Shown piece after piece: positions 1 to 64,000 of a DNA stretch of 64,000 nucleotides. The notes beneath the pieces are model-generated. The model searched no databases. It was not told the DNA's origin and worked only from the letters and a program-made list of their open reading frames with translations. Every line of letters starts with the position of its first letter. Position 1 is the stretch's first letter. Source of the DNA: Allosaccharopolyspora coralli. GTDB taxonomy: Bacteria; Actinomycetota; Actinomycetes; Mycobacteriales; Pseudonocardiaceae. Location of the stretch: positions 3,410,001-3,474,000 of the forward strand of contig NZ_CP045929.1 of the NCBI RefSeq assembly GCF_009664835.1, written 5' to 3'. The translations under genes and the position numbers were made by a program.

Positions 1-257
1 TCTGTCAGTCGCAGCGTGTGTGTCCGGTCGGCGACACACGGTGCTCGCGTCCACAGTGGTGCATGCCACCACAGTGGAAATCCAGCGGAGATATTCGTCA
101 CAACACCAGGAGTCTCGCGCGGACGCCGTCTCACCTTTCACCTGCGAGGGCCGGGAGAATCTCAGGGGCAGTCTCAGGGTGAGCACCGGTGGGGCGGTTC
201 CGTTCGATTCCGTAGCGTCGATGGAGTCGTGTCCGGTTTCGTCCTCGGAGATCATCA

Positions 258-905
258 ATGCCCCTTGCGTCCGCCCTCGCCGCCCAGACCGACGGAGGCG
301 GCATCACCGCATGGGTGCTGGCGATCATGGAGGTGCTGGGCGGTCCCGGCGCCGGGCTCGCCGTCGCGCTGGAGAACCTGTTCCCGCCGATCCCCAGCGA
401 ACTGATCCTGCCGCTGGCCGGGTTCGCCGCGAGCGCGGGCAGCATGAGCCTGCTCGGCGCGATCCTGTGGACCACCACAGGCTCCGTCGTCGGCGCGATC
501 GCGCTCTACTATGTCGGAGCGTTGCTCGGCCCGGAACGCACTCGGGCCATCGCCGTGAAGCTCCCGCTGGTGGACGCCACCGACCTCGACCGCACCGAGG
601 ACTGGTTCACCCGGCACGGCACGAAGGCGGTCTTCCTCGGCAGGATGGTGCCGGTCTTCCGCAGCTTCATCTCGGTGCCTGCCGGGGTCAAACGGATGCC
701 GATGCCGGTCTTCGTCGCCTTCACCGCAGCGGGCAGCCTCATCTGGAACACCCTGCTCGTCCTCGCCGGGTACTTCCTCGGCGCGAACTGGGGTGTCGTC
801 GAGAGTTACGTCGGCGTGTTCCAGACGTTCGTCATCATCGCCGTGGTCGTGGCGGTGACCACCTTCGTCGCCCGCCGCCTCCGTCGCCGCCGCGTCGACG
901 CCTGA
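258..905 (+). CDS. DedA family membrane protein
   Basis: This 215-aa integral membrane protein belongs to the DedA/VTT (SNARE-associated) family, whose members act in lipid flipping or membrane homeostasis. The family hallmark is visible: an N-terminal re-entrant region with ENLFPPIPSE (about residues 40-49), then a glycine-rich helix, a central F-GR-P--R segment (FLGRMVPVFRSFISVPAG, about residues 130-147), and further hydrophobic helices. The Arg-rich C-terminus ends in the cytoplasm by the positive-inside rule. The ATG at 258 has a CGGAG ribosome site 7 nt upstream. It is convergent with the next gene, with a strong palindromic repeat between them. The substrate is not known. Confidence 0.9.
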   Translation: MPLASALAAQTDGGGITAWVLAIMEVLGGPGAGLAVALENLFPPIPSELILPLAGFAASAGSMSLLGAILWTTTGSVVGAIALYYVGALLGPERTRAIAVKLPLVDATDLDRTEDWFTRHGTKAVFLGRMVPVFRSFISVPAGVKRMPMPVFVAFTAAGSLIWNTLLVLAGYFLGANWGVVESYVGVFQTFVIIAVVVAVTTFVARRLRRRRVDA

Positions 906-956
906 GTCGCGCTCATCCGGTCCATTCCTCGCCTCACCCGACCCTCATTCTGGTGG

Positions 957-1005
957 GGCGAACGGCACTTTCGCCTCACCACACGAGGCGAAAGTGCCGT
1001 TCGCC
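957..1005. repeat. GGCGAA palindrome repeat (copy 1), probable bidirectional terminator
   Basis: A perfect 21-bp inverted repeat (957-977 and 985-1005) with a 7-nt loop ACCACAC. Each arm is itself a small palindrome: GAGGCGAA, seven bases, TTCGCCTC. It lies between the stop codons of the convergent DedA and carboxypeptidase genes. The same unit recurs near 17.1, 18.3, 27.9 and 38.0-38.4 kb. Confidence 0.85.
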
Positions 1006-1032
1006 TCGTGTGGGAATCGGCTTGGTGGTCGG

Positions 1033-2604
1033 TCAGCAGGCTTTGACCCAGCTGCACTCCAGCTGCGATTCGTCGACCTCGGTCCTCGGATCGTCCTGCG
1101 GGAGCACCGAGCGCAGCCGCACGGCAGGGCGCGACTGGTCGTCGGCGCCGTCGTACTCGGCGAGGCGCACCGCGACCGCGTCCTCGAGGTCCTGCGGCGA
1201 AGGTGAGACGAAGTCGTTGAACAGCACCGAAAACACCAGCTGGTGACCGTTGCGCGCCGTCACGTACCCGGACAGGGACGTGACTCCGGTCAGTGAGCCG
1301 GTCTTGGCGTGCACGTTGTTCTCGGCCGGAGTGTCGCGCATGCGGTTGCGCAACGTGCCTCCGACGAACCGCTCCGGCACGCCCGCCACCGGCAGCGACC
1401 GGTACCAGGCGTCGAACCACGGCCGCTTCCGAGCCTCGGTGAGCACCGTCGCGAGGTCACGGGGCGCCACCACGTCCATCGTGGACAGACCGGAGCCGTC
1501 GACGAAGCGGACCTGTTCCGGGTCGACGCCGAAGTCCGCGAGCCGTGCGGCGATCACGTCGGTGCCCGCCGACCAGCTTCCCTCACCGCGCTCGGCGCGG
1601 CCCATCGCCTTCGTGAGCACCTCCGCGTGGCCGTTGTTGCTCAACTTCATGAACGGCACCAGGAGCTCCGACAACGGAATCGACTCCCGCGAGGCGACCA
1701 CCGACGCACCCTCCGGTGTCGTCCCCTCGCCGACTCCGGAGACCTCGACGCCGTGTGCGGCCAAAGCTCGGGCGAACACGTCCGCGGCGTACGCGGTCGG
1801 ATCCGGGACGCTGGCGAACTCTTCGACCGCTTCTCCGCCTGCCGGAACCGAACCGGTGACGACGACTCGGTTCGTGGCGTGCTCGCGTTCCACGGTCAGA
1901 TCCGCGTCGGAACCGGGAGGTCCGGTCGTCGCGCGGTTGTCGACCTCCAGCACACCGGTCGCCGGAACCAGCTCGACGCCAGGCGCCGCACCCTCGACTG
2001 CCGGAGACACCCGCACGATCGCCGTGCCCGCGTCGAAATCCTCGTTCGGCGCCACGGTCAGCGCCGAAACCGGGGCCGCGTAGTAGTAGGGCTCGTCGTC
2101 CCAGGCCCAGCCCGTTCCGAGCGGCACATCGTCGAACCACGAGTCGTCGGCGACGAGATCGCCGCGGATCTCCTGGATGCCCGATTCGGCCACCTGGGCG
2201 GCCAACGCGTCGTACTCCTCGGCCCGCATGGTCGGGTCACCCTCGCCGCGCAGGAACAGGTCCCCGTTCAGGACACCGCCGTCTTGCTCCCCCGCGGCCC
2301 GGACCTCGGTGCCGAAGCGGAAATCGGGACCGAGGGTCTCCAGCGCCGCCGCCGACGTCACGAGCTTCGCGTTCGAAGCGGGGGTCGCACGGGCCTTGCC
2401 CTCGCGGGAGTAGAGCAGCTCCCCCGTCTCGGTGTCCCGCACGACCACGCCCGCGTGTGAGGCCGCCAGGCGCGGGTCGGAGAGGATCCGGTCGAGATCG
2501 GCACGCAACGAGTCCGGTCCGGACGGCGCTGCGGTCGTGGGCACCCCGCCGACCACCACCAAGGTCGCGACGGACGACAGAACGAGAGCCCAGCGACGAC
2601 GCAT
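1033..2604 (-). CDS. dacB: D-alanyl-D-alanine carboxypeptidase/endopeptidase (PBP4, S13 family)
   Basis: A 523-aa exported low-molecular-weight penicillin-binding protein that trims or cleaves peptidoglycan cross-links outside the membrane. The N-terminus is a signal peptide (MRRRWALVLSS then a hydrophobic stretch and Ala-rich cleavage region). The three active-site motifs are present in order: SNAK (residues 77-80, catalytic Ser), SNN in KLSNNGHAEVL, and KTG (residues 434-436). The long insert between SxxK and SxN is typical of S13 enzymes. I chose the ATG at 2604 because GGAGGGG lies just upstream and the signal peptide starts there; an in-frame ATG at 2658 would add 18 unlikely residues. 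Confidence 0.93.
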   Translation of the reverse strand: MRRRWALVLSSVATLVVVGGVPTTAAPSGPDSLRADLDRILSDPRLAASHAGVVVRDTETGELLYSREGKARATPASNAKLVTSAAALETLGPDFRFGTEVRAAGEQDGGVLNGDLFLRGEGDPTMRAEEYDALAAQVAESGIQEIRGDLVADDSWFDDVPLGTGWAWDDEPYYYAAPVSALTVAPNEDFDAGTAIVRVSPAVEGAAPGVELVPATGVLEVDNRATTGPPGSDADLTVEREHATNRVVVTGSVPAGGEAVEEFASVPDPTAYAADVFARALAAHGVEVSGVGEGTTPEGASVVASRESIPLSELLVPFMKLSNNGHAEVLTKAMGRAERGEGSWSAGTDVIAARLADFGVDPEQVRFVDGSGLSTMDVVAPRDLATVLTEARKRPWFDAWYRSLPVAGVPERFVGGTLRNRMRDTPAENNVHAKTGSLTGVTSLSGYVTARNGHQLVFSVLFNDFVSPSPQDLEDAVAVRLAEYDGADDQSRPAVRLRSVLPQDDPRTEVDESQLECSWVKAC

Positions 2605-2786
2605 CGCGCACCCCTCCGACCGGCCCCGCACCGGGACCACCGATGATCGTCGAATCAACCACGATCAGGTGCGCCGGTCAACGACTCGGCCGCGCGGGTC
2701 GGGTACTTGGTCGCGCCGAGTGATGGCTGCCGTCAGGCACCGTCCACCACGAAACCACCAACGCGAACCAACCCCCGCGCACCCTG

Positions 2787-3398
2787 TCAGCCGAGTACGA
2801 GCGAGCCCGCCATCGCCAGCAGCGCCCCGCCGCAGCAGCGCTCGAACACCCGTCGGCGGCGAGGATCGGCGAGCCACACGGTCATCCGTCGCACCGACGG
2901 CACCACCAGCAGCCACCACGCGCCGAAGGCACTCACCGCGACCGCGCTCAACAGCGCCGCCTGCCGCATCGCGTCGCCCGCCGGATCCATGGCCTGCGGC
3001 AACAGCGTGAGGAACGTGAGCATGACCTTCGGGTTGAGCACGTCCACGAGCAGGCCACGCAGGAACACCGAACGACCCGACCCCGGGTGGAGGCTCATAT
3101 CGTTCGTGTGTTCGGCGGAACCGGCCCGACGCAGAATCTGGACGCCCAGCCAGCCGAGGTAGGCGACACCGATCACCTTCACCACGACCAACGCGGTCGG
3201 CGCGGCCATGACCAGCGCCGAAAGGCCGAGGGTGGCCGCGCTCGCGTGCAGCAGCAGGCCCGTGGTCACGCCGGCCGCCGCGAGCCACCCGTGCCGAGCG
3301 TTGTTCGCAGCGTTGCGCGTGACGAGCACGAAGTCCGGACCGGGAACCATGATGATCACCGCCAAGCCGACCAGGAACGGACCCCACGCGATCTCCAC
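2787..3398 (-). CDS. LysE/RhtB family amino-acid exporter
   Basis: This 203-aa protein has the typical length and hydropathy of LysE/RhtB exporters, with about six membrane helices. The N-terminal signature GPFLVGLAVIIMVPGPDFVLV and the GWLAAAGVTTGLLLH region match the family, as does the later ---LLVDVLNPKVMLTFL helix with its Asn-Pro-Lys. It is divergent from an Lrp/AsnC regulator across 96 bp. That arrangement usually means the regulator senses the exported amino acid and activates the exporter. The exact substrate cannot be read from the sequence. Confidence 0.9.
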   Translation of the reverse strand: MEIAWGPFLVGLAVIIMVPGPDFVLVTRNAANNARHGWLAAAGVTTGLLLHASAATLGLSALVMAAPTALVVVKVIGVAYLGWLGVQILRRAGSAEHTNDMSLHPGSGRSVFLRGLLVDVLNPKVMLTFLTLLPQAMDPAGDAMRQAALLSAVAVSAFGAWWLLVVPSVRRMTVWLADPRRRRVFERCCGGALLAMAGSLVLG

Positions 3399-3480
3399 GA
3401 CTGACCACCATTCTTCCGAGGGTGTGCGACGAACCGGGGTGATCGTGCGTCACCAATTCCCCTCCGCACCATCGTTTCCG

Positions 3481-3486
3481 TATGAT
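3481..3486 (+). promoter_or_regulatory. -10 box of the Lrp-family gene (possible leaderless start)
   Basis: TATGAT lies 8 nt before the ATG at 3495, and no ribosome site is visible. This is consistent with a leaderless transcript. No good -35 box is seen. Confidence 0.45.
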
Positions 3487-3494
3487 GTTCGGTC

Positions 3495-3992
3495 ATGTCC
3501 GATTTGGTGGAACTGGATTCGGTCGACTGGCACATCTTGGAGGAGTTGCAGAACGACGCGACGCTGACCAACCGCACGCTGGCCGAACGAGTCGGCCTCG
3601 CCCCGTCGAGTTGCCTGCAGCGCGTTCGTCGCCTGCGGGAACAGGGCGTGATCGTCGGGTCACACGTCGACGTCGACCCGGCGGCCGCCGGGCTCCCCCT
3701 GGAAGCAGTGGTGTCGATCAACGTACGCCCGCACACGCGGACGGTCGTGGACTCGTTCCGCGGGTTCGTCCTGGCTCAGCCCGAGACCCGCAGCCTCCTG
3801 CACGTGTCGGGTCAGGCCGACTTCCTGCTGCACCTCGCGGTCAGTGACAGCACGCACCTGCAGGAGTTCCTCGTCGACAGGCTCGCGGCGCGCACCGAGG
3901 TCCGGCACTTCACCAGCTCGATCGTGCTGGAACAGGCCCACACCCGCGCTCTCACTCCCCCGCGGCACCTCCGCCCCACTCGCCGCCGCTGA
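3495..3992 (+). CDS. Lrp/AsnC family transcriptional regulator
   Basis: A 165-aa regulator of normal Lrp/AsnC length. The N-terminal winged helix is clear: ELDSVDWHILEELQNDATLTNRTLAERVGLAPSSCLQRVRRLREQGVI (about residues 5-53). It is followed by the ligand-sensing RAM/ACT domain with GQADFLLHLAVSDSTHLQEFL (about residues 103-123). These proteins form octamers and respond to amino acids. The divergent LysE-type exporter is the most likely target. The C-terminus is a short Pro/Arg-rich tail (about the last 12 residues). Confidence 0.93.
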   Translation: MSDLVELDSVDWHILEELQNDATLTNRTLAERVGLAPSSCLQRVRRLREQGVIVGSHVDVDPAAAGLPLEAVVSINVRPHTRTVVDSFRGFVLAQPETRSLLHVSGQADFLLHLAVSDSTHLQEFLVDRLAARTEVRHFTSSIVLEQAHTRALTPPRHLRPTRRR

Positions 3993-4526
3993 AGCGGGGG
4001 GGGGCACATGCGCGCGACATTGACACCCGCGCTGCGGAGGGGCGGAGGCTCCTGGAGTGATCTTGGGCTCTGAGTAGCAATACGCTGATCCCGCTTCCCC
4101 GCTTTGGATAGAGTTTGCCCTGATCGTTGCACTTGATCCTGGGGAGGACCCACGTGAGCGTCCGTGTCGATCCAGCGACGCGCCACCAAAGGCATGATCG
4201 AGAAGGCCTCCACCAGCGCCGCCGCAGTGAGTGGACTCTGGGGAACCATGACCAGTTCCCAACGTGCCGATCTGATGGACCGCTGACAGGCCTGTGAACA
4301 ACTCAGCGAGAGCGTCAGCATCTCCGCCAGTCGTTCCTGCTTTGCCTCGATAGGCATCGCCGGCCTGCCGCCCCAGTCGGCTTCGGAGCGGTCAGAGCCA
4401 ACACGGGAAGATCTTCGCGCGAATTTGCCGCCCCTATCGCACAGTGTTGCGCCGCCTACGCACCAAGCCACGAGATCAGGCTCCTCCACGGCACCACCAA
4501 CGCAGAACGACCCTGCAGGGATGCGG
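3993..4526. other. Gene-poor intergenic stretch, no recognised gene
   Basis: This 534-bp stretch lies between the Lrp gene and the 3' end of tesB. It is richer in A/T than its neighbours and starts with a run of nine G. Open frames exist on the minus strand (for example 3812-4489), but I recognise no domain, and they overlap the Lrp gene. It may be remnant DNA of a lost gene or mobile element, which I cannot prove. Confidence 0.4.
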
Positions 4527-5474
4527 TCAGTCGAGGACGCGGAGGAGTCCTTCTTGGACGACCGTGGCGACGAGTTCGCCGTCGCGGGTGAAGAACCGGC
4601 CGGTCGCCAAGCCGCGACCGCCGGACGCGCTGGGCGACTCGCAGTCGTAGAGCAGCCACTCGTCGGCCCGGAACCTGCGGTGGAACCACATCGCGTGGTC
4701 CAGGCTCGCGCCCACGACCTTGTCCAACCCCCAGTACACGCCGTGCCGTGCCAGCACCGCGTCGAGCAGGGTCAGATCCGAGGCGTAGGCGACCATGCAC
4801 ACGTGCAGCAGCGCATCGTCCGGCAGGCTCCCGTCGGCGCGCATCCACACCTGGCTGCGCGCCTCGCGGGGACCGGCGGCTCGGCTCACCCACGGCGGGT
4901 CCGTCACGTACCGGACGTCGATGGGGCGCGGCATCTTCACGGCGTCGCCGAAGACCTCCGCGAGTCCCTCGACGGTCTGGCCGTAACTGGGCAGCGTCTC
5001 CGGGGCGGGCACGTCGAGCGGCATCGGATCGGCGTGGTCGATGCCGGGCTCATCCTGCTGGAAGGAGGCCGACAGCGAGAAGATCGGCTTGCCGCGCTGC
5101 ACCGCCACGACCCGGCGCGTCGTGAACGACTTCCCGTCCCGAGTGCGGTCGACGTCGTACACGATCGGGACACTCGGGTCTCCCGGCCGGATGAAGTACG
5201 AGTGCAGTGAGTGCACGTGCCGATCCTCGGGAACGGTCCGCCCGGCCGCGACCAGCGCCTGCCCGGCCACCTGTCCGCCGAACACCCGCACCGGCGACTC
5301 CGCGGGGCTCACGCCCCGGAAGATGTTCTCCTCGATGCGTTCCAGGTCGAGCAGCGCCACCAGCCGGTCCACCACGGGTTGCCCGCGCGGAATCCCGGCG
5401 TCGTCGACGAACGCGGCCTCCCCGAGTTCGGCGCCAGCGGGGTCGGCCGCGGCCGCGCGTGCCGCTTCGGTCAC
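4527..5474 (-). CDS. tesB: Acyl-CoA thioesterase II
   Basis: A 315-aa double hot-dog thioesterase that hydrolyses medium- and long-chain acyl-CoA to free fatty acid and CoA in the cytoplasm. The N-terminal hot-dog carries the family motif RVFGGQVAGQALVAA (residues 63-77) and HSLHSYFIRPGDPSVPI. The C-terminal one has SLDHAMWFHRRFRADEWLLYDCESP and ends with DGELVATVVQEGLLR. The GTG at 5474 has GGAGGAG about 8 nt upstream. The gene is 34 bp downstream of pyruvate kinase on the same strand, a pairing conserved in actinomycetes, so co-transcription is likely. Confidence 0.95.
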   Translation of the reverse strand: MTEAARAAAADPAGAELGEAAFVDDAGIPRGQPVVDRLVALLDLERIEENIFRGVSPAESPVRVFGGQVAGQALVAAGRTVPEDRHVHSLHSYFIRPGDPSVPIVYDVDRTRDGKSFTTRRVVAVQRGKPIFSLSASFQQDEPGIDHADPMPLDVPAPETLPSYGQTVEGLAEVFGDAVKMPRPIDVRYVTDPPWVSRAAGPREARSQVWMRADGSLPDDALLHVCMVAYASDLTLLDAVLARHGVYWGLDKVVGASLDHAMWFHRRFRADEWLLYDCESPSASGGRGLATGRFFTRDGELVATVVQEGLLRVLD

Positions 5475-5508
5475 GTCAGTCTCCTCCAGCTCGTGCGGAC
5501 CGACCTGA

Positions 5509-6930
5509 TCAGACGTGGTCCTCTTCGCCGAGACGGTGCACCCGGATCAAGTTGGTCGATCCGACGGTACCGGGCGGAGACCCCGCCACCACGACGACCA
5601 TGTCGCCCGTCTTGGACTTGCCCAGCGACAGCATCGCCTGGTCGACCTGGCGCACCATCTGGTCGGTCGTGTCCACTTTAGGCACCAGGAACGTCTCCGT
5701 CCCCCAGGTGAGAGCCAGCTGACTCCGCACGGACTCCTCGGGTGTGAACGCCCACAGCGGGAGCCGTGTGTGCAACCGCGCGAGCCGACGCACCGTGTCG
5801 CCCGACTGACTGAACGCGACGAGCGCCTTGGCGTTGAGACGCTCCCCGATGTCGCGCGCGGCGTACGAGATGACGCCGCGCTTGGTCCGGGGCACGTGGC
5901 TGAGCTCCGGCGGGGTCGGAGAACCGGCCTCGACCGCCTCCACGATGCGGCCCATGGTCTGCAGGGTCTCGATCGGGTAGCGGCCGACGCTGGTCTCACC
6001 GGAGAGCATCACCGCGTCGGCTCCGTCGAGCACCGCGTTCGCGACGTCGGAGGTCTCCGCGCGGGTCGGCCGGGAGTTGTTGATCATCGAGTCGAGCATC
6101 TGGGTGGCCACGATGACCGGCTTGGCGTTCTCGCGGGCGATCCGGATCGCCTTCTTCTGCACCAGCGGGACGTGCTCGAGCGGCACCTCGACGCCGAGGT
6201 CACCACGGGCGACCATCACGCCGTCGAAGGCGAGCACGATCGCTTCCAGGTTGTCGACTGCTTCGGGCTTCTCCAGCTTCGCGATCACCGGACGCCGCGC
6301 GCCGACCCGGTCCATGACCTGATGCACGAGGTCGATGTCGGCGGGGCTGCGCACGAACGACAGGGCGATGAAGTCCACCCCGAGTTCGAGCGCGAACTCG
6401 AGGTCCTCGACGTCCTTGTCGGACAGTGCGGGCACCGAGATGTCCATGCCGGGCAGCGACAGCCCCTTGCTGTCGGAGACCGGGCCGCCCTCGTCGACCT
6501 CGCACACCACGTCGTTGCCCTCGACCGCGGTCACGTTCAGGCTGACCTTGCCGTCGTCGACCAGGAGGCGGTCGCCTTCCTTGGCGTCCGAGGCCAGGCC
6601 CTTGTAGGTGGTGGACACCCGGTCGTGGGTGCCCTCGATGTCGTCGACCGTGATGCGCACGACGTCGCCGCTGCGCCACTCGACGGGACCCACCGCGAAC
6701 TTGCCGAGGCGGATCTTGGGGCCTTGCAGGTCACCGAGCACGCCGACAGCGCGCCCGGTCTCCTTCGCTGCCGACCGGACCATGTCGTAGGACCGGCGGT
6801 GGTCGTCATGCGACCCGTGGCTGAAATTCATCCGGGCGACGTTCATGCCGCTCTCGACCAACTCGGTCACCTTGTCCGGGGTCGAGGTCGCGGGGCCCAG
6901 GGTACAAACGATCTTCGCTCGTCGACTCAC
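5509..6930 (-). CDS. pyk: Pyruvate kinase
   Basis: A 473-aa pyruvate kinase converting phosphoenolpyruvate and ADP to pyruvate and ATP, the last glycolytic step. Visible landmarks are the TIM-barrel start KIVCTLGPATSTPDK, MNFSHGSHDDH (residues 34-44), the B domain, IAKLEKPEAVDNLEAIV, the metal/substrate loop VMVARGDLGVEVP and ATQMLDSMINNSRPTRAE. The C-terminal regulatory domain is complete. The start is a GTG at 6930. TAGGGT lies 8 nt upstream of it with no clear ribosome site, so the mRNA may be leaderless. It probably forms an operon with the downstream tesB. Confidence 0.97.
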   Translation of the reverse strand: MSRRAKIVCTLGPATSTPDKVTELVESGMNVARMNFSHGSHDDHRRSYDMVRSAAKETGRAVGVLGDLQGPKIRLGKFAVGPVEWRSGDVVRITVDDIEGTHDRVSTTYKGLASDAKEGDRLLVDDGKVSLNVTAVEGNDVVCEVDEGGPVSDSKGLSLPGMDISVPALSDKDVEDLEFALELGVDFIALSFVRSPADIDLVHQVMDRVGARRPVIAKLEKPEAVDNLEAIVLAFDGVMVARGDLGVEVPLEHVPLVQKKAIRIARENAKPVIVATQMLDSMINNSRPTRAETSDVANAVLDGADAVMLSGETSVGRYPIETLQTMGRIVEAVEAGSPTPPELSHVPRTKRGVISYAARDIGERLNAKALVAFSQSGDTVRRLARLHTRLPLWAFTPEESVRSQLALTWGTETFLVPKVDTTDQMVRQVDQAMLSLGKSKTGDMVVVVAGSPPGTVGSTNLIRVHRLGEEDHV

Positions 6931-6971
6931 ATCGGCTCACCCTAGTCTGTCGGGGGGCTCGCGCACCGCGT

Positions 6972-7382
6972 GTGGCCCACACAATGGACGTTCGGGAGAG
7001 ATCGTTGCTGAATCATTACAGGATTCGCCTGCGACAGGCACCGTTCGCCCTGGTCGCTCTGGCAAGTGTGGTGATTCTGTTCACACCCGCGTCGGGCGTG
7101 CCGTCGGCGCCTCCGGGCACCGACGTGATCGTGCACCTGACGCTGTTCGCCGCGCTCGCCGGCACGGGCGCGCTCGCCCGGCTGCCGCCTCGGCCGCTCA
7201 CCCTCGGGCTGGCCCTGTACGCCGGGGCCTCCGAGGTGCTGCAAATGCTTCTTCCGCTCGGGCGCAGCGGCGACCCCGTCGACGTGCTGGCCGACCTCGC
7301 CGGTGTGGCGCTCGGGCTCACCGCGGCGGTGTGGGCTCCCCGCGTTCGCGCGGCCACCTCGCGCAGCGTCCTCTCTGACTGA
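6972..7382 (+). CDS. VanZ-like membrane protein
   Basis: A small membrane protein (136 aa from the GTG at 6972; an in-frame ATG lies at 6984). It has about four hydrophobic segments and the VanZ-like pattern of helix, short loop, a helix with ASEVLQMLLPLGRSGDPVDVLADLAGVALG, then the C-terminal helix. The Glu/Gln and R-GDP-D-L-N-G region is the usual conserved block of VanZ-family proteins, some of which give low-level teicoplanin resistance. The function here is unknown. The start is uncertain because neither candidate has a good ribosome site. It is divergent from pyk. Confidence 0.75.
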   Translation: MAHTMDVRERSLLNHYRIRLRQAPFALVALASVVILFTPASGVPSAPPGTDVIVHLTLFAALAGTGALARLPPRPLTLGLALYAGASEVLQMLLPLGRSGDPVDVLADLAGVALGLTAAVWAPRVRAATSRSVLSD

Positions 7383-7386
7383 GAAG

Positions 7387-7595
7387 GCGTGTTGGAACTG
7401 AGGTCGGTGGTCCGGTACCGGCGCCCCAGTTCGTGCCTCGCGGCGTTGGGGTCCTCTTGAGTACCAGGCGTACGACGCGAGAACCCCTGCCTTGCGAAGC
7501 ACGAACTCCGAACGCCGGAGCCCCTCACTTTGCTGCGGCTGGGCAGGTATGACCGTGCCCTACGGGCACCCATGACCGTTCGCAAATGCACTCTG
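7387..7595. repeat. Modular 3'-end repeat (copy 1, full-length form)
   Basis: About 209 bp filling the gap between the stops of two convergent genes. It contains GTTGGAAC, GGTGGTCCGGTACC, an inner block (about 7428-7516) that is absent from the shorter copies near 30.1 and 33.4 kb, then GGAGCCCCTCAC and the small palindrome TGCCCTACGGGCA. The inner block matches, in reverse complement, the copies at 14.5 and 42.9 kb. Confidence 0.75.
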
Positions 7596-7601
7596 GCGGG
7601 G

Positions 7602-8255
7602 TCAGCCGGCCGAGCCGACGTGGGCAGCACACCAGTGGTTGAGGTCCGCGAGCGCCGACCAGGCGGTGCGGACGCGGTCGAGGCAGGCGCGTTCGTGCAG
7701 GATCTCGTCCGGGTCCCACCGGTGAGCGACGTGCAGCGTGCGGTGTCGCAGCAGCCACAGCCGCGGATGATCGGCCGCGATGCCGCGCGGGCGGGTCTTC
7801 ATGACGTCGCCGCCGAGCTCCCACTGCTGGTCGAGCAAGGCGTCGACGATGCCGCGCAGACGTTCACCCCGGATCTCGTCGTCGAGCGCGGTGCGCAGCC
7901 GTTCGCGCTGGGCGACAGCGGTGTGGAAGCACCCGCCCGCGACGAGCATGCCCGCGGCCGAAACCTCCACGTAGTACGCGCCGCCGCCACGCCCCCGCTC
8001 GATCACGGCGCCGCAGTGCGTCTTGTACGGCGACTTGTCGGCGCTGAACCGCACGTCTCGGTGCGGACGGAACACCTTGCCGGTGCCGAAGCCGGGCCCG
8101 AACTCCGGTTCCAGCTCGGCAAGCAGCTGCTCCATGGGACCGCGCACGTGCTCGCGGTAGAGCGCGAGATGGTCACTCCAGTACGCCTTCGAGTTGTCGG
8201 CCTCCAGACCGTCGAAAAACTCGCACGCACCGTCCCCGAACCCGGCGAAACCCAT
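7602..8255 (-). CDS. DUF2461 (TIGR02453) family protein
   Basis: A 217-aa cytoplasmic protein matching the DUF2461/TIGR02453 family in pattern and length. Landmarks are the start FGDGACEFFDGLEADNSKAYW, then FRPHRDVRFSADKSPYKTHCGAVI, and YYVEVSAAGMLVAGGCFH, where conserved Arg/Asp/Lys and Gly residues of the family cluster. No function is established for the family. It is convergent with the VanZ-like gene and has its own upstream TACCCT box. Confidence 0.85.
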   Translation of the reverse strand: MGFAGFGDGACEFFDGLEADNSKAYWSDHLALYREHVRGPMEQLLAELEPEFGPGFGTGKVFRPHRDVRFSADKSPYKTHCGAVIERGRGGGAYYVEVSAAGMLVAGGCFHTAVAQRERLRTALDDEIRGERLRGIVDALLDQQWELGGDVMKTRPRGIAADHPRLWLLRHRTLHVAHRWDPDEILHERACLDRVRTAWSALADLNHWCAAHVGSAG

Positions 8256-8261
8256 GCGGGA

Positions 8262-8267
8262 AGGGTA
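8262..8267 (-). promoter_or_regulatory. -10 box, leaderless promoter of the DUF2461 gene
   Basis: TACCCT on the minus strand, exactly 6 nt upstream of the ATG at 8255, with no ribosome site. The same 6-nt spacing recurs at hisF, hisA, soxR and other genes in the window. Confidence 0.5.
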
Positions 8268-8270
8268 CGA

Positions 8271-8332
8271 GGGTGCGCGGAGCGATCTGCGTGGGCGGTT
8301 TCGTAGCGGAACCCCGTCTCGCGGCTGGTAGC
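8271..8332. repeat. MITE-like repeat, partial copy (family C)
   Basis: About 60 bp resembling the element at 40083-40206 and part of 50960-51000. Shared blocks include GCGCGGA-CG-TCTGCGTGGG-GGT, AGCGGAACC and TCTCGCGGCTGG. Only one end is present. It lies upstream of both divergent genes. Confidence 0.5.
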
Positions 8333-8462
8333 GAGAGCCACTCCGGCCCCACTGCGCTCTCCCCGCGAGAGCGTCTCCGACACGGCCACACGAACGTTGG
8401 AACCAGCTCCGCGCGGCACGTCAGCAGGATCGTTTCGCCCAGTTCAACCGCGCTGCAGCGGG

Positions 8463-8468
8463 TAGTCT
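8463..8468 (+). promoter_or_regulatory. -10 box of the ATPase-LuxR regulator
   Basis: TAGTCT sits 7 nt before the GTG at 8476 with no ribosome site between, suggesting a leaderless mRNA. Confidence 0.4.
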
Positions 8469-8475
8469 CGCAGTC

Positions 8476-10830
8476 GTGGCTCCTCCCGCACACGCCAGCA
8501 CCCGGGAGCCTGCGGGCAACCTGCCGGTCGACGTGACGAGCTTCGTCGGGCGGCGCCGTGAGATCACGCTGACCAAGCGTCTTCTCGCCGAGTCCCGTGT
8601 GGTGACCCTCACCGGATCCGGCGGTGTCGGCAAGACACGGCTGGCCATTCGTGTCGCCACGAATGTCCGGCGCAACTTCCGCGACAAGGCCTGGTCCGTC
8701 GAGCTCGAGGACGTACGTGATCCGTCGCTGCTCGCCGACGCGGTCCGCGAGCAGCTCGGGCTGAGCACCCCGGAATCGCCGACGGACGTCGACGGTGTCG
8801 TCGACCAGCTTCGGCAGAGCGAGATGCTGCTCGTGCTGGACAACTGCGAGCACCTGATCGACGAGGCCGCGCTGTTCGTGGACACGGTGATCCGCCGCTG
8901 CCCCGGAGTCCGGATCCTCGCCACCAGCAGGCAGTCGCTCGGCGTCGCGGGTGAGAGCACGATGGTCGTGCCCCCGTTGCAGGTGCCGGACCCGGACCAC
9001 CTGCCTGCTCCCGAGTCCTACGAGCAGTTCGCCTCGGTGCGGTTGTTTCTCGACCGGGCGCGTGCGGTGCTGCCGGAACTGGAGGTCGACGCCCAGAACG
9101 GTCCGGCGCTGATGCGGCTGTGCCACCACCTGGACGGCAACCCGCTGGCGATCGAACTCGCCGCGGTGCGGTTGCGGTCGCTGTCGCTGGAGCAACTGGA
9201 GGAGCGGCTCGCGGAGCGCTACGACCTGCTCACCCAGGGTCGGCGCGGCGCCCCGTCTCGGCAGCAGACCCTGCAGGCACTGGTCGACTGGAGCTGGGAC
9301 CTGCTCACCGAGGGCGAACGCCGGGCGTGGGCGCGGATCTCGGTGTTCTCCGGCAGCTTCGAGCTGGAGGCCGCCGAACACGTCGCGGGCAACGGGCTCA
9401 GCCCGGTCGCGGTGCTCGGCGCGATGCATTCGCTGGTCGACAAGTCGGTCCTGCTGCGGGAGGAGACCGAGGGCGAGGTCCGGTACCGGCTGCTGCACAT
9501 CCTCCGGGACTACGGCCAGGAGCGCCTCGCCGAGTCCGGTGAGCAGCGGGCGGTGCGGCGCAAGCACTACCACTGGTTCGCGGGGCTGGTGAACCGGTTC
9601 GCCCGGGAGTGGATCGGTTCGGAGCAGGTCGCGTGGCTGGAACGGCTGCACAACGACCACGGCAACCTGCGGGCCGCGATGGACGCGGCGTTGGAGGACG
9701 ACGACGGAGTCACCACGGCACTGCTGATCGCGGTGCAGCTGACGCCGTACTGGACCGCGAGGGGACTCAACGGCGAGGCCAGGATGTGGCTGGAGAAGGG
9801 CCTGGAACGGTCGTCGACGCCGAGCCCGCAGCGGTCGGCGGCGGTTCGGGCGAACGCGTGGTTCGCCCTGTTGCAGGGTGACGTCCCCGCCGCCGACAAG
9901 CTGCTCGACCAGGCTGCGTCGGGACCGACGGGCAGCGTGGCCCAAGCGGCGTACCTCGCACAGGTCCGGGGGATGCGCGCGTTCTTCGTCGGAGACCTGT
10001 CCACGGCGACGACGCTGCTGGAGGACGCGCTGTCCGGGTTCCGTACCGCGCGGGCCGCGCAGGGCGAGCTGTTCGCCCTGTTCGGCCTGGGCTTCGTGCG
10101 GGGCATGACCGGCGAATCGGAGACGGGCCTGGTCCTGCTGGAGCAGGCGATCGCACTCAGTACGGACTACGACGAGGTGTTCTGGCGCGCGTACGCGTTG
10201 TGGGCGTCGGCACACGTCGAGTTCGAGCGGGGCAACCTCGAGCACGCGGAGAACGCGGCCAAGGACGCGTTGCGCCTCAAACGTCGGCTGGACAACCGGC
10301 TGGCGACCGCGTTCAGCTTCGGCACGCTCGCGTGGATCGCGCAGCGTCAACGGCGACCCGACCGGGCGGCGCGGTTGTTCGGCGCGTCCGCGGCGATGTG
10401 GGACGCGGTGCGGGCGGCGCCGGCGTTCTACGCGACGTTCGAGGCCGCGCACGTGCAACACGAGGAGGAGACGCGTACCGCGCTCGGTGACGACACCTTC
10501 GACCAGGAGTTCGAGCGCGGCTACCGGATGACCTCGGCCGGGGCGCTCGACTTCGCGCTCGAGGTCAAGAAGCGGCCGAAGCCGGCCCCGACGAAGGAGA
10601 CCGCCGGCGGGGACGAGGTGAAGCTGACTCGCCGCGAGCGGGAGATCGCCGCGCTGGTGGCCCAGGGGCGTACGAACAAGGAGATCGCGGAGAACCTCGT
10701 CATCGCGCAGCGCACGGTCGAGGGCCACGTGCAGCACATCCTCACCAAGCTCGATTTCAGCTCGCGCGCACAGATCGCCGGGTGGCTGGCGGGCCAGCAC
10801 ACCGGCGGTTCCGGTGATCAATCACCCTGA
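8476..10830 (+). CDS. Large ATPase-LuxR transcriptional regulator
   Basis: A 784-aa STAND-type regulator. The N-terminal NB-ARC-like ATPase has a Walker A GSGGVGKT (residues 47-54), Walker B MLLVLDNCEHL and a sensor RILATSRQSLGVAGE. It is followed by winged-helix text (QTLQALVDWSWDLLTEGERRAWARISVFSGSFELEAAE) and a long TPR-like helical region. The C-terminus is a LuxR helix-turn-helix (LTRREREIAALVAQGRTNKEIAENL, then RTVEGHVQHILTKLDF, about residues 715-760). This is the common actinobacterial architecture for signal-gated activators. The start is a GTG with no ribosome site. Its targets are unknown; the downstream transglycosylase is one candidate. Confidence 0.9.
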   Translation: MAPPAHASTREPAGNLPVDVTSFVGRRREITLTKRLLAESRVVTLTGSGGVGKTRLAIRVATNVRRNFRDKAWSVELEDVRDPSLLADAVREQLGLSTPESPTDVDGVVDQLRQSEMLLVLDNCEHLIDEAALFVDTVIRRCPGVRILATSRQSLGVAGESTMVVPPLQVPDPDHLPAPESYEQFASVRLFLDRARAVLPELEVDAQNGPALMRLCHHLDGNPLAIELAAVRLRSLSLEQLEERLAERYDLLTQGRRGAPSRQQTLQALVDWSWDLLTEGERRAWARISVFSGSFELEAAEHVAGNGLSPVAVLGAMHSLVDKSVLLREETEGEVRYRLLHILRDYGQERLAESGEQRAVRRKHYHWFAGLVNRFAREWIGSEQVAWLERLHNDHGNLRAAMDAALEDDDGVTTALLIAVQLTPYWTARGLNGEARMWLEKGLERSSTPSPQRSAAVRANAWFALLQGDVPAADKLLDQAASGPTGSVAQAAYLAQVRGMRAFFVGDLSTATTLLEDALSGFRTARAAQGELFALFGLGFVRGMTGESETGLVLLEQAIALSTDYDEVFWRAYALWASAHVEFERGNLEHAENAAKDALRLKRRLDNRLATAFSFGTLAWIAQRQRRPDRAARLFGASAAMWDAVRAAPAFYATFEAAHVQHEEETRTALGDDTFDQEFERGYRMTSAGALDFALEVKKRPKPAPTKETAGGDEVKLTRREREIAALVAQGRTNKEIAENLVIAQRTVEGHVQHILTKLDFSSRAQIAGWLAGQHTGGSGDQSP

Positions 10831-10918
10831 GTTTTCACTTTCCGTGACTTCGTCGTAATCAGTGTTCCCCTGATCGGCGGAAACTAGGTACCTATCCGAG
10901 TACTTGCCGTGATGCGCG

Positions 10919-10933
10919 CGTGACATTGTCACG
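10919..10933. promoter_or_regulatory. Palindrome CGTGACA-T-TGTCACG, operator candidate
   Basis: A perfect 7-bp dyad around one central T, 15 nt upstream of the GTG start of the transglycosylase gene. The position suits an operator or an mRNA hairpin. The binding protein is unknown. Confidence 0.4.
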
Positions 10934-10948
10934 GGGAGTGTTGAGCAG

Positions 10949-12052
10949 GTGAGCCCCGAAACCCCAGAGCCGTCCCCCGACCGGCTCAATACCCCCGATG
11001 CCATGCACGAAACGACGTCAGCCCCCGACGCCCAGTCGGAGGCCGGCACCGAGCAGGCGGAGTACACCGCGGCCACCCCCGAGGCCGTGGCGCACTCCTC
11101 CAGCAGCAGTGCGACCCCCGTCGGCGCCCATCGCCGTCGTGGGCGTTCCCGCGCGGTGCTCGACTGGTTGCGCGACCCGAGTAGCGGGTACCTGAGCCCA
11201 CTGCAGCGCGTCACCCCCCGGATGCGGCTGGTTCAGGTGGGCAGCGCCGTGGCCGCGGCAGGCGTCCTCGCCGCGACCGCAGGTGCCCTCGCCTCGGTAC
11301 CGCAGGACACGTCGGTCGCGTCGGCCACGTTCGTCCAACCGCTGGTCGAGCGCGACAACCAGGCCCCCGCAGGTGCCCAGGACCGCCAGGAGCAAGCCAA
11401 CCGGGACAACGCCGGAGCAGCAGGCCCCGGCAACGCCCCCGGCGCCCAGGCGAAGCAGAGCCCGGTCGAGGAGATCAAGTCGTGGTCGACGAAGTCGGCC
11501 GACACCATCCCCGTGTCCCAGAACGCCCTGCAGGCCTACGCCGAGGCCGAGCAGTCGCTGGAAGAGAAGCGGCCGAACTGCAACCTGCCGTGGAACCTGC
11601 TCGCCGGGATCGGCCGTATCGAGTCCAAGCACGGCGAGATCTTCGGCGCGAAGCTGAACGACGAGGGCAGCCCCACTGACCCGATCGTCGGGATCGCCCT
11701 CGACGGCAGCAGCGGCGTCAAGGCCATCACCGACACCGACGGCGGGAAGCTGGACGGTGACCCGGTGACCGACCGCGCCGTCGGTCCGATGCAGTTCATC
11801 CCCACCACCTGGGAGAAGTGGGGCATGGACGGCAACCACGACGGCAAGGTCGACCCCCAGAACCTCAACGACGCCGCGGCGTCCGCGGGCAACTACCTGT
11901 GCGGCGAGGGCGAGGCCCGCGACCTCTCCGGTGAGGACGCCCAGCGTGAGGCGCTGATGGAGTACAACCAGTCCGCCGAGTACGGGCAGGACGTATTGGA
12001 CGCCGCCGCCGAGTACGCGCAGGCAGGCGGGCCGCGGTCGGAACGGGGCTGA
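10949..12052 (+). CDS. Membrane-anchored lytic transglycosylase (SLT-like)
   Basis: A 367-aa cell-wall hydrolase. Residues 1-90 are a Ser/Ala/Pro-rich, disordered cytoplasmic part. One membrane helix follows near residues 92-117 (RLVQVGSAVAAAGVLAATAGALA), then a Gln/Ala/Asn-rich linker. The C-terminal half is a transglycosylase domain with NLPWNLLAGIGRIESKHGEIFG (catalytic Glu in RIESKHG), GPMQFIPTTWEKWGMDGN and a DPQNLNDAAASAGNYLC segment. It should cut glycan strands outside the membrane. The GTG at 10949 is the likely start; the ribosome site is weak (GGGGAG at a distance). Confidence 0.88.
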   Translation: MSPETPEPSPDRLNTPDAMHETTSAPDAQSEAGTEQAEYTAATPEAVAHSSSSSATPVGAHRRRGRSRAVLDWLRDPSSGYLSPLQRVTPRMRLVQVGSAVAAAGVLAATAGALASVPQDTSVASATFVQPLVERDNQAPAGAQDRQEQANRDNAGAAGPGNAPGAQAKQSPVEEIKSWSTKSADTIPVSQNALQAYAEAEQSLEEKRPNCNLPWNLLAGIGRIESKHGEIFGAKLNDEGSPTDPIVGIALDGSSGVKAITDTDGGKLDGDPVTDRAVGPMQFIPTTWEKWGMDGNHDGKVDPQNLNDAAASAGNYLCGEGEARDLSGEDAQREALMEYNQSAEYGQDVLDAAAEYAQAGGPRSERG

Positions 12053-12118
12053 CGTCGCGGTCGTGACGCGGCCGGGCCGGCGGAGCTTGTTCCCTCTCGG
12101 CTCCCCGGCCCGGTCCGG

Positions 12119-12856
12119 TCACACTTCGCTCGCGCTCCCCCGCTGCTCGCGACCGTCGGCGAGGCGGTCGAGCGTGCCTTCGAGCGACTCGGCGACCAGT
12201 TCTCGCATCGCCCCTTCCGCCCGGTGCGCGTCACCGCCGTGGATGCAGGCCGCGATCTCGCAGTGCAGTTGAACGGCCACCGGCCGAGGGGTGCTGGGCA
12301 TCAGGCCGTGCCCGGTCCGCCACCGCAACACCTCCGCCACCACCTCGTCGAGCTGCGCGAACATCTCGTTTCCCGAGGCACCGAGCACGAGCCCGTGGAA
12401 GGCGATGTCGGCCTCCAGGAAGGTGTCGAGATCACCGGTCCGGGCGGTCGCGGCCATCCGCTCCGAGAGCGTGAGCAACCGGGCCGTGTCCTGCGGCGGG
12501 GCCCGGCGAGCGGCAGCGGCAGCCGCTGCGGGCTCCACCGCCGTCCGCATCTCGACGAGCGTTTTGACCTGCGCTTCCCTGTCCGCGGCGAGGAGCCAGC
12601 GGATGAGATTCGGGTCGAACGCGTTCCACTCCGCGCGCGGGCGCACCACGATGCCGACCCGTTTCCGGCCGATGACGAGCCGGATCCCGGCCAGGGTGCG
12701 GACGACCTCACGGGCGACGCTACGGGAGATCGCGAACCGCTCTTCGAGTTCGTCGGTGCGCACGACGCTGCCCTCGGGGTGCACTCCCGCGGCGATCTCG
12801 TGGCCGAGTGCGTCCACGACCGTGTCGTGCAGCGCGCCCCCAGCGGTTCGGCTCAT
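12119..12856 (-). CDS. GntR (FadR-subfamily) transcriptional regulator
   Basis: A 245-aa regulator divergent from a gluconate-type permease, so it probably controls gluconate or sugar-acid uptake. The N-terminal winged helix is visible (LHDTVVDALGHEIAAGVHPEGSVV, then LEERFAISRSVAREVVRTLAGIRLVIGRKRVGIVV). The C-terminal FCD ligand domain has the usual Asp/His metal-site pattern (DIAFHGLVLGASGNEMF, HCEIAACIHGGDAHRAEGAMRELV). I took the ATG at 12856 because GGGAGGGAA precedes it at good spacing; an ATG at 12901 adds 15 residues outside the domain. Confidence 0.92.
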   Translation of the reverse strand: MSRTAGGALHDTVVDALGHEIAAGVHPEGSVVRTDELEERFAISRSVAREVVRTLAGIRLVIGRKRVGIVVRPRAEWNAFDPNLIRWLLAADREAQVKTLVEMRTAVEPAAAAAAARRAPPQDTARLLTLSERMAATARTGDLDTFLEADIAFHGLVLGASGNEMFAQLDEVVAEVLRWRTGHGLMPSTPRPVAVQLHCEIAACIHGGDAHRAEGAMRELVAESLEGTLDRLADGREQRGSASEV

Positions 12857-12929
12857 CGGGTTCCCTCCCGTCGGTGACGCCGAGCTTACGAGCGAGCGCA
12901 CGGCATCCTGGACATTTCGGCATACTAAA

Positions 12930-12945
12930 TCGGTTCACTAGCCGA
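12930..12945. promoter_or_regulatory. Dyad TCGGTT-N4-AGCCGA, GntR operator candidate
   Basis: A near-perfect 6-bp dyad (one mismatch) in an A/T-rich stretch between the GntR gene and the GntP permease gene. It is the only clear dyad in this 155-bp divergent intergenic region. Confidence 0.35.
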
Positions 12946-13011
12946 AAAAGTCATATTTAATGCCGGGCTTCTCCTATGCTCTGCCGCGCACCAGCCCAGC
13001 GAGGAGCCCTC

Positions 13012-14406
13012 ATGTCCCATCCCGGGTCCACCGAACTCCTGCTCGCCGCGCCTGCGGCGAGCTGGACCGCCCACGACACCCGCCTGCTGTCGGCCACGCT
13101 CGCCGGAATCGCCGTGATCGTGCTGCTGATCAGCTGGGCGAAGCTGCACCCGTTCCTGTCGCTCGCGCTCGGCGCGGGCACCCTCGGCGTGGTCGCAGGG
13201 ATGCCCTTCGGCGACCTCGTCGAGACGTTCACCGAGGGGCTCGGCTCCACCGTCGGCGAAGTCGGCCTGCTCGTGGCACTCGGCGCGATGCTCGGCAAGC
13301 TGCTCACCGACACCGGTGGCGCCGACGAGATCGTCGAGACGGTGCTCCGGCACACCACCCGCCGCAGCCTGCCGTGGGCGATGGTCTTCGTCGCCTCCCT
13401 GCTCGGACTGCCGATGTTCTTCGAGGTCGGCGTGGTCGTTCTCGTGCCGGTGGTGATCATGGTCGCGAGCCGGGCCGAACAGCCCGTCCTGCGCATCGGG
13501 ATTCCCGCGCTCGCCGGACTCTCCGTCCTGCACGGGCTGCTCCCGCCGCATCCGGGGCCACTCGCCGCGGTCGACGCGCTCGGAGTCGACCTCGGTCTCA
13601 CCCTCGCGGTGGGACTCGTCGTCGCGATCCCCACCGCGATCGTCTCCGGCCCGTTGTTCGGTTCCCTCATCGCACGTCGCGTCGAGGTGCCCACCCCCAC
13701 GCACCTACTCGGCGACGCGGAACGCGCACGACCCGGGCAACGTCCCGGCTTCGCGCTCGCCACGACGATGCTGCTAATGCCGGTCGTGCTCATGCTCGGC
13801 AAGTCGTTCGCCGACCTCACCCTCGCCGAAGGCTCCGCGGGCTACCTTGTGCTCGACACGGTGGGAACCCCGGTCGTGGCGCTCATGCTCACGGTGCTGA
13901 CCGCCGTCGTCGCGCTCGGCCGCGGCGCCCGGTTCAGCCGCACCCGCCTGGCCGACACCGTCGGCGGCGCGCTGCCCCCGATCGCCGGGATCATCCTGAT
14001 CGTCGGCGCGGGCGGCGGTTTCAAACAGACCCTGGTCGACTCCGGGGTCGACACGATGATCACCGACCTCGCCCGCGGTGCCTCGCTGTCGCCGCTGGTG
14101 CTCGCCTGGCTCATCGCGGTCGGCATCCGGGTCGCCACCGGCTCGGCGACCGTCGCCACGATCTCCGCCGCGGGCATCGTCGCTCCCCTCGTCGCAGGCA
14201 TGGACCCCGTGCAGGGCGCGCTCGTCGCGCTGGCCATCGGGTCCGGGTCGCTGTTCCTCTCGCACGTCAACGACGCCGGGTTCTGGCTGGTCAAGGAGTA
14301 CTTCGGAATGACCGTCGGGCAGACGCTGCGCAGCTGGTCGGTGATGGAGACGCTTCTGTCGGTGGTCTCGTTCGGGTTCATTCTGGTCATCGACCTCGTG
14401 CTGTAG
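13012..14406 (+). CDS. gntP: GntP family gluconate:H+ symporter
   Basis: A 464-aa permease with about 12-14 membrane helices, matching the GntP family in length and order of motifs. The N-terminal half carries LLVALGAMLGKLLTDTGGADEIVETVL and LFGLPMFFEVGVVVLVPV-type text (LLGLPMFFEVGVVVL). The middle has GLLPPHPGPLAAVDALG, a family signature. The C-terminal half has GGGFKQTLVDSGVD and GSATVATISAAGI followed by GSGSLFLSHVNDAGFWLVKEYF. The ATG at 13012 has GAGGAG upstream; the in-frame ATG at 12976 lacks one. No gluconate kinase lies next to it. Confidence 0.93.
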   Translation: MSHPGSTELLLAAPAASWTAHDTRLLSATLAGIAVIVLLISWAKLHPFLSLALGAGTLGVVAGMPFGDLVETFTEGLGSTVGEVGLLVALGAMLGKLLTDTGGADEIVETVLRHTTRRSLPWAMVFVASLLGLPMFFEVGVVVLVPVVIMVASRAEQPVLRIGIPALAGLSVLHGLLPPHPGPLAAVDALGVDLGLTLAVGLVVAIPTAIVSGPLFGSLIARRVEVPTPTHLLGDAERARPGQRPGFALATTMLLMPVVLMLGKSFADLTLAEGSAGYLVLDTVGTPVVALMLTVLTAVVALGRGARFSRTRLADTVGGALPPIAGIILIVGAGGGFKQTLVDSGVDTMITDLARGASLSPLVLAWLIAVGIRVATGSATVATISAAGIVAPLVAGMDPVQGALVALAIGSGSLFLSHVNDAGFWLVKEYFGMTVGQTLRSWSVMETLLSVVSFGFILVIDLVL

Positions 14407-14429
14407 CCGCCAACCTTTGATCTTGTTCC

Positions 14430-14605
14430 GACACCTGTCCGGGCACGGTCTCGCGTGTTCAGCACGGGCACGGTGAGGAGCTCCCGGGTTCCAGGCCGGC
14501 GCTCGCAAGGCCGGGGTCGCCGCGGCGTCCGTGCCGGTCTCAACTTCGCGAGCGGCTTGATGGGACGCCGGTACGCGACCACCACCGCAGACCACAGACA
14601 GCTTC
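14430..14605. repeat. Modular 3'-end repeat (copy 2)
   Basis: Shares long blocks with the copies at 7.4, 36.4 and 42.9 kb, including GGTCTCGCGTG-TCAGC, GCACGGTGAG-AGCTCC, GGTTCCAGG, CGCTCGCAAGGCCGGGG, and GGGACGCCGGT-CGACCACCACCGCAG. It begins just after the gntP stop codon. Confidence 0.7.
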
Positions 14606-14757
14606 GCACCGGGTCCGAAGCCGGGCGCTTGATCGACACTCCGCGTGCACGTCGGCACCCGGAGGACGGCGGTATATTGGAGGGTCGGGCCGAACGGCAC
14701 GTGACGGTCGTCCTGCCCGTTCCTCCGCAGACACGCCAGCACCAAGGTGGAGTCCCT

Positions 14758-17043
14758 TTGTCCCACGCCCGAGGTGACCGGGAGACCGTCCGTACCGCCG
14801 ACCTCGACGCCGAACAGCAGTACGTCTCGATGCTCTACGACAAGCTCGACGCGGTGCGTCGTGAGACGGCGCAACGGCTCGCCCGCACGCTGCGGGAAAC
14901 CGGCGGCACACCGCAGGCCCGCACCGAACGTGACGTGTCGACGACGATGTACACCGACACGCTCACGCAGCTCAGCGCGGTGGAGAACGGGTTGTGCTTC
15001 GGCAGGCTGGACCTCGACTCCGGCGAGGATTTCCACATCGGACGGATCGGCCTGTTCGACGAGGAACACGAGTACGAACCGTTGCTCATCGACTGGCGCG
15101 CCCCCGCGGCCCGCCCGTTCTACCTGGCGACCGCCGCGTCACGGGACGGCGTGCTGCGCCGCCGCCACATCCGCACCCGGCAGCGCACGGTGGTCGACCT
15201 CGAGGACGAGGTGCTCGACCTCGACGCCGCGCACGAGGGCAACGACCTCGGTCTCGCGGGTGAGGCGACGTTGCTGGCGGCGCTCGATGCGCGGCGCACC
15301 GGGCAGATGCGCGACATCGTGGCGACGATCCAGGCCGAACAGGACCGGATCATCCGCGCGCCCATGAACGGCGTGCTCGTCGTCCAGGGCGGCCCGGGTA
15401 CCGGCAAGACCGCGGTGGCGCTGCACCGTGCCGCCTACCTGCTGTACACCTTCCGCGAGCAGCTCTCCCGCCGGGGCGTGCTCGTGGTCGGGCCGAACAC
15501 GACGTTCCTCCGCTACATCGGGCAGGTCCTTCCGTCGCTGGGCGAAACGGGCGTGTTGCTGTCCACTGTGGGCCAGCTCTACCCCGGAATCGACGCCACG
15601 GCGGCGGAATCCCCGGCGTCCGCGGAGATCAAGGGGCGCCTCGACATGGTCAAGGTCCTCACCGCGGCGATGAAGGACCGCCAGCAGGTACCGAAGGACC
15701 ACATCGAGGTCAGCTTCGACCGGGAAGCACTGCGGTTCCACCGCAAGGACTGCATGCAGGCCCGCACCCGTGCCCGCCGTTCGCGGCGGCCGCACAACGA
15801 GGCGCGGCGGGTGTTCCGGACCGAGATGTTCACCGTGCTCACCGAACAGGTCGCCGACCGCCTTGGCCGGGACCTGCTCGACCAGCGCGACCTCGACGAG
15901 ATCAACACCGAGCTGCGCGCGGATCCGGCGGTGAACAAGGTTCTCGACGATCTGTGGCCGCAGCTGACTCCGCACGAGGTGCTCTCCGACCTGTGGAGCT
16001 CACCGGCCCGGCTGGCCACCGCGACCCGCAAGATCCTGGACGAGCGGGAGCGCGACTTGCTCTCGCGTCCTGCCACGGCGGAGTGGACGCCTGCGGATGT
16101 GCCGCTGCTCGACGAGCTCGCGGAGCTGCTTGGTGAGGACGATTCCGCCGCACGGGCGGAACAGGAGCGCGAAGAACGCGAACAGCTCGCCTACGCGCAA
16201 GGCGTCCTGCACATCATGGAGCAGGACGAAGAGATCGCGGACGAGGAGCGCCTCCGCGTGTCCGACGTTCTCGACGCCGAGTTGCTGGCGGAGCGCCACG
16301 AACACCGCAGTGAGCTCACCGCAGCCGAACGCGCGGCCGAGGACCGCACCTGGACGTTCGGGCACGTCATCGTCGACGAGGCACAGGAGCTGTCGGCGAT
16401 GGCGTGGCGAGTGCTCATGCGCCGCTGCCCGAGCAGGTCGATGACGCTGGTCGGCGACATCGCCCAGACCGGCGCCTCCGGTGGCGCCGAGTCGTGGGAC
16501 GCCGTGCTGTCCCCCTACGTCCGGCAACGCTGGCGCTACGAACAGCTCACCGTCAACTACCGCACGCCGTCCGAGATCATGAACATCGCGGCGGAGGTGC
16601 TGGCGGCCATGGACACCGAACTGAGCCCTCCGACCTCGGTGCGTTCCAGCGGGTTTCCGCCGTGGGTTCGGGAAATCGCCGACCCCGGCGTCGAACTCGG
16701 CGGGATCGTGAGCGAGGAGATCGCGGCCGTGGAAGGAACGGTCGCCGTACTCGTGCCGTCCGCGCTCCACGACGAGATCGGCGACTGGTTGGAGTCCGAA
16801 GTAGACTCCCTTGTTCTCGGGCGCACACCGGAAGACCTCGAGAGCAGCGCGGTGCTGCTCACCGTCGAACAAGCCAAGGGCCTGGAGTTCGACTCGGTCG
16901 TCGTGGTCGACCCCGAGGCGATGCTGGCCGACTCGCCGCACGGCACCAACGACCTCTACGTCGCGCTCACCCGTAGCACCCAACGCCTCGGCATCGTCCA
17001 CACCGGCACCCTCCCGGAGGCCCTCACGCCCCTCGCGGAGTGA
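14758..17043 (+). CDS. HelD/HelR-like UvrD-family ATPase (RNA polymerase recycling)
   Basis: A 761-aa superfamily 1 helicase of HelD/HelR type, which removes RNA polymerase from stalled complexes and in some actinobacteria gives rifamycin resistance. The N-terminal coiled-coil (EQQYVSMLYDKLDAVRRETAQRLART) fits HelD arms. Motif I is GGPGTGKTAVALHRAAYLLY, motif II IVDEAQELSAMAW, motif III TLVGDIAQTG, motif IV LTVNYRTPSEI, motif V TVEQAKGLEFDSVVVV and motif VI LYVALTRSTQRLGI. The TTG at 14758 is the best start: GGTGGAG lies just upstream and the protein then has family length. The open frame runs 101 codons further up through a repeat and is not coding there. Confidence 0.88.
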   Translation: MSHARGDRETVRTADLDAEQQYVSMLYDKLDAVRRETAQRLARTLRETGGTPQARTERDVSTTMYTDTLTQLSAVENGLCFGRLDLDSGEDFHIGRIGLFDEEHEYEPLLIDWRAPAARPFYLATAASRDGVLRRRHIRTRQRTVVDLEDEVLDLDAAHEGNDLGLAGEATLLAALDARRTGQMRDIVATIQAEQDRIIRAPMNGVLVVQGGPGTGKTAVALHRAAYLLYTFREQLSRRGVLVVGPNTTFLRYIGQVLPSLGETGVLLSTVGQLYPGIDATAAESPASAEIKGRLDMVKVLTAAMKDRQQVPKDHIEVSFDREALRFHRKDCMQARTRARRSRRPHNEARRVFRTEMFTVLTEQVADRLGRDLLDQRDLDEINTELRADPAVNKVLDDLWPQLTPHEVLSDLWSSPARLATATRKILDERERDLLSRPATAEWTPADVPLLDELAELLGEDDSAARAEQEREEREQLAYAQGVLHIMEQDEEIADEERLRVSDVLDAELLAERHEHRSELTAAERAAEDRTWTFGHVIVDEAQELSAMAWRVLMRRCPSRSMTLVGDIAQTGASGGAESWDAVLSPYVRQRWRYEQLTVNYRTPSEIMNIAAEVLAAMDTELSPPTSVRSSGFPPWVREIADPGVELGGIVSEEIAAVEGTVAVLVPSALHDEIGDWLESEVDSLVLGRTPEDLESSAVLLTVEQAKGLEFDSVVVVDPEAMLADSPHGTNDLYVALTRSTQRLGIVHTGTLPEALTPLAE

Positions 17044-17052
17044 GCCACGTCG

Positions 17053-17170
17053 GTGGGGCGAACGGCACTTTCGCCCCACCACACGAGGCGAACGTGCCGT
17101 TCGCCTCATCACCGCTCAGGTGCGAACGGCACTTTCGCCCCACGAGACGAGGCGAGAGTGCCGTTCGCAC
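17053..17170. repeat. GGCGAA palindrome repeat (locus 2, two hairpins)
   Basis: Two adjacent inverted repeats, each built from GGCGAA/TTCGCC units, starting 10 nt after the helicase stop. They probably act as terminator or 3' stabiliser. The second one begins GGTGCGAACGG, as does the second hairpin at 18.3 kb. Confidence 0.8.
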
Positions 17171-17284
17171 CTTTCGGCTCGTGTGGTGTGAGCTTCACCC
17201 GTAGTTGTCCACAGGGCATCGTTTTGTCCACAGCTTCACGATCGTGTCCTGGTGTCTGTCGGCCGTCCTGGCGACGCTGACGAC

Positions 17285-18258
17285 ATGAGGAAGCGGAGAA
17301 TCATCGATTGGGATCTCGTGGACAGCTGCGCGACGCGCGGAGTCATCACTGTTCGCGAACTCGAAGAACTGGGCGTGCCGCGGCAGACGATCTCCCGTCG
17401 GCTCCAGGCAGGTGGGCCGTGGACGCGTCTGTTACCGGGCGTGGCGCTGCTTGCCACCGGTCCACCCACCGTGGATCAACGTATCGAGGCGGCGCTGCGC
17501 TACGCGGGCCACGCCGCGACGGTGACCGGTCTCGCAGCAGCGGCCAAGCACGGCTTACGCCGGTCGCCACAGGTCGAGAGCGTGCACGTGCTCGTGCCAT
17601 CCGATCGGCGCCGCCGAGCTCAAGCTGAGTTCGTCCAGGTTGAGCGCACACAACGGCTGCCCGAGCCGGTCCACGTTCACACGACGCCCATCGCTCCGCT
17701 CCCCGCGCCGTGCTCGACGGCGCACGACGGTTCACCGAATTGGACCGAATCCGCGCACTGCTTGCCGAACCCGTACAACGCGGACTGACGACAGCGGACG
17801 AGTTGACCGCCGAACTCGAAGTCGGTTCACAGCGGGGAAGCGCGCGGGTCCGGGTGGTGCTCGAGGAGATGCGCGCGAATGTCCACTCTCCTGCCGAGTC
17901 CTGGGGTTACCGCATGGTCGAGGGAACAGCGTTCGCGGCGATGAGGTGGAACCCTCGTATCCTGGACCGGAACGGCCAGCTGCTCGGGATACCCGACGGG
18001 TGGATGGACGACGTGGCGCTCGCATGGCAGATCGACTCAAGGGAGTTCCACCTCGCTCCGGCGCACTACGAGGCGACCGTCCGCCGACACACCGCGATGA
18101 CCTCAGCGGGGATCACGGTCGTGCACACCCTGCCCTCGCAGCTTCGGAGGGAACCGTCCCAGGTGCTCCGCGATCTGCGTCGGGCCTACGAGCACGCACA
18201 GCGTCGGCCGCGTCCACCGGTCACGGCGGTCGCACAGACCGTCCCGCGCGCGGCATAA
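17285..18258 (+). pseudogene. AbiEi-like/DUF559-like gene, split by a frameshift
   Basis: Two overlapping open frames together make one typical actinobacterial protein of about 320 aa. The first frame (17285 to about 17701) has an AbiEi-type helix-turn-helix (VDSCATRGVITVRELEELGVPRQTISRRLQAGGPWTRLLPGV) and a middle region ending PIAPL. The second frame continues RAVLDGARRF and includes a nuclease-like end (WMDDVALAWQIDSREFHL, VVHTLPSQLR). The join needs one extra base in the CTCCCC run near 17700, so one C appears deleted. It is either a real recent frameshift or a sequencing error. The ATG at 17285 is the likely start. Confidence 0.7.
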
Positions 18259-18375
18259 GAGGCGAACGGCACGTTCGCCTCACCACACGAGGCGAAAGTG
18301 CCGTTCACCTCATCACCACTCCGGTGCGAACGGCACGTTCGCCTCACCACACGAGGCGAAAGTGCCGTTCGCGCC
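18259..18375. repeat. GGCGAA palindrome repeat (locus 3, two hairpins)
   Basis: Two inverted repeats in tandem between the stops of the AbiEi-like gene and convergent gltD. The arms carry GGCGAACGGCACGTTCGCC and its partner. They are likely bidirectional terminators. Confidence 0.8.
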
Positions 18376-18386
18376 TCCCGCTTCGC

Positions 18387-19889
18387 TCAGACCGCCAGGG
18401 GGAGGGCGGTGGGGTGAACCGGGGACGGCAGGTCGGACTCGCCGGTGAGGTGCTCGTCGACCGCGTTGGCCACCGAACGACCCTCCGCGATCGCCCACAC
18501 CACCAGCGAGGCACCACGGTGGGCGTCGCCGCAGACGAACACGCCCGGCGCGGTGGTCTCCCAGTTCGAGCCGCAGCCGATGCTTCCGCGCGGGCTGAGT
18601 GCGATACCGAGTCCCGGCAGCAGGTCCATGTGCTCCACACCCTCGAAGCCGATCGCGTAGAGGGCGAGGTCGCACGGCAGTTCCTGGACCTCGTCGGAGG
18701 TGGGCACGACTTGCCTCCGGCCGTCCGCGTCGCGCTCGACCTTCACCTCACGCAGCCGCACCGCGCACACGTTCCCGTTGCCGTCGTCCACAAAGGATTC
18801 CACGGCGACCGCGAACTTCCGCTCACCGGCTTCCTCGTGCGCCGGGTACGTGCGGAGGATGTACGGCCACGTCGGCCACGGGGACTGGTCCGGATCCCGT
18901 TCACTCGGCGGCTGCGGGTAGTTGTCCAGCTGAGTCACGCTCGCCGCGCCCTGTCGGGTCGCGGTGCCGTAGCAGTCGGCTCCGGTGTCACCGCCACCGA
19001 TGACGAGAACGTGCTTGCCCTCGGCGGAGATGGTGGTCGGACCGTCGCCCTCGACCTCCTTGTTCGCCGGAACGAGATGGTCCATCGCCATGTGCACACC
19101 GTTGAGCTCGCGCCCGGGAACCGTGCGGTCGTCACGACCACGAAGGGCGCCGACAGCGAGGACCACCGCGTCGAAACCGGCACGCAGGTCGTCGACGCCG
19201 AGGTCCACCCCGACCTCGCAGTTGGTGATGAACTTGGTGCCCTCGGCACGCATCTGCGCGAGCCGACGATCCAGGACGGACTTCTCCATCTTGAACTCGG
19301 GAATCCCGTACCGCATCAGCCCGCCGATGCGGTCGTCCCGCTCGTGCACGACGACTTCGTGACCGGCACGGCTGAGCTGCTGCGCGGCGGCCAGGCCCGC
19401 AGGACCCGAGCCGACCACGGCGACGCGCTTGCCGGTGCTGATCTCCGGAACCTGCGCGGTGACGTAGTCGTTCTCCCACGCCACCTCGGAAATGGTCTCC
19501 TCGACTCGTTTGATCGCGACCGCGCCACCGGCCTCCGGCGAGATCGCGAGCACACAGCCGGCTTCGCACGGCGCAGGACACAACTTGCCCGTGAACTCCG
19601 GAAAGTTGTTCGTCGCGTGCAGCCGCTCACTGGCGGCCTCCCAACGACCGCCACGGACCATGTTGTTCCACTCGGGAATCAGGTTCCCGAGCGGGCACCC
19701 TGCGGATCCACTGTGGCAGAACGGGATTCCGCAGTCCATGCAGCGCGCGGCCTGCGTCGAGACCTGCTCCGCACGCTCCTCTGTGGACAGCGCGGCGTAT
19801 ACCTCGTTCCAGTCACCGAGGCGATCGTCGGTCGATCGTTTCGGCGCGTTCCGGCGCTCGTACTTGAGAAAACCGTGCGGATCAGCCAC
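18387..19889 (-). CDS. gltD: Glutamate synthase (NADPH) small subunit
   Basis: A 500-aa subunit that passes electrons from NADPH through FAD to the large subunit for glutamate synthesis. The N-terminal ferredoxin-like region has the Cys clusters [26 protein letters not shown] and CPAPCEAGC for [4Fe-4S] clusters. The FAD-binding motif is [15 protein letters not shown] and the NADPH motif [11 protein letters not shown]. The C-terminal [18 protein letters not shown] is also typical. The GTG at 19889 has GGAGGCG upstream and overlaps the end of gltB by 8 bp, so the two subunits are co-translated. Confidence 0.97.
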
Positions 19890-22800
19890 GGGACGCCTCC
19901 ATGATCGCCTCTTCCTCGTCCCGTCCCTCGGCGCGGGCGAGCCGGGAGGCTTCGAGCACTCGCTGGTAGTCGCGCGGCATCACCTTCGTGAACGCCGCCG
20001 AGCGGCGCGGCCAGTCGCCGAGCAGCGACGTCGCCACCGCCGAGCCGGTGAGGTCGCGGTGGCGTTCCACGACCTCGCGCAGCCACTTGAGGTCCTTCGC
20101 GGTGGGGCGCTGCAACTCGACCATGGCGGTGTTCGCCCGGACCGGATCGAGGTCCAGCACGTAGGCGATTCCGCCGGACATGCCCGCCGCGAGGTTGCGG
20201 CCGGTGCTGCCGAGCACCACCGCCCGGCCACCGGTCATGTACTCGAACGCGTGGTCACCGGCACCTTCTGCGACGGCGAGCGCGCCGGAGTTACGGACGC
20301 AGAACCGCTCGCCGACCTTGCCGCGCAGGAAGAGCTCGCCGCCGGTGGCGCCGTAGCCGATCACGTTGCCCGCGATGACCTGCTCCTCCGCGGCGAACGC
20401 CGAGTCCGGGTGCGGACGGACGAGGATCCGTCCACCGGAGAGTCCCTTGCCGACGTAGTCGTTGGCGTCGCCGACGAGATCCAACGTGACGCCGGGCGGC
20501 AGGAACGCGCCGAACGACTGTCCGGCCGAGCCGTCGAACTCGACGTGGATCGTGTCGTCCGGCAACCCGTTCCCGCCGTAGCGGCGGGTGACCTCGGCGC
20601 CGAGCAGGGTGCCGCCAGTGCGGTTGACGTTGCGCACCGGCAGCTGCAACCGCAGCGGGTGTGCGTCCTCGAGACCGGCCTCGGCGAGCTGGATGAGCGT
20701 GCGGTCCAGCGCGTGCTCCAGACCATGGTCCTGCTCGCGAACCCGGCGACGCACCGAGGAGTACGGCGTCTCCGGTTCCTCGAAGACGGGTCCGAGGTCG
20801 AGTCCCTGGGCCTTCCAGTGCTGCAGCGCCTCTTCGGTGCGCAGGGCCGAGACCTGGCCGACCGCCTCGTCGAGACTGCGGAAACCGAGCTCCGCCAGGT
20901 ATTCCCGCACTTCTTGGGCGACGAACTCGAAGAAGTTCACCACGTGGTCGGCCTGACCGGTGTAGCGCGCCCGAAGGTCCGGGTTCTGGGTGGCCACGCC
21001 GACCGGGCAGGTGTCGAGGTGGCACACGCGCATCATGATGCAGCCCGCCACCACCAGCGGGGTCGTCGCGAAGCCGTATTCCTCGGCCCCGAGCAGCGCC
21101 GCCACCATCACGTCGCGCCCCGTCTTGAAACCGCCGTCGCACTGGACCGTGATGCGGTCACGCAGGCCGTTGACGCGCAGCGTCTGCTGCGCCTCGGCCA
21201 GGCCGATCTCCCACGGGCTTCCCGTGTGCTTGAGCGAGGTCAACGCGGCGGCACCGGTGCCCCCGTCGTGCCCGGAGATCATGACCACGTCCGAGTGCGC
21301 CTTGGCGACCCCAGCGGCGACGGTGCCGACACCGGTCTCGGAGACGAGCTTGACCAGGACCCGGGCCCGCTCGTTGGCGTTCTTCAGGTCGTGGATGAGC
21401 TGGGCGAGGTCTTCGATCGAGTAGATGTCGTGGTGCGGCGGCGGCGAGATGAGGCCGACGCCGGGCGTGGAGTGCCGGGTCTTGGCGATCCACGGGTACA
21501 CCTTGTACCCCGGAAGCTGACCCCCTTCTCCGGGCTTGGCGCCCTGCGCCATCTTGATCTGGACGTCGTCGGCGTTGACGAGGAACTCGCTGGTGACGCC
21601 GAATCGCCCGGAGGCGACCTGTTTGACCGCCGAGCGACGCTCCGGGTCGTAGAGCCGGTCAGCGTCCTCGCCGCCCTCTCCGGAGTTCGACTTGCCGCCG
21701 AGCCGGTTCATCGCGATCGCGAGCGTCTCGTGCGCCTCGGCGGAGATGGCACCGTAGCTCATCGCGCCGGTGTGGAACCGCTTGACGATGGAGCTGACCG
21801 GTTCGACCTCCTCGATCGAAACCGGTTCGCGGTCGCTGTCGAAGCCGAACATGCCGCGCAGGGTGCCGCCCTCTCGGGAGAGCCGGTCGACCTCGGCGGT
21901 GTACTCGCGGTACTTCTCGTAGGCCCGGGTCTTCGTCGAGTGCTGCAGCGCGAAGACGGTTTCCGGGGTGAACAGGTGGATTTCGCCCTCACGGCGGTAC
22001 GAGTACTCGCCGCCGACCTCGAGCCTGCGGTGCACCCGATCGGTCGGGTTGTCCGGGTACGCACGACGGTGGCGCACCGCGACTTCCTCGGCGAGCACGT
22101 CCAGACCGACACCGTCTAATTTGGACGTCGTGCCCTTGAAGTACTGCGCGACGAGGTCCCGGGACAGTCCGACGGACTCGAAGACCTGCGCGGCCGTGTA
22201 CGCGCCGACGGTGGAGATCCCCATCTTGGACATCACCTTGAGCACGCCCTTGACCAACGCCTGCACGTAGTTGCGCACGGCGGTGCGCGGCCGGATCCCG
22301 CTGATCTGGCCGGTGGTGATCATGTCCTCGATCGTCTCGAAGGCCAGGTACGGGTTCACCGCGGCGGCACCGTAACCGAGCAGGGTGGCGATGTGGTGCA
22401 CCTCGCGTGCGTCGCCGGTCTCCACCACGAGCGCGACCCGCAGCCGTTCCTTGGTCCGCACGAGATGGTGGTGCACCGCCGAGACGAGCAGCAGCGACGG
22501 AATGGGCGCCCGCTTGTGGTCCGCGTCGCGGTCGGAGAGCACGAGAATGCGCGCGCCGGACGCGATCGCCTCGGACGCGTCCTGTTTGACGCGTTCGATC
22601 GCGTCCGCCAGCGCGTCGCCGCCACCGTCCACTTCGTACAGTCCGGAAAGGATGGAGCACGCGAACCCGGGCAGGTCGCCGTCGGAGTTGATGTGGATGA
22701 GTTTGGCGAGCTCGTCGTTGTCGATGACCGGGTTCGGCAGCACCACGTGCCTGCACGACGCGGCCGAGGGTTCCAGCAGATTGCCCTCCGGGCCCATCAC

Positions 22801-24432
22801 GCGCGCCACGGACGTGACGATCTCCTCGCGGATGGCGTCCAACGGCGGGTTCGTGACCTGGGCGAACCCCTGTACGAAATAGTCGTAGAGCATCCGGGAA
22901 CGCTGGGACAGCGGCGCCATCGGGGTGTCCGAGCCCATCGACCCGAGCGGCTCGCCGCCGCTGGTGGCCATCGGCGCGAGCAGCAGCCCGAGTTCCTCCT
23001 CGGTGTAGCCGAACGCGAGCTGACGACGGACCACCGACTCGTGGCTGTGCACCACGTGCTCACGGTCCGGCAGGCTCTCCAGATGCATGAGCCCGGCGTG
23101 CAGCCACTCCCCGTAGGCGTGCTGTTCGGCCAGCTCGGACTTGACCTCCTCGTCGTCGACAAGGCACCCCCTGGCGGTGTCGACGAGGAACATCCGGCCC
23201 GGCTGCAGGCGGCCCTTGGCGACGACCTGGTCCGGTTTGAGGTCGAGAACACCGCTCTCGCTGGCGAGCACCACCCTGTCGTCGGCGGTCTGCCACCAGC
23301 GCGCCGGGCGCAAGCCGTTGCGGTCCAGCACCGCGCCCACGAGCTCGCCGTCGGTGAACGTCACGCACGCGGGGCCGTCCCACGGTTCCATGAGGCTCGC
23401 GTGGAACTGGTAGAAGGCCTTGCGTTTCGGGTCCATCTCGGCGTGGTTCTCCCACGCCTCCGGGATCATCATCAGCACCGCGTGCGGCAGGCTGCGGCCG
23501 CCGAGGTGCAGCAGTTCGAGAACCTCGTCGAACGAGGCCGAGTCCGAGCCCTCGTCCCCGCAGATCGGATAGAGCCGCGAGAGGTCGCCCGGCACGAGGT
23601 CCGATTCCAGGAGTGCTTCGCGGGCCCGCATCCGGTTGCGATTGCCGCGAACGGTGTTGATCTCCCCGTTGTGCGCGACGTAGCGAAACGGGTGCGCCAG
23701 CGGCCACGACGGGAACGTGTTCGTGGAGAACCGGCTGTGCACCAGTCCGATCGCGCTCTCCAGCCGCTCGTCGGTGAGGTCGGGGAAGAACGCGGGAAGC
23801 TGCTCGGTGGTCAACATTCCCTTGTAGACCAGGGTGCGGCTCGACAGTGACGGGAAGTAGACCTCCAGATCCTCGGCCGCCGCCACGTGCTCGGCGCGCT
23901 TGCGGAGGCAGAATGCCAGCCGGTCCAGCGCCAGGCCGGACTCTCCGGCGGCGCCCTCGGCGAACAGCATCGCGAAGTGCGGCATGCAGCCGAGCGCGGT
24001 CGGACCGACGCCGGCATGTTCCTGGGCGACCGGCACGTCCCGCCACCCGAGCACGCGCAACTGTTCCTCGGCGGCGAGGCGCTCGACGATCGCCACGGCC
24101 TTCGCCCGCTCGGCGGGGTCCGACGGGAGAAAGCAGACACCGGCCACGTACCGGGACTCGCCGGAGGCATCGGGTTCGGGCAGCGTGAAGCCGGCTTCCG
24201 CACGCAGCAGCCCGTCCGGCAGCTGCAGCAGGATGCCCGCGCCGTCCCCGCTCGTCGGCTCGGCGCCGGCGGCGCCGCGGTGCTCGAGGTTCGCCAGCGC
24301 CGTCAGCGCGTCCGCCACGATCGCGTGGGAACGCCGCCCTCGGATGTCAGCCACCATGGCCACACCACAGGAGTCCTGTTCCTCGTCAGGATCGTAGAGA
24401 CCCTGGGGACCGGGATTCGCGGAGAACACCAT
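19882..24432 (-). CDS. gltB: Glutamate synthase (NADPH) large subunit
   Basis: A 1516-aa enzyme making two glutamates from glutamine and 2-oxoglutarate. The N-terminal class II amidotransferase starts after a short propeptide at Cys22 ([16 protein letters not shown]), the nucleophile. The central domain and FMN/2-oxoglutarate barrel follow ([51 protein letters not shown]). The [3Fe-4S] motif is [15 protein letters not shown]. The C-terminal beta-helix has many G-GG repeats. The ATG at 24432 has GGGAGG 7 nt upstream and gives the normal propeptide. The open frame extends 65 codons further but is not coding. gltD follows with an 8-bp overlap. Confidence 0.97.
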
Positions 24433-24741
24433 GGCAGACCTCCCTCGTCGTCCTTGTGCTCGAGCCGACAGCTCGCGTCGTGACTGCCGGGGACGGGACG
24501 ACATTGGCCCGCGAGATTTCCTACCGAACGGTTTCGCCGGACATGTCGACGTGCCGACGCACCGGGAAGGCCGACAAACGTTAACAGCCAGGTAAGGATG
24601 CGGTCGCTGTGAAGTGATTCTGACCATCTTCGACTCGTGGGGGAACCGCGTAGCTGGTCCGTTCCACGGAGCGCGTCCCCCAATCTAACCGGCCGTTACC
24701 CCTCATGGCACCCCTGCGTCCGGAATCCGGAAGGAGTAGCC

Positions 24742-24921
24742 ATGGTCACCGTCCGCCTGCGGGGCGCCGCACAGCTGATATCTTTCCTGCTCAGGACGGC
24801 ACACCACGGAACCGGCAGGCCACCGGCCCAGCTCGGCCTCCGAGGGAGAACCGTCCGGACATCGCGGAACGGATTCGGATGCGATTCCGGCACCGGCGAG
24901 GCATCGTCGACCATCGTGTGA
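24742..24921 (+). CDS. Possible 59-aa leader peptide upstream of btuF
   Basis: An ATG at 24742 with a good AAGGAG site opens a 59-codon frame (MVTVRLRGAAQLISFLLRTAH to a TGA at 24921). I see no domain. It lies in the 660-bp gap between divergent gltB and btuF, just before a possible cobalamin riboswitch. It could be a translated leader or chance. Length and codon use do not decide the matter. Confidence 0.25.
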   Translation: MVTVRLRGAAQLISFLLRTAHHGTGRPPAQLGLRGRTVRTSRNGFGCDSGTGEASSTIV

Positions 24922-24974
24922 CGTCCCGAACAACACGACGGGAACCGAAGGAACTCCGTGTTCCGCGGCGGGGT

Positions 24975-25093
24975 GGTCACCGGCGAGCACCGAACCGTTC
25001 GGCGAGTCGCACAACCTGACATCCGGTGCACCGGGAACCCGGGTGGGAAACCCCATTCGCCGATCCCCGCACCCGCCGACCCTCGAGGACGCC
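24975..25093 (+). promoter_or_regulatory. Possible cobalamin riboswitch
   Basis: Directly upstream of btuF are GGGAA followed by GGTGGGAAACC (25042-25052), which fits the cobalamin-aptamer core GGTGNRAMWCC. A CCCCGCACCC block about 20 nt later resembles the downstream CCCGC-ACTG core. The upstream stems and the classic B12 box are not clear, so this is tentative. The importer downstream fits. Confidence 0.35.
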
Positions 25094-26041
25094 ATGACCG
25101 GGTTCCGCCGCCTCCCCGCGCTGCTGTTGACCACACTCGCGCTCGTCGCCGGTGTCACCGGCTGTGCCCAGCGCCCGCAGCCGACCGAGCCGCCGCCGGG
25201 ACCGGTAGCGGACCCGGCGGCCTCGTTCCCGGCGAAGGTCTCACTGCCGGGGCAGGACTCGGTCACCATCGCCCAGCAGCCCAAGAGTGTCGTCTCGCTC
25301 AGCCCCACCGCCACCGAAACACTGTTCGCGATCGGGGCCGGCGAGCAGGTCACGGCCGTCGACCGGGACTCGACCTTCCCGAAGCAGGCTCCGCGCACCG
25401 ACATCAACGCGCTCAACGCCGATGCCGCGACCGTCGGCTCGCACGATCCCGACCTGGTCATCGCCCCGGAGAGCGCCACCGAACTCGTCAACGGGCTCCG
25501 AGCCGTCGACGTGCCCGTTCTCGTCACACCCGCGGCGGAGAACCTGAACCAGGCCTACCGGCAGATCGAGGTCCTCGGCAAGGCCACCGGGCACGGCACG
25601 CAGGCACGCGATCTCACCGCCCGGATGCGCGGCCAGATCGACGAGCTGGTCCGCACGACCCCGAAGCCCGACCGCCCGCTGACCTACTTCCACGAGGTCA
25701 GTCCGGACTTCTACACGGCCACCTCGCGCAGCTTCGTCGGCAGCGTCTACTCGAAGTTCGGCCTGGTCAACATCGCCGACCAGGCGCAGGGCGACTTCCC
25801 GCAGCTCTCCGGCGAGGAGATCGTGCAGGCCAACCCCGACCTCGTCTTCCTCGCCGACACTAGGTGCTGCGGTGTCACCCCCGAATCCGTGACCCAGCGC
25901 CCCGGCTGGGGTTCGCTCGGCGCCGTCCAGAACAACCGCGTCGTGGCACTCAACGACGACGTCGCCGGTCGTTGGGGCCCGCGTGTGGTCGAGATGGCCC
26001 GTGAGGTCAGCAACGCCGTCACGAACGCTCAGAACCCCTGA
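25094..26041 (+). CDS. btuF: BtuF-like cobalamin/metal-chelate binding lipoprotein
   Basis: A 315-aa periplasmic-type binding lipoprotein. The N-terminus has a lipobox ending VTGC (residues 25-28 region) after a hydrophobic core. The BtuF/FepB-like domain begins KSVVSLSPTATETLFAIGAGEQVTAVD and includes NADAATVGSHDPDLVIAP and SVYSKFGLVNIADQAQGDFPQLSGEEIVQANPDLV. The SLSPTATE-LFAIGAG motif favours cobalamin over ferric siderophores, but this is not proof. The ATG at 25094 is preceded by CGAGGACG. The operon continues with permease and ATPase, so this is the substrate-capturing part of a class II ABC importer. Confidence 0.82.
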   Translation: MTGFRRLPALLLTTLALVAGVTGCAQRPQPTEPPPGPVADPAASFPAKVSLPGQDSVTIAQQPKSVVSLSPTATETLFAIGAGEQVTAVDRDSTFPKQAPRTDINALNADAATVGSHDPDLVIAPESATELVNGLRAVDVPVLVTPAAENLNQAYRQIEVLGKATGHGTQARDLTARMRGQIDELVRTTPKPDRPLTYFHEVSPDFYTATSRSFVGSVYSKFGLVNIADQAQGDFPQLSGEEIVQANPDLVFLADTRCCGVTPESVTQRPGWGSLGAVQNNRVVALNDDVAGRWGPRVVEMAREVSNAVTNAQNP

Positions 26042-26115
26042 GTACCCGACGCGCGACCCCGAGCCGCACCACGCTGCGGCCCACGCACCTGCTCGTCGCG
26101 TCCGTCGTCCTGCTG

Positions 26116-27075
26116 GTGAGCCTGCTCGCGTCGGTGCTGTTCGGGGCCGCCGAACTCGGAGTGGGCCGGGTTCTCGCCGAGATCACCGCCCAGCTCACCG
26201 GTGGTCTCTCGCCGCTGAGCGAACGTGAAGCCGCGATCCTGTGGGAACTGCGCGTGCCCAGGGCCGCTCTCGGTGTCGCCGTCGGCGCCGCACTGGCCGT
26301 GTCCGGGGCCGCGTTCCAGGGTGTCTTCCGCAATCCGCTGGCCGACCCGTACCTGCTCGGCGCCGCCGCAGGCGCGGGGCTCGGGGTCACGACCGTGATC
26401 GCGCTCGCGCCCGGTTGGGGTTCCGAGCAGGCTCTGGTGCAGCTCGCCGCGCTCGTCGGCTCGCTCGGAGGGGTCGCGCTCACCTGGACGATCGGCCGCT
26501 CCGCGGGATCCGACACCGCCACCCTCGTGCTCGCCGGCGTCGCCGTGACCTCGTTCCTCACCGCCGGTCAGACGTTCGTCCAGCAGATGCGCCTCGAGTC
26601 CCTGCAGCAGATCTACATGTGGATTCTCGGCCGCCTCGCCGTGACCGGCTGGGCCGAGGTGTTGTCGGTGCTGGTTCCGCTCGTACCGGCGGCGACGGTG
26701 TTGTGCCTGTGTGCACGACTGCTCGACCTGCTGGGCACCGGCGACGACGAGGCGACCGCACTCGGCGTGCGCCCCCGGGTGGTGCGGAGTCTCGTGCTCG
26801 TGTCGGCGTCGGTGGCCACCGCCGCCGCCGTCTCGGCCGCCGGGCTGATCGGGTTCGTCGGGCTCGTCGTGCCTCACCTCGTGCGGCTGGCCGCAGGCGG
26901 CAGCTACCGGATCATCGTGCCGCTCTCGCTGCTCTACGGTGGAGCGTTCCTGGTCGCGGCCGACATGCTCGCCCGCACCGTCCTCGCCCCCGCAGAACTA
27001 CCGATCGGCGTGATCACCGCCTTCGCCGGGGCACCGTTCTTCGCCGTCCTGCTGCGCACCAGGAGTACGTCGTGA
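26116..27075 (+). CDS. btuC: BtuC/FecCD-type ABC importer permease
   Basis: A membrane permease of the BtuC/FecCD family. Conserved segments include WELRVPRAALGVAVGAALAVSGAAFQGVFRNPLADPYLLGAAAGAGLG, the helix with VLAGVAVTSFLTAGQTFV, and SAAGLIGFVGLVVPHLVR-AAGGSYR, which contacts the ATPase. The GTG at 26116 is the first ordinary start codon in this frame (319 aa), but it would cut the first membrane helix in half and has no ribosome site. In-frame coding potential runs back to a CTG at 26038 overlapping the btuF stop (CTGA), which would add 26 residues and complete that helix. The gene's stop overlaps the ATPase start by 4 bp. Confidence 0.85.
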   Translation: MSLLASVLFGAAELGVGRVLAEITAQLTGGLSPLSEREAAILWELRVPRAALGVAVGAALAVSGAAFQGVFRNPLADPYLLGAAAGAGLGVTTVIALAPGWGSEQALVQLAALVGSLGGVALTWTIGRSAGSDTATLVLAGVAVTSFLTAGQTFVQQMRLESLQQIYMWILGRLAVTGWAEVLSVLVPLVPAATVLCLCARLLDLLGTGDDEATALGVRPRVVRSLVLVSASVATAAAVSAAGLIGFVGLVVPHLVRLAAGGSYRIIVPLSLLYGGAFLVAADMLARTVLAPAELPIGVITAFAGAPFFAVLLRTRSTS

Positions 27076-27845
27076 GCTCACTGACCGTTCGCCACCTCAC
27101 CGCCGGATACGGCAAGGACGTCGTGCTCTCGTCGGTGTCGACGTCCGTGGACACCGGCTCGTGGCTGAGCATCATCGGCCCGAACGGCTCCGGGAAGTCG
27201 ACGCTGCTCAAAGCCGTCGTCGGCATCGCCCGGCACACCGGCGACGTGCTGGTGGACGAGCAGCCGCTGCGCACCCTCGGACGCCGCGCGCGGGCTCGCC
27301 GCCTCGGCTACGCGCCGCAGATTCCCCAGCTGCCGGTGGGGCTGACCGTCACCGACTACGTGCTGCTGGGTCGCACCCCGCATCTGGGATTGCTCGGGCA
27401 CGAAGGGCCGGCTGACCTCGCGGTGGTGCACGACGTCGTCAACCGGCTCGACCTCGACCATCTCGCGTCCCGGCCGCTGGCCACTCTTTCCGGTGGTGAA
27501 CGCCAACGAGCGGTGCTCGCGCGGGCCCTCGCGCAGCAGGCCGACGTGCTGCTGCTCGACGAGCCGACCACCGGACTCGACGTCGGACACGCGCAGGCGC
27601 TGCTCGACCTCGTCGACGAGCTCCGGCGCGAGCACGGCACCACGGTCGTCACGACACTGCACGACCTCACACTCGCCGCGCAGTACGCGGCGCGGCTGCT
27701 TCTGCTCGACAACGGCACCGTGGCCGCCGAAGGTGAGCCGACGTCGGTCCTGACTCCGAAGACGCTCGCCGAGCACTACGACGCCCGAGTCACCGTGCTG
27801 CACGCCCCCGACGGCTCACCCGTGGTCACCCCCGTCCGCGACTGA
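27072..27845 (+). CDS. btuD: BtuD/FecE-type ABC importer ATPase
   Basis: A 257-aa ATPase powering the btuFC importer. Walker A is GPNGSGKST (residues about 37-45), the Q-loop is YAPQIPQLPVGLTVTDYVLLGRTPHLG, the signature LSGGERQRAVLARALAQ, Walker B DVLLLDEPTTGLD and the switch His TLHDLTLAAQYA. The GTG at 27072 lies 4 nt inside the permease gene (GTGA overlap) with AGGAG upstream, so translation is coupled. The operon ends at a double palindromic repeat facing lgt. Confidence 0.9.
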   Translation: MSSLTVRHLTAGYGKDVVLSSVSTSVDTGSWLSIIGPNGSGKSTLLKAVVGIARHTGDVLVDEQPLRTLGRRARARRLGYAPQIPQLPVGLTVTDYVLLGRTPHLGLLGHEGPADLAVVHDVVNRLDLDHLASRPLATLSGGERQRAVLARALAQQADVLLLDEPTTGLDVGHAQALLDLVDELRREHGTTVVTTLHDLTLAAQYAARLLLLDNGTVAAEGEPTSVLTPKTLAEHYDARVTVLHAPDGSPVVTPVRD

Positions 27846-27854
27846 CGTGTAACC

Positions 27855-27990
27855 ACGAGGCGAACGGCACTCTCGCCCCACCACACGAGGCGAAAGTGCC
27901 GTTCGCCTCAACACCGCCCATAAACGCCGGTGGGGCGAACGGCACTTTCGCCTCACCACACGAGGCGAGAGTGCCGTTCGCCTCGTGTGG
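27855..27990. repeat. GGCGAA palindrome repeat (locus 4, two hairpins)
   Basis: Two long inverted repeats of the GGCGAA/TTCGCC family between the convergent stops of btuD and lgt. They are separated by a short spacer that includes CACCGCCCATAAACGCCGG. They probably terminate both operons. Confidence 0.8.
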
Positions 27991-27995
27991 TGAAC

Positions 27996-29027
27996 TCAGG
28001 GTTTGTCGCCGGGGCGATCGGTGTCGTCGGGTGGACTGTCGGCCTCGCCGTCGGGTTCGACCTTCGTGGCTCCCGCAGGCTCGGACTCGTCCGTGCTCGC
28101 CGCGCCGTCGGATGCCTCGTCGGGCTCGTCGCCGGGCAGCGGCTTGCCCCACAGGCGCTCCGGGTCCTCGCGCTTGCCGCGGACGACGAGCAGGTAGGTC
28201 ACCGCGAGCACGAAGATGATGATCGAGGTGAACACGTTGATACGGACGCCGAAGATGTGGGTGGCGTCGTCGGTGCGCATCATCTCGATCCACACCCGGC
28301 CCGCCGTGTACCCGGCGACGTAGAGCGCGAACACCCGGCCGTGCCCCATCCGGAAGTACCGGTCGGCGAGCACGACGAGCAGCACGACGCCCAGGTTCCA
28401 CACCAGCTCGTAGAGGAACGTGGGATGCACGATCGCGACCGGCGTGTGGTCCACGGCGACACCCGCGATCGGGTCCGCGAGCCCGGTGTCCGGATCGACC
28501 CTGCGGTAGAGCTCCAAGCCCCACGGCAGATCCGTCGGTGCGCCGTAGAGCTCCTGGTTGAACCAATTGCCGAGGCGGCCGATCGCCTGCGCCAGCACCA
28601 GACCCGGCGCGACGGCGTCGGCGAACGCCGGGAGCGGGACTCCACGGCGGCGGCACCCGATCCAGGCGCCGACCGCGCCGAGCGCGACCGCGCCCCAGAT
28701 GCCGAGGCCGCCCTCCCAGACCTTCAGCGCGTCCAGCGGATCCCGGCCGGGGCCGAAGTATTTGTAGTAGTCGGTGGCCACGTGGTACAGCCGACCGCCG
28801 ACGAGGCCGAATGGCACGGCGAAGACGGCGATGTCGGTGACCGTGCCCTTGCGGCCACCACGGGCGACCCAGCGGCGGTCCCCCCAGATGATCGCCACCA
28901 CGATGCCGACGATGATGCACAGCGCGTAGGCGCGGAGCGGAACGGGGCCGAGGTACCACACGCCCCGGTCCGGGCTGGGAATGGTGGCCAGGATCGACGT
29001 GGCCGAGGCGGGCACGGGGACAATCAC
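27996..29027 (-). CDS. lgt: Prolipoprotein diacylglyceryl transferase
   Basis: A 343-aa inner membrane enzyme that adds a diacylglyceryl group to the lipobox Cys of prolipoproteins. Visible family text includes [61 protein letters not shown] (the actinobacterial form of the HGGL region) and the signature [13 protein letters not shown]. The C-terminal 60 residues are an acidic, Pro-rich cytoplasmic tail common in actinobacteria. The start is probably the GTG at 29027 ([11 protein letters not shown]); TACGGT lies 7 nt upstream. It follows the trp genes at a distance, as in many actinomycetes. Confidence 0.94.
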
Positions 29028-29281
29028 GCAACCCACCGTATCGGTCTGCCCACCGCCCCCGCCCACGTGGTGCGAGGCGAGACCGCGAACGCGCACCGGT
29101 GCCGATGAGGAACGCGTCGTGAGCAGCTGCTGCGTTGGCGCGTGCGGTAGTCGGTGGCCCCACAACGGAGAGCAGCGCTGTGAGGGCACCGATGCGGCGG
29201 GCTGAGGTAAGGCTGGCCGCCGGTGGCGGTCCGCGAACCAGGCTGACCGAAGCGCGACCCCCGACTGAGGGGTTGACGCCG

Positions 29282-29686
29282 CTACGGCCAGGTTTCGATG
29301 ACAGCGGCGTGTCCTGCGGCCTTGGCGAACTTGTGGTCGTCGGTGACCAGAGGCATGTCCAGCGACTCGGCCAGCGCCACGTAGACGGCATCGTAGGCGG
29401 TGAAGTTGTCCCGCAATGTCAGGGTTCGTCGTTGGTACGGCTGCATTGGGTAACGGAGCAGCGGCAGGTCTGCGAAGTCGATGAGCATCTGCTCTGCGCG
29501 CGCAAGCCGGATTCGGATCGCAGGCTTCGACGTCAGCAGCATGCCGCGGATGGCCGAGGCGACCTCTGCATCGATTGACGCCGGGGCATGGATGTGGCGA
29601 TGCTGGCCGAACCGCTCACGCAGGTCGTCATCGGTGGCGCGATTCTGAAGCAACCGCACCACGATCGAGGCGTCGACTACGGTCAT
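29282..29686 (-). CDS. VapC-type PIN-domain toxin (module 1)
   Basis: A 134-aa PIN-domain ribonuclease, the likely toxin of a VapBC pair. Acidic metal-binding positions are visible: [12 protein letters not shown] (Asp), [10 protein letters not shown] (Glu), [12 protein letters not shown] (Asp) and [11 protein letters not shown] (Asp). Length and order match VapC. It overlaps the antitoxin gene at an ATGA junction. The RNA target cannot be predicted. It is the first of three such modules in the window. Confidence 0.88.
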
Positions 29687-29925
29687 TACCGGCGGTCATC
29701 GTCAATGAACGACCGGATATCGTCGCCGTCGGCCTCGATGCTGTCTCGGGTCACAATCCGAGACAGAACCTCACCCATCGCCGGACGCGACGTCTCGTCG
29801 TGGATCAGTTCCCGCATGTAACTCGACAGCGACATGCTCCGGGCCGCCGCGCGAGCGCGGAGCACCTCGGCATCCTCAGCGGGGACGTCGCGAACCTGCA
29901 CGATCTCAGTGCTCATACGGGCCAT
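29686..29925 (-). CDS. VapB-type ribbon-helix-helix antitoxin (module 1)
   Basis: A 79-aa antitoxin. The N-terminal ribbon-helix-helix VQVRDVPAEDAEVLRARAAARSMSLSSYMRELI binds the operator. The C-terminal tail is acidic and Arg-rich (SIEADGDDIRSFIDDDRR), as expected for toxin binding. The ATG at 29925 has GAGG 4 nt upstream; an ATG at 29916 is an alternative. The stop overlaps the toxin start (ATGA). Confidence 0.85.
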   Translation of the reverse strand: MARMSTEIVQVRDVPAEDAEVLRARAAARSMSLSSYMRELIHDETSRPAMGEVLSRIVTRDSIEADGDDIRSFIDDDRR

Positions 29926-30044
29926 CTTACCTCAGTTTCATGAAACTTGCATGCATCGTCTGCATCGTGTCCGTATACGGTTCGCAGGTCAGACGCCCCT
30001 GCGCCCTTTCCATCTTGATCTTGAGAGTCTCAGAGCGCATTGTG

Positions 30045-30155
30045 GAACCTGGGTAGGTGGTCCAGTACCGCCGCCCCGGAGCCCCTCACCGTGTCGCGGC
30101 TGGTCACGTGTGAGGGCGTGCCCTACGGGCACACATGCCAGTTCCCAGGCGCCCC
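30045..30155. repeat. Modular 3'-end repeat (copy 3, short form)
   Basis: Contains TGTGGAACCTGGGTAGGTGG, TCCAGTACCGCCG, GGAGCCCCTCAC and the palindrome GTGCCCTACGGGCAC. It ends right at the trpA stop codon. It lacks the inner block found at 7428-7516. Confidence 0.8.
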
Positions 30156-30156
30156 G

Positions 30157-30951
30157 TCAGCGGCGGCGGACGCCGTCGGCGAGCTCCGCCGCGAGCGCGC
30201 CGACACCGGCGGTTCCTTCGGCACGGGCGCGCGTGACGAACTCGGAACCGACGATGACCCCGTCGGCGAACGAGGCGACCTCGGCGGCCTGCTCACCGTT
30301 GCGCACACCGAGTCCGACACCCACCGGAAGATCCGTGTACGCCTTGGTCCGGCGCACCAGACCCGCCGCCTGGCTGCCCACCGAGTCCCGGGCGCCGGTC
30401 ACTCCCATCACCGAGGTCGCGTAGACGAACCCGGAGCCTGCCTTGACCGTCATGGCGATGCGTTCCTCGGTGGAGGCGGGCGCCACCAGGAAGATCCGGT
30501 CCAACCCGTGCTGCTGCGAGGCCGACAGCCACTCCTCGGCCTCGTCGGGCACCAGGTCGGGGGTGATGAGTCCGAGCCCGCCCGCGGCGGCGAGGTCCCG
30601 GGCGAACGCGTCCGGGCCGTAGTGGTGGATCGGGTTCCAGTAGCTCATCACGACCGCGCTGCCCCCGGCGGCGGCGACGGTGGAGACGACGTCGAAAAGG
30701 TCCCGGACCCGGAACCCGGCCTTGCGGGCGTCGTCGCTGGCGGCCTGGATCGTCGGCCCGTCGATCACCGGGTCGGAGAACGGCAGTCCCACCTCGACGA
30801 GGTCGCAACCGGGCCGCTCCGCCGTCCCGGCGATCATCGCGCCGAGCAGGTCCTTCGATTCTTCGACCGAGGGGAACCCTGCGGGCAGGTACCCGATGAG
30901 TGCCGCGCGGTTCTCGGCCCGGCAGGTGGTGAAGACCTCGTTCAGACTCAC
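30157..30951 (-). CDS. trpA: Tryptophan synthase alpha subunit
   Basis: A 264-aa TIM-barrel enzyme that splits indole-3-glycerol phosphate into indole and glyceraldehyde 3-phosphate. The catalytic Glu is in [21 protein letters not shown] and the catalytic Asp is the D of PVIDGPT. Later text includes [43 protein letters not shown] and [27 protein letters not shown], which bind the phosphate. The start overlaps the end of trpB by 4 bp, so the two subunits are translated together. Confidence 0.97.
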
Positions 30952-32249
30952 CGGGATTCCTCCTGTGGTTCCTGCGCGCGTCCCTCGTCGTCGACGAGTC
31001 CGAAGTGCTTCGCGGCGGTGTCCATGTCCTTGTCGCCGCGGCCGGACAGGCTCACCACGATCAGCCCGTCGGGGCCGAGCTCCCTGCCGAGCCGGAGCGT
31101 GCCGGCAAGGGCGTGGGCGGACTCGATCGCCGGGATGATGCCTTCGGTCCGGGACAGCAGCTGGAAGGCGTGCATGGCCTCGTCGTCGGTGACCGAGCGG
31201 TACTCGGCACGCCCGGAGTCCTTGAGGTAGGAGTGCTCGGGGCCGACGCCCGGGTAGTCCAGGCCCGCCGAGATCGAGTACGCCTCGATGATCTGCCCGT
31301 CGGCGTCCTGCAACAGATAGGACCGCGCCCCGTGCAGCGTGCCGGGCGCCCCCTCGCTCAGGGTCGCGCCGTGCTCACCACTGTCGATTCCGTGGCCTGC
31401 GGGTTCGAAGCCGACCAAGCGCACGTCGGGGTCGTCGATGAAGCCGTGGAACATGCCGATCGCGTTCGAGCCGCCGCCGACGCACGCGGTGACCGCGTCC
31501 GGCAGCCTGCCGGTCATCGCGAGCGTCTGCTCCCGGGCCTCCTCACCGATGATGCGATGGAAGTTGCGCACCATCACCGGGAACGGGTGCGCCCCGGCCG
31601 CCGTGCCCAGCAGGTAGTGCGTGTGGTCGACGTTGGTTACCCAGTCGCGCAAGGCCTCGTTGATGGCGTCCTTGAGGGTGGCCGACCCGTTCGCGACGGG
31701 CCGGACCTCGGCGCCGAGAAGCTTCATGCGGGCGACGTTGAGGGCCTGCCGCTCGGTGTCGACCTGGCCCATGTAGACCACGCACTCCAACCCGAGCAGC
31801 GCGCACGCGGTCGCGGTGGCGACACCGTGCTGGCCTGCGCCGGTCTCGGCGATGACGCGGCGCTTGCCCATCCGCTTGACCAGCAGCGCCTGCCCCAGCA
31901 CGTTGTTGATCTTGTGCGAGCCGGTGTGGTTGAGGTCCTCGCGCTTGAGCAGGATCCGCGCGCCACCGGCGTGTTCCGCGAACCGCTGCGCCTCGGTGAG
32001 CAGCGACGGCCTGCCCGCGTAGTCCCGCAGCAACCGCGCCAGCTCGTTGACGAACTCGGGGTCGCGCTGCGCCTTGTCGTACTCGGCGGCGAGTTCGTCC
32101 TGGGCGTGGATGAGCGCCTCCGGCATGAACCGGCCGCCGTACGGGCCGAAGTGGCCGCGTTCGTCCGGGTCGTGCCCCTCGGGCACCGGTTTGCCGGGCC
32201 GGTGCGCCCGAGCGTTCTCCGCCTCCGGTGCGTCCCGCACAGGGCCCAT
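30948..32249 (-). CDS. trpB: Tryptophan synthase beta subunit
   Basis: A 433-aa PLP enzyme that condenses indole with serine to tryptophan. The PLP lysine is in [18 protein letters not shown] and the phosphate loop is [13 protein letters not shown]. The N-terminal [22 protein letters not shown] and the [28 protein letters not shown] block are typical. The ATG at 32249 has AGAGGAG 8 nt upstream; a GTG at 32258 is in frame but too close to that site. It lies 33 bp after trpC and overlaps trpA. Confidence 0.97.
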
Positions 32250-32282
32250 CAGCTGCACTCCTCTCTGCGGCGCGCGCAGGTC

Positions 32283-33095
32283 CTACCGGCTCGGCCGCGG
32301 GCACGCCGGGTGCGACCCGGCGGTGACGAGCTGCGTGACGGCCGCGCGCGGATTGTCGCTGGTCACGAGCCCTTCACCGACGAGAACGGCGTCCGCGCCG
32401 GACCCGGCGTAGGCCATCAGGTCGCTGGGACCGCGCACCCCGGACTCGGCGATCTTGAGCACTTCGTGCGGCAGTCCCGGTGCGATGCGGCCGAACACGT
32501 CCCGGTCGACCTCCAGGCTGTGCAGGTTCCGCGCGTTGATCCCGACGACCTTCGCGCCCGCCTCCAGCGCCCGGTCGGCCTCCTCGGCGGTGTGCACCTC
32601 GACCAGCGCGGTCATCCCGAGGGACTCGACGCGGTCGAGCAGTGCCGCCAGCGCGACCTGCTCCAGCGCGGCGACGATGAGCAGCACCATGTCGGCACCG
32701 TGCGCGCGGGCCTCGTGCACCTGGTAAGGGCTGACGATGAAGTCCTTGCGCAGCAACGGGGTGGTGGGCACCTTCGCGCGGACCGCGTCGAAGTCGGCGA
32801 GCGATCCGCCGAAGCGGCGCTGCTCGGTGAGGACGCTGATGACCCGGGCACCGGCCTCCGAGTAGCCGGCCGCGAGGTCCTTCGGCTCCCCGATGTCGGC
32901 GAGATCGCCCTTGGACGGGCTGCGTCGCTTGACCTCCGCGATCACCCCGACTCCCGGCGAGCGCAGCGCGGCCATGACGTCGTGCGCGGGCGCTGCCGCC
33001 GCCGACCGCTGCTTGATCTCGTCGAACGGGACCGCGGCCTCGCGGACAGCGAGATCTTCGCGCACGCCGTCGATGATGGACTCGAGCACGCTCAC
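32283..33095 (-). CDS. trpC: Indole-3-glycerol phosphate synthase
   Basis: A 270-aa TIM-barrel enzyme that cyclises CdRP to indole-3-glycerol phosphate. Family landmarks: [111 protein letters not shown] and SGVRGPSDL. The start is a GTG at 33095 that overlaps the stop of a 37-aa ORF (GTGA). Confidence 0.96.
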
Positions 33096-33205
33096 GCGAG
33101 CACCTCGCCCCGCCCCGTCGTCGCGCCACCCGTGCGGGCGGACGCGGCCGGGATCCTCAACCGAAGCGTGTGGTGTGCGCAGATGCGTTCCTTGCGCTCG
33201 ATCAC
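33092..33205 (-). CDS. 37-aa ORF in the trp operon, unknown function
   Basis: A GTG at 33205 preceded by AAGGGGAG opens a 37-codon frame ([19 protein letters not shown] then Ala/Gly/Thr-rich to VLA). Its stop overlaps the trpC start (GTGA), so it would couple translation into trpC. It has one Cys and two His but no Trp, so it is not a classic Trp leader. A TAGCAT box (33242-33247) upstream could be the promoter. Small trp-operon genes are known in actinomycetes, but I cannot assign this one to a family. Confidence 0.45.
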
Positions 33206-33317
33206 GACACTCCCCTTCCCGTCGTGCCGTTCGCAGAGCCGATGCTAAACCTGCCCGTCATGCCCCGTTTGCAAGGGGTGGGTCCAACGTCCCAGTACAG
33301 CAAGGACCTTCGGTCCT

Positions 33318-33420
33318 GAGGCTTTGTGGAACTTGGGCGGGTGGTCCGGTACCGCCGAGGCTGGACACGTATGAGGCGTGCCCTACGGGCACACAAGCCA
33401 GTGCCCGATGCACTCTGACG
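33318..33420. repeat. Modular 3'-end repeat (copy 4) inside the trp operon
   Basis: Contains GAGGCTTTGTGGAACTTGGG, GGTGGTCCGGTACCGCCG and GGCGTGCCCTACGGGCACAC. It is shorter than other copies. A tight hairpin AGGACC-TTC-GGTCCT (33303-33317) lies next to it. Both lie between the membrane-protein gene and the trpC-trpB-trpA part, so they could terminate or attenuate transcription from trpE. Confidence 0.75.
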
Positions 33421-33432
33421 CCGCGCCGCCGA

Positions 33433-34053
33433 TCAACCCCGGCGATCGTCCTCGGTGCCGCCGGCTCGTTCGTCGGTCGGGTCCTCGCCGGAGTCCAGCG
33501 CGTCCCACCAGCGCTTGTCCGGGTCGCCTTCGGCGCGAGCCGACGAGCCCGGGGCGTCGTAGCGCGCCCCCATTCCCGCCATCCGGTGTGCGGCGACCAG
33601 CACCCACAGCCCCGCGACCAGCAGTAGCGCCGCCGCGACGAGGACGAGCAGCGGGCCGTACACCGGTAGCTGCGCCGAACCGAGCGGCGTGCTGCCCGCC
33701 GGAACGTCCCGCGACGAGGCCGTTCCGTCCGCGAACCACGACACGGTCCGCCACGCCAGGACCGCCCCTGCTGCCACCACCAGCAGACCCATGAGTCTGC
33801 GCAGGATCCCGGACGTCGCGAGCACCGCGGCCACCGCCGCCAGCGTCGCCAGCGCGACCGGGACGAGTTCCGGACGGGCGGCGGCCCCGGCCACCGGGAA
33901 GTCCTGGTCGCCGGTGAACGGTGTGCGCCACCGCTGTTCGACCCACACCAGCCCACTCGCGCCCCAGCTCGCGGCGGCTCCGGCGAGCATCAGGAGCACG
34001 ACGATCCACAATGGACGCCGAGGCGGGGCTGCTGCGGTCTCAGACCTCGGCAC
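33433..34053 (-). CDS. Trp biosynthesis-associated membrane protein (TIGR02234)
   Basis: A membrane protein of about 206 aa that lies next to trpE in many actinobacteria (TIGR02234 family), with unknown role. Four hydrophobic segments are visible: [65 protein letters not shown] and [20 protein letters not shown]. The C-terminus is acidic and soluble ([19 protein letters not shown]). It overlaps the end of trpE. The GTG at 34053 is my choice of start; a GTG at 34083 is also possible. Confidence 0.85.
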
Positions 34054-35620
34054 GATCCGCCCCGTTCCCTGCGGCCGGCGCACCGGTTTCCGGGCGGCGC
34101 AGCGTCTCGGCCGTGGCTACCGCGTTGAGCACCGCACGCGCCTTGTTCAGACACTCCTGGTCCTCGGCGACCGGGTCCGAGTCGGCGACGATGCCGCCAC
34201 CGGCCTGCACGTAGGCGCGACCGCCCTTGACGAGCGCGGTGCGGATCGCGATCGCGGTGTCGGCGTCCCCGGCGAAGTCCAGATACCCGACGACACCGCC
34301 GTACTGGGCACGCCGTGTCGGTTCCAGTTCCTCGATGATCTGCAACGCGCGCGGTTTCGGTGCCCCGGAGAGAGTTCCCGCCGGGAAGCACGCCGTCACC
34401 GCGTCGAAAGCGGTGCGGTCCTCGGCGAGCGTTCCGGTGACGGTCGAGACGATGTGCATCACGTGGCTGTAGCGCTCGATGCGGAAGAAGTCGACGACGT
34501 GCACCGAACCCGGACGGCACACCCGCCCGAGGTCGTTGCGGCCGAGGTCCACCAGCATCAGGTGCTCGGCTCGTTCCTTGTCGTCGTTGAGGAGTTCCTT
34601 CTCCAGCGACGCGTCCTCGTCGTCGTCGGCGCCGCGCCACCGGGTGCCCGCGATCGGATGCGTGGTGGCCTGGCCGTCCCGGACGGTCACCAGCGACTCC
34701 GGGCTCGAACCGACGATCTCGAACGGCTCCGCGCCGGGTTCCGGCGCCTCCAGCCGCAACAGGTACATGTACGGGCTCGGATTCGTGGTCCGCAGCACCC
34801 GATAGACGTCGAGCGCGTCGGCCCCGGTGTCCATCTGGAACCGCTGCGAGACGACGACCTGGAACGCCTCCCCGGCCCGGATCGCCTCCTTCGCCGACTC
34901 CACCGCCTCGACATGCTCGGCCTGCGACCGGGTGCGCTCGAAGTCCGGCCGCGGGCGGGAGAACGTCGCCACCGTCGGCTCCGCGGACCGGCACAACTGC
35001 TCGGTCATCGTGTCGAGCCGCCGCACCGCGTCGTCGTAGGCCGCGTCCACCCGCTCCGGCGAGTCGTCCCAGTTCACCGCGTTCGCGATGAGTGTGATCG
35101 TGCCCTCGTGATGGTCCAGCGCGGCGAGATCGGTGGCCAGCAGCATCACCAGCTCGGGGATCCGCAGGTCGTCCTCGGTCTCGTCCGGCAGACGTTCGAG
35201 CCTGCGAACGATGTCGTAGCCCAGGTAGCCGACCATGCCGCCGGTCAGCGGCGGCATGCCGGGCAGCGGGTCGGTGTGCAGCAACCGCACCGTCTCCCGC
35301 AGCGCCTCCAGCGGATCGCCGCTCTGCGGCAACCCGACCGGCGGCGTCCCGGTCCAGTGCGCCTCGCCGTCTCGGGAGGTCAGCGCCGCCGCGCTGCGGG
35401 CACCCACGAACGACCAGCGCGACCACGAACGGCCGTTCTCGGCGGACTCGAACAGGAACGTGCCCGGGCGATCACCCGCCAGCTTGCGGTACACGCCGAG
35501 CGGGGTCTCGTCGTCCGCGAGCAGCTTGCGCACCACCGGGATGACCCGACGATCTGCCGCGAGCGCGCGGAACTCCTCCCGGGTGGGGCTGACACTGCCG
35601 ATGTCACCGTCGCCGACCAT
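34040..35620 (-). CDS. trpE: Anthranilate synthase component I
   Basis: A 526-aa chorismate-utilising enzyme that makes anthranilate. The N-terminal tryptophan feedback site [19 protein letters not shown] is present, so the enzyme should be Trp-inhibited. The catalytic domain has [64 protein letters not shown] and GGVVGYLDF. The ATG at 35620 begins the conserved part; an ATG at 35629 is in frame three codons upstream. No anthranilate synthase component II (trpG) lies in the window, so the glutaminase subunit must be encoded elsewhere. Confidence 0.96.
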
Positions 35621-35705
35621 GCCCGCCATTGTGCCGGTCCGCCCGTGCTCGACCTCGACGGACCGGCCTTTGCGGCGCGCGCGGCCCACCCGCGAGGATG
35701 GTGGT

Positions 35706-36332
35706 GTGACCAGCAGCACCGACGACACCGCGCCGGGAACCCGGCGACGAGGGCGGCGCGGCGGCGGCCAGGACACCCGGGAAGCCTTGCTGCGTGCTGC
35801 GCGAGAAGTCTTCCCCGTCGAGGGCTACGACCGCGCGACCGTGCGCACCATCGCCCGCCGGGCCGGGGTGGATCCGGCGATGGTCAACCACTGGTTCGGG
35901 GGCAAGGAGAACCTGTTCACCGCGTCCGTGGCGATCCCGGTCAACCCCGCGAGCATCGTGCACGAGTTCGTCACGGGTGATCCCGACCGGATCGGCGAGC
36001 GGATGGTGCGCCGGTTCGTCACCGTGTGGGACGAAGCCGAGGGCGGCTCGTTCACGGCACTGTTGCGCAGCATCACCGCCACCGAAGAGGCGAGCCGGAT
36101 GCTGCGCGAGTTCCTCACCACCTCACTGTTCGGCAGGCTGACCCGGGAACTCGAAGTGGACCAGCCGCAGATGCGGGCGGCGCTGTGCGGGACGCAGATG
36201 GCCGGGCTCGGGCTCATGCGCTACGTGCTGCACCTCGAACCGCTCGCCTCGGCGGACCGCGAACGCGTCGTGGCCGCGATCGCGCCGACGCTGCAGCGCT
36301 ACCTCACCGGCGACATCGACGGCGTGGCGTGA
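35706..36332 (+). CDS. TetR family transcriptional regulator
   Basis: A 208-aa repressor-type protein with a long basic N-terminal tail ([21 protein letters not shown]) and the TetR helix-turn-helix [39 protein letters not shown] (about residues 30-70). The C-terminal ligand domain resembles the TetR_C_17 group. It is divergent from trpE, with only 85 bp between. The GTG at 35706 has GAGGA nearby; the same bases read as a -10 (GAGGAT) 6 nt upstream. Target genes are unknown. Confidence 0.9.
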
Positions 36333-36357
36333 CCACTCGGCTCAGCGGGTGCGCCGA

Positions 36358-36456
36358 TGAATCCGCATGCCGGTACTCGAGGCGAGGCCGACACCGCGAG
36401 CGGCAGGGCGGGACGCTGGCGAACGAGCGTCACCACAGCGCACAGACAACGTCTCA
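36358..36456. repeat. Modular 3'-end repeat (copy 5, partial)
   Basis: Matches the 3' half of the 42.9-kb copy: GGTACTCGAGGCGA, ACACCGCGAGCG, GGGACGC, CACCACAGC and the terminal ACA-CGTCTCA, which includes the stop codon of hisI. It lies between the convergent TetR gene and hisI. Confidence 0.65.
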
Positions 36457-36816
36457 CTCGGCAGCGAGAAGCACGTCGGCGTCGAAGCAGGTGCGGTCCC
36501 CGGTGTGGCAGGCCGCGCCCTGCTGGTCGACGACCAGGAGCACGGTGTCACCGTCGCAGTCCAGCCGCACCTCGTGCACGTGCTGGGTGTGCCCCGAGGT
36601 CTCGCCCTTCACCCAGTAGGAGCCGCGGCTGCGGGAGAAGTACGTGGCCTTGCGGGTCGTGAGTGTGCGGTGCAGCGCGGCATCGTCCATCCACGCGACC
36701 ATGAGCACCTCGCCGGTGTCCTTCTGCTGCGCCACGGCGCACACGAGTCCCGCCGCGTTGCGCTTGAGCCTGGCCGCGATCGCCGGATCCAGCTCTCCGT
36801 CCACTGTAGAACTCAT
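36454..36816 (-). CDS. hisI: Phosphoribosyl-AMP cyclohydrolase
   Basis: A 120-aa enzyme for the third step of histidine synthesis, opening the ring of PR-AMP. It has the metal-binding block [72 protein letters not shown] with the conserved Asp, Cys and His residues. It is monofunctional: no HisE domain is fused. The ATG at 36816 overlaps the hisF stop (ATGA), so translation is coupled. Confidence 0.95.
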
Positions 36817-37586
36817 CGGACGGTGATCCCGTCCGCGCGCATCGCGCTCTTGACCTCGCCGATCGTCAACTGTCCGAAGTGGAACACGCTCGCCGCCAGC
36901 ACCGCGTCGGCTCCCGCGTGCACCGCCGGGGCGAAATGCTCGACCGCGCCGGCTCCACCGCTGGCGATCAGCGGCACCTCCACCGCGGCCCGCACGGCAC
37001 GAATCATCTCCAGGTCGAAACCGGACTTCGTGCCATCGGCGTCCATCGAGTTCAACAGGATCTCGCCGACACCGAGATGCTGCGCCTCCGCCGCCCACTC
37101 GACCGCACAGATCCCCGTCCCCCGGCGACCGCCGTGCGTGGTGACCTCGAAACCCGACGGCGTCGGCGTGCCCCCCTCCGGCACCCGGCGAGCATCGGCG
37201 GAGAGCACGACGCACTGAGCGCCGAAGCGCTGCGAACACTCCCGCAGCAGTTCCGGCCGCGCGATCGCCGCCGTGTTCAGGCTGACCTTGTCCGACCCGG
37301 CCCGCAACAGACGGTCGATGTCCTCGGGGCTGCGCACACCCCCGCCGACCGTGAGCGGGATGAACACCTCCTCTGCGGTCCGCCGCACCACGTCGTAGGT
37401 GGTCTCCCGGTCCGACGACGACGCCGTCACGTCCAAGAACGTCAGCTCGTCGGCGCCCTCACCGTCGTAGACCCGGGCCAGCTCGACGGGATCGCCCGCG
37501 TCGACGAGGTTGGTGAAGTTGACACCCTTGACGACCCGCCCCTGGTCGACGTCCAGGCAGGGGATCACGCGCACCGCAACGGCCAT
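36813..37586 (-). CDS. hisF: Imidazole glycerol phosphate synthase cyclase subunit
   Basis: A 257-aa TIM-barrel enzyme that pairs with HisH to make imidazole glycerol phosphate and AICAR. Conserved text: [19 protein letters not shown] (catalytic Asp), [55 protein letters not shown] (second catalytic Asp) and [14 protein letters not shown]. The ATG at 37586 has a TACCCT box exactly 6 nt upstream and no ribosome site. Its partner hisH is about 2 kb away, on the same strand. Confidence 0.97.
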
Positions 37587-37592
37587 GCCCCC

Positions 37593-37598
37593 AGGGTA
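37593..37598 (-). promoter_or_regulatory. -10 box, leaderless promoter of hisF-hisI
   Basis: TACCCT on the minus strand lies 6 nt upstream of the hisF ATG. It is divergent from the TACCGT box of the next gene, with only 53 bp between the two start codons. Confidence 0.5.
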
Positions 37599-37627
37599 GA
37601 CACCGCTGCCCCCGCACGGAGGACGGC

Positions 37628-37633
37628 TACCGT
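37628..37633 (+). promoter_or_regulatory. -10 box, leaderless promoter of the PPOX-type oxidoreductase
   Basis: TACCGT lies 6 nt before the GTG at 37640 with no ribosome site. Confidence 0.45.
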
Positions 37634-37639
37634 GGGGGC

Positions 37640-38026
37640 GTGCACTCGCTGACGAACATCCTCGCGGACTCGAAGTACCTGCTGCTCACGACGTTCCGCC
37701 GCACCGGACAACCGGTCTCGACGCCGGTGTGGGTCGCACCCGACGGCGGCAGCCTCGCGGTCTGGACGGTCCGGGACTCCGGCAAGGTCAAGCGGATCCG
37801 GCGCAGTGGCGCGGTCGAACTCGCGCCATGCGACGTCCGGGGTGTTCCGCACGGACCGTCGGTGCGGGGCCGCGCGATGACGCTCGACGAACCCGATACC
37901 CGGCGCGTCGAGCGGCTCCTCGTCCGCAAGTACGGACTCGTCGCGCGGCTCTACGTCCGGCTCAGCCACCGCCGTCGCGGCCGCGACGGCACCGTCGGCG
38001 TCAGCATCACCGTCGACCCCCGCTGA
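37640..38026 (+). CDS. PPOX-class F420/FMN-dependent oxidoreductase
   Basis: A 128-aa split-beta-barrel flavin-fold protein of the pyridoxamine-5'-phosphate oxidase-like class, which in actinobacteria often use F420. Typical text: [56 protein letters not shown], followed by the beta strand VRGRAMTLD. The substrate is unknown. It is divergent from hisF and convergent with hisA, separated from hisA by a long repeat array. A second PPOX-like gene lies at 40.2 kb. Confidence 0.85.
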
Positions 38027-38041
38027 CCCCCGGCGCACACA

Positions 38042-38432
38042 CCAGACGAGGCGAAAGTGCCGTTCGCTCCACCCGACGGGCGCGCATCTCATGAGGCGAA
38101 AGTGCCGTTCGCCCCACCAGACGAGGCGAAAGTGCCACTCGCCCCACCCGAAGGGCGCGCATCTGATGAGGCGAAAGTGCCGTTCGCCTCACGAGACGAG
38201 GCGAAAGTGCCGTTCGCCCCACCAGACGAGGCGAAAGTGCCGCTCGCCCCACCAGAAGGGCGCGCATCTGATGAGGCGAAAGTGCCACTCGCCCCACCCG
38301 AAGGGCGCGCATCTCATGAGGCGAAAGTGCCGTTCGCCCCACCAGACGAGGCGAAAGTGCCGCTCGCCCCACGAGACGAGGCGAAAGTGCCGCTCGCCCC
38401 ACGAGACGAGGCGAGAGTGCCGTTCGCCTCAG
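38042..38432. repeat. GGCGAA repeat array: 11 same-strand units
   Basis: Eleven copies of GAGGCGAAAGTGCC followed by GTTCGCC, GCTCGCC or ACTCGCC, all in the same orientation. Units are spaced either about 27 bp apart (linker CCACCAGAC or CCACGAGAC) or about 42-45 bp apart (with an extra GAAGGGCGCGCATCT). Both spacings are multiples of three, so several long frames stay open by chance. It fills the space between convergent PPOX and hisA. It is not a CRISPR array because the spacers are themselves repeated. Confidence 0.85.
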
Positions 38433-38446
38433 GTGCGGTGGTGGGC

Positions 38447-39178
38447 TCAGCGGACGGCGGCGAGGGCTTCCTCGAGGGTGAAGTTGCCTGCGTAGAGGGC
38501 CTTGCCGACGATGGATCCCTCGACGCCGTCCGGCGCGAGCCGCGACAACGCCACCAGGTCGTCCACACTGGACACCCCGCCGGAGGCGACGACGGGAGCG
38601 TCGGTCCGCGAGCAGACCTCACGCAGCAGCTCCACGTTCGGCCCCCGGAGCGTGCCGTCCTTGCTCACGTCGGTGACGACGTAGCGCCGGCACCCTGCGG
38701 CGTCCAGCCGTGCGAGCACCTCCCACAGGTCGCCGCCGTCCTTGGTCCAGCCCCGCGCGGCGAGCCGGTGGCCTTCGTCGGTGATCCGCACGTCCAGCCC
38801 GACGGCGACGCGTTCACCGTGCTCGGCGACGACGCGGGCGGTCCACTCCGGGTCTTCGAGCGCTGCGGTGCCGAGGTTGACGCGCTCGCAGCCGGTGGAG
38901 AGCGCGGCCCGCAGCGAGGCGTCGTCGCGGATCCCGCCGGAGAGTTCCACCCGCACGTCGAGCTTGGCGACGGCTTCGGCGAGCAGCTCCCGGTTCGCGC
39001 CGCGACCGAAGGCGGCGTCCAGGTCGACGAGATGGATCCACTCCGCGCCCGCGCGCTGCCACGTGAGCGCGGCCTCCAACGGATCGCCGTAGGAGGTCTC
39101 GGTACCGGCGGCTCCCTGGACCAGGCGCACGGCCTGCCCCTCGGCCACGTCAACAGCGGGAAGCAGAGTGAACGTCAC
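38447..39178 (-). CDS. priA: Phosphoribosyl isomerase A (HisA/TrpF bifunctional, PriA)
   Basis: A 243-aa TIM-barrel isomerase that converts ProFAR to PRFAR for histidine and, in actinobacteria, also phosphoribosylanthranilate for tryptophan. Catalytic Asp residues are in [15 protein letters not shown] and [15 protein letters not shown]. Phosphate-binding text is [17 protein letters not shown] and [13 protein letters not shown]. No trpF is in the trp operon here, which supports a dual role. The GTG at 39178 has a TAGGGT box 6 nt upstream, suggesting its own leaderless promoter. Confidence 0.95.
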
Positions 39179-39184
39179 GCCGCA

Positions 39185-39190
39185 ACCCTA
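39185..39190 (-). promoter_or_regulatory. -10 box, leaderless promoter of priA/hisA
   Basis: TAGGGT on the minus strand is 6 nt upstream of the GTG start. It gives hisA a promoter separate from hisH. Confidence 0.45.
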
Positions 39191-39241
39191 CGACGCGCGA
39201 GCGCTCGCCGATGACCAGGGTTCACACCGTGGAACGCCTGC

Positions 39242-39442
39242 TCATCGCTTCTGTTGGCCGGAGCGGTGAGCGAGGAAGAACGGGACCGCGAGCACCAGCA
39301 GCGCGAGGACGACCACCAGCCAGCCGGGCACCCCGGCCTGCACGAGATACGTCGCCGAGAAGCCCGCGATCATCCCGAACGCCAGCAGCAGCGCGACCAA
39401 CTTCGCGGCCCCGTCGGGCCGCATCAGACCGTGGCGCCTCAC
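39242..39442 (-). CDS. Small membrane protein between hisH and hisA
   Basis: A 66-aa protein with two hydrophobic helices (KLVALLLAFGMIAGFSATYLVQAG and WLVVVLALLVLAVPFFLA) and a basic tail (HRSGQQKR). The GTG at 39442 overlaps the hisH stop (GTGA), so it is translated with hisH; an ATG at 39424 is the alternative. A small membrane protein at this place in the his operon is common in actinomycetes. The function is unknown. Confidence 0.75.
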   Translation of the reverse strand: MRRHGLMRPDGAAKLVALLLAFGMIAGFSATYLVQAGVPGWLVVVLALLVLAVPFFLAHRSGQQKR

Positions 39443-40068
39443 AGACTCTTCAACCAATTCCGCAGTAGGTGGGATCCGGCGGCGCCGGATTTCTCGGGGT
39501 GGAACTGCGTGGCCGTCAGCGCGCCGTTCTCGACGGCGGCAAGGAACGGTCCGCCGTGGTCCGCCCAGGTGAGCATGGCGGGGGCGATGGCCTCCGACGG
39601 TGCGAGTTCCCAGCGCTGCGCGGCGAACGAGTGCACGAAGTAGAACCGGGTGTGCGGGTCCATGCCGTCGAAGAGCACCGAGCCCTGGGGCGCGCGGACG
39701 TCGTTCCACCCCATGTGCGGCAGCACGTCGGCGGGGAGCCGTTCGACGGCGCCCGGCCACTGGCCCACACCGTCGGCCTTGACGGAGTGCTCGACGCCAC
39801 GCTCGAACATCACCTGCATCCCGACACAGATGCCGAGCACGGGGCGATCGCCCGCGAGCCGGTGGTCGATGATCTTGTGGCCGTCGACGGCGAGCAGCCC
39901 GCTCATGCAGGAGGCGAACGCGCCCACACCGGGGACGACGAGGCCGTCGGCCTCGCTCGCGGCACGGCGGTCGGCGGTCACCTCGACGTCAGCGCCCGCA
40001 TGCGTCAGGGCGCGCTCGGCGGAGCGGAGATTGCCCGATCCGTAATCCAGTACGACGACTCGTGCCAC
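39439..40068 (-). CDS. hisH: Imidazole glycerol phosphate synthase glutaminase subunit
   Basis: A 209-aa class I glutamine amidotransferase that supplies ammonia to HisF. The oxyanion and nucleophile regions are LDYGSGNLRSAERAL and PVLGICVGMQVMFERG (catalytic Cys). The His/Glu pair is in LTATQFHPEKSG. The GTG at 40068 has GGTGAGG upstream; TAGCCT 8 nt upstream could alternatively be a -10 box. In most actinomycetes hisB lies directly upstream; here a block of about 11 kb intervenes. Confidence 0.96.
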   Translation of the reverse strand: MARVVVLDYGSGNLRSAERALTHAGADVEVTADRRAASEADGLVVPGVGAFASCMSGLLAVDGHKIIDHRLAGDRPVLGICVGMQVMFERGVEHSVKADGVGQWPGAVERLPADVLPHMGWNDVRAPQGSVLFDGMDPHTRFYFVHSFAAQRWELAPSEAIAPAMLTWADHGGPFLAAVENGALTATQFHPEKSGAAGSHLLRNWLKSL

Positions 40069-40082
40069 CTCACCAGGCTAAG

Positions 40083-40206
40083 AGGATGCGCGGGTCGCTC
40101 TGCGTCGGGGGTTGCGTGGCACCAACGCAGATCAACGCGCCCAGCCAGCCGCGAGGTGAGGTTCCGCTGCCGGACCACCCACGCAGACCGATCCGCGCGC
40201 CCTGCC
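40083..40206. repeat. MITE-like repeat with inverted ends (family C)
   Basis: About 124 bp whose two ends are imperfect inverted repeats: GCGCGGGTCGCTCTGCGTCG at the left and, as reverse complement, GCGCGGATCGGTCTGCGTGG at the right. There is no coding frame. A partial copy lies at 8271-8332 and a related segment (GAGGTTCCGCTACCCGACC) at 50968-51000. It is between hisH and the PPOX-like gene. Confidence 0.65.
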
Positions 40207-40212
40207 GGCCGT

Positions 40213-40599
40213 TCATGCGACGTCCCGTGCCTGTGTCCCCTTCGTCTCGTCGACGCCCCAGGTCAGGATGCGGCGCGGGCGGATCCGGATCACGTCGTCG
40301 CCGTTGTCGCCGCCGCCGGAGAGCGCCGCTGCCGTCCCCCGGATCTCCACGCCGCGCGTCGTCCACGGCTTGCGGGAGACGAGATCGTCGACGACGAACG
40401 TCACCCGCTCGTCGCCCTGCACGTTGCGCCATTTCTGGCTGTCCGCAAGACCGAAGCCGTAGACGTCGATCGTCGTCCCGTCCGGGCCGAGGTGCACGAG
40501 CACCGGGCGGGCCTGCGGTGCCCCCGACGGGCTCAAGGTGCACAGCCGTCCGAGTGTCTGCGACCGCAGGTATTCCGCCTCCGCCGGTGTGAACGCCAT
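40213..40599 (-). CDS. PPOX-class F420-dependent oxidoreductase
   Basis: A 128-aa split-barrel flavin-fold protein. It begins MAFTPAEAEYLRSQTLGRLCTLSPSGAPQARPVLVHLG, typical of F420-dependent PPOX proteins in actinobacteria, and continues WRNVQGDERVTFVVDDLVSRKPWTTRGVEIRGTAAAL. The ATG at 40599 has GAGAGGGA upstream. It lies 22 bp downstream of the transketolase-like genes on the same strand, so it may be the third gene of a SoxR-controlled operon. The substrate is unknown. Confidence 0.88.
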   Translation of the reverse strand: MAFTPAEAEYLRSQTLGRLCTLSPSGAPQARPVLVHLGPDGTTIDVYGFGLADSQKWRNVQGDERVTFVVDDLVSRKPWTTRGVEIRGTAAALSGGGDNGDDVIRIRPRRILTWGVDETKGTQARDVA

Positions 40600-40621
40600 C
40601 CGTGTCCCTCTCCCGGGCTCG

Positions 40622-41536
40622 TCACCGGAAGAACGCCCGGAGTGACGAGGCGATCTGCTTCGGTGTGAGCCCGTGTGCCGTGTCGTGGTCCTCGATGTCG
40701 CCGTAGTCCCGGAGTTCATTGTCGCGGGTCACCCCCAGGGACAGCACGCGGTGCGGCAGGTCGTGCAGCGCGTCGTCGACGACGTGCGCGGAGGTTCCGG
40801 CGAGGTACGGCTCCACGAGCGCCACGTCCGGCGCCGCGAGCTTCGCGGCCGCACGCAGCGTGCGGTGGTCGAACGGACGGACCGTCGCCGCGTACAGGAC
40901 GCTGACGTCGAGGTTCGCGGTCGCCTCGAGCACCGGGTCCAGCATCGGCCCGACCGCGAGCACCACTCCGGTCCCGCCGCTACGGACGCGCACCAGGCCC
41001 GGCCCGGTGGCGACGGGTTCGGAATTCTGCCGCTCCGACATCCGCAGGTACACCAGTCCGTCACCGCTGAGCGCGGTGCGCAGCAGCGGGTCGAGCTCGT
41101 CTGCGTGGCCGGGCACGTGAATCGTCCAGTGCGGCAGCGTGTCGAGGAGCGCGACGTCGCCGGGCGCCATGTGCGTCCGGCCGGCGAACGGATAGTCGTA
41201 GGAGCCTCCGGTGCTCACCAGCACCGCCCCGACACCCTGGTGGTTGAGGTCCAGCTTGAGCTGTTCGAACGGGCGCTCGACCGCGAACGGCGTGATCGTG
41301 TGCACGACGGGTCGCATTCCGGCGAGCGCGAGCCCACCGGCGGTGCTGACGAGCAGCTGTTCGCGGATCCCGACGTTGAGCACCCGGTCCGGGTGACGGG
41401 CCTGGGCTTGCTCGAACCGGTCGGAGGAGATGTCGGCGAGAACGACGGCGAGGTTCGCTTGGTCGTCCAGTGCCCGGTCGACGGTGTGCACGAACCGTTC
41501 CCGCATGGTCGTGGCAGGTGTTTCGGTGGTGGTCAT
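40622..41536 (-). CDS. Transketolase-like enzyme, C-terminal (pyrimidine-binding) subunit
   Basis: A 304-aa subunit equal to the middle and C-terminal domains of transketolase. The Pyr domain has VVLADISSDRF and VLNVGIREQLLVSTAGGLALAGMRPVVHTITPFAVERPFEQ, where the Glu of IREQ should activate thiamine diphosphate. The C-terminal domain begins near VRVRSGGTGVVLAVGPML. Together with the neighbouring 235-aa gene it forms a split transketolase as in archaea and sugar-degradation gene clusters. GGGAGAG precedes the ATG at 41536. Substrate specificity is unknown. Confidence 0.85.
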   Translation of the reverse strand: MTTTETPATTMRERFVHTVDRALDDQANLAVVLADISSDRFEQAQARHPDRVLNVGIREQLLVSTAGGLALAGMRPVVHTITPFAVERPFEQLKLDLNHQGVGAVLVSTGGSYDYPFAGRTHMAPGDVALLDTLPHWTIHVPGHADELDPLLRTALSGDGLVYLRMSERQNSEPVATGPGLVRVRSGGTGVVLAVGPMLDPVLEATANLDVSVLYAATVRPFDHRTLRAAAKLAAPDVALVEPYLAGTSAHVVDDALHDLPHRVLSLGVTRDNELRDYGDIEDHDTAHGLTPKQIASSLRAFFR

Positions 41537-41556
41537 GGTGGTCTCTCCCTGAGAGG

Positions 41557-42264
41557 TCAGTTTCGGGGTTCGACTCGCGCGACGACCGCGAGCGGCCGGT
41601 CGTGACGGGTGTCGGTGAGGGCTCGGTACAGCGCGGAGTGGTCTCGTCCGTCGACGGTGTGAGCGGCCCAGCCCTCCCGGGCGAAACGCTCGGCGATCCC
41701 GTCCGGCCAGCCGTGCGTGGCGGACTGGTTGTCCACGACGACAGTGGTGAGGCTGCCGAGCCCCGCGCGGCCCGCGTAGGCGATGGCCTCGTGGTTGCTG
41801 CCCTCGTCGAGTTCGGCGTCTCCGACGAGCACCACCACGCGGGGGTCGTGCTTGGCCCGAGCGCGGAGCCCGAGCGCGGTCCCCACCCCCAGCGGGAGAC
41901 CGTGCCCGAGCGAGCCGCTGCCGATCTCGGCACCGGGCACGAGTACCCGGTCCGGATGGAACCCCAGCCGGGAGCCGACCGTTCCCCACCCGTCGAGTTC
42001 CTCCGGAGCGAAGAAGCCTTTCGCGGCGAGCACCGCGTAATAGGCCATCGGACCGTGGCCCTTGGAAAGCAGGAATCGGTCTCGGTCGGCGTCGTCGACC
42101 CGGTCGGAGGAGACCGAGAGAATCCGGTCGTAGAGCACCCACAGGACGTCGAGCGTCGAGGTGGCGGCGTTGTCGTGTTTCTCGTCCCCGGTCATGCGCG
42201 CCATCAGCGGCCGGAGGTCGTCGTAGCCGAACTCGGTGCGCTCGGCGGTCGGTGTCGTCGTCAT
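41557..42264 (-). CDS. Transketolase-like enzyme, N-terminal (ThDP-binding) subunit
   Basis: A 235-aa subunit equal to the thiamine-diphosphate (PP) domain. Characteristic text: FLLSKGHGPMAYYAVLAAKGFF, GSLGHGLPLGVGTALGLRARAKHDPRVVVLVGDAELDEGSNHEAIAYAGRAGLGSLTTVVVDN, which is the ThDP/metal motif GD-E--EG...N. It precedes the C-terminal subunit by 20 bp, so they form one operon. The ATG at 42264 is the likely start; the ribosome site is weak (CTGGG). A 19-bp-spaced promoter with a MerR-type dyad lies upstream, divergent from soxR. Confidence 0.87.
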   Translation of the reverse strand: MTTTPTAERTEFGYDDLRPLMARMTGDEKHDNAATSTLDVLWVLYDRILSVSSDRVDDADRDRFLLSKGHGPMAYYAVLAAKGFFAPEELDGWGTVGSRLGFHPDRVLVPGAEIGSGSLGHGLPLGVGTALGLRARAKHDPRVVVLVGDAELDEGSNHEAIAYAGRAGLGSLTTVVVDNQSATHGWPDGIAERFAREGWAAHTVDGRDHSALYRALTDTRHDRPLAVVARVEPRN

Positions 42265-42271
42265 GAGACCC

Positions 42272-42302
42272 AGCCTGAAACTTCGAGTTCGCTGGAAGTC
42301 AA
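42272..42302 (-). promoter_or_regulatory. MerR/SoxR-type promoter of the transketolase-like operon
   Basis: Minus-strand -35 TTGACT (42297-42302) and -10 CAGGCT (42272-42277) are 19 bp apart, the long spacing typical of MerR-family targets. A 20-bp dyad, ACTTC...GAAGT (42280-42299), covers the spacer. A SoxR gene is next door. Confidence 0.65.
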
Positions 42303-42320
42303 GGAATTCCGAACCGAAAT

Positions 42321-42352
42321 ACTTCGACTGCACTTGAAGTTTTCGCTAGGAT
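42321..42352 (+). promoter_or_regulatory. SoxR-type operator and -10 box of soxR
   Basis: A second ACTTC...GAAGT dyad (42321-42340) of the same 20-bp length is followed by a TAGGAT -10 box (42347-42352) exactly 6 nt before the GTG of soxR. It fits autoregulation and a leaderless mRNA. Confidence 0.6.
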
Positions 42353-42358
42353 GGCCCC

Positions 42359-42820
42359 GTGTCGAAGCTTCCGAACCTGTTGTCCATCGGCGAGGTCTCC
42401 CACCGCAGCGGTGTCGCCCAGACGGCCTTGCGGTTCTACGAGGAACGCGGCCTCATCCGTTCCACCCGCACCGGCGGCAACCAACGGCGGTACGAGCGCC
42501 AGGTCCTGCGCAGGCTCGCGTTCATCCGGGCGGCGCAACGCGTCGGCCTCAACCTGGAACAGATCGGCGAGGCACTCGCGACGCTGCCCGAGGACCACGC
42601 TCCCACCAAGGCCGACTGGACACGACTGTCCCGAACCTGGCGGGACGAACTCGACGCGCGAATCGACGGTTTGCAGCGGCTGCGGGACAACCTCACCGGC
42701 TGCATCGGCTGCGGCTGCCTGTCGTTGCGCACCTGCGCACTGAACAACCCCGACGACGAACTCGCCGAGTTCGGCCCCGGCTCGTCCCGCCTGCGCCCCC
42801 GAGCCGACAACGCCTCTTGA
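42359..42820 (+). CDS. soxR: Redox-sensing transcriptional activator SoxR
   Basis: A 153-aa MerR-family regulator with a [2Fe-2S] cluster. The N-terminal winged helix is SIGEVSHRSGVAQTALRFYEERGLIRSTRTGGNQRRYERQVLRRLAFIRAAQRVGLNLEQIGEAL. Four cysteines in the CX2CXCX5C pattern (residues 115, 118, 120 and 126) bind the cluster, so it should sense redox-cycling compounds. It is divergent from the transketolase-like operon; both promoters carry similar dyads. The C-terminal tail (about 25 residues) is longer than in E. coli. The start is a GTG without a ribosome site. Confidence 0.93.
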   Translation: MSKLPNLLSIGEVSHRSGVAQTALRFYEERGLIRSTRTGGNQRRYERQVLRRLAFIRAAQRVGLNLEQIGEALATLPEDHAPTKADWTRLSRTWRDELDARIDGLQRLRDNLTGCIGCGCLSLRTCALNNPDDELAEFGPGSSRLRPRADNAS

Positions 42821-42875
42821 GCGCGCCGACGACGGCACACACCCGGAAAGAGCACACATCCCGACGAGAGGTCAG

Positions 42876-43095
42876 TGCCCGTCTGTGATCGTGTTCTGAT
42901 GCGCGTCAGGGCATGGTCTCGCGTGCTCAGCCCGAGCACGGTGAGAAGCTCCGGTGTTCCAGGTTGTCGCTCGCAAGGCCGGGGCCGCCGCTGCGTACGT
43001 GCTGGTACTCGAGGCGACCCCAACACCGCGAGCGACAAGCTGGGACGCCGGTCAGCGACCACCACCGCAGGTCAATAACAGCCTCTCAGAACCGG
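42876..43095. repeat. Modular 3'-end repeat (copy 6, long form)
   Basis: About 220 bp with GGTCTCGCGTG, GAGCACGGTGAG, AAGCTCCGGTGTTCCAGG, CTCGCAAGGCCGGGG, GGTACTCGAGGCGACCCCAA, ACACCGCGAGCG, GGGACGCCGGTCAGCGACC and AACAGCCTCTCAGAA. It fills the space between the convergent soxR and flavoprotein genes. Its last bases contain the flavoprotein stop codon. Confidence 0.75.
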
Positions 43096-44453
43096 GGCGC
43101 CAGTTTCCACAGCGCTCCTTCGAGTTCCTCGCTGAAAGTGGGGAATGGATGGATCACGTCCGTGGTGTCGGTGATGGGGATTTCTGAGCGAAGAGCTTGG
43201 GAAAGCTCGGAGATCCATTCCTCGGCTCGACCTCCGGTGGCGGTCGCCCCGAGCAGGGTGCCGGTGTGCGGATCTGCGATCAGTTTGAGCCAGCCCTGTG
43301 TCGTGCCGTCGATGGTGGCGCGGACGGTGTCGGATACGGCAGCTGTCGCGATCACCGGTTCGGTGCCTGCTTGCCGAGCGGAGGCTTCCGTGTGTCCGAC
43401 GGATGCGAACGTCGGGTCGGTGTAGACCGTCCGCGGCAGGGCCCGGTAGTCGGTTCGCACCGGCCTACCTGCGAGGTTCGCCGCCACGACCCGCCCTTGG
43501 TAGTGCGCGGTGTGGGTGAACGGGGCTGGGCCTGCGGCGTCGCCGATGGCCCACACATTGTCCGTTCCGGTGACACGACAGTGCTCGTCGGTCGGGAGAA
43601 ACCCTCTCTCGTCGGGCACTACGCCCAGGGTGTCGAGGCCGATGTCGGTCGTGGCGGGTGTGCGGCCGGTGGCGAACAGGAGTGTGTCGGCCGCGACGGA
43701 GTACTCGGTGTCGAGGAGGACACGGGTGCGTCCTTCCTGTGTCTGCACTTCGCTGGCCGTCGTGCTGAGTGCTACCTGCACGCCGAGTCCTTCGAGGGTG
43801 TCGGCCATCTGTTGCGAGGCTTCGGGTTCCTCTCGGGGGATCAGTCGGGAGGCGCGTTGTACCAGCGTGACCGTGCAGCCGAAAGCGGCGAACAGGTACG
43901 CCATCTCGCAACCCACGGGGCCACCGCCCACGATGACGAGCGAGTCGGGGTACTCCGCGGTGCTCATCGCATGTTCACTGGTCCACGCGGCGATGTCGTC
44001 GAGGCCGGGGATGTCGTCGGGCACGGTCGGTGTCGATCCCGTGTTGAGCACGAGGTCGCGATAGCCGATCTCCTCACCGTCCACCGTCACCACGCCTGGC
44101 CGGGCGATCCGGCCGTGACCACGGACCAACGTGGCGCCGGTCTCGGCCAGAGCTGCCGCGCCGGCGCTGTCGTCCCGGTCGTGCACCAGGCGGTCGCGGC
44201 GTCGAACGGCTTGGTCGTACGCCTGCCGGGCCGAGACTCCGCCGGTGAACAGGTCGGTGAACTGGCCGTGCGCTGCGAGTCGCCACGTGGCAGCGGTCTG
44301 CAACATCGCCTTGCTGGGTACGCAGGCGAAAAAGGGGCAGTGGCCGCCCACGAGGCCGGACTCGATCACCGCCACGGATCCGCCGGGCACCGATCCCCAG
44401 ATCATCTTCGCGCCGGCCCCGCCACCGAGGATGACGACATCGAACGATCGCAT
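43086..44453 (-). CDS. Dihydrolipoamide dehydrogenase-like flavoprotein disulfide reductase
   Basis: A 455-aa class I flavoprotein disulfide reductase. The FAD motif is DVVILGGGAGAKMIWG and the NAD(P) motif is LVIVGGGPVGCEMAYLF. The redox-active Cys pair is in GGHCPFFACVPSKAML (CX4C), and the second FAD motif is NVWAIGDAAGPAPFTHTAHYQGR. The C-terminal dimer domain has VIHPFPTFSEEL in place of H-HPT-SE. The catalytic base His therefore appears to be Phe, so ordinary lipoamide or glutathione-type turnover is doubtful. The ATG at 44453 has GAGAGGG upstream. Mercuric-reductase-like and mycothiol-related roles are alternatives. Confidence 0.85.
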   Translation of the reverse strand: MRSFDVVILGGGAGAKMIWGSVPGGSVAVIESGLVGGHCPFFACVPSKAMLQTAATWRLAAHGQFTDLFTGGVSARQAYDQAVRRRDRLVHDRDDSAGAAALAETGATLVRGHGRIARPGVVTVDGEEIGYRDLVLNTGSTPTVPDDIPGLDDIAAWTSEHAMSTAEYPDSLVIVGGGPVGCEMAYLFAAFGCTVTLVQRASRLIPREEPEASQQMADTLEGLGVQVALSTTASEVQTQEGRTRVLLDTEYSVAADTLLFATGRTPATTDIGLDTLGVVPDERGFLPTDEHCRVTGTDNVWAIGDAAGPAPFTHTAHYQGRVVAANLAGRPVRTDYRALPRTVYTDPTFASVGHTEASARQAGTEPVIATAAVSDTVRATIDGTTQGWLKLIADPHTGTLLGATATGGRAEEWISELSQALRSEIPITDTTDVIHPFPTFSEELEGALWKLAPRF

Positions 44454-44611
44454 GGTCTGCCCTCTCGATTCGAGGCCGCACACCGGTCTCGTGCGCGAAG
44501 CTAACACTCACACTCGAGAGCCGCCGATCGCCGACGCGAGCAGCCCGCTCCGCCGCTGCTGAACGCGAACAGCGCGAACCCGCCGAAGATCGAGGCACTC
44601 AACGGCGGAGG

Positions 44612-45289
44612 TCAGGCGGGGGCCCAGAGGTAGAGCATCTCGGGGCGGCCGACGCCGCCATACTGGGGTCGGCGCACCACCATGCCGTGCTCGACGAGGT
44701 GTTCCAGGTAGCGCCGAGCAGTCACCCGGGAGACTCCCGCGGCCTCGGAGACCACCCCGGCGGGAGCCCCCTCGGGCCGCGCCCGCAGCGACGCGACGAC
44801 CTCGGAGAGCGTTTCTTCCGCCATGCCCTTCGGCAGCGGCGTCCGTTCGGTGCCGCGCAGCGCGGCCAAGGCGAGGTCGATCTCGCCCTGCCCGCGCGCG
44901 TCTCCTTCCCCGCCGAGTCCGGCGCGGAACTTCGCGTACTGCTCCAACTTCTCCCGCATCGCGGCGAACGTGAACGGCTTGAGCAGGTACTGCACCGCAC
45001 CGCTGGACACCGAGGCCCGCACCACCTGCAGATCGCGCACCGAGGTCACCACGATCACGTCGGTCTCGCTGCCCGCCGCGCGCAGACCACGCGCCACCTG
45101 AAGACCGTCCATGTCGGGAAGATGCAGGTCGAGCAGGACGAGATCCACGGGCGTGCGCTCGAGGAAGTGCAACGCCTCGCCACCGGTCCGGGCACGGCCG
45201 GCGACCTCGAACCCGGCGATCCGCTCGACGTAGCGCTCGTGCGCCTCACCGGCGACGGGATCGTCCTCCACCACCAGTACCGAGATCAT
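44612..45289 (-). CDS. CitB/DcuR-like response regulator
   Basis: A 225-aa response regulator. The receiver domain starts MISVLVVEDDPVAGEAHERYV with the phospho-acceptor Asp in VDLVLLDLHLPDMDG and the Thr/Lys positions VIVVTS and YLLKPF. The C-terminal winged helix (GVVSEAAGVSRVTARRYLEHLVEHGMV) is of the CitB/DcuR type. The start overlaps the kinase stop (ATGA). It probably controls the C4-dicarboxylate/citrate transporter divergent from the kinase. Confidence 0.93.
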   Translation of the reverse strand: MISVLVVEDDPVAGEAHERYVERIAGFEVAGRARTGGEALHFLERTPVDLVLLDLHLPDMDGLQVARGLRAAGSETDVIVVTSVRDLQVVRASVSSGAVQYLLKPFTFAAMREKLEQYAKFRAGLGGEGDARGQGEIDLALAALRGTERTPLPKGMAEETLSEVVASLRARPEGAPAGVVSEAAGVSRVTARRYLEHLVEHGMVVRRPQYGGVGRPEMLYLWAPA

Positions 45290-46902
45290 GACGCGTCCCC
45301 AGGCAGTCGCGCGGTGAACACCGCGCCCCCATCCGCGCCGGTCTCCACGGAGATCGCGCCGCCGTAGCGGCGTACCGCCTGTCCCACCAGCGCCAGACCG
45401 AGCCCGCGACCGCCGGATTTCGTCGACCAGCCGCGGTCGAACGCGCGCCGCGCCGCTTGTGCGTCGAGGCCGCTCCCGTTGTCGGCGACCCGGATCAGCA
45501 GGCCGTCGTCGCCCCCGCGCACGGTCACCGACACCGCCGGGGTTCGCGGCTCCGGCCGGTCCAGCGACGCGTCCACCGCGTTGTCCACCAGATTCCCGAG
45601 GATCGTCACCAGGTCGCGTGCGGCGAACCGCTCGGTGACATTCTCCGCCACCGTCGTGTCGTCGGTGAGCGTGACCGCCACGCCCCGCTCGTGCGCCTGA
45701 GCCGACCGCCCGAGTAGCACCGCCGCGAGCACCGGCTCTCCGATCGCGCCGACGACGGTGTCGGTGAGCCGCTGCGCGAGTTCCAGTTCGGCGGTCGCGA
45801 ACTCGACCGCTTCCGACGGCCGGTCGAGTTCGATCAGCGACACCACGGTGTGCAGCCGATTCGCGGCCTCGTGCGCCTGCGAGCGCAGCGACTCGGAAAA
45901 CCCGCGCACGGTGTCGAGCTCTCCGGTCATGGCCTGCAGTTCGGTGTGGTCGCGCAAGGTCACGACGCTGCCCTGGTCGCGACCTCCGCTGCGTACCGGA
46001 GAGACGTTGAGCAGCAGGACGCGATCGTCGGTCAGGTGAACCTCGTCCCGCACGGTCCCGCCGGACCGCAGGGCCTTCGCGAGATCCTCGGCGAGACCGA
46101 GTTCGTCCACTGTGCGCCCCTCGACCTCCGATGGTCGTTGCGACAGCAGGACGGCGGCACCGTCGTTGCACAACGTCACCCGCCCCGTGGGCGAGACGAG
46201 CAACAGTCCTTCGCGCACCGCGTGCAGGATCGCGTCGTGGTGGTCGACCCGCCGACGCAGCTCGACGGCTCCGAGTTCCCCGGTGTGCCGCCGCAATCGC
46301 GCACTGACCCAGTAGGTCGCGAGTCCGCCGACAGCGAGTGCCGCCAACGCCACCCCCACCAGTGGCAACACTTGCGCGCGCACTTCGTTGGTGAGTACTC
46401 GCACGGTGATCCCGACGCTCACGAGCGCCGAGACCCGCCGTTGCGGATCGAGCACGGGAACGACCGCACGCACCGAAGGGCCGAGCGTGCCGGTGTAGGT
46501 CTCGGTGAACACGCGACCGGACCTCGCCTGCGCGGTGTGCCCCAGGAACGGCTTGCCGATGCGCGCCGGATCCGGGTGGGTGAACCGGATCCCCGCCGGG
46601 TCCATGATCGTGACGAAGTCCGCCCTCGTCTCGGACCGCACGTCCTCTGCCACCTCCTGCAACGTCGCGGACGGGTTCTCGGCCCGCACCGCCTCCCGGA
46701 CGTGCGGCGAGGCCGCGAGCGCCTGTGCGAGCGCGACGACCTCTCCGCGCGCCGCTTCCTCGGTCCGGCGCACGCCGTCCACGTAGGCCAGAACCACGCC
46801 GGCGAGGACGACACACGTCACGACGACGACCTGCAGCACGAACAACTGCCGAGCGAGGCTCCATCCGTCGACGAAGCGGGCGGGGGACCGAGTCTGACGC
46901 AC
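45286..46902 (-). CDS. CitA/DcuS-like sensor histidine kinase
   Basis: A 538-aa membrane kinase. A first membrane helix (QLFVLQVVVVTCVVLAGVVLAYV) is followed by a periplasmic sensor domain with the carboxylate-binding look of CitA/DcuS (FVTIMDPAGIRFTHPDPARIGKPFLGHT), a second helix, a PAS domain (ILHAVREGLLLVSPTGRVTLCND) and the catalytic core. The phospho-His is in LRSQAHEAANRLHTVVSLIEL, with N box GNLVDNAVDAS and G boxes DNGSGL and SGGRGLGLALV. I chose the GTG at 46902 by length and to keep the promoter of dctA free; an ATG at 46986 is an alternative. Confidence 0.92.
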   Translation of the reverse strand: MRQTRSPARFVDGWSLARQLFVLQVVVVTCVVLAGVVLAYVDGVRRTEEAARGEVVALAQALAASPHVREAVRAENPSATLQEVAEDVRSETRADFVTIMDPAGIRFTHPDPARIGKPFLGHTAQARSGRVFTETYTGTLGPSVRAVVPVLDPQRRVSALVSVGITVRVLTNEVRAQVLPLVGVALAALAVGGLATYWVSARLRRHTGELGAVELRRRVDHHDAILHAVREGLLLVSPTGRVTLCNDGAAVLLSQRPSEVEGRTVDELGLAEDLAKALRSGGTVRDEVHLTDDRVLLLNVSPVRSGGRDQGSVVTLRDHTELQAMTGELDTVRGFSESLRSQAHEAANRLHTVVSLIELDRPSEAVEFATAELELAQRLTDTVVGAIGEPVLAAVLLGRSAQAHERGVAVTLTDDTTVAENVTERFAARDLVTILGNLVDNAVDASLDRPEPRTPAVSVTVRGGDDGLLIRVADNGSGLDAQAARRAFDRGWSTKSGGRGLGLALVGQAVRRYGGAISVETGADGGAVFTARLPGDAS

Positions 46903-47042
46903 GAGTGACCTGCAACCAGCCGATGAACGAAATGAACACAACAGTGACGCGCGGCCGAACGATGGCCGATAGTCACTCCGCACCATAACGGCGTGAGCTG
47001 CGACACGGCGGGCGCCTCGTACCCGCACGAGGAGGACATCAG

Positions 47043-48425
47043 GTGGCAAGCAACGACGCCGCGACCGGAACCGCGGAGAGCACACCCGCCCGCAGGGACC
47101 GGACGCACTTTCTGTACATCGGAGTCATCGTGGCGGTACTGGCGGGTGTCGCCGTCGGGTTCGTCGCGCCGGAGCTCGGTAAAGCGCTCAAACCGCTGGG
47201 AACCGGGTTCGTCGACGTCATCAAAATGATGATCTCGCCGATCATCTTCTGCACGATCGTGCTCGGTGTCGGCTCGGTACGCCAGGCCGCGAAGGTCGGC
47301 AAGGTCGGCGGTCTGGCCTTGCTCTACTTCACCGTGACGACGGTGGTCGCGCTGACGCTGGGGTTGATCGTCGGCAACTTCCTGGACCCGGGACAGGGCC
47401 TGCAAGTCACCGACGAGCTGCGCGGCGCAGGCGTCGAACAGGCCGGTGAGGGATCCGAGTCCACCACCGACTTCCTGCTCGGCATCATCCCGACGTCGCT
47501 GGTCTCGTCGCTGACCGAGGGCGAAGTGCTGCAGACGCTGCTCGTGGCACTGCTGACCGGGTTCGCGTTGCAGATGATGGGCTCGACCGGCGAACCGATC
47601 CTGCGCGGAATCGAGCATCTCCAGCGCTTGGTCTTCAAGATCCTCGCGATGGTGATGTGGGCGGCACCCGTGGGTGCCTTCGGCGCGATCGCGGCCGTCG
47701 TCGGCGCGACCGGACTCGATGCACTCAAAAGCCTCGGCATCATCATGCTCGGGTTCTACCTGACCTGTGTGGCGTTCGTCTTCGCGGTGCTCGCGCCGCT
47801 GCTGTGGTTCCTTGCGAAGGTCAACATCCTGTCGCTGCTGCGCTACCTCGGCCGCGAGTACCTGCTGATCGTGTCGACGTCGTCGTCGGAGACAGCACTG
47901 CCCCGCCTCATCGGAAAGATGGAGCACATGGGCATCAGCAAGCCGGTCGTCGGCATCACCGTGCCCACCGGCTACTCGTTCAACCTGGACGGCACCGCGA
48001 TCTACCTGACGATGGCCTCACTGTTCATCTCGAGCGCGCTGGGCGACCCGTTGAGCGTCGGCGAACAGGTCTCGTTGCTGGTGTTCATGATCATCGCGTC
48101 GAAGGGCGCCGCCGGTGTCAGCGGCGCCGGACTCGCCACCCTGGCGGGCGGCCTGCAGTCGCATCGGCCGGAGTTGCTGGACGGTGTCGGTCTCATCGTC
48201 GGTATCGACCGTTTCATGTCCGAGGCACGCGCCGTGACGAACTTTACCGGCAACGCGGTGGCCACGGTCATTCTCGGGGCCTGGACCAGGGAAATCGACC
48301 GGGACAAGATGCACGATGTCCTCGCCGGCCGGGATCCGTTCAACGAGAGCACGATGACGGACGAGCCCGCGGCGGAGCCGGGCGACGACCCGGGCCCGGA
48401 CAAGGAGAAGGCCCTCGCGAACTGA
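47043..48425 (+). CDS. dctA: C4-dicarboxylate:cation symporter (DctA family)
   Basis: A 460-aa transporter of the DAACS family importing C4-dicarboxylates with protons or sodium. Re-entrant and substrate motifs are present: LLIVSTSSSETALPRLI (serine-rich loop), GYSFNLDGTAIYLTMA and the final FTGNAVATVILG. It has about eight membrane helices and an acidic, disordered C-terminal tail (last 40 residues). The GTG at 47043 has GAGGAGG upstream. It is divergent from the CitAB-like two-component genes, so it is the likely target of that system. Confidence 0.93.
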   Translation: MASNDAATGTAESTPARRDRTHFLYIGVIVAVLAGVAVGFVAPELGKALKPLGTGFVDVIKMMISPIIFCTIVLGVGSVRQAAKVGKVGGLALLYFTVTTVVALTLGLIVGNFLDPGQGLQVTDELRGAGVEQAGEGSESTTDFLLGIIPTSLVSSLTEGEVLQTLLVALLTGFALQMMGSTGEPILRGIEHLQRLVFKILAMVMWAAPVGAFGAIAAVVGATGLDALKSLGIIMLGFYLTCVAFVFAVLAPLLWFLAKVNILSLLRYLGREYLLIVSTSSSETALPRLIGKMEHMGISKPVVGITVPTGYSFNLDGTAIYLTMASLFISSALGDPLSVGEQVSLLVFMIIASKGAAGVSGAGLATLAGGLQSHRPELLDGVGLIVGIDRFMSEARAVTNFTGNAVATVILGAWTREIDRDKMHDVLAGRDPFNESTMTDEPAAEPGDDPGPDKEKALAN

Positions 48426-48507
48426 TCGCGCACGCAGAACGGCGCCTCTCTCCACTTCGGACAGCGGCGCCGTTCCGGCGCGTCGGACTCGATGCACCGA
48501 GATCGGA

Positions 48508-48660
48508 TCACAGCAGCCAGAGCACTCCGCCGACTGCGGCGAGCACCGCCGCGGCGGCGAGAATGCCGGCCATCAGCTTCGTCGTCTTCCACAGCGCGTA
48601 CACCCCGCCGAGGAGAAACCCGGCAACGGCGAACAGCAGCAGTGGCGCGTATTCCTGCAC
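48508..48660 (-). CDS. Small two-helix membrane protein (50 aa)
   Basis: A 50-codon frame with a GTG at 48660 (MQEYAPLLLFAVAGFLLGG, then VYALWKTTKLMAG and ILAAAAVLAAVGGVLWLL). Two hydrophobic helices joined by a basic turn look like a real membrane protein. The ribosome site is weak. It lies between the convergent ends of dctA and an SRPBCC gene, 31 bp downstream of the SRPBCC gene's start region on the same strand. Function unknown. Confidence 0.6.
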   Translation of the reverse strand: MQEYAPLLLFAVAGFLLGGVYALWKTTKLMAGILAAAAVLAAVGGVLWLL

Positions 48661-48690
48661 GGAACGACCGTACCGGAGTGGAGGCGGGGA

Positions 48691-49188
48691 TCAGGACGCC
48701 CGACCGTCCTCCAGCACGCTCTTGAGTGTGGTCAACGTGGTGCGGATGTTGCGACGCTGGAAGTCGGCGAACAGCGAGCCTCGCGTGGCCGCCTTGTCGA
48801 ACGCCGCTGCCACGAAGTCCGGCCACCGGCGATCATCGGTCCAGGTTTCGGTCACGCGGGTTCCGCCGTCCACCGACTCGAACCGGTACTCCCACGTCGC
48901 GACGCGCCCGGGAAGACGCGGCGTCCGCAGCCCGATGGCGTGCACCCGGAAGGCGAAACGCGTCCCCCGCTCGGCGGCGGTCACCGTGCACCGCGTGGTC
49001 CAGTGGAACCGGCCGCGCTTGTTGTGCCCGTCGAAGACCGTGCCCACCCGGACCTCGTCCGGCACGGTGGCGCCCCGGTTCTCCGGACTCCAGCGGCCCA
49101 TCTGCGCAGGGTCGCTGACCTGGTCGTAGATCGTCGTCGGGTCGGCTGCGACGACGATGCTGTCCGAGACGGTCGTGGTCCGCGCCAT
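48691..49188 (-). CDS. SRPBCC family protein (polyketide cyclase-like)
   Basis: A 165-aa protein of the START/SRPBCC superfamily, which binds small hydrophobic ligands. Landmarks: TVSDSIVVAADPTTIYDQVSDPAQMGRWSPENRGATV, then GHNKRGRFHWTTRCTVTAAERGTRFAFRV and TWEYRFESVDGGTRVTETWTDDR. No ligand can be assigned. It is encoded just downstream of the TetR gene on the same strand and may share its control. The ATG at 49188 is the likely start. Confidence 0.88.
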   Translation of the reverse strand: MARTTTVSDSIVVAADPTTIYDQVSDPAQMGRWSPENRGATVPDEVRVGTVFDGHNKRGRFHWTTRCTVTAAERGTRFAFRVHAIGLRTPRLPGRVATWEYRFESVDGGTRVTETWTDDRRWPDFVAAAFDKAATRGSLFADFQRRNIRTTLTTLKSVLEDGRAS

Positions 49189-49255
49189 GGCTGTGCTCCG
49201 AATCTCTGTGGGGTACGGGGATCTCTGGTGTGCTGAGTGTCTGGTGTGCGAGGAG

Positions 49256-49834
49256 TCACTCGCGTGGACGGAGACCGTCCACGAGGTCGGCGACACCGGT
49301 GGCGATCGCGTCCGGAACCTGGTCTTCCGGCAACACGCCACCGGCCGCCAGGCCTGCGATGCCGTGGACGAGGGCGAACACCGAGAGCCCGATCCGCTCG
49401 ACGTCGCCGTCGACGACCTGTCCCTGGGCCCGCGCGTCGACGATGATCGCGATCGGCGCCGCACACGCCTCGCGCGCGGCGGCGCCCACGTCGTCTCGTG
49501 CGTGCTTGCGTGCCCACATGAGGTGGAGCAATTCGGGATTGGCCACCGAGAAGCGCACATAGGCTTCCGCGAACATGGCGAGCTGGTCGGTGAAGGAGCC
49601 ATCGACTCGCACCGCGCGCAAGGCGGCGCCGAGTCGTTCGAACCCGGTGAGCGCGAGCGCGTCGAGAAGGTCGTTGCGGTCTCGGAAATGCCGCCGCGGC
49701 GCCGCGTGGCTGACGCCGGCGTCACGCGCGAGCTCCCGCAGCGACAGTGCGTCTACTCCGTCCTCGGCCACGGTGCGCTCGGCGTGTTCCAGCAGCGCCG
49801 TGCGCAAGTCGCCGTGGTGGTACCGCCGTGCCAT
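49256..49834 (-). CDS. TetR family transcriptional regulator
   Basis: A 192-aa TetR repressor of the AcrR-like type. The helix-turn-helix is YHHGDLRTALLEHAERTVAEDGVDALSLRELARDAGVSHAAPRRHFRDRNDLLDAL (about residues 4-58). The C-terminal ligand domain includes a WHG-like region (HLMWARKHARDDVG). It is divergent from an SDR gene, with a perfect dyad CATTGACA-N7-TGTCAATG between them. It probably represses both itself and the SDR gene. Confidence 0.94.
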   Translation of the reverse strand: MARRYHHGDLRTALLEHAERTVAEDGVDALSLRELARDAGVSHAAPRRHFRDRNDLLDALALTGFERLGAALRAVRVDGSFTDQLAMFAEAYVRFSVANPELLHLMWARKHARDDVGAAAREACAAPIAIIVDARAQGQVVDGDVERIGLSVFALVHGIAGLAAGGVLPEDQVPDAIATGVADLVDGLRPRE

Positions 49835-49859
49835 GCGGCGGAGTGTAGCGCAATGTTTC

Positions 49860-49890
49860 CATTGACAGCATTGTTGTCAATGCCTACTTT
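49860..49890 (+). promoter_or_regulatory. TetR operator over the SDR promoter
   Basis: The perfect dyad CATTGACA-N7-TGTCAATG spans 49860-49882. It overlaps a consensus -35 TTGACA (49862-49867), followed after 17 bp by a -10 TACTTT (49885-49890). The SDR start ATG is 6 nt after the -10, so the mRNA should be leaderless. Confidence 0.8.
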
Positions 49891-49896
49891 ACGGGT

Positions 49897-50796
49897 ATGG
49901 CCGACTCACGCTGGACCACCGCAGACATGCCCGCACTCCACGGCCGCACTGTCGTCGTCACGGGCGCGACCAGCGGCGTCGGCCTCGCCACAGCGAGAGC
50001 GTTCGCACGTGCCGGAGCCCACGTGGTCCTCGCCGTGCGCGATCCCGTCAAGGGCAAGACAGCCGCGCGCGCCGTCGGCGGCAGCAACGAGGTCCGCCTG
50101 CTCGACCTCGCCGATCTCGCCTCGGTGCGTGCGTTCGGACAGGACTGGCACGGGCCGCTCGACATCCTCGTCAACAATGCCGGAATCGCGATGGTCCCGG
50201 AATCGCGGACGAAGGACGGATTCGAGAAGCAGTTCGGCACCAACCACCTCGGCCACTTCGCGCTCACCAACGCGCTGCTACCGCACATCACCGACCGGGT
50301 CGTCACGCTCTCGTCCGGCGCGCACCGCGCCGGCACGATCCACTTCGACGACTTCGACCTGCGCCGCAACGGCTACGGCATGATCAAGGCCTACGGGCAG
50401 TCGAAACTCGCGAACCTGTTGTTCACCCTCGAACTCCAGCGCCGCCTGCACCACGCAGGCTCACCGGTCCGCTCAATGGCAGCCCATCCCGGCTACTCGG
50501 CCACCAACCTCGGCACACCAGGCCGCGCCAAGGTGCTCGTGGAGGCGGTCCACCTGGCGGGGCGACTTCTCGCCCAGACGAGCACGCAAGGTGCACTGCC
50601 CACGTTGTTCGCCGCTACCCAGGACCTGCCCGGCGCCAGCTACGTCGGACCCGACGGCCGCTCCGAGATGCACGGTCACCCCACGCTGGTCGGCCGCTCC
50701 GCCGAAGCCAGCGACGTCACCACCGCACAACGCCTCTGGACCGCCTCGGAAAAACTCACCGGCGTCCCCGCAGGCATCGGAGCCCTCGACTCGTAA
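49897..50796 (+). CDS. SDR family NAD(P)-dependent oxidoreductase
   Basis: A 299-aa short-chain dehydrogenase of the retinol-dehydrogenase-like group. The cofactor motif is TGATSGVG (in VVVTGATSGVGLATARAFARAGAHVVLAVRD) and the structural NNAG is in LDILVNNAGIAM. The catalytic Ser is in VVTLSSGAH and the Tyr/Lys pair in YGQSKLANLLF. The substrate is unknown. It is under the TetR operator shown upstream, so it is probably induced by a lipophilic or aromatic compound. Confidence 0.93.
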   Translation: MADSRWTTADMPALHGRTVVVTGATSGVGLATARAFARAGAHVVLAVRDPVKGKTAARAVGGSNEVRLLDLADLASVRAFGQDWHGPLDILVNNAGIAMVPESRTKDGFEKQFGTNHLGHFALTNALLPHITDRVVTLSSGAHRAGTIHFDDFDLRRNGYGMIKAYGQSKLANLLFTLELQRRLHHAGSPVRSMAAHPGYSATNLGTPGRAKVLVEAVHLAGRLLAQTSTQGALPTLFAATQDLPGASYVGPDGRSEMHGHPTLVGRSAEASDVTTAQRLWTASEKLTGVPAGIGALDS

Positions 50797-50821
50797 CCGG
50801 CCGCGCGGCGCCAGTCGCTCC

Positions 50822-50870
50822 GCTCTCCCCACGTACGTGGTCTTTCCGCTCTCCCCACCACGTACGCAGC
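50822..50870. repeat. Direct repeat with a CCACGTACGTGG palindrome
   Basis: Two similar copies of CCGCTCTCCCCA-CGTACG lie 28 bp apart. The first contains a perfect 12-bp palindrome (50829-50840). They sit between the SDR gene and hisB. Confidence 0.6.
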
Positions 50871-50887
50871 CCAGCCACCGGCGGGTT

Positions 50888-51000
50888 CTCAGCGCCCTCC
50901 TCGCGAGGACAGCGATATCGCCGCGTAGGCCGCTACTCAAGAGATCGATCCCGCAGCGAGGAGGGCGCTGAGGTTCCGCTACCCGACCCCCCAGCCAAGA
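50888..51000. repeat. Perfect 17-bp inverted repeat plus family C segment
   Basis: CTCAGCGCCCTCCTCGC (50888-50904) and its exact reverse complement (50956-50972) flank 51 bp. Right after it, GAGGTTCCGCTACCCGACC (50970-50988) resembles part of the element at 40083-40206. This stretch marks the hisB-side edge of the block that separates hisB from hisH. Confidence 0.7.
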
Positions 51001-51021
51001 CCTTCTAGCAGAAGTTCTCAG

Positions 51022-54102
<3,081 letters not shown>

Positions 54103-54280
54103 CGACTTCCTCCGCATCGGTGACGACTCGTCCCAGGGTAGTCCGCAGCTCGCGTGCCGTGCGCGCAGCTCCCGCGGAAACCGGGAAAACGTCGAAGCCA
54201 CTCCGACGGAAGTGGGTTGCAGATCACTCTGATCGGGACGAGGGTTCTGCGGGTCCCAGACGTGTTCGATCGGAGACTCG

Positions 54281-55561
54281 ATGTTCACCACACGGCACAA
54301 GGCAGTCACGGCGGTCGCCGCCGCGGCGCTGATCATGCTGCCGTCTCTGCACTCCGCCGTCGCGGCGGCGCCGGAGACGCCACCCCCCACGCCCGGCGCG
54401 GCCTCGGCCCAGGACCGGGACGTCTACAAGGTACCGAACACCGACAGCAAGCAGCGGACGGAGATCGCGGCCACCGGTGCCCAGGTGCTCTCGTCCGCCA
54501 CCGGCGAGGCCACCGTCGAAGCCACCCGCGCCCAGGCCGAGCAACTCCGCCAAGCCGGGTTCACGTTGCAGCACCAGGCCAACGTCGCCGACGCGCTCGC
54601 CAAGCGCAGCAAGGGCGCGCCCGGGCAGTTCCCGCCAGGCGACGAGGCGTACCACACCTACGACGAGGTCCAGCAGGAAATGGACGCGGCGGCCAACGAT
54701 CACCCGGAGATCGCCGCCAAGTCCGTCGTCGGCACGTCCTTCGAAGGCAAGGACATCCCGATGATGAAGATCAGCAACAACGTGGCTCAGGACGAAGACC
54801 AGCCCGAGGTGCTGTTCAACTGCAACATCCACGCCCGCGAGCACCTCACGACCGAGATGTGCATGCGGATCATCCAGCGGTTCACCGACAACTACCCGGA
54901 CGACCCGACGGTCAAGGAGATGGTCGACACCCGCGAGATCTGGGTCATCCCGGTCAGCAACCCGGACGGCTCGATCTACGACTACGAGTCCGGCGAGTAC
55001 CAGGGGTGGCGCAAGAACCGCCAGGACCAGGGCACCGACCTCAACCGCAACTTCGGGTACAAGTGGGGCTGCTGCGGTGGCTCCAGCGGCGACCCGGCGT
55101 CCGAGACCTACCGGGGCGAGGAAGCGTTCTCCGCACCGGAGACGCAGGTGCTCCGGGACTTCGCCGAGTCCCGCGTCATCAACGGTGAGCAGCAGCTCAA
55201 GGGATTCATCGACTTCCACACGTTCTCGGAGCTCGTGCTGTGGCCGTTCGGGCACACCGAGGACGACGTCACCGACGGCATGACCCAGGAAGAACGGGAC
55301 CGATTCGAACGCGTCGGCACCGCGATGGCCGACACGAACGGCTACACCCCGCAGCAGTCCAGCGACCTGTACGTCACCGACGGCGACAGCCTCGACTACA
55401 TGTGGGGTGAGCAGCGCATCCTGTCGTTCACCTTCGAGATGTACCCGAGCTCGGGAGGCATCGACGGGTTCTACCCGCCCGGCGACGTGATCGCGGAGGA
55501 GACCGCCCGCAACGACGCGGCGGTCGACATCATGCTCCGCGAGGCCGGTGCCGGTGCCTGA
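54281..55561 (+). CDS. Secreted M14 zinc carboxypeptidase
   Basis: A 426-aa exported metallocarboxypeptidase (carboxypeptidase T-like). A signal peptide ([24 protein letters not shown]) is followed by a propeptide-like region with a coiled stretch ([17 protein letters not shown]) and the catalytic domain from about residue 123. Zinc ligands are in [14 protein letters not shown] (HxxE) and [12 protein letters not shown] (His). The catalytic Glu is in [11 protein letters not shown], and the substrate-binding Asn/Arg in LNRNFGYKW. It removes C-terminal residues from peptides outside the cell. It is divergent from hisD and followed by a strong terminator. Confidence 0.94.
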
Positions 55562-55579
55562 CCGGTGACCTGAGGACCG

Positions 55580-55619
55580 CGACGGTGGGCCGTTCCCTTC
55601 GGGGAGCGGCCCACCGTCG
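55580..55619 (+). terminator. Stem-loop terminator of the M14 peptidase gene
   Basis: An 18-bp stem CGACGGTGGGCCGTTCCC with its near-perfect complement and a TTC-type loop (55580-55597 and 55601-55619, one G-T pair) starts 19 nt after the stop codon. No U-tract is present, as is usual in actinomycetes. Confidence 0.85.
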
Positions 55620-55631
55620 TGTGTGGACCGG

Positions 55632-55749
55632 GTCGACGCAGAGGGCATGTGCGAAGCTTTTGTGCCCGTAGGGCACGCCTCGCAACTGACCCGGGGCAGG
55701 CTGAGCCGTGGTACCGGACCACCTACCCACGTTCCACAACGGCTTCTCA
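55632..55749. repeat. Modular 3'-end repeat (copy 7), cut by an IS element
   Basis: Reads GTGCCCGTAGGGCAC, GGTACCGGACCACCTACCC and GTTCCACAACGGCTTCTCA. The IS element begins right at its end. The same end is seen uninterrupted next to other copies. Confidence 0.75.
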
Positions 55750-56723
55750 GAGGCTGTCTTGGATCCCGGTGGTGGGCATGTGAAGGGCCTCTGCTAGTGA
55801 TCGTGATGCCAGTCATGATCACTAACAGCAGAGGCCCGACTCAGTTTGTACCCCACGACGCCTTCGTCCAGCGCATCGGCCCGCATTCGCCGCTACCCGT
55901 CGGACATGACGGACGCCGAGTGGGCAGTGATCGAACCACTGCTGCCCACGGCGGCGTGTGCCAGCCCGGCCGGGGGGCGTCCGGAGAAGCACCACCGCCG
56001 CGACATCGTCGACGCGATCCGCTACGTCACCGACAACGGAGTGAAATGGCGCGCGCTTCCCGTGGACTTTCCGCCCTGCAAGACCGTGTACGGCTTTTTC
56101 GCTCGCTGGCGCGAGAACGGCACGGTGGAAATAATGCGTGATGCGCTGCGTGAACAGGTCCGCCAGCAGGCCGGCCGGCGCCCGCGGCCCACCGCAGCCG
56201 CCATCGACGCGCAATCGGTGCGCGCCGCCGAAACAGTCGGTGACTCCACCCGCGGCTACGACGCCGGCAAGAAGGTCAACGGCCGCAAACGCCACATCGC
56301 CGTGGACACCATGGGACTGCTGCTGGTCGTCATGGTCACCGCCGCCAACTTGCAGGACCGGCCCGCCGGGCGCCCTCTGCTGTCGCTGCTGCACCGCGCC
56401 CACCACAGGGTGCGCCACATCTGGGCCGACGGCGGCTACACCGGAACCCTGCTGACCTGGGCGAAAACAACCCTGGGCATCACCGTCGAGATCGTGAAAA
56501 AACTCGCCGAACAAACCGGGTTCGTGCCCCTGCACCGCCGATGGGTCGTCGAACGAACCTTCGCCTGGATCAGCCAAGCCCGCCGCAACACCCGCGACTA
56601 CGAACGCCTCCCCGAACACTCCGAGGCCTTCATCAACTGGGCCATGATCACTATGATGAGCCGACGACTGACCCGCCCACAAACGCGGGCCCCCACCCCC
56701 TAACCAAGATCAAAGACAGGCTC
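55750..56723 (+). mobile_element. IS5-family insertion sequence (IS1031-like group)
   Basis: A complete 974-bp element. The terminal inverted repeats are GAGGCTGTCTTGGATC at the left and GAGCCTGTCTTTGATC at the right, read inward. The flanking bases are TCA on both sides (55747-55749 and 56724-56726), a 3-bp target duplication of the TNA type. It encodes one transposase in one frame. A 20-bp interrupted inverted repeat (55786-55838; GGGCCTCTGCT and its partner) lies before the transposase start. It has inserted at the end of a dispersed repeat and not in a gene. Confidence 0.85.
55846..56703 (+). CDS. IS5-family transposase
   Basis: A transposase of about 285 aa with the IS5 layout. The N-terminal DUF4096 domain reads RRYPSDMTDAEWAVIEPLLPTA and NGVKWRALPVDFPPCKTVYGFFARW. 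The DDE nuclease core has AAIDAQSVRAAE (first Asp), IWADGGYTG (second Asp) and VVERTFAWISQARRNTRDYERL (Glu). All catalytic residues are present, so it may be active. The start is uncertain: a TTG at 55846 gives the conserved RRYPSD start, and an ATG at 55906 lies inside the domain. Confidence 0.9.
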   Translation: MYPTTPSSSASARIRRYPSDMTDAEWAVIEPLLPTAACASPAGGRPEKHHRRDIVDAIRYVTDNGVKWRALPVDFPPCKTVYGFFARWRENGTVEIMRDALREQVRQQAGRRPRPTAAAIDAQSVRAAETVGDSTRGYDAGKKVNGRKRHIAVDTMGLLLVVMVTAANLQDRPAGRPLLSLLHRAHHRVRHIWADGGYTGTLLTWAKTTLGITVEIVKKLAEQTGFVPLHRRWVVERTFAWISQARRNTRDYERLPEHSEAFINWAMITMMSRRLTRPQTRAPTP

Positions 56724-56729
56724 TCAGAC

Positions 56730-56882
56730 TCAGGCGAGCAGCAGCGCCAGCACGCCGGCGAGGATGCCCACGACCACGACGACGGCCGCGGTGATCATCA
56801 GCACCCGGACGTTCGGGCTTTCCTCGCGGATCTCGGTCTGCGCGCGCTCACGCCACTGCGTGAACGTGGTGCCTTCACTCAC
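56730..56882 (-). CDS. Small membrane protein (50 aa)
   Basis: A 50-aa protein from the GTG at 56882, preceded by GGGAGA. The N-terminal half is soluble and amphipathic (VSEGTTFTQWRERAQTEIREESPNV); the C-terminal half is one or two short helices (VLMITAAVVVVVGILAGVLALLLA). The stop codon lies 7 bp from the IS end, so the insertion nearly hit it. Function unknown. Confidence 0.6.
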   Translation of the reverse strand: MSEGTTFTQWRERAQTEIREESPNVRVLMITAAVVVVVGILAGVLALLLA

Positions 56883-57136
56883 GGCTTGTCTCCCATGCTG
56901 CCGGTGTCGGCGTCGCGGCGACGCCTCTGCTGTCCCCGACTCGTCATCACGATGCCACACAACGGGAAGTCACAACTGGGTGACACCGGAGCACTGTGTT
57001 CGTCCGATCGGCCCAGACCGTGGCGATGCGGGCTCACGCCCCGGCGTGACCGGCGTCGGAGCGGAGCAAGCCACTAGAAAGCGTAGCCTTCTACGGACAA
57101 CGCCGTGATCAGCAGCGAACGAGGGCGTTCGGTGCC

Positions 57137-57334
57137 GTGCCGTGCCCGGGGCGGCGTGTGGGTGGTTGGCAGACTGGCGGCCGGCTGCGCTACACCCGGG
57201 CCACCCGGCAGTGGTCGCTGTACTGGCGCGACCGGAACCTGGCCTTCCACACCTACGACCTCCCGGCGAGCCCGCGTGTCGAGGACCTGCTCGCCGGGGT
57301 CGCCCACGACCCGAACGCCATCTTCTGGGGATGA
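57137..57334 (+). pseudogene. DUF3024-like C-terminal fragment
   Basis: A 65-codon frame ending ...RLRYTRATRQWSLYWRDRNLAFHTYDLPASPRVEDLLAGV...DPNAIFWG. This matches the C-terminal half of DUF3024 proteins, which are usually about 115-125 aa. I see no matching N-terminal half upstream, so it is probably a truncated remnant. The GTG at 57137 is only the nearest start codon. Confidence 0.5.
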
Positions 57335-57516
57335 ACCGGGGCGCGGCGAGGAGTCTCGTCCGTATCGGGGGCCTCGGGCTGGCTGCGCGGTACGAGTCAG
57401 CGGATCGATATCGTCATCATCAGTGCCGATCAATCGGACCGGACGAAGTGGGAGGACAGCGCGAAAGCGTCCGCCGCTCCGGTGCCCGCTTCGAGCGCCT
57501 GAGCCGGAACCACATC

Positions 57517-57594
57517 ATGGCGCCATCACATCGCGCCATAGTTGGCGTCACTAAATGGCGCCAATCTGTGCGCCGTTCTATGGCGCGGTAGACT
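57517..57594 (+). promoter_or_regulatory. Four-site operator and -10 box of the second VapBC module
   Basis: Four GC-palindromes in 70 bp: ATGGCGCCAT (57517-57526), CGCCA-N4-TGGCG (57534-57547), TGGCGCCA (57556-57563) and GCGCC-N7-GGCGC (57570-57586). The -10 box TAGACT (57589-57594) is 6 nt before the ATG at 57601. This is the expected pattern for cooperative autorepression by a RHH antitoxin-toxin complex. Confidence 0.65.
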
Positions 57595-57600
57595 GGCGGC

Positions 57601-57882
57601 ATGGATACCGGGCACCGACTCACGATCCGCGAGGTCGATCCCGCCGACGTCGACGCGCTCAAGGCGGCGGCCTCGGCCGCCGGGCGGTCGCTCAACGCCT
57701 ACCTCCGTGCGGTGCTGCACGATCACGCGCGGACCGCGCGCAACCGCCGGCTGCTGGCCGCCCTCGACCACGATCACGGCGAGCAGGCACTGCCTGCGGA
57801 CCTCGACGCGGCCGCCGAGGTTCGGGCGCTGCGCGACGAGCGCGACGCGGTCGACGACCAGCGCGCCGGCACGCGCGCATGA
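57601..57882 (+). CDS. VapB/FitA-type antitoxin (module 2)
   Basis: A 93-aa ribbon-helix-helix antitoxin: RLTIREVDPADVDALKAAASAAGRSLNAYLRAVLHDHA (residues about 6-43) followed by an acidic toxin-binding tail (AEVRALRDERDAVDDQRAG). The start ATG has no ribosome site and sits 6 nt after a -10 box. The stop overlaps the toxin start by ATGA. Confidence 0.85.
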   Translation: MDTGHRLTIREVDPADVDALKAAASAAGRSLNAYLRAVLHDHARTARNRRLLAALDHDHGEQALPADLDAAAEVRALRDERDAVDDQRAGTRA

Positions 57883-58295
57883 GCACAGTGGTCGTCGACG
57901 CCTCCGTTCTCGTCGACGCGCTGCTGCCCGGCCCACGCAGCGCGGCCGCGCGCGCGACACTCAGCGGCGCCTCCGTGCTGGCCGCGCCGGAACACCTGGG
58001 CGTCGAGGTGCTGTCCGTGCTGCGGCGGCTGTCGCTGCGCAATGACAGCGTCCCCGCCGCCGCGCTGGACACCGCTCGACGCACGCTCGTCGCCCTCGAT
58101 CTCGACCTCGTCGGCCTTGCCGAACTGCAGGATCGGATCTGGAGCCTGCGTCACGTCCTGACCAGCTACGACGCGGCCTACGTCGCGGCCGCCGAGCACC
58201 TGGAGGCAACCCTGGTCACCTCGGACGCGTCCCTGCTGGGCTGCCCGCACCTCGGGTGCCCGGTCCTCGATCCCCGCGCCCACGGCGCCTCGTAG
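57879..58295 (+). CDS. VapC-type PIN-domain toxin (module 2)
   Basis: A 138-aa PIN-domain ribonuclease. Acidic residues are in VVVDASVLVDALLPG, GVEVLSVLRRL, TSYDAAYVAAAEHL and LVTSDASLLGCPHLG, as in VapC. It is encoded right after its antitoxin with a 4-bp overlap. Modules 2 and 3 lie close together and face each other. Confidence 0.88.
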   Translation: MSTVVVDASVLVDALLPGPRSAAARATLSGASVLAAPEHLGVEVLSVLRRLSLRNDSVPAAALDTARRTLVALDLDLVGLAELQDRIWSLRHVLTSYDAAYVAAAEHLEATLVTSDASLLGCPHLGCPVLDPRAHGAS

Positions 58296-58606
58296 CGCCG
58301 CGCATCGGTCCTGGTCGACTATCGGAACGTGGTCCGTCCGGGTTGGAGTCCCCGTACACCCGAAGCTGCCCTGAGCGCCAAAGCGACCCGGTAGCTCTGT
58401 TCCCGCCATCAACGTCATGGCCGCACTCTCAGCTTCATCCAGGCAGTTCGCCCACGTCCTGGCCTGGTCCACCTGGCGACGACGCCACCACCACCGCGCT
58501 CGCAGGGCCCACTACCGGCGACAATCACCCACGAAGCATGATCCACACGATCTACGACTGCAGAATCAGCGCTGTTTGTCGTTCCCATGTTCCCCCCACG
58601 CCGTAG
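58296..58606. other. Intergenic stretch between facing toxin genes
   Basis: This 311-bp stretch lies between two convergent PIN-toxin genes. I see no gene, no clear terminator hairpin and no known repeat in it. Confidence 0.4.
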
Positions 58607-58987
58607 TCAGCACAGCAGCTCGATGTGGCAGTCGGCGCCGGGCGCGTGTGCCAGCCGGGCGTCGGTTGTCATTAATGCGGTGGCCTCGGTCAGTTCGGTC
58701 AAGGCGACGTAGGTGGCGTCGTAGGCGCTGAGGTTGTGCCTCAGCGCCCACATCCGCGGCCGTAACCAGTCGGCCGGGAACCTGGCCAGCGCGAGCTGGG
58801 TAAACCCCTGCAGCGCGAGGTCTCCTTGTGGGTCGCTGAGGACGCCGCGACGGACAAGACCTCGCAGCACGTGGGTAACTTCGCTGTCGATCAGATGCGG
58901 AGCTGCCAGTTCTTCGTCGCCGAGCCGCTCGGGAGCGAGGTTTCCGGCGAACAGCTCCACGACGACGCCGGCGTCGACGATCTTCAC
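58607..58987 (-). CDS. VapC-type PIN-domain toxin (module 3)
   Basis: A 126-aa PIN-domain protein starting at a GTG (58987): KIVDAGVVVELFAGN (Asp), IDSEVTHVLRGLV (Glu), SAYDATYVALTEL (Asp) and LMTTDARLAHAPG (Asp). Order and spacing match VapC ribonucleases. It overlaps the antitoxin stop (GTGA). It faces module 2. Confidence 0.88.
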   Translation of the reverse strand: MKIVDAGVVVELFAGNLAPERLGDEELAAPHLIDSEVTHVLRGLVRRGVLSDPQGDLALQGFTQLALARFPADWLRPRMWALRHNLSAYDATYVALTELTEATALMTTDARLAHAPGADCHIELLC

Positions 58988-59226
58988 TCGCCGCGGCCCT
59001 CGCGCAGCACCGACAAGATCGTGTCGCGATCCGGTCGCCCACGGACATTGGCCTGGGTCGAGCGAATCACCCCAGCGTTGTGCCCGACAACCTGGGCACG
59101 CTTGGCGAGGTGCTCGAGTTCGCGCTGGAGGTATCTGGTCAGCGAGAGTCCCTGGGCCTGGGCGGCTTCGACCAGGGCATCGTGGACCTCGTCTGGCACG
59201 TCGCGAATGTGCATCACCTTCGCCAT
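58984..59226 (-). CDS. VapB/FitA-type antitoxin (module 3)
   Basis: An 80-aa antitoxin. The N-terminal ribbon-helix-helix is KVMHIRDVPDEVHDALVEAAQAQGLSLTRYLQRELEHLA, and the C-terminal tail (RGRPDRDTILSVLREGRGE) should bind the toxin. I chose the ATG at 59226 because it starts the domain; an ATG at 59262 adds 12 residues. Its sequence is clearly different from modules 1 and 2. Confidence 0.85.
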   Translation of the reverse strand: MAKVMHIRDVPDEVHDALVEAAQAQGLSLTRYLQRELEHLAKRAQVVGHNAGVIRSTQANVRGRPDRDTILSVLREGRGE

Positions 59227-59604
59227 GCCACATATCCTACCGAAAGTGGGTGCAAACTGCACCCAACGAGTCTCAACGGGCGTTCCCTTGCGGACGTCCT
59301 GGTCGCACGCGGTGAGATGGGATACCGATCGTTCCGCGACACCACCACAGGAGGCCCCAGGCTGCCCATCGTCGTCGACGACGAGCTTCGCCAGAACGTG
59401 GAGCGGGCGGGATGGGTGAGCGAGACTACTCCGATGGTTTCGGGCTACGCCCGGAGCGACCAGTTCCGCGGTGCTCGACCTTGCACCGTCGAGATGTGCG
59501 CCAGGTGATCGTGTCGGACGTCGTGACCCCCCAGCCCAGCAACATCAGGCGACAAGGAGCCTGGCTTGCAGGTGTAGATATCGCGCGAATGTGCCACCCG
59601 GAAC
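59227..59604. other. Intergenic stretch, no recognised gene
   Basis: This 378-bp stretch is between the antitoxin and the ABC ATPase gene. It is less G+C-rich than its surroundings. A plus-strand frame (to 59508) is open but shows no domain I recognise and overlaps the antitoxin. It may hold the antitoxin promoter. Confidence 0.35.
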
Positions 59605-60246
59605 TCACCACTGGGTCACGTCGTCGGCCCAGCGGCGCAGGAGCGCTTCGTCGTGGCTGATGGCGAGCACTCCCGTTCCCTCGGCGGCCACGTCGTCCTG
59701 CACCACCGAGACGAGCAGCGCCGTCGTGGAGGCGTCCAGCATCGCCGTCGCCTCGTCGCAGATCAGGTAGCCCGGCCGTAACACCAGTGCACGCGCGAGA
59801 CACGCACGCTGCAACTGACCGTCGCTGACCTCGTGGGGGCGCCGGTCGAGCAGCTCACCGGTGAGCCCGACACGGTCGGCGAGCCCGTCGACACGAGTCG
59901 TTTCCTGTTCCCGGTGCCCGGTCGCGCGCAACGGCTCGGCCACGACCTCACGCAACGACAGCCGGGGGTCGACCGCGCTCCGCGGCTGTTGGAACACCAG
60001 CCCGACGCGGGTGCGCAGCCGCGCCGGGACGGAGTGGCGCGCACCGCGCACCACCTCGCCGTCGACCGACACCTTTCCCTCCCAGGGCGCCTGCAGCAGC
60101 CCGAGCAGTCGCGCGAGGGTGGTCTTGCCGCAACCACTCGGCCCGGCGAGCCCGACGACCCGGCCCGGCGGCACGTCGAGGTCCACGCCGTCGAGGACCG
60201 GGCGTCCCTTCCGGTACCCCGCGACGAGCCCGTGCCCGCTCAGCAC
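59605..60246 (-). CDS. Peptide/nickel-type ABC importer ATPase 2
   Basis: A 213-aa ATPase of the DppF/NikE type. Walker A GPSGCGKTTLARLL, Q-loop VFQQPRSAVDPRLSL, signature VSDGQLQRACLARAL (a variant of LSGGQ), Walker B YLICDEATAMLD and switch His ISHDEALL. It lacks the long oligopeptide C-terminal extension and is shorter than most members. The GTG at 60246 overlaps the upstream ATPase gene. Last gene of a five-gene operon. Confidence 0.88.
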   Translation of the reverse strand: MLSGHGLVAGYRKGRPVLDGVDLDVPPGRVVGLAGPSGCGKTTLARLLGLLQAPWEGKVSVDGEVVRGARHSVPARLRTRVGLVFQQPRSAVDPRLSLREVVAEPLRATGHREQETTRVDGLADRVGLTGELLDRRPHEVSDGQLQRACLARALVLRPGYLICDEATAMLDASTTALLVSVVQDDVAAEGTGVLAISHDEALLRRWADDVTQW

Positions 60247-61205
60247 GGCGCGTGTGCGGCGACCCGGCGGGCGCCGCTGCGGACGAGGTCGGGCACGCCG
60301 CTGCACGGCGCGAAACCAGGCCGATCGGGTGAGCGGAGGCAGAACACGCAGCCCCATTCCTGTTCGAGACGGTCGAGGTCGCTCAACACGGGCGGGTGAC
60401 CCGGGATCGGGCGGAATCCACCTTCCGGCAGGGCGTCGAGCAGTCCGGCGGTGTACGGGTGCCACGGATCGGCGAAGACCTCGGCAGCGGGACCGGTCTC
60501 GACGATGCGGCTCGCGTACATCACGGCGACGTCGGTGGCCACGCGGCGAGCGGCGGCGAGATCGTGGGTGATGAGCAGGACCGCTCGCCCGTCGGCGGCC
60601 GCCTCGGCGAGCAGGTCCGTGGTGCGGTCGATCAGCGGCCGGTCCAGTCCCGTCGTCGGCTCGTCGGCGAGCAGCACCGGCGGATCCCCCGCCAGCGCGA
60701 GGGCGACGGCCACCCGCTGCACCATGCCGCCGGAGAGCTCGTGCGGATAGCGGTCGAGGTCCCTCGGCCGGAGTCCCACCCGTTCGGCGAGCTCGTCCGC
60801 ACCGGCCCCGGCCCGGAGCTCACGGACGGTCTCCTCGATCTGGCTGCGTGCGGTGCGTACCGGGGTGAGGTGCGTGCTCGCGGACTGCGGCACGAGTCCG
60901 ATCCGCCGCCCGCGCACCGAGCCTGCGAGCACCGCCTCGCTCGCCGACAGCAGCTCCACCGGGCCGCCTGCCCGCACCGTGGCATGCCCCTTGACCTGCG
61001 CGTTCGCCGGGAGCAGCCCGAGCAGGGAGGACGCGAGCACGGATTTGCCGCAGCCCGACTCCCCCACCAGCGCCAGCACGTGCCCGGCTTGCAGCGACAG
61101 CGAGGCATCGGTCACCGCGCGCACCTCGGCGTCCCCTCGGCTGCGTCCGAGACGGAACCGCACCGACACGTCGTCCAGTTCGAGCAAGGCCTCCGGGGTG
61201 CTCAC
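60240..61205 (-). CDS. Peptide/nickel-type ABC importer ATPase 1
   Basis: A 321-aa ATPase of the DppD/OppD type. Walker A GESGCGKSVLASSLLGLL, Q-loop LVPQSASTHLTPV, signature LSGGMVQRVAVALALAG, Walker B VLLADEPTTGLD and ITHDLAAARRVATDVAVMYASRIVETGP. The C-terminal extension has the oligopeptide-transporter text HPYTAGLLDALPEGG and a Cys pair (GCVFCLRSPDRPGFAPCSG) where many members bind a [4Fe-4S] cluster. It overlaps the permease stop (GTGA). Confidence 0.9.
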   Translation of the reverse strand: MSTPEALLELDDVSVRFRLGRSRGDAEVRAVTDASLSLQAGHVLALVGESGCGKSVLASSLLGLLPANAQVKGHATVRAGGPVELLSASEAVLAGSVRGRRIGLVPQSASTHLTPVRTARSQIEETVRELRAGAGADELAERVGLRPRDLDRYPHELSGGMVQRVAVALALAGDPPVLLADEPTTGLDRPLIDRTTDLLAEAAADGRAVLLITHDLAAARRVATDVAVMYASRIVETGPAAEVFADPWHPYTAGLLDALPEGGFRPIPGHPPVLSDLDRLEQEWGCVFCLRSPDRPGFAPCSGVPDLVRSGARRVAAHAPC

Positions 61206-62128
61206 AGCGCCAGCTCCGATCGTCGGCGGGGCACGACGGTGTCGCGCCAGGTGGCGGCGATGCCGGAGACGGCCAGCGTGGTCGCCACCAGCAGCACCGA
61301 CGGGAACAGCACGATCCACCAGGCTCCGAGCAGCACCGCGGCTCGGCCGTCGCCGAGGATGTTGCCGATGCTGGCCATGTGCGCGGGCAGCCCGAGGCCG
61401 AGGAAGCTCAACGCCGTCTCGTGCCACACCGCGTGCGGCACGAGCAGCACCGCCGAGAGCGCAGCCTGCGGGATCACGGCGGGCAGCAGGTGCCGCCGCA
61501 GCACCCGCCACCGCGACGCGCCGCCGGAGATCGCGGCGTCGATGTAGGGGCGCTGCCGCAGCGAGAGCACTCGCGACCGCACGATGCGAGCGACGGTCGT
61601 CCAGTGCGTCAGGGCGATCGAGAGCACCACGGCGACGACGCTGCCCCGGTAGAGCGCGACGATCACGATGCCCAGCAGCAGGTGCGGCACCGCGTTCACG
61701 GTGTCGACGGCCCGCATCAGCAGCCGGTCGGTCCATCCGCCGAGTGCGCCCGCCGCGGCTCCGACGAGCGTTCCCAGCACCGTGGAGATCACGGCGCTCA
61801 CTCCGGCGACGAGCAGCGACACCCGCAACCCGGCGAGGGAACGTGCGAACAGGTCGCGTCCTGCCGTGTCGGTTCCGAACGGGTGCGCCGCCTCGGGCGG
61901 GAGCCGAATCGAGTCGTAGCGGACCAGGTCGTCACCGCCGACTACGGCGGGCACGGCGAGCGCGGCCAGCACGAGGACGCCGAGCACACCGATCGAGCCC
62001 CACCAGCGCGCACGGGCGCGGGACTCCGGTGCATGCCCCCGCGTCGTGCCCGCACGGCGACGGCCGGCGTCCCGCCACAGCTCCGGCCTGGGCGGGCAGA
62101 GCTCCTCGGCCTGCAACTGGTCAGCCAT
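61202..62128 (-). CDS. Peptide/nickel-type ABC importer permease (DppC-like)
   Basis: A 308-aa permease. A charged N-terminus is followed by one helix (VLGVLVLAALAVPAVV), HPFGTDTAGRDLFARSLAGLRVSLLVAGVSAVISTVLG and the DppC signature helix-loop with the EAA-like motif PYIDAAISGGASRWRVLRRHLLPAVIPQ. It should pair with the DppB-like permease upstream. It overlaps that gene by 8 bp. Substrate unknown. Confidence 0.9.
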   Translation of the reverse strand: MADQLQAEELCPPRPELWRDAGRRRAGTTRGHAPESRARARWWGSIGVLGVLVLAALAVPAVVGGDDLVRYDSIRLPPEAAHPFGTDTAGRDLFARSLAGLRVSLLVAGVSAVISTVLGTLVGAAAGALGGWTDRLLMRAVDTVNAVPHLLLGIVIVALYRGSVVAVVLSIALTHWTTVARIVRSRVLSLRQRPYIDAAISGGASRWRVLRRHLLPAVIPQAALSAVLLVPHAVWHETALSFLGLGLPAHMASIGNILGDGRAAVLLGAWWIVLFPSVLLVATTLAVSGIAATWRDTVVPRRRSELAL

Positions 62129-63113
62129 CGGCGTTCACCCTCGGGTCGAGCAGCACCGCCGCCACGTCGGCCAGCAGCGAACCGAGCAGCACCGCGCCGG
62201 TCGCCAGGATGGTCACGGCAGCGAGCATCGGATAGTCGACGGCCTCGGCGGCGGTCACCACGGCCGCGGCGAGACCGGGCCACGAGAACACCGCCTCGAC
62301 CAGCACGGCGCCGGTGACCAGCTCCGGCACCCGCGCGCCGATGAGCATCACGAACGGCAGCACCGCCGTCGGCAACGCGTGGCGCAGCACCACGGTCGGC
62401 TCGCTGAGCCCGCGCGCTCGCGCGCCGGTGACGTGGTCCTCGGTCAGCGAGGTGAGCAACGACTGCCGTACGTGCAGCACCAGCCACGGCGACTGCGAGA
62501 TTCCGAGCGCCGTCGCGGGCAGCACGAGGTGCTGGGCAACCTGTCCCACCGAGAGCTCCGCGCCCGCGTCGGTGAGACCGGCGACCGGCAGCCACCCCAG
62601 CGCGAGCGCGAACACCGAGATCGACAACAGTGCCAGCACGAACGGCGGAATCCCCTCGAGCGCGTGGCCGATCCCCGTCACCACCCGGTCGATCCAGCCG
62701 CCCTGCCGCCAGGCGGCGATCGTCCCGAGCAGCAGCGCGAGCAGCACCGCGATCGCCAGGCCGGTCGCGGCGAGCAGCATCGTCCACGGCAGTCGTTCGA
62801 GCACGACTTGCGCGACCGGTTGCCGGAACGAGCGGGACACGCCGAGGTCGCCGCCGAACACTCCGGTCACCCAGCTCCAGAACTGCACGAGCACCGGCTG
62901 GTCCAGGCCCAGCTCCGCGCGCACGCGCGCGACCTCGGCGGCGTCGGCCTCGAAGATCTGCACGCCGTAGTACTGCCGGATCGGGTCGAACGGGGAGGCG
63001 GCGGCGAGCAGGAACATGCCCAGCGTCACGACGAACAGCACCGGCACCGCGAACAGGAGCCGCCGCAGCACGAGGCGGCCGACCGCCTCGGCACGCGACG
63101 ACACGGCGTTCAT
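62121..63113 (-). CDS. Peptide/nickel-type ABC importer permease (DppB-like)
   Basis: A 330-aa permease with about six helices. The N-terminal LVLRRLLFAVPVLFVVTLGMFLLAAASPFDPIRQYYG, the loop with LGLDQPVLVQFWSWVTGVFGGDLGVSRSF, and the EAA-type loop HVTGARARGLSEPTVVLRHALPTAVLP are typical of DppB/NikB. The ATG at 63113 overlaps the binding-protein stop (ATGA). Confidence 0.9.
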   Translation of the reverse strand: MNAVSSRAEAVGRLVLRRLLFAVPVLFVVTLGMFLLAAASPFDPIRQYYGVQIFEADAAEVARVRAELGLDQPVLVQFWSWVTGVFGGDLGVSRSFRQPVAQVVLERLPWTMLLAATGLAIAVLLALLLGTIAAWRQGGWIDRVVTGIGHALEGIPPFVLALLSISVFALALGWLPVAGLTDAGAELSVGQVAQHLVLPATALGISQSPWLVLHVRQSLLTSLTEDHVTGARARGLSEPTVVLRHALPTAVLPFVMLIGARVPELVTGAVLVEAVFSWPGLAAAVVTAAEAVDYPMLAAVTILATGAVLLGSLLADVAAVLLDPRVNADG

Positions 63114-64000
63114 GTGACCGTCGTCCAGTCCTCGACGTTCCACCACGGCCCCCACGTGGTGCCGTGCGTATGCGGCTCCACGACCGGTTGGTAGCCGTTC
63201 CAGCGGCCTTCCCGTACGAGGTAGCTGTGGTCCAGGAACGCCAGGTACACCGCTCCCGGGTCGGCGACGTAGGCCGTCTGCGCGCGCCGGTAGTGCGGTG
63301 CGCGCTCCTGGTCGCCGATCGCCCGCCGACCGGCGTCGAGTGCGGCGTCGACCTCGGCGTTGCGATAGCCGCCGGGGTTGTTGTACGTGCCGGTCCCGGT
63401 CGCGGAGGAATGCAGTGCCGAGTACGTCTGCAGGTCCGGGTCGAGCGGGGTGCCTGCACCGAGAACCACGGAGTCGTCGTTGATCCTGGGGTCGATGGCG
63501 TCCCACCCGAGTCCTTCGAGCGCGACCTCGATCCCGACCGTCTGCGCGTCCGAGGCGAACGCCAGCGCCAGGTCCCGCCGCAGCGAGTCCTCGGCGTTGT
63601 AGAGCACCGCGAACCGGGCGCGCTCGCCGCCGCGGGTGCGGATGCCGTCCGATCCCCTGACCCAGCCCGCGGCACCGAGCACCTGTTCGGCGCGGGCCGG
63701 ATCGAACGGGAACACCGCGGACGGCTCGTGGTGCGGGCGCATCGACGGGGGAATCGGTGTGGACGCCGGCGTGCCGTGTCCACCGAGCAGTGCGTCGACC
63801 ATGCCTTGCCGGTTCACGGCGAGGTTCAACGCGAGCCGCACCGCCGGGTCGCCGGTCACGGGATTGCCGACCGGCAGGGTGATCGAGCGGAAGTCCGCCG
63901 AGTCGTGGTGCAGGACGCGGTAGCCGTCGACCCCGCCGACCCGCTCGGCGAGCACCGGCGGCAGCACCGTGCCGTCGAACTCGCCCGCCTGAAGACGCTG
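63110..64000 (-). CDS. Extracellular solute-binding protein, family 5 (partial)
   Basis: The C-terminal 296 residues of a periplasmic-type binding protein (SBP_bac_5, peptide/nickel group); the frame is open to the window edge, so the signal peptide and N-terminus are missing. Typical text: VRLALNLAVNRQGMVDALLGGHGTPASTPIPP, FDPARAEQVLGAAGWV and NPGGYRNAEVDAALDAGRRA. It is the first visible gene of the importer operon. Confidence 0.88.
   Translation of the reverse strand, partial: QRLQAGEFDGTVLPPVLAERVGGVDGYRVLHHDSADFRSITLPVGNPVTGDPAVRLALNLAVNRQGMVDALLGGHGTPASTPIPPSMRPHHEPSAVFPFDPARAEQVLGAAGWVRGSDGIRTRGGERARFAVLYNAEDSLRRDLALAFASDAQTVGIEVALEGLGWDAIDPRINDDSVVLGAGTPLDPDLQTYSALHSSATGTGTYNNPGGYRNAEVDAALDAGRRAIGDQERAPHYRRAQTAYVADPGAVYLAFLDHSYLVREGRWNGYQPVVEPHTHGTTWGPWWNVEDWTTVT

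Follow-up and report, generated by a model that had tools for sequence, protein, structure and literature searches.

The window, a 64,000-nucleotide stretch of the Allosaccharopolyspora coralli genome (contig NZ_CP045929.1, positions 3,410,001 to 3,474,000), carries a soxR gene oriented divergently from two genes for a split transketolase-like enzyme, here called tkN and tkC. The letters and coordinates agree with the first-pass annotation, which had described a 94-bp gap between soxR and tkN (42265–42358), two 20-bp dyads whose starts lie 41 bp apart, and a promoter toward each gene. The features, by position in the window, are:

40213–40599, minus strand: ORF for a PPOX-class F420-type oxidoreductase (MSMEG_5819 family; TIGR04023, 122.1 vs 85.6 bits)
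40622–41539, minus strand: tkC, Pyr and C-terminal subunit, 305 aa (PF02779, 1.8e-23)
41557–42264, minus strand: tkN, ThDP-binding (PP) subunit, 235 aa (PF00456, 3.5e-25)
42277–42272, minus strand: tkN −10 element CAGGCT, 19 bp from the −35 element and 7 bp before the tkN ATG (42264)
42280–42299, minus strand: putative SoxR box 1 (dyad 1, tkN promoter operator), ACTTCGAGTTCGCTGGAAGT, 14 of 20 positions self-complementary, 24.7 bits
42302–42297, minus strand: tkN −35 element TTGACT, in the same register as TTTACC of E. coli soxS
42321–42340, plus strand: putative SoxR box 2 (dyad 2, soxR promoter side), ACTTCGACTGCACTTGAAGT, 16 of 20 positions self-complementary, 26.7 bits
42347–42352, plus strand: soxR −10 element TAGGAT, 6 bp past box 2 and 6 bp ahead of the soxR GTG (42359)
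42359–42820, plus strand: soxR, 153 aa (TIGR01950 SoxR equivalog, 212.2 bits against a cut-off of 116.9)

The soxR product is the sole TIGR01950 match above the cut-off in the 4.83-Mb genome, which has 16 MerR-domain matches, 15 of them above the cut-off. The [2Fe-2S] motif CIGCGCLSLRTC (C-x2-C-x-C-x5-C) is present at residue 115.

Predicted operators and promoters between soxR and tkN

A weight matrix for the SoxR box was built on 81 distinct boxes of relatives, with the window excluded. Of all 20-mers in the window, dyads 2 and 1 score highest (26.7 and 24.7 bits), and the third best reaches 4.2 bits. None of 100 sequences generated from the window itself with an order-3 Markov model attained either score (best 21.4 bits). 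The dyads are therefore not due to chance. A control outside the phylum was provided by 5 kb around E. coli soxRS: the matrix puts the soxS operator TCCTCAAGTTAACTTGAGGT first with 25.5 bits, and the runner-up scores −0.1. The two promoters share one register, TTTACC-TCAAGTTAACTTGAGGAAT-TATACT at soxS and TTGACT-TCCAGCGAACTCGAAGTTT-CAGGCT at tkN. The regions ahead of five further transketolase genes of relatives (L034–L038, split or full-length) score −2.2 at most.

Box 1 lies between the −35 and −10 elements of the tkN promoter, and the 19-bp spacer corresponds to the geometry of SoxR-activated promoters (19–20 bp). The soxR promoter is built differently. Here box 2 covers the −35 region, and its centre is 16.5 bp from the start of the −10 element, as against 12.5 bp for box 1 at tkN. 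Because it is 4 bp further from its −10 element than dyad 1 is, box 2 looks autoregulatory and not activated in the manner of soxS; we infer that it is a duplicated operator for the autoregulation of soxR. The −10 element is mostly 6–7 nt from the start codon (25 of the 31 sites in which the alignment runs from residue 1), so the tkN mRNA is likely leaderless.

The layout resembles that of E. coli soxR–soxS, with a divergent regulator and target, a box in a 19-bp spacer and a single register; the intergenic region measures 85 bp there and 94 bp here. Unlike in E. coli, the target is an enzyme operon reached without a SoxS step, soxR has a second box, and the start codons follow 6–7 bp past the −10 elements. 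E. coli SoxR works from one site, activating soxS and repressing soxR. For S. coelicolor, the available text of a 2014 study (PMC4146615) describes soxR as not autoregulated and reports a potential box upstream of about 13% of the Streptomyces soxR genes surveyed.

The first-pass annotation had spoken of two matching operators and had proposed a search for the same pair in relatives. Among the 47 listed loci at which soxR adjoins tkN (window included), there is one site above 8 bits in 39, two in 8 and zero in none. A box is thus found at every such locus, and the pair is not a conserved design. A TANNNT motif occurs 5–9 bp past the soxR-side box in 33 of these 47 loci, so that at single-box loci the shared box overlies the −35 region of soxR.

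Conservation of the box and of the gene pair

A search covered 60 genomes, including that of A. coralli, and 39 match at E ≤ 1e-20. The close clade, set at E ≤ 1e-80, comprises 24 relatives and 25 loci (L009–L033, window included, 65–75% identity), with soxR adjoining tkN in 21 of the 25. SoxR is present in all 24 clade-bearing relatives. Across the 60 genomes, the clade and SoxR occur together in 25, SoxR alone in 27 and neither in 8, and no genome has the clade without SoxR (Fisher p 0.016, with the kinship of the genomes ignored); the clade is accordingly found in 0 of the 8 genomes without soxR.

From a scan of named genomes, the best 80 of 585 confirmed stretches were used. In these 80, soxR is adjacent in 20, 2.9 kb away in 2 and absent from the stretch in 58, some of the stretches being short. 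The same best 80 of 585 loci contain 973,422 20-mers, of which 83 score above 15 bits; 81 of these lie at most 160 bp upstream of tkN, and the remaining 2 are directly upstream of the soxR genes 2.9 kb distant. The box is present at the tkN promoter also in Streptomyces loci that have no soxR in the analysed stretch. At loci where soxR is not adjacent, the box is the one pointer to SoxR.

Over 105 orthologous loci (the window and the loci from the best 80 of 585 included; L056 and L016 are one genome), a regular expression that itself fixes TTGAC matches the box in 100 and misses L025, L029, L031, L066 and L112. L025 has a box with TTGACA that scores 26.2 bits by the matrix, which brings the total to 101 of 105, matrix counts over these loci not being independent of the training of the matrix. 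At L029, L031, L066 and L112 no box was found by either the expression or the matrix. The −10 columns of tkN are free in the expression, and they hold A at position 2 in 99 of the 100 matches and T at position 6 in all 100.

A class-wide search placed the clade in 53 of 394 genomes. The 29 listed class-level loci other than the window, which may repeat species of the named-genome scan, have a box above 15 bits in 28 cases and an adjacent soxR in 6. The sole miss, L200, and L029 are one and the same gene.

This gene (G049:C1:182779) is a second split-transketolase copy without a SoxR box, and the other copy in that genome adjoins soxR. In many Streptomyces loci (L057–L125), a second conserved element, TGACCTGGGGTTTCCCC ... 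GAAACAATACCGCACTC, can be seen by eye upstream of the box.

The earlier claim that SoxR switches on the split transketolase finds strong comparative support in the box at 47 of 47 listed adjacent loci, in its retention without an adjacent soxR and in the soxS geometry. Judged by these sequence comparisons, SoxR control of tkN–tkC is very likely, and the switching itself may proceed as follows. From the computed box, its geometry and its conservation we infer that oxidised SoxR would bind box 1 and, by untwisting the promoter with its 19-bp spacer, turn on tkN–tkC. Promoter untwisting is established behaviour of MerR and SoxR proteins. SoxR would modulate its own gene as well, acting from the shared box in most relatives and from the additional box 2 in A. 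coralli.

The split enzyme

The PP and Pyr-TKC domains lie on two adjacent genes, as in split-gene transketolases. In tkC, PF02780 stays under the cut-off (20.8 vs 25.9). The structural model of tkN (pLDDT 84.5) has 6yak_AAA as its nearest fold (TM 0.84), and the model of tkC (pLDDT 88.1) is nearest to DXS and 6yaj. With NF004559, the model for full-length transketolase, the two chains score 124.9 and 76.9 bits of 488, a full-length cut-off that is ill-suited to a split gene. As a DXS, a single-chain enzyme, tkC falls far short (TIGR00204, 59.7 bits against a cut-off of 465.95). A canonical full-length transketolase is found elsewhere in the same genome.

The split transketolase of Carboxydothermus hydrogenoformans (ChTK; 6YAJ/6YAK) is the nearest solved relative of tkN and the top sequence match of tkC. 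In the available text of PMC7661550, it is likewise described as two linkerless chains, split into PP and Pyr, and as the only transketolase of its host, whereas the host of tkN–tkC has another. As aligned here, ChTK keeps EDGASHQ and a GR in line with R520; the SoxR-linked family has neither.

Residues were mapped on E. coli TktA in 134 listed members, among them the window and a few repeated entries from one genome. We take D155, N185 and E411 to serve ThDP/Mg binding and activation, and H261 and H461 to lie on the sugar-phosphate acceptor side. Nearly all of the 134 members keep H26, H66, H100, D155, N185, E411 and H473 (133 or 134 in each case; D155 and N185 in 133; E411, H66 and H473 in 134). 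The acceptor residues H261, H461, D469 and R520 are each kept in 0 of 134. The chain stops short of the H261 column, which is therefore empty, and the loss of R520 is alignment-dependent, since an arginine stands one position past that column in 10 of 21 members, window included. R358 and S385 were read from the 21-member alignment, the 134-member alignment being unusable at the start of tkC. R358 is present in 21 of 21, and the S385 column holds 12 A, 5 S, 2 R, 1 Y and 1 K. In four other split transketolases of relatives, D469 is replaced by Y, Y, L and L, and two are without H461. All four keep H261, S385 and R520. The change at D469 is thus found in other split transketolases and not in the SoxR-linked family alone. 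With this, the arginine beside the R520 column and the gap in the 134-member alignment at R358 and S385, the case for a changed substrate is weaker than the 0-of-134 counts make it look.

R358, S385, D469 and R520 are listed in the available part of PMC7661550. In E. coli transketolase, S385 contacts the substrate phosphate, and changes at S385, D469 and R520 shift acceptor use from phosphorylated to aromatic aldehydes (PMC5073344, as far as its text is available). The SoxR-linked family resembles the engineered E. coli enzyme S385Y/D469T/R520Q of that study in differing at D469 and R520, and its S385 column is variable; unlike the engineered enzyme, the family is also without the H261 loop and H461. 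The H100L mutation has been used to let transketolase accept pyruvate (PMC10787763, available text), so the kept H100 favours a hydroxylated ketol donor over pyruvate.

An ordinary pentose-phosphate role is doubtful because the H261, H461, D469 and R520 columns are lost or unconserved, with the ThDP core kept. The first-pass term, a ketol-transfer enzyme, fits the fold and the cofactor core; it is the sugar-phosphate substrate that the acceptor columns (0 of 134) call into question. On the computed residue differences, tkN–tkC is probably a ThDP ketol-transfer enzyme with a non-phosphorylated acceptor. It would be a two-chain enzyme of the transketolase/DXS fold that has retained the residues for cofactor activation and the ketol donor and has lost much of the acceptor site, and what it passes on would most likely be a two-carbon ketol unit.

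Predicted regulon, competing explanations and neighbouring genes

The strict pattern TTGACYTNNANNNNNNTNNARGT has 6 sites in the genome, against 0 for the pattern read backwards:

267708: before an FMN reductase
2276993: before an NmrA-like reductase with a SnoaL domain
2458777: before an ABC exporter
3303676: before an MFS exporter
3452280: before tkN
4397249 (L143): 14 bp before an arylamine N-acetyltransferase gene

With up to one mismatch allowed, there are 28 genome sites and 5 in the control. Three further sites are less certain or candidates:

3364259, less certain: box of perfect symmetry, about 130 bp ahead of an ORF for a TIGR03618 F420-type oxidoreductase
3305402 (L159:1003, L141), less certain: one-mismatch box, 20.1 bits, TTGACT-N19-TAGCGT, before a luciferase-like oxidoreductase ORF
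1597807 (L161), candidate: 15.2 bits, TTGACC-N19-GAAGCT, followed 7 bp later by the ATG of a 272-aa ORF

The luciferase-like oxidoreductase matches PF00296 with 48.4 vs 27.9 bits, and its box, together with that of the MFS exporter about 1.7 kb away, possibly marks a small drug-handling cluster. The 272-aa ORF has no Pfam match. Two other sites, 2274911 (7.2 bits) and 1728242 (4.0 bits), appear to be weak.

The five other strict sites and that of tkN make up a predicted drug-handling regulon. The flavin reductase, epimerase-type reductase and ABC exporter are also target classes of the S. coelicolor SoxR regulon, a direct regulon as well (PMC4146615, Table 4, available text). The six genes given there include no transketolase, and arylamine N-acetyltransferase is a class missing from that list. 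The MFS exporter, the acetyltransferase and, less certainly, the F420-type oxidoreductases extend beyond it.

The first-pass annotation knew of no described SoxR regulon with a transketolase. This agrees with the S. coelicolor list but not with a footnote to Table 4 of the same 2014 paper (PMC4146615, available text), which names S. avermitilis SAV_1623, a "putative transketolase", with a conserved predicted SoxR site. SAV_1623 appears to be orthologous to the tkN gene. The SoxR–transketolase link was thus foreshadowed and the target is not entirely new; the breadth, the regulon and the altered enzyme are. Our literature search, with subscription papers mostly outside its coverage, found no follow-up of the link or of SAV_1623.

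We favour, with a probability of roughly 0.78, a SoxR-controlled divergent module in which tkN–tkC would belong to a drug regulon and carry two-carbon ketol units to an acceptor that is not phosphorylated. In many soil actinobacteria the module would join the SoxR response to redox-active antibiotics, next to exporters, flavin- or NAD(P)H-type reductases and arylamine acetyltransferase. A more specific proposal makes tkN–tkC a detoxifying two-chain ThDP ligase, switched by SoxR, that would place a two-carbon ketol or glycolyl unit onto redox-active aromatics; we regard this as tentative and rather improbable. Candidate acceptors would be quinones, aromatic aldehydes or nitrosoarenes, the last of which would yield N-aryl hydroxamic acids. 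Such carboligation would be a way of inactivating drugs next to the exporters, reductases and arylamine acetyltransferase of the regulon. Work on N-aryl hydroxamic acids is cited in PMC10787763; our search for literature on transketolase with nitroso compounds or hydroxamic acid found nothing usable.

A biosynthetic rather than protective role, in which the enzyme would make or modify a particular secondary metabolite, seems unlikely to us. SoxR would then respond to the redox-active product, much as the S. coelicolor protein responds to actinorhodin. In favour of this, Streptomyces and its relatives, which are generally antibiotic producers, make up most of the named carriers among the best 80 of 585. 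The S. coelicolor SoxR targets, in the available text of PMC4146615, resemble antibiotic-tailoring enzymes. However, no biosynthetic neighbours are conserved across genera in the best 80 of 585 loci, and a clade present in 53 of 394 class genomes is wide for a single product. It is also improbable, in our judgement, that tkN–tkC is a SoxR-induced, oxidant-tolerant isozyme that, once the housekeeping transketolase has been damaged by superoxide, would sustain the pentose-phosphate pathway and the supply of NADPH/F420H2. The kept fold and ThDP core, R358 in 21 of 21 and the SoxR-type control would suit such an isozyme, as would the full-length transketolase elsewhere in the genome, which makes tkN–tkC an extra. 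Loss of D469 alone is no proof of a new substrate because other split transketolases share it. Against this stand the H261, H461, D469 and R520 columns, absent in 134 of 134 members, when the four other split enzymes keep H261, S385 and R520, and the other strict regulon sites, which precede drug-handling genes and not central metabolism. Benov and Fridovich reportedly found E. coli transketolase to be superoxide-sensitive. In the literature searched, including the available part of PMC4470864, this sensitivity was not found.

We give very little credence to the dyads serving another MerR-family regulator, or SoxR acting on its own gene only, with tkN a neighbour by chance. The genome does have 16 MerR-domain matches, and the window has one box per promoter, but the box persists at the tkN promoter in Streptomyces loci without soxR in the stretch, and a matrix made from these boxes also recovers the operator of E. 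coli SoxR, in a matching register.

With the SoxR-controlled module as the preferred reading, a one-line footnote becomes a conserved regulatory module across actinobacterial families, centred on a ThDP enzyme in which some natural changes coincide with those engineered for aromatic acceptors. If the reading is true, the SoxR regulons of antibiotic producers would include a C–C (or C–N) bond-forming enzyme directed against redox-active drugs. The natural series of a shared box, two boxes and a box without adjacent soxR could be used to follow the inheritance of a redox operator after its regulator and target have separated.

The PPOX ORF starts at 40599, 22 bp past the tkC stop, and is possibly co-transcribed with tkN–tkC here. 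The suggestion that it is a partner of the enzyme did not hold up among relatives, as it stands next to the pair in 1 of the best 80 of 585 named-genome loci and in 0 of 24 shorter loci of relatives. When the ORFs of the best 80 of 585 loci were clustered, tkN–tkC (with soxR outside Streptomyces) was the only unit found in both groups; neighbours confined to Streptomyces recur in at most 37 of the 80 loci and those confined to Pseudonocardiaceae in at most 10. Downstream of soxR, an ORF at 43086–44507 encodes a flavoprotein like MerA or lipoamide dehydrogenase, which falls under the cut-off of all 25 listed NCBIfam models (47 matched). It was considered as a SoxR target and rejected, since no further 20-mer of the window exceeds 4.2 bits. 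At 38040–38428, between a hisA-like ORF and a small PPOX-like ORF, a tandem array of units of about 30 bp can be seen by eye, each with an inverted repeat resembling GGCGAA...TTCGCC.
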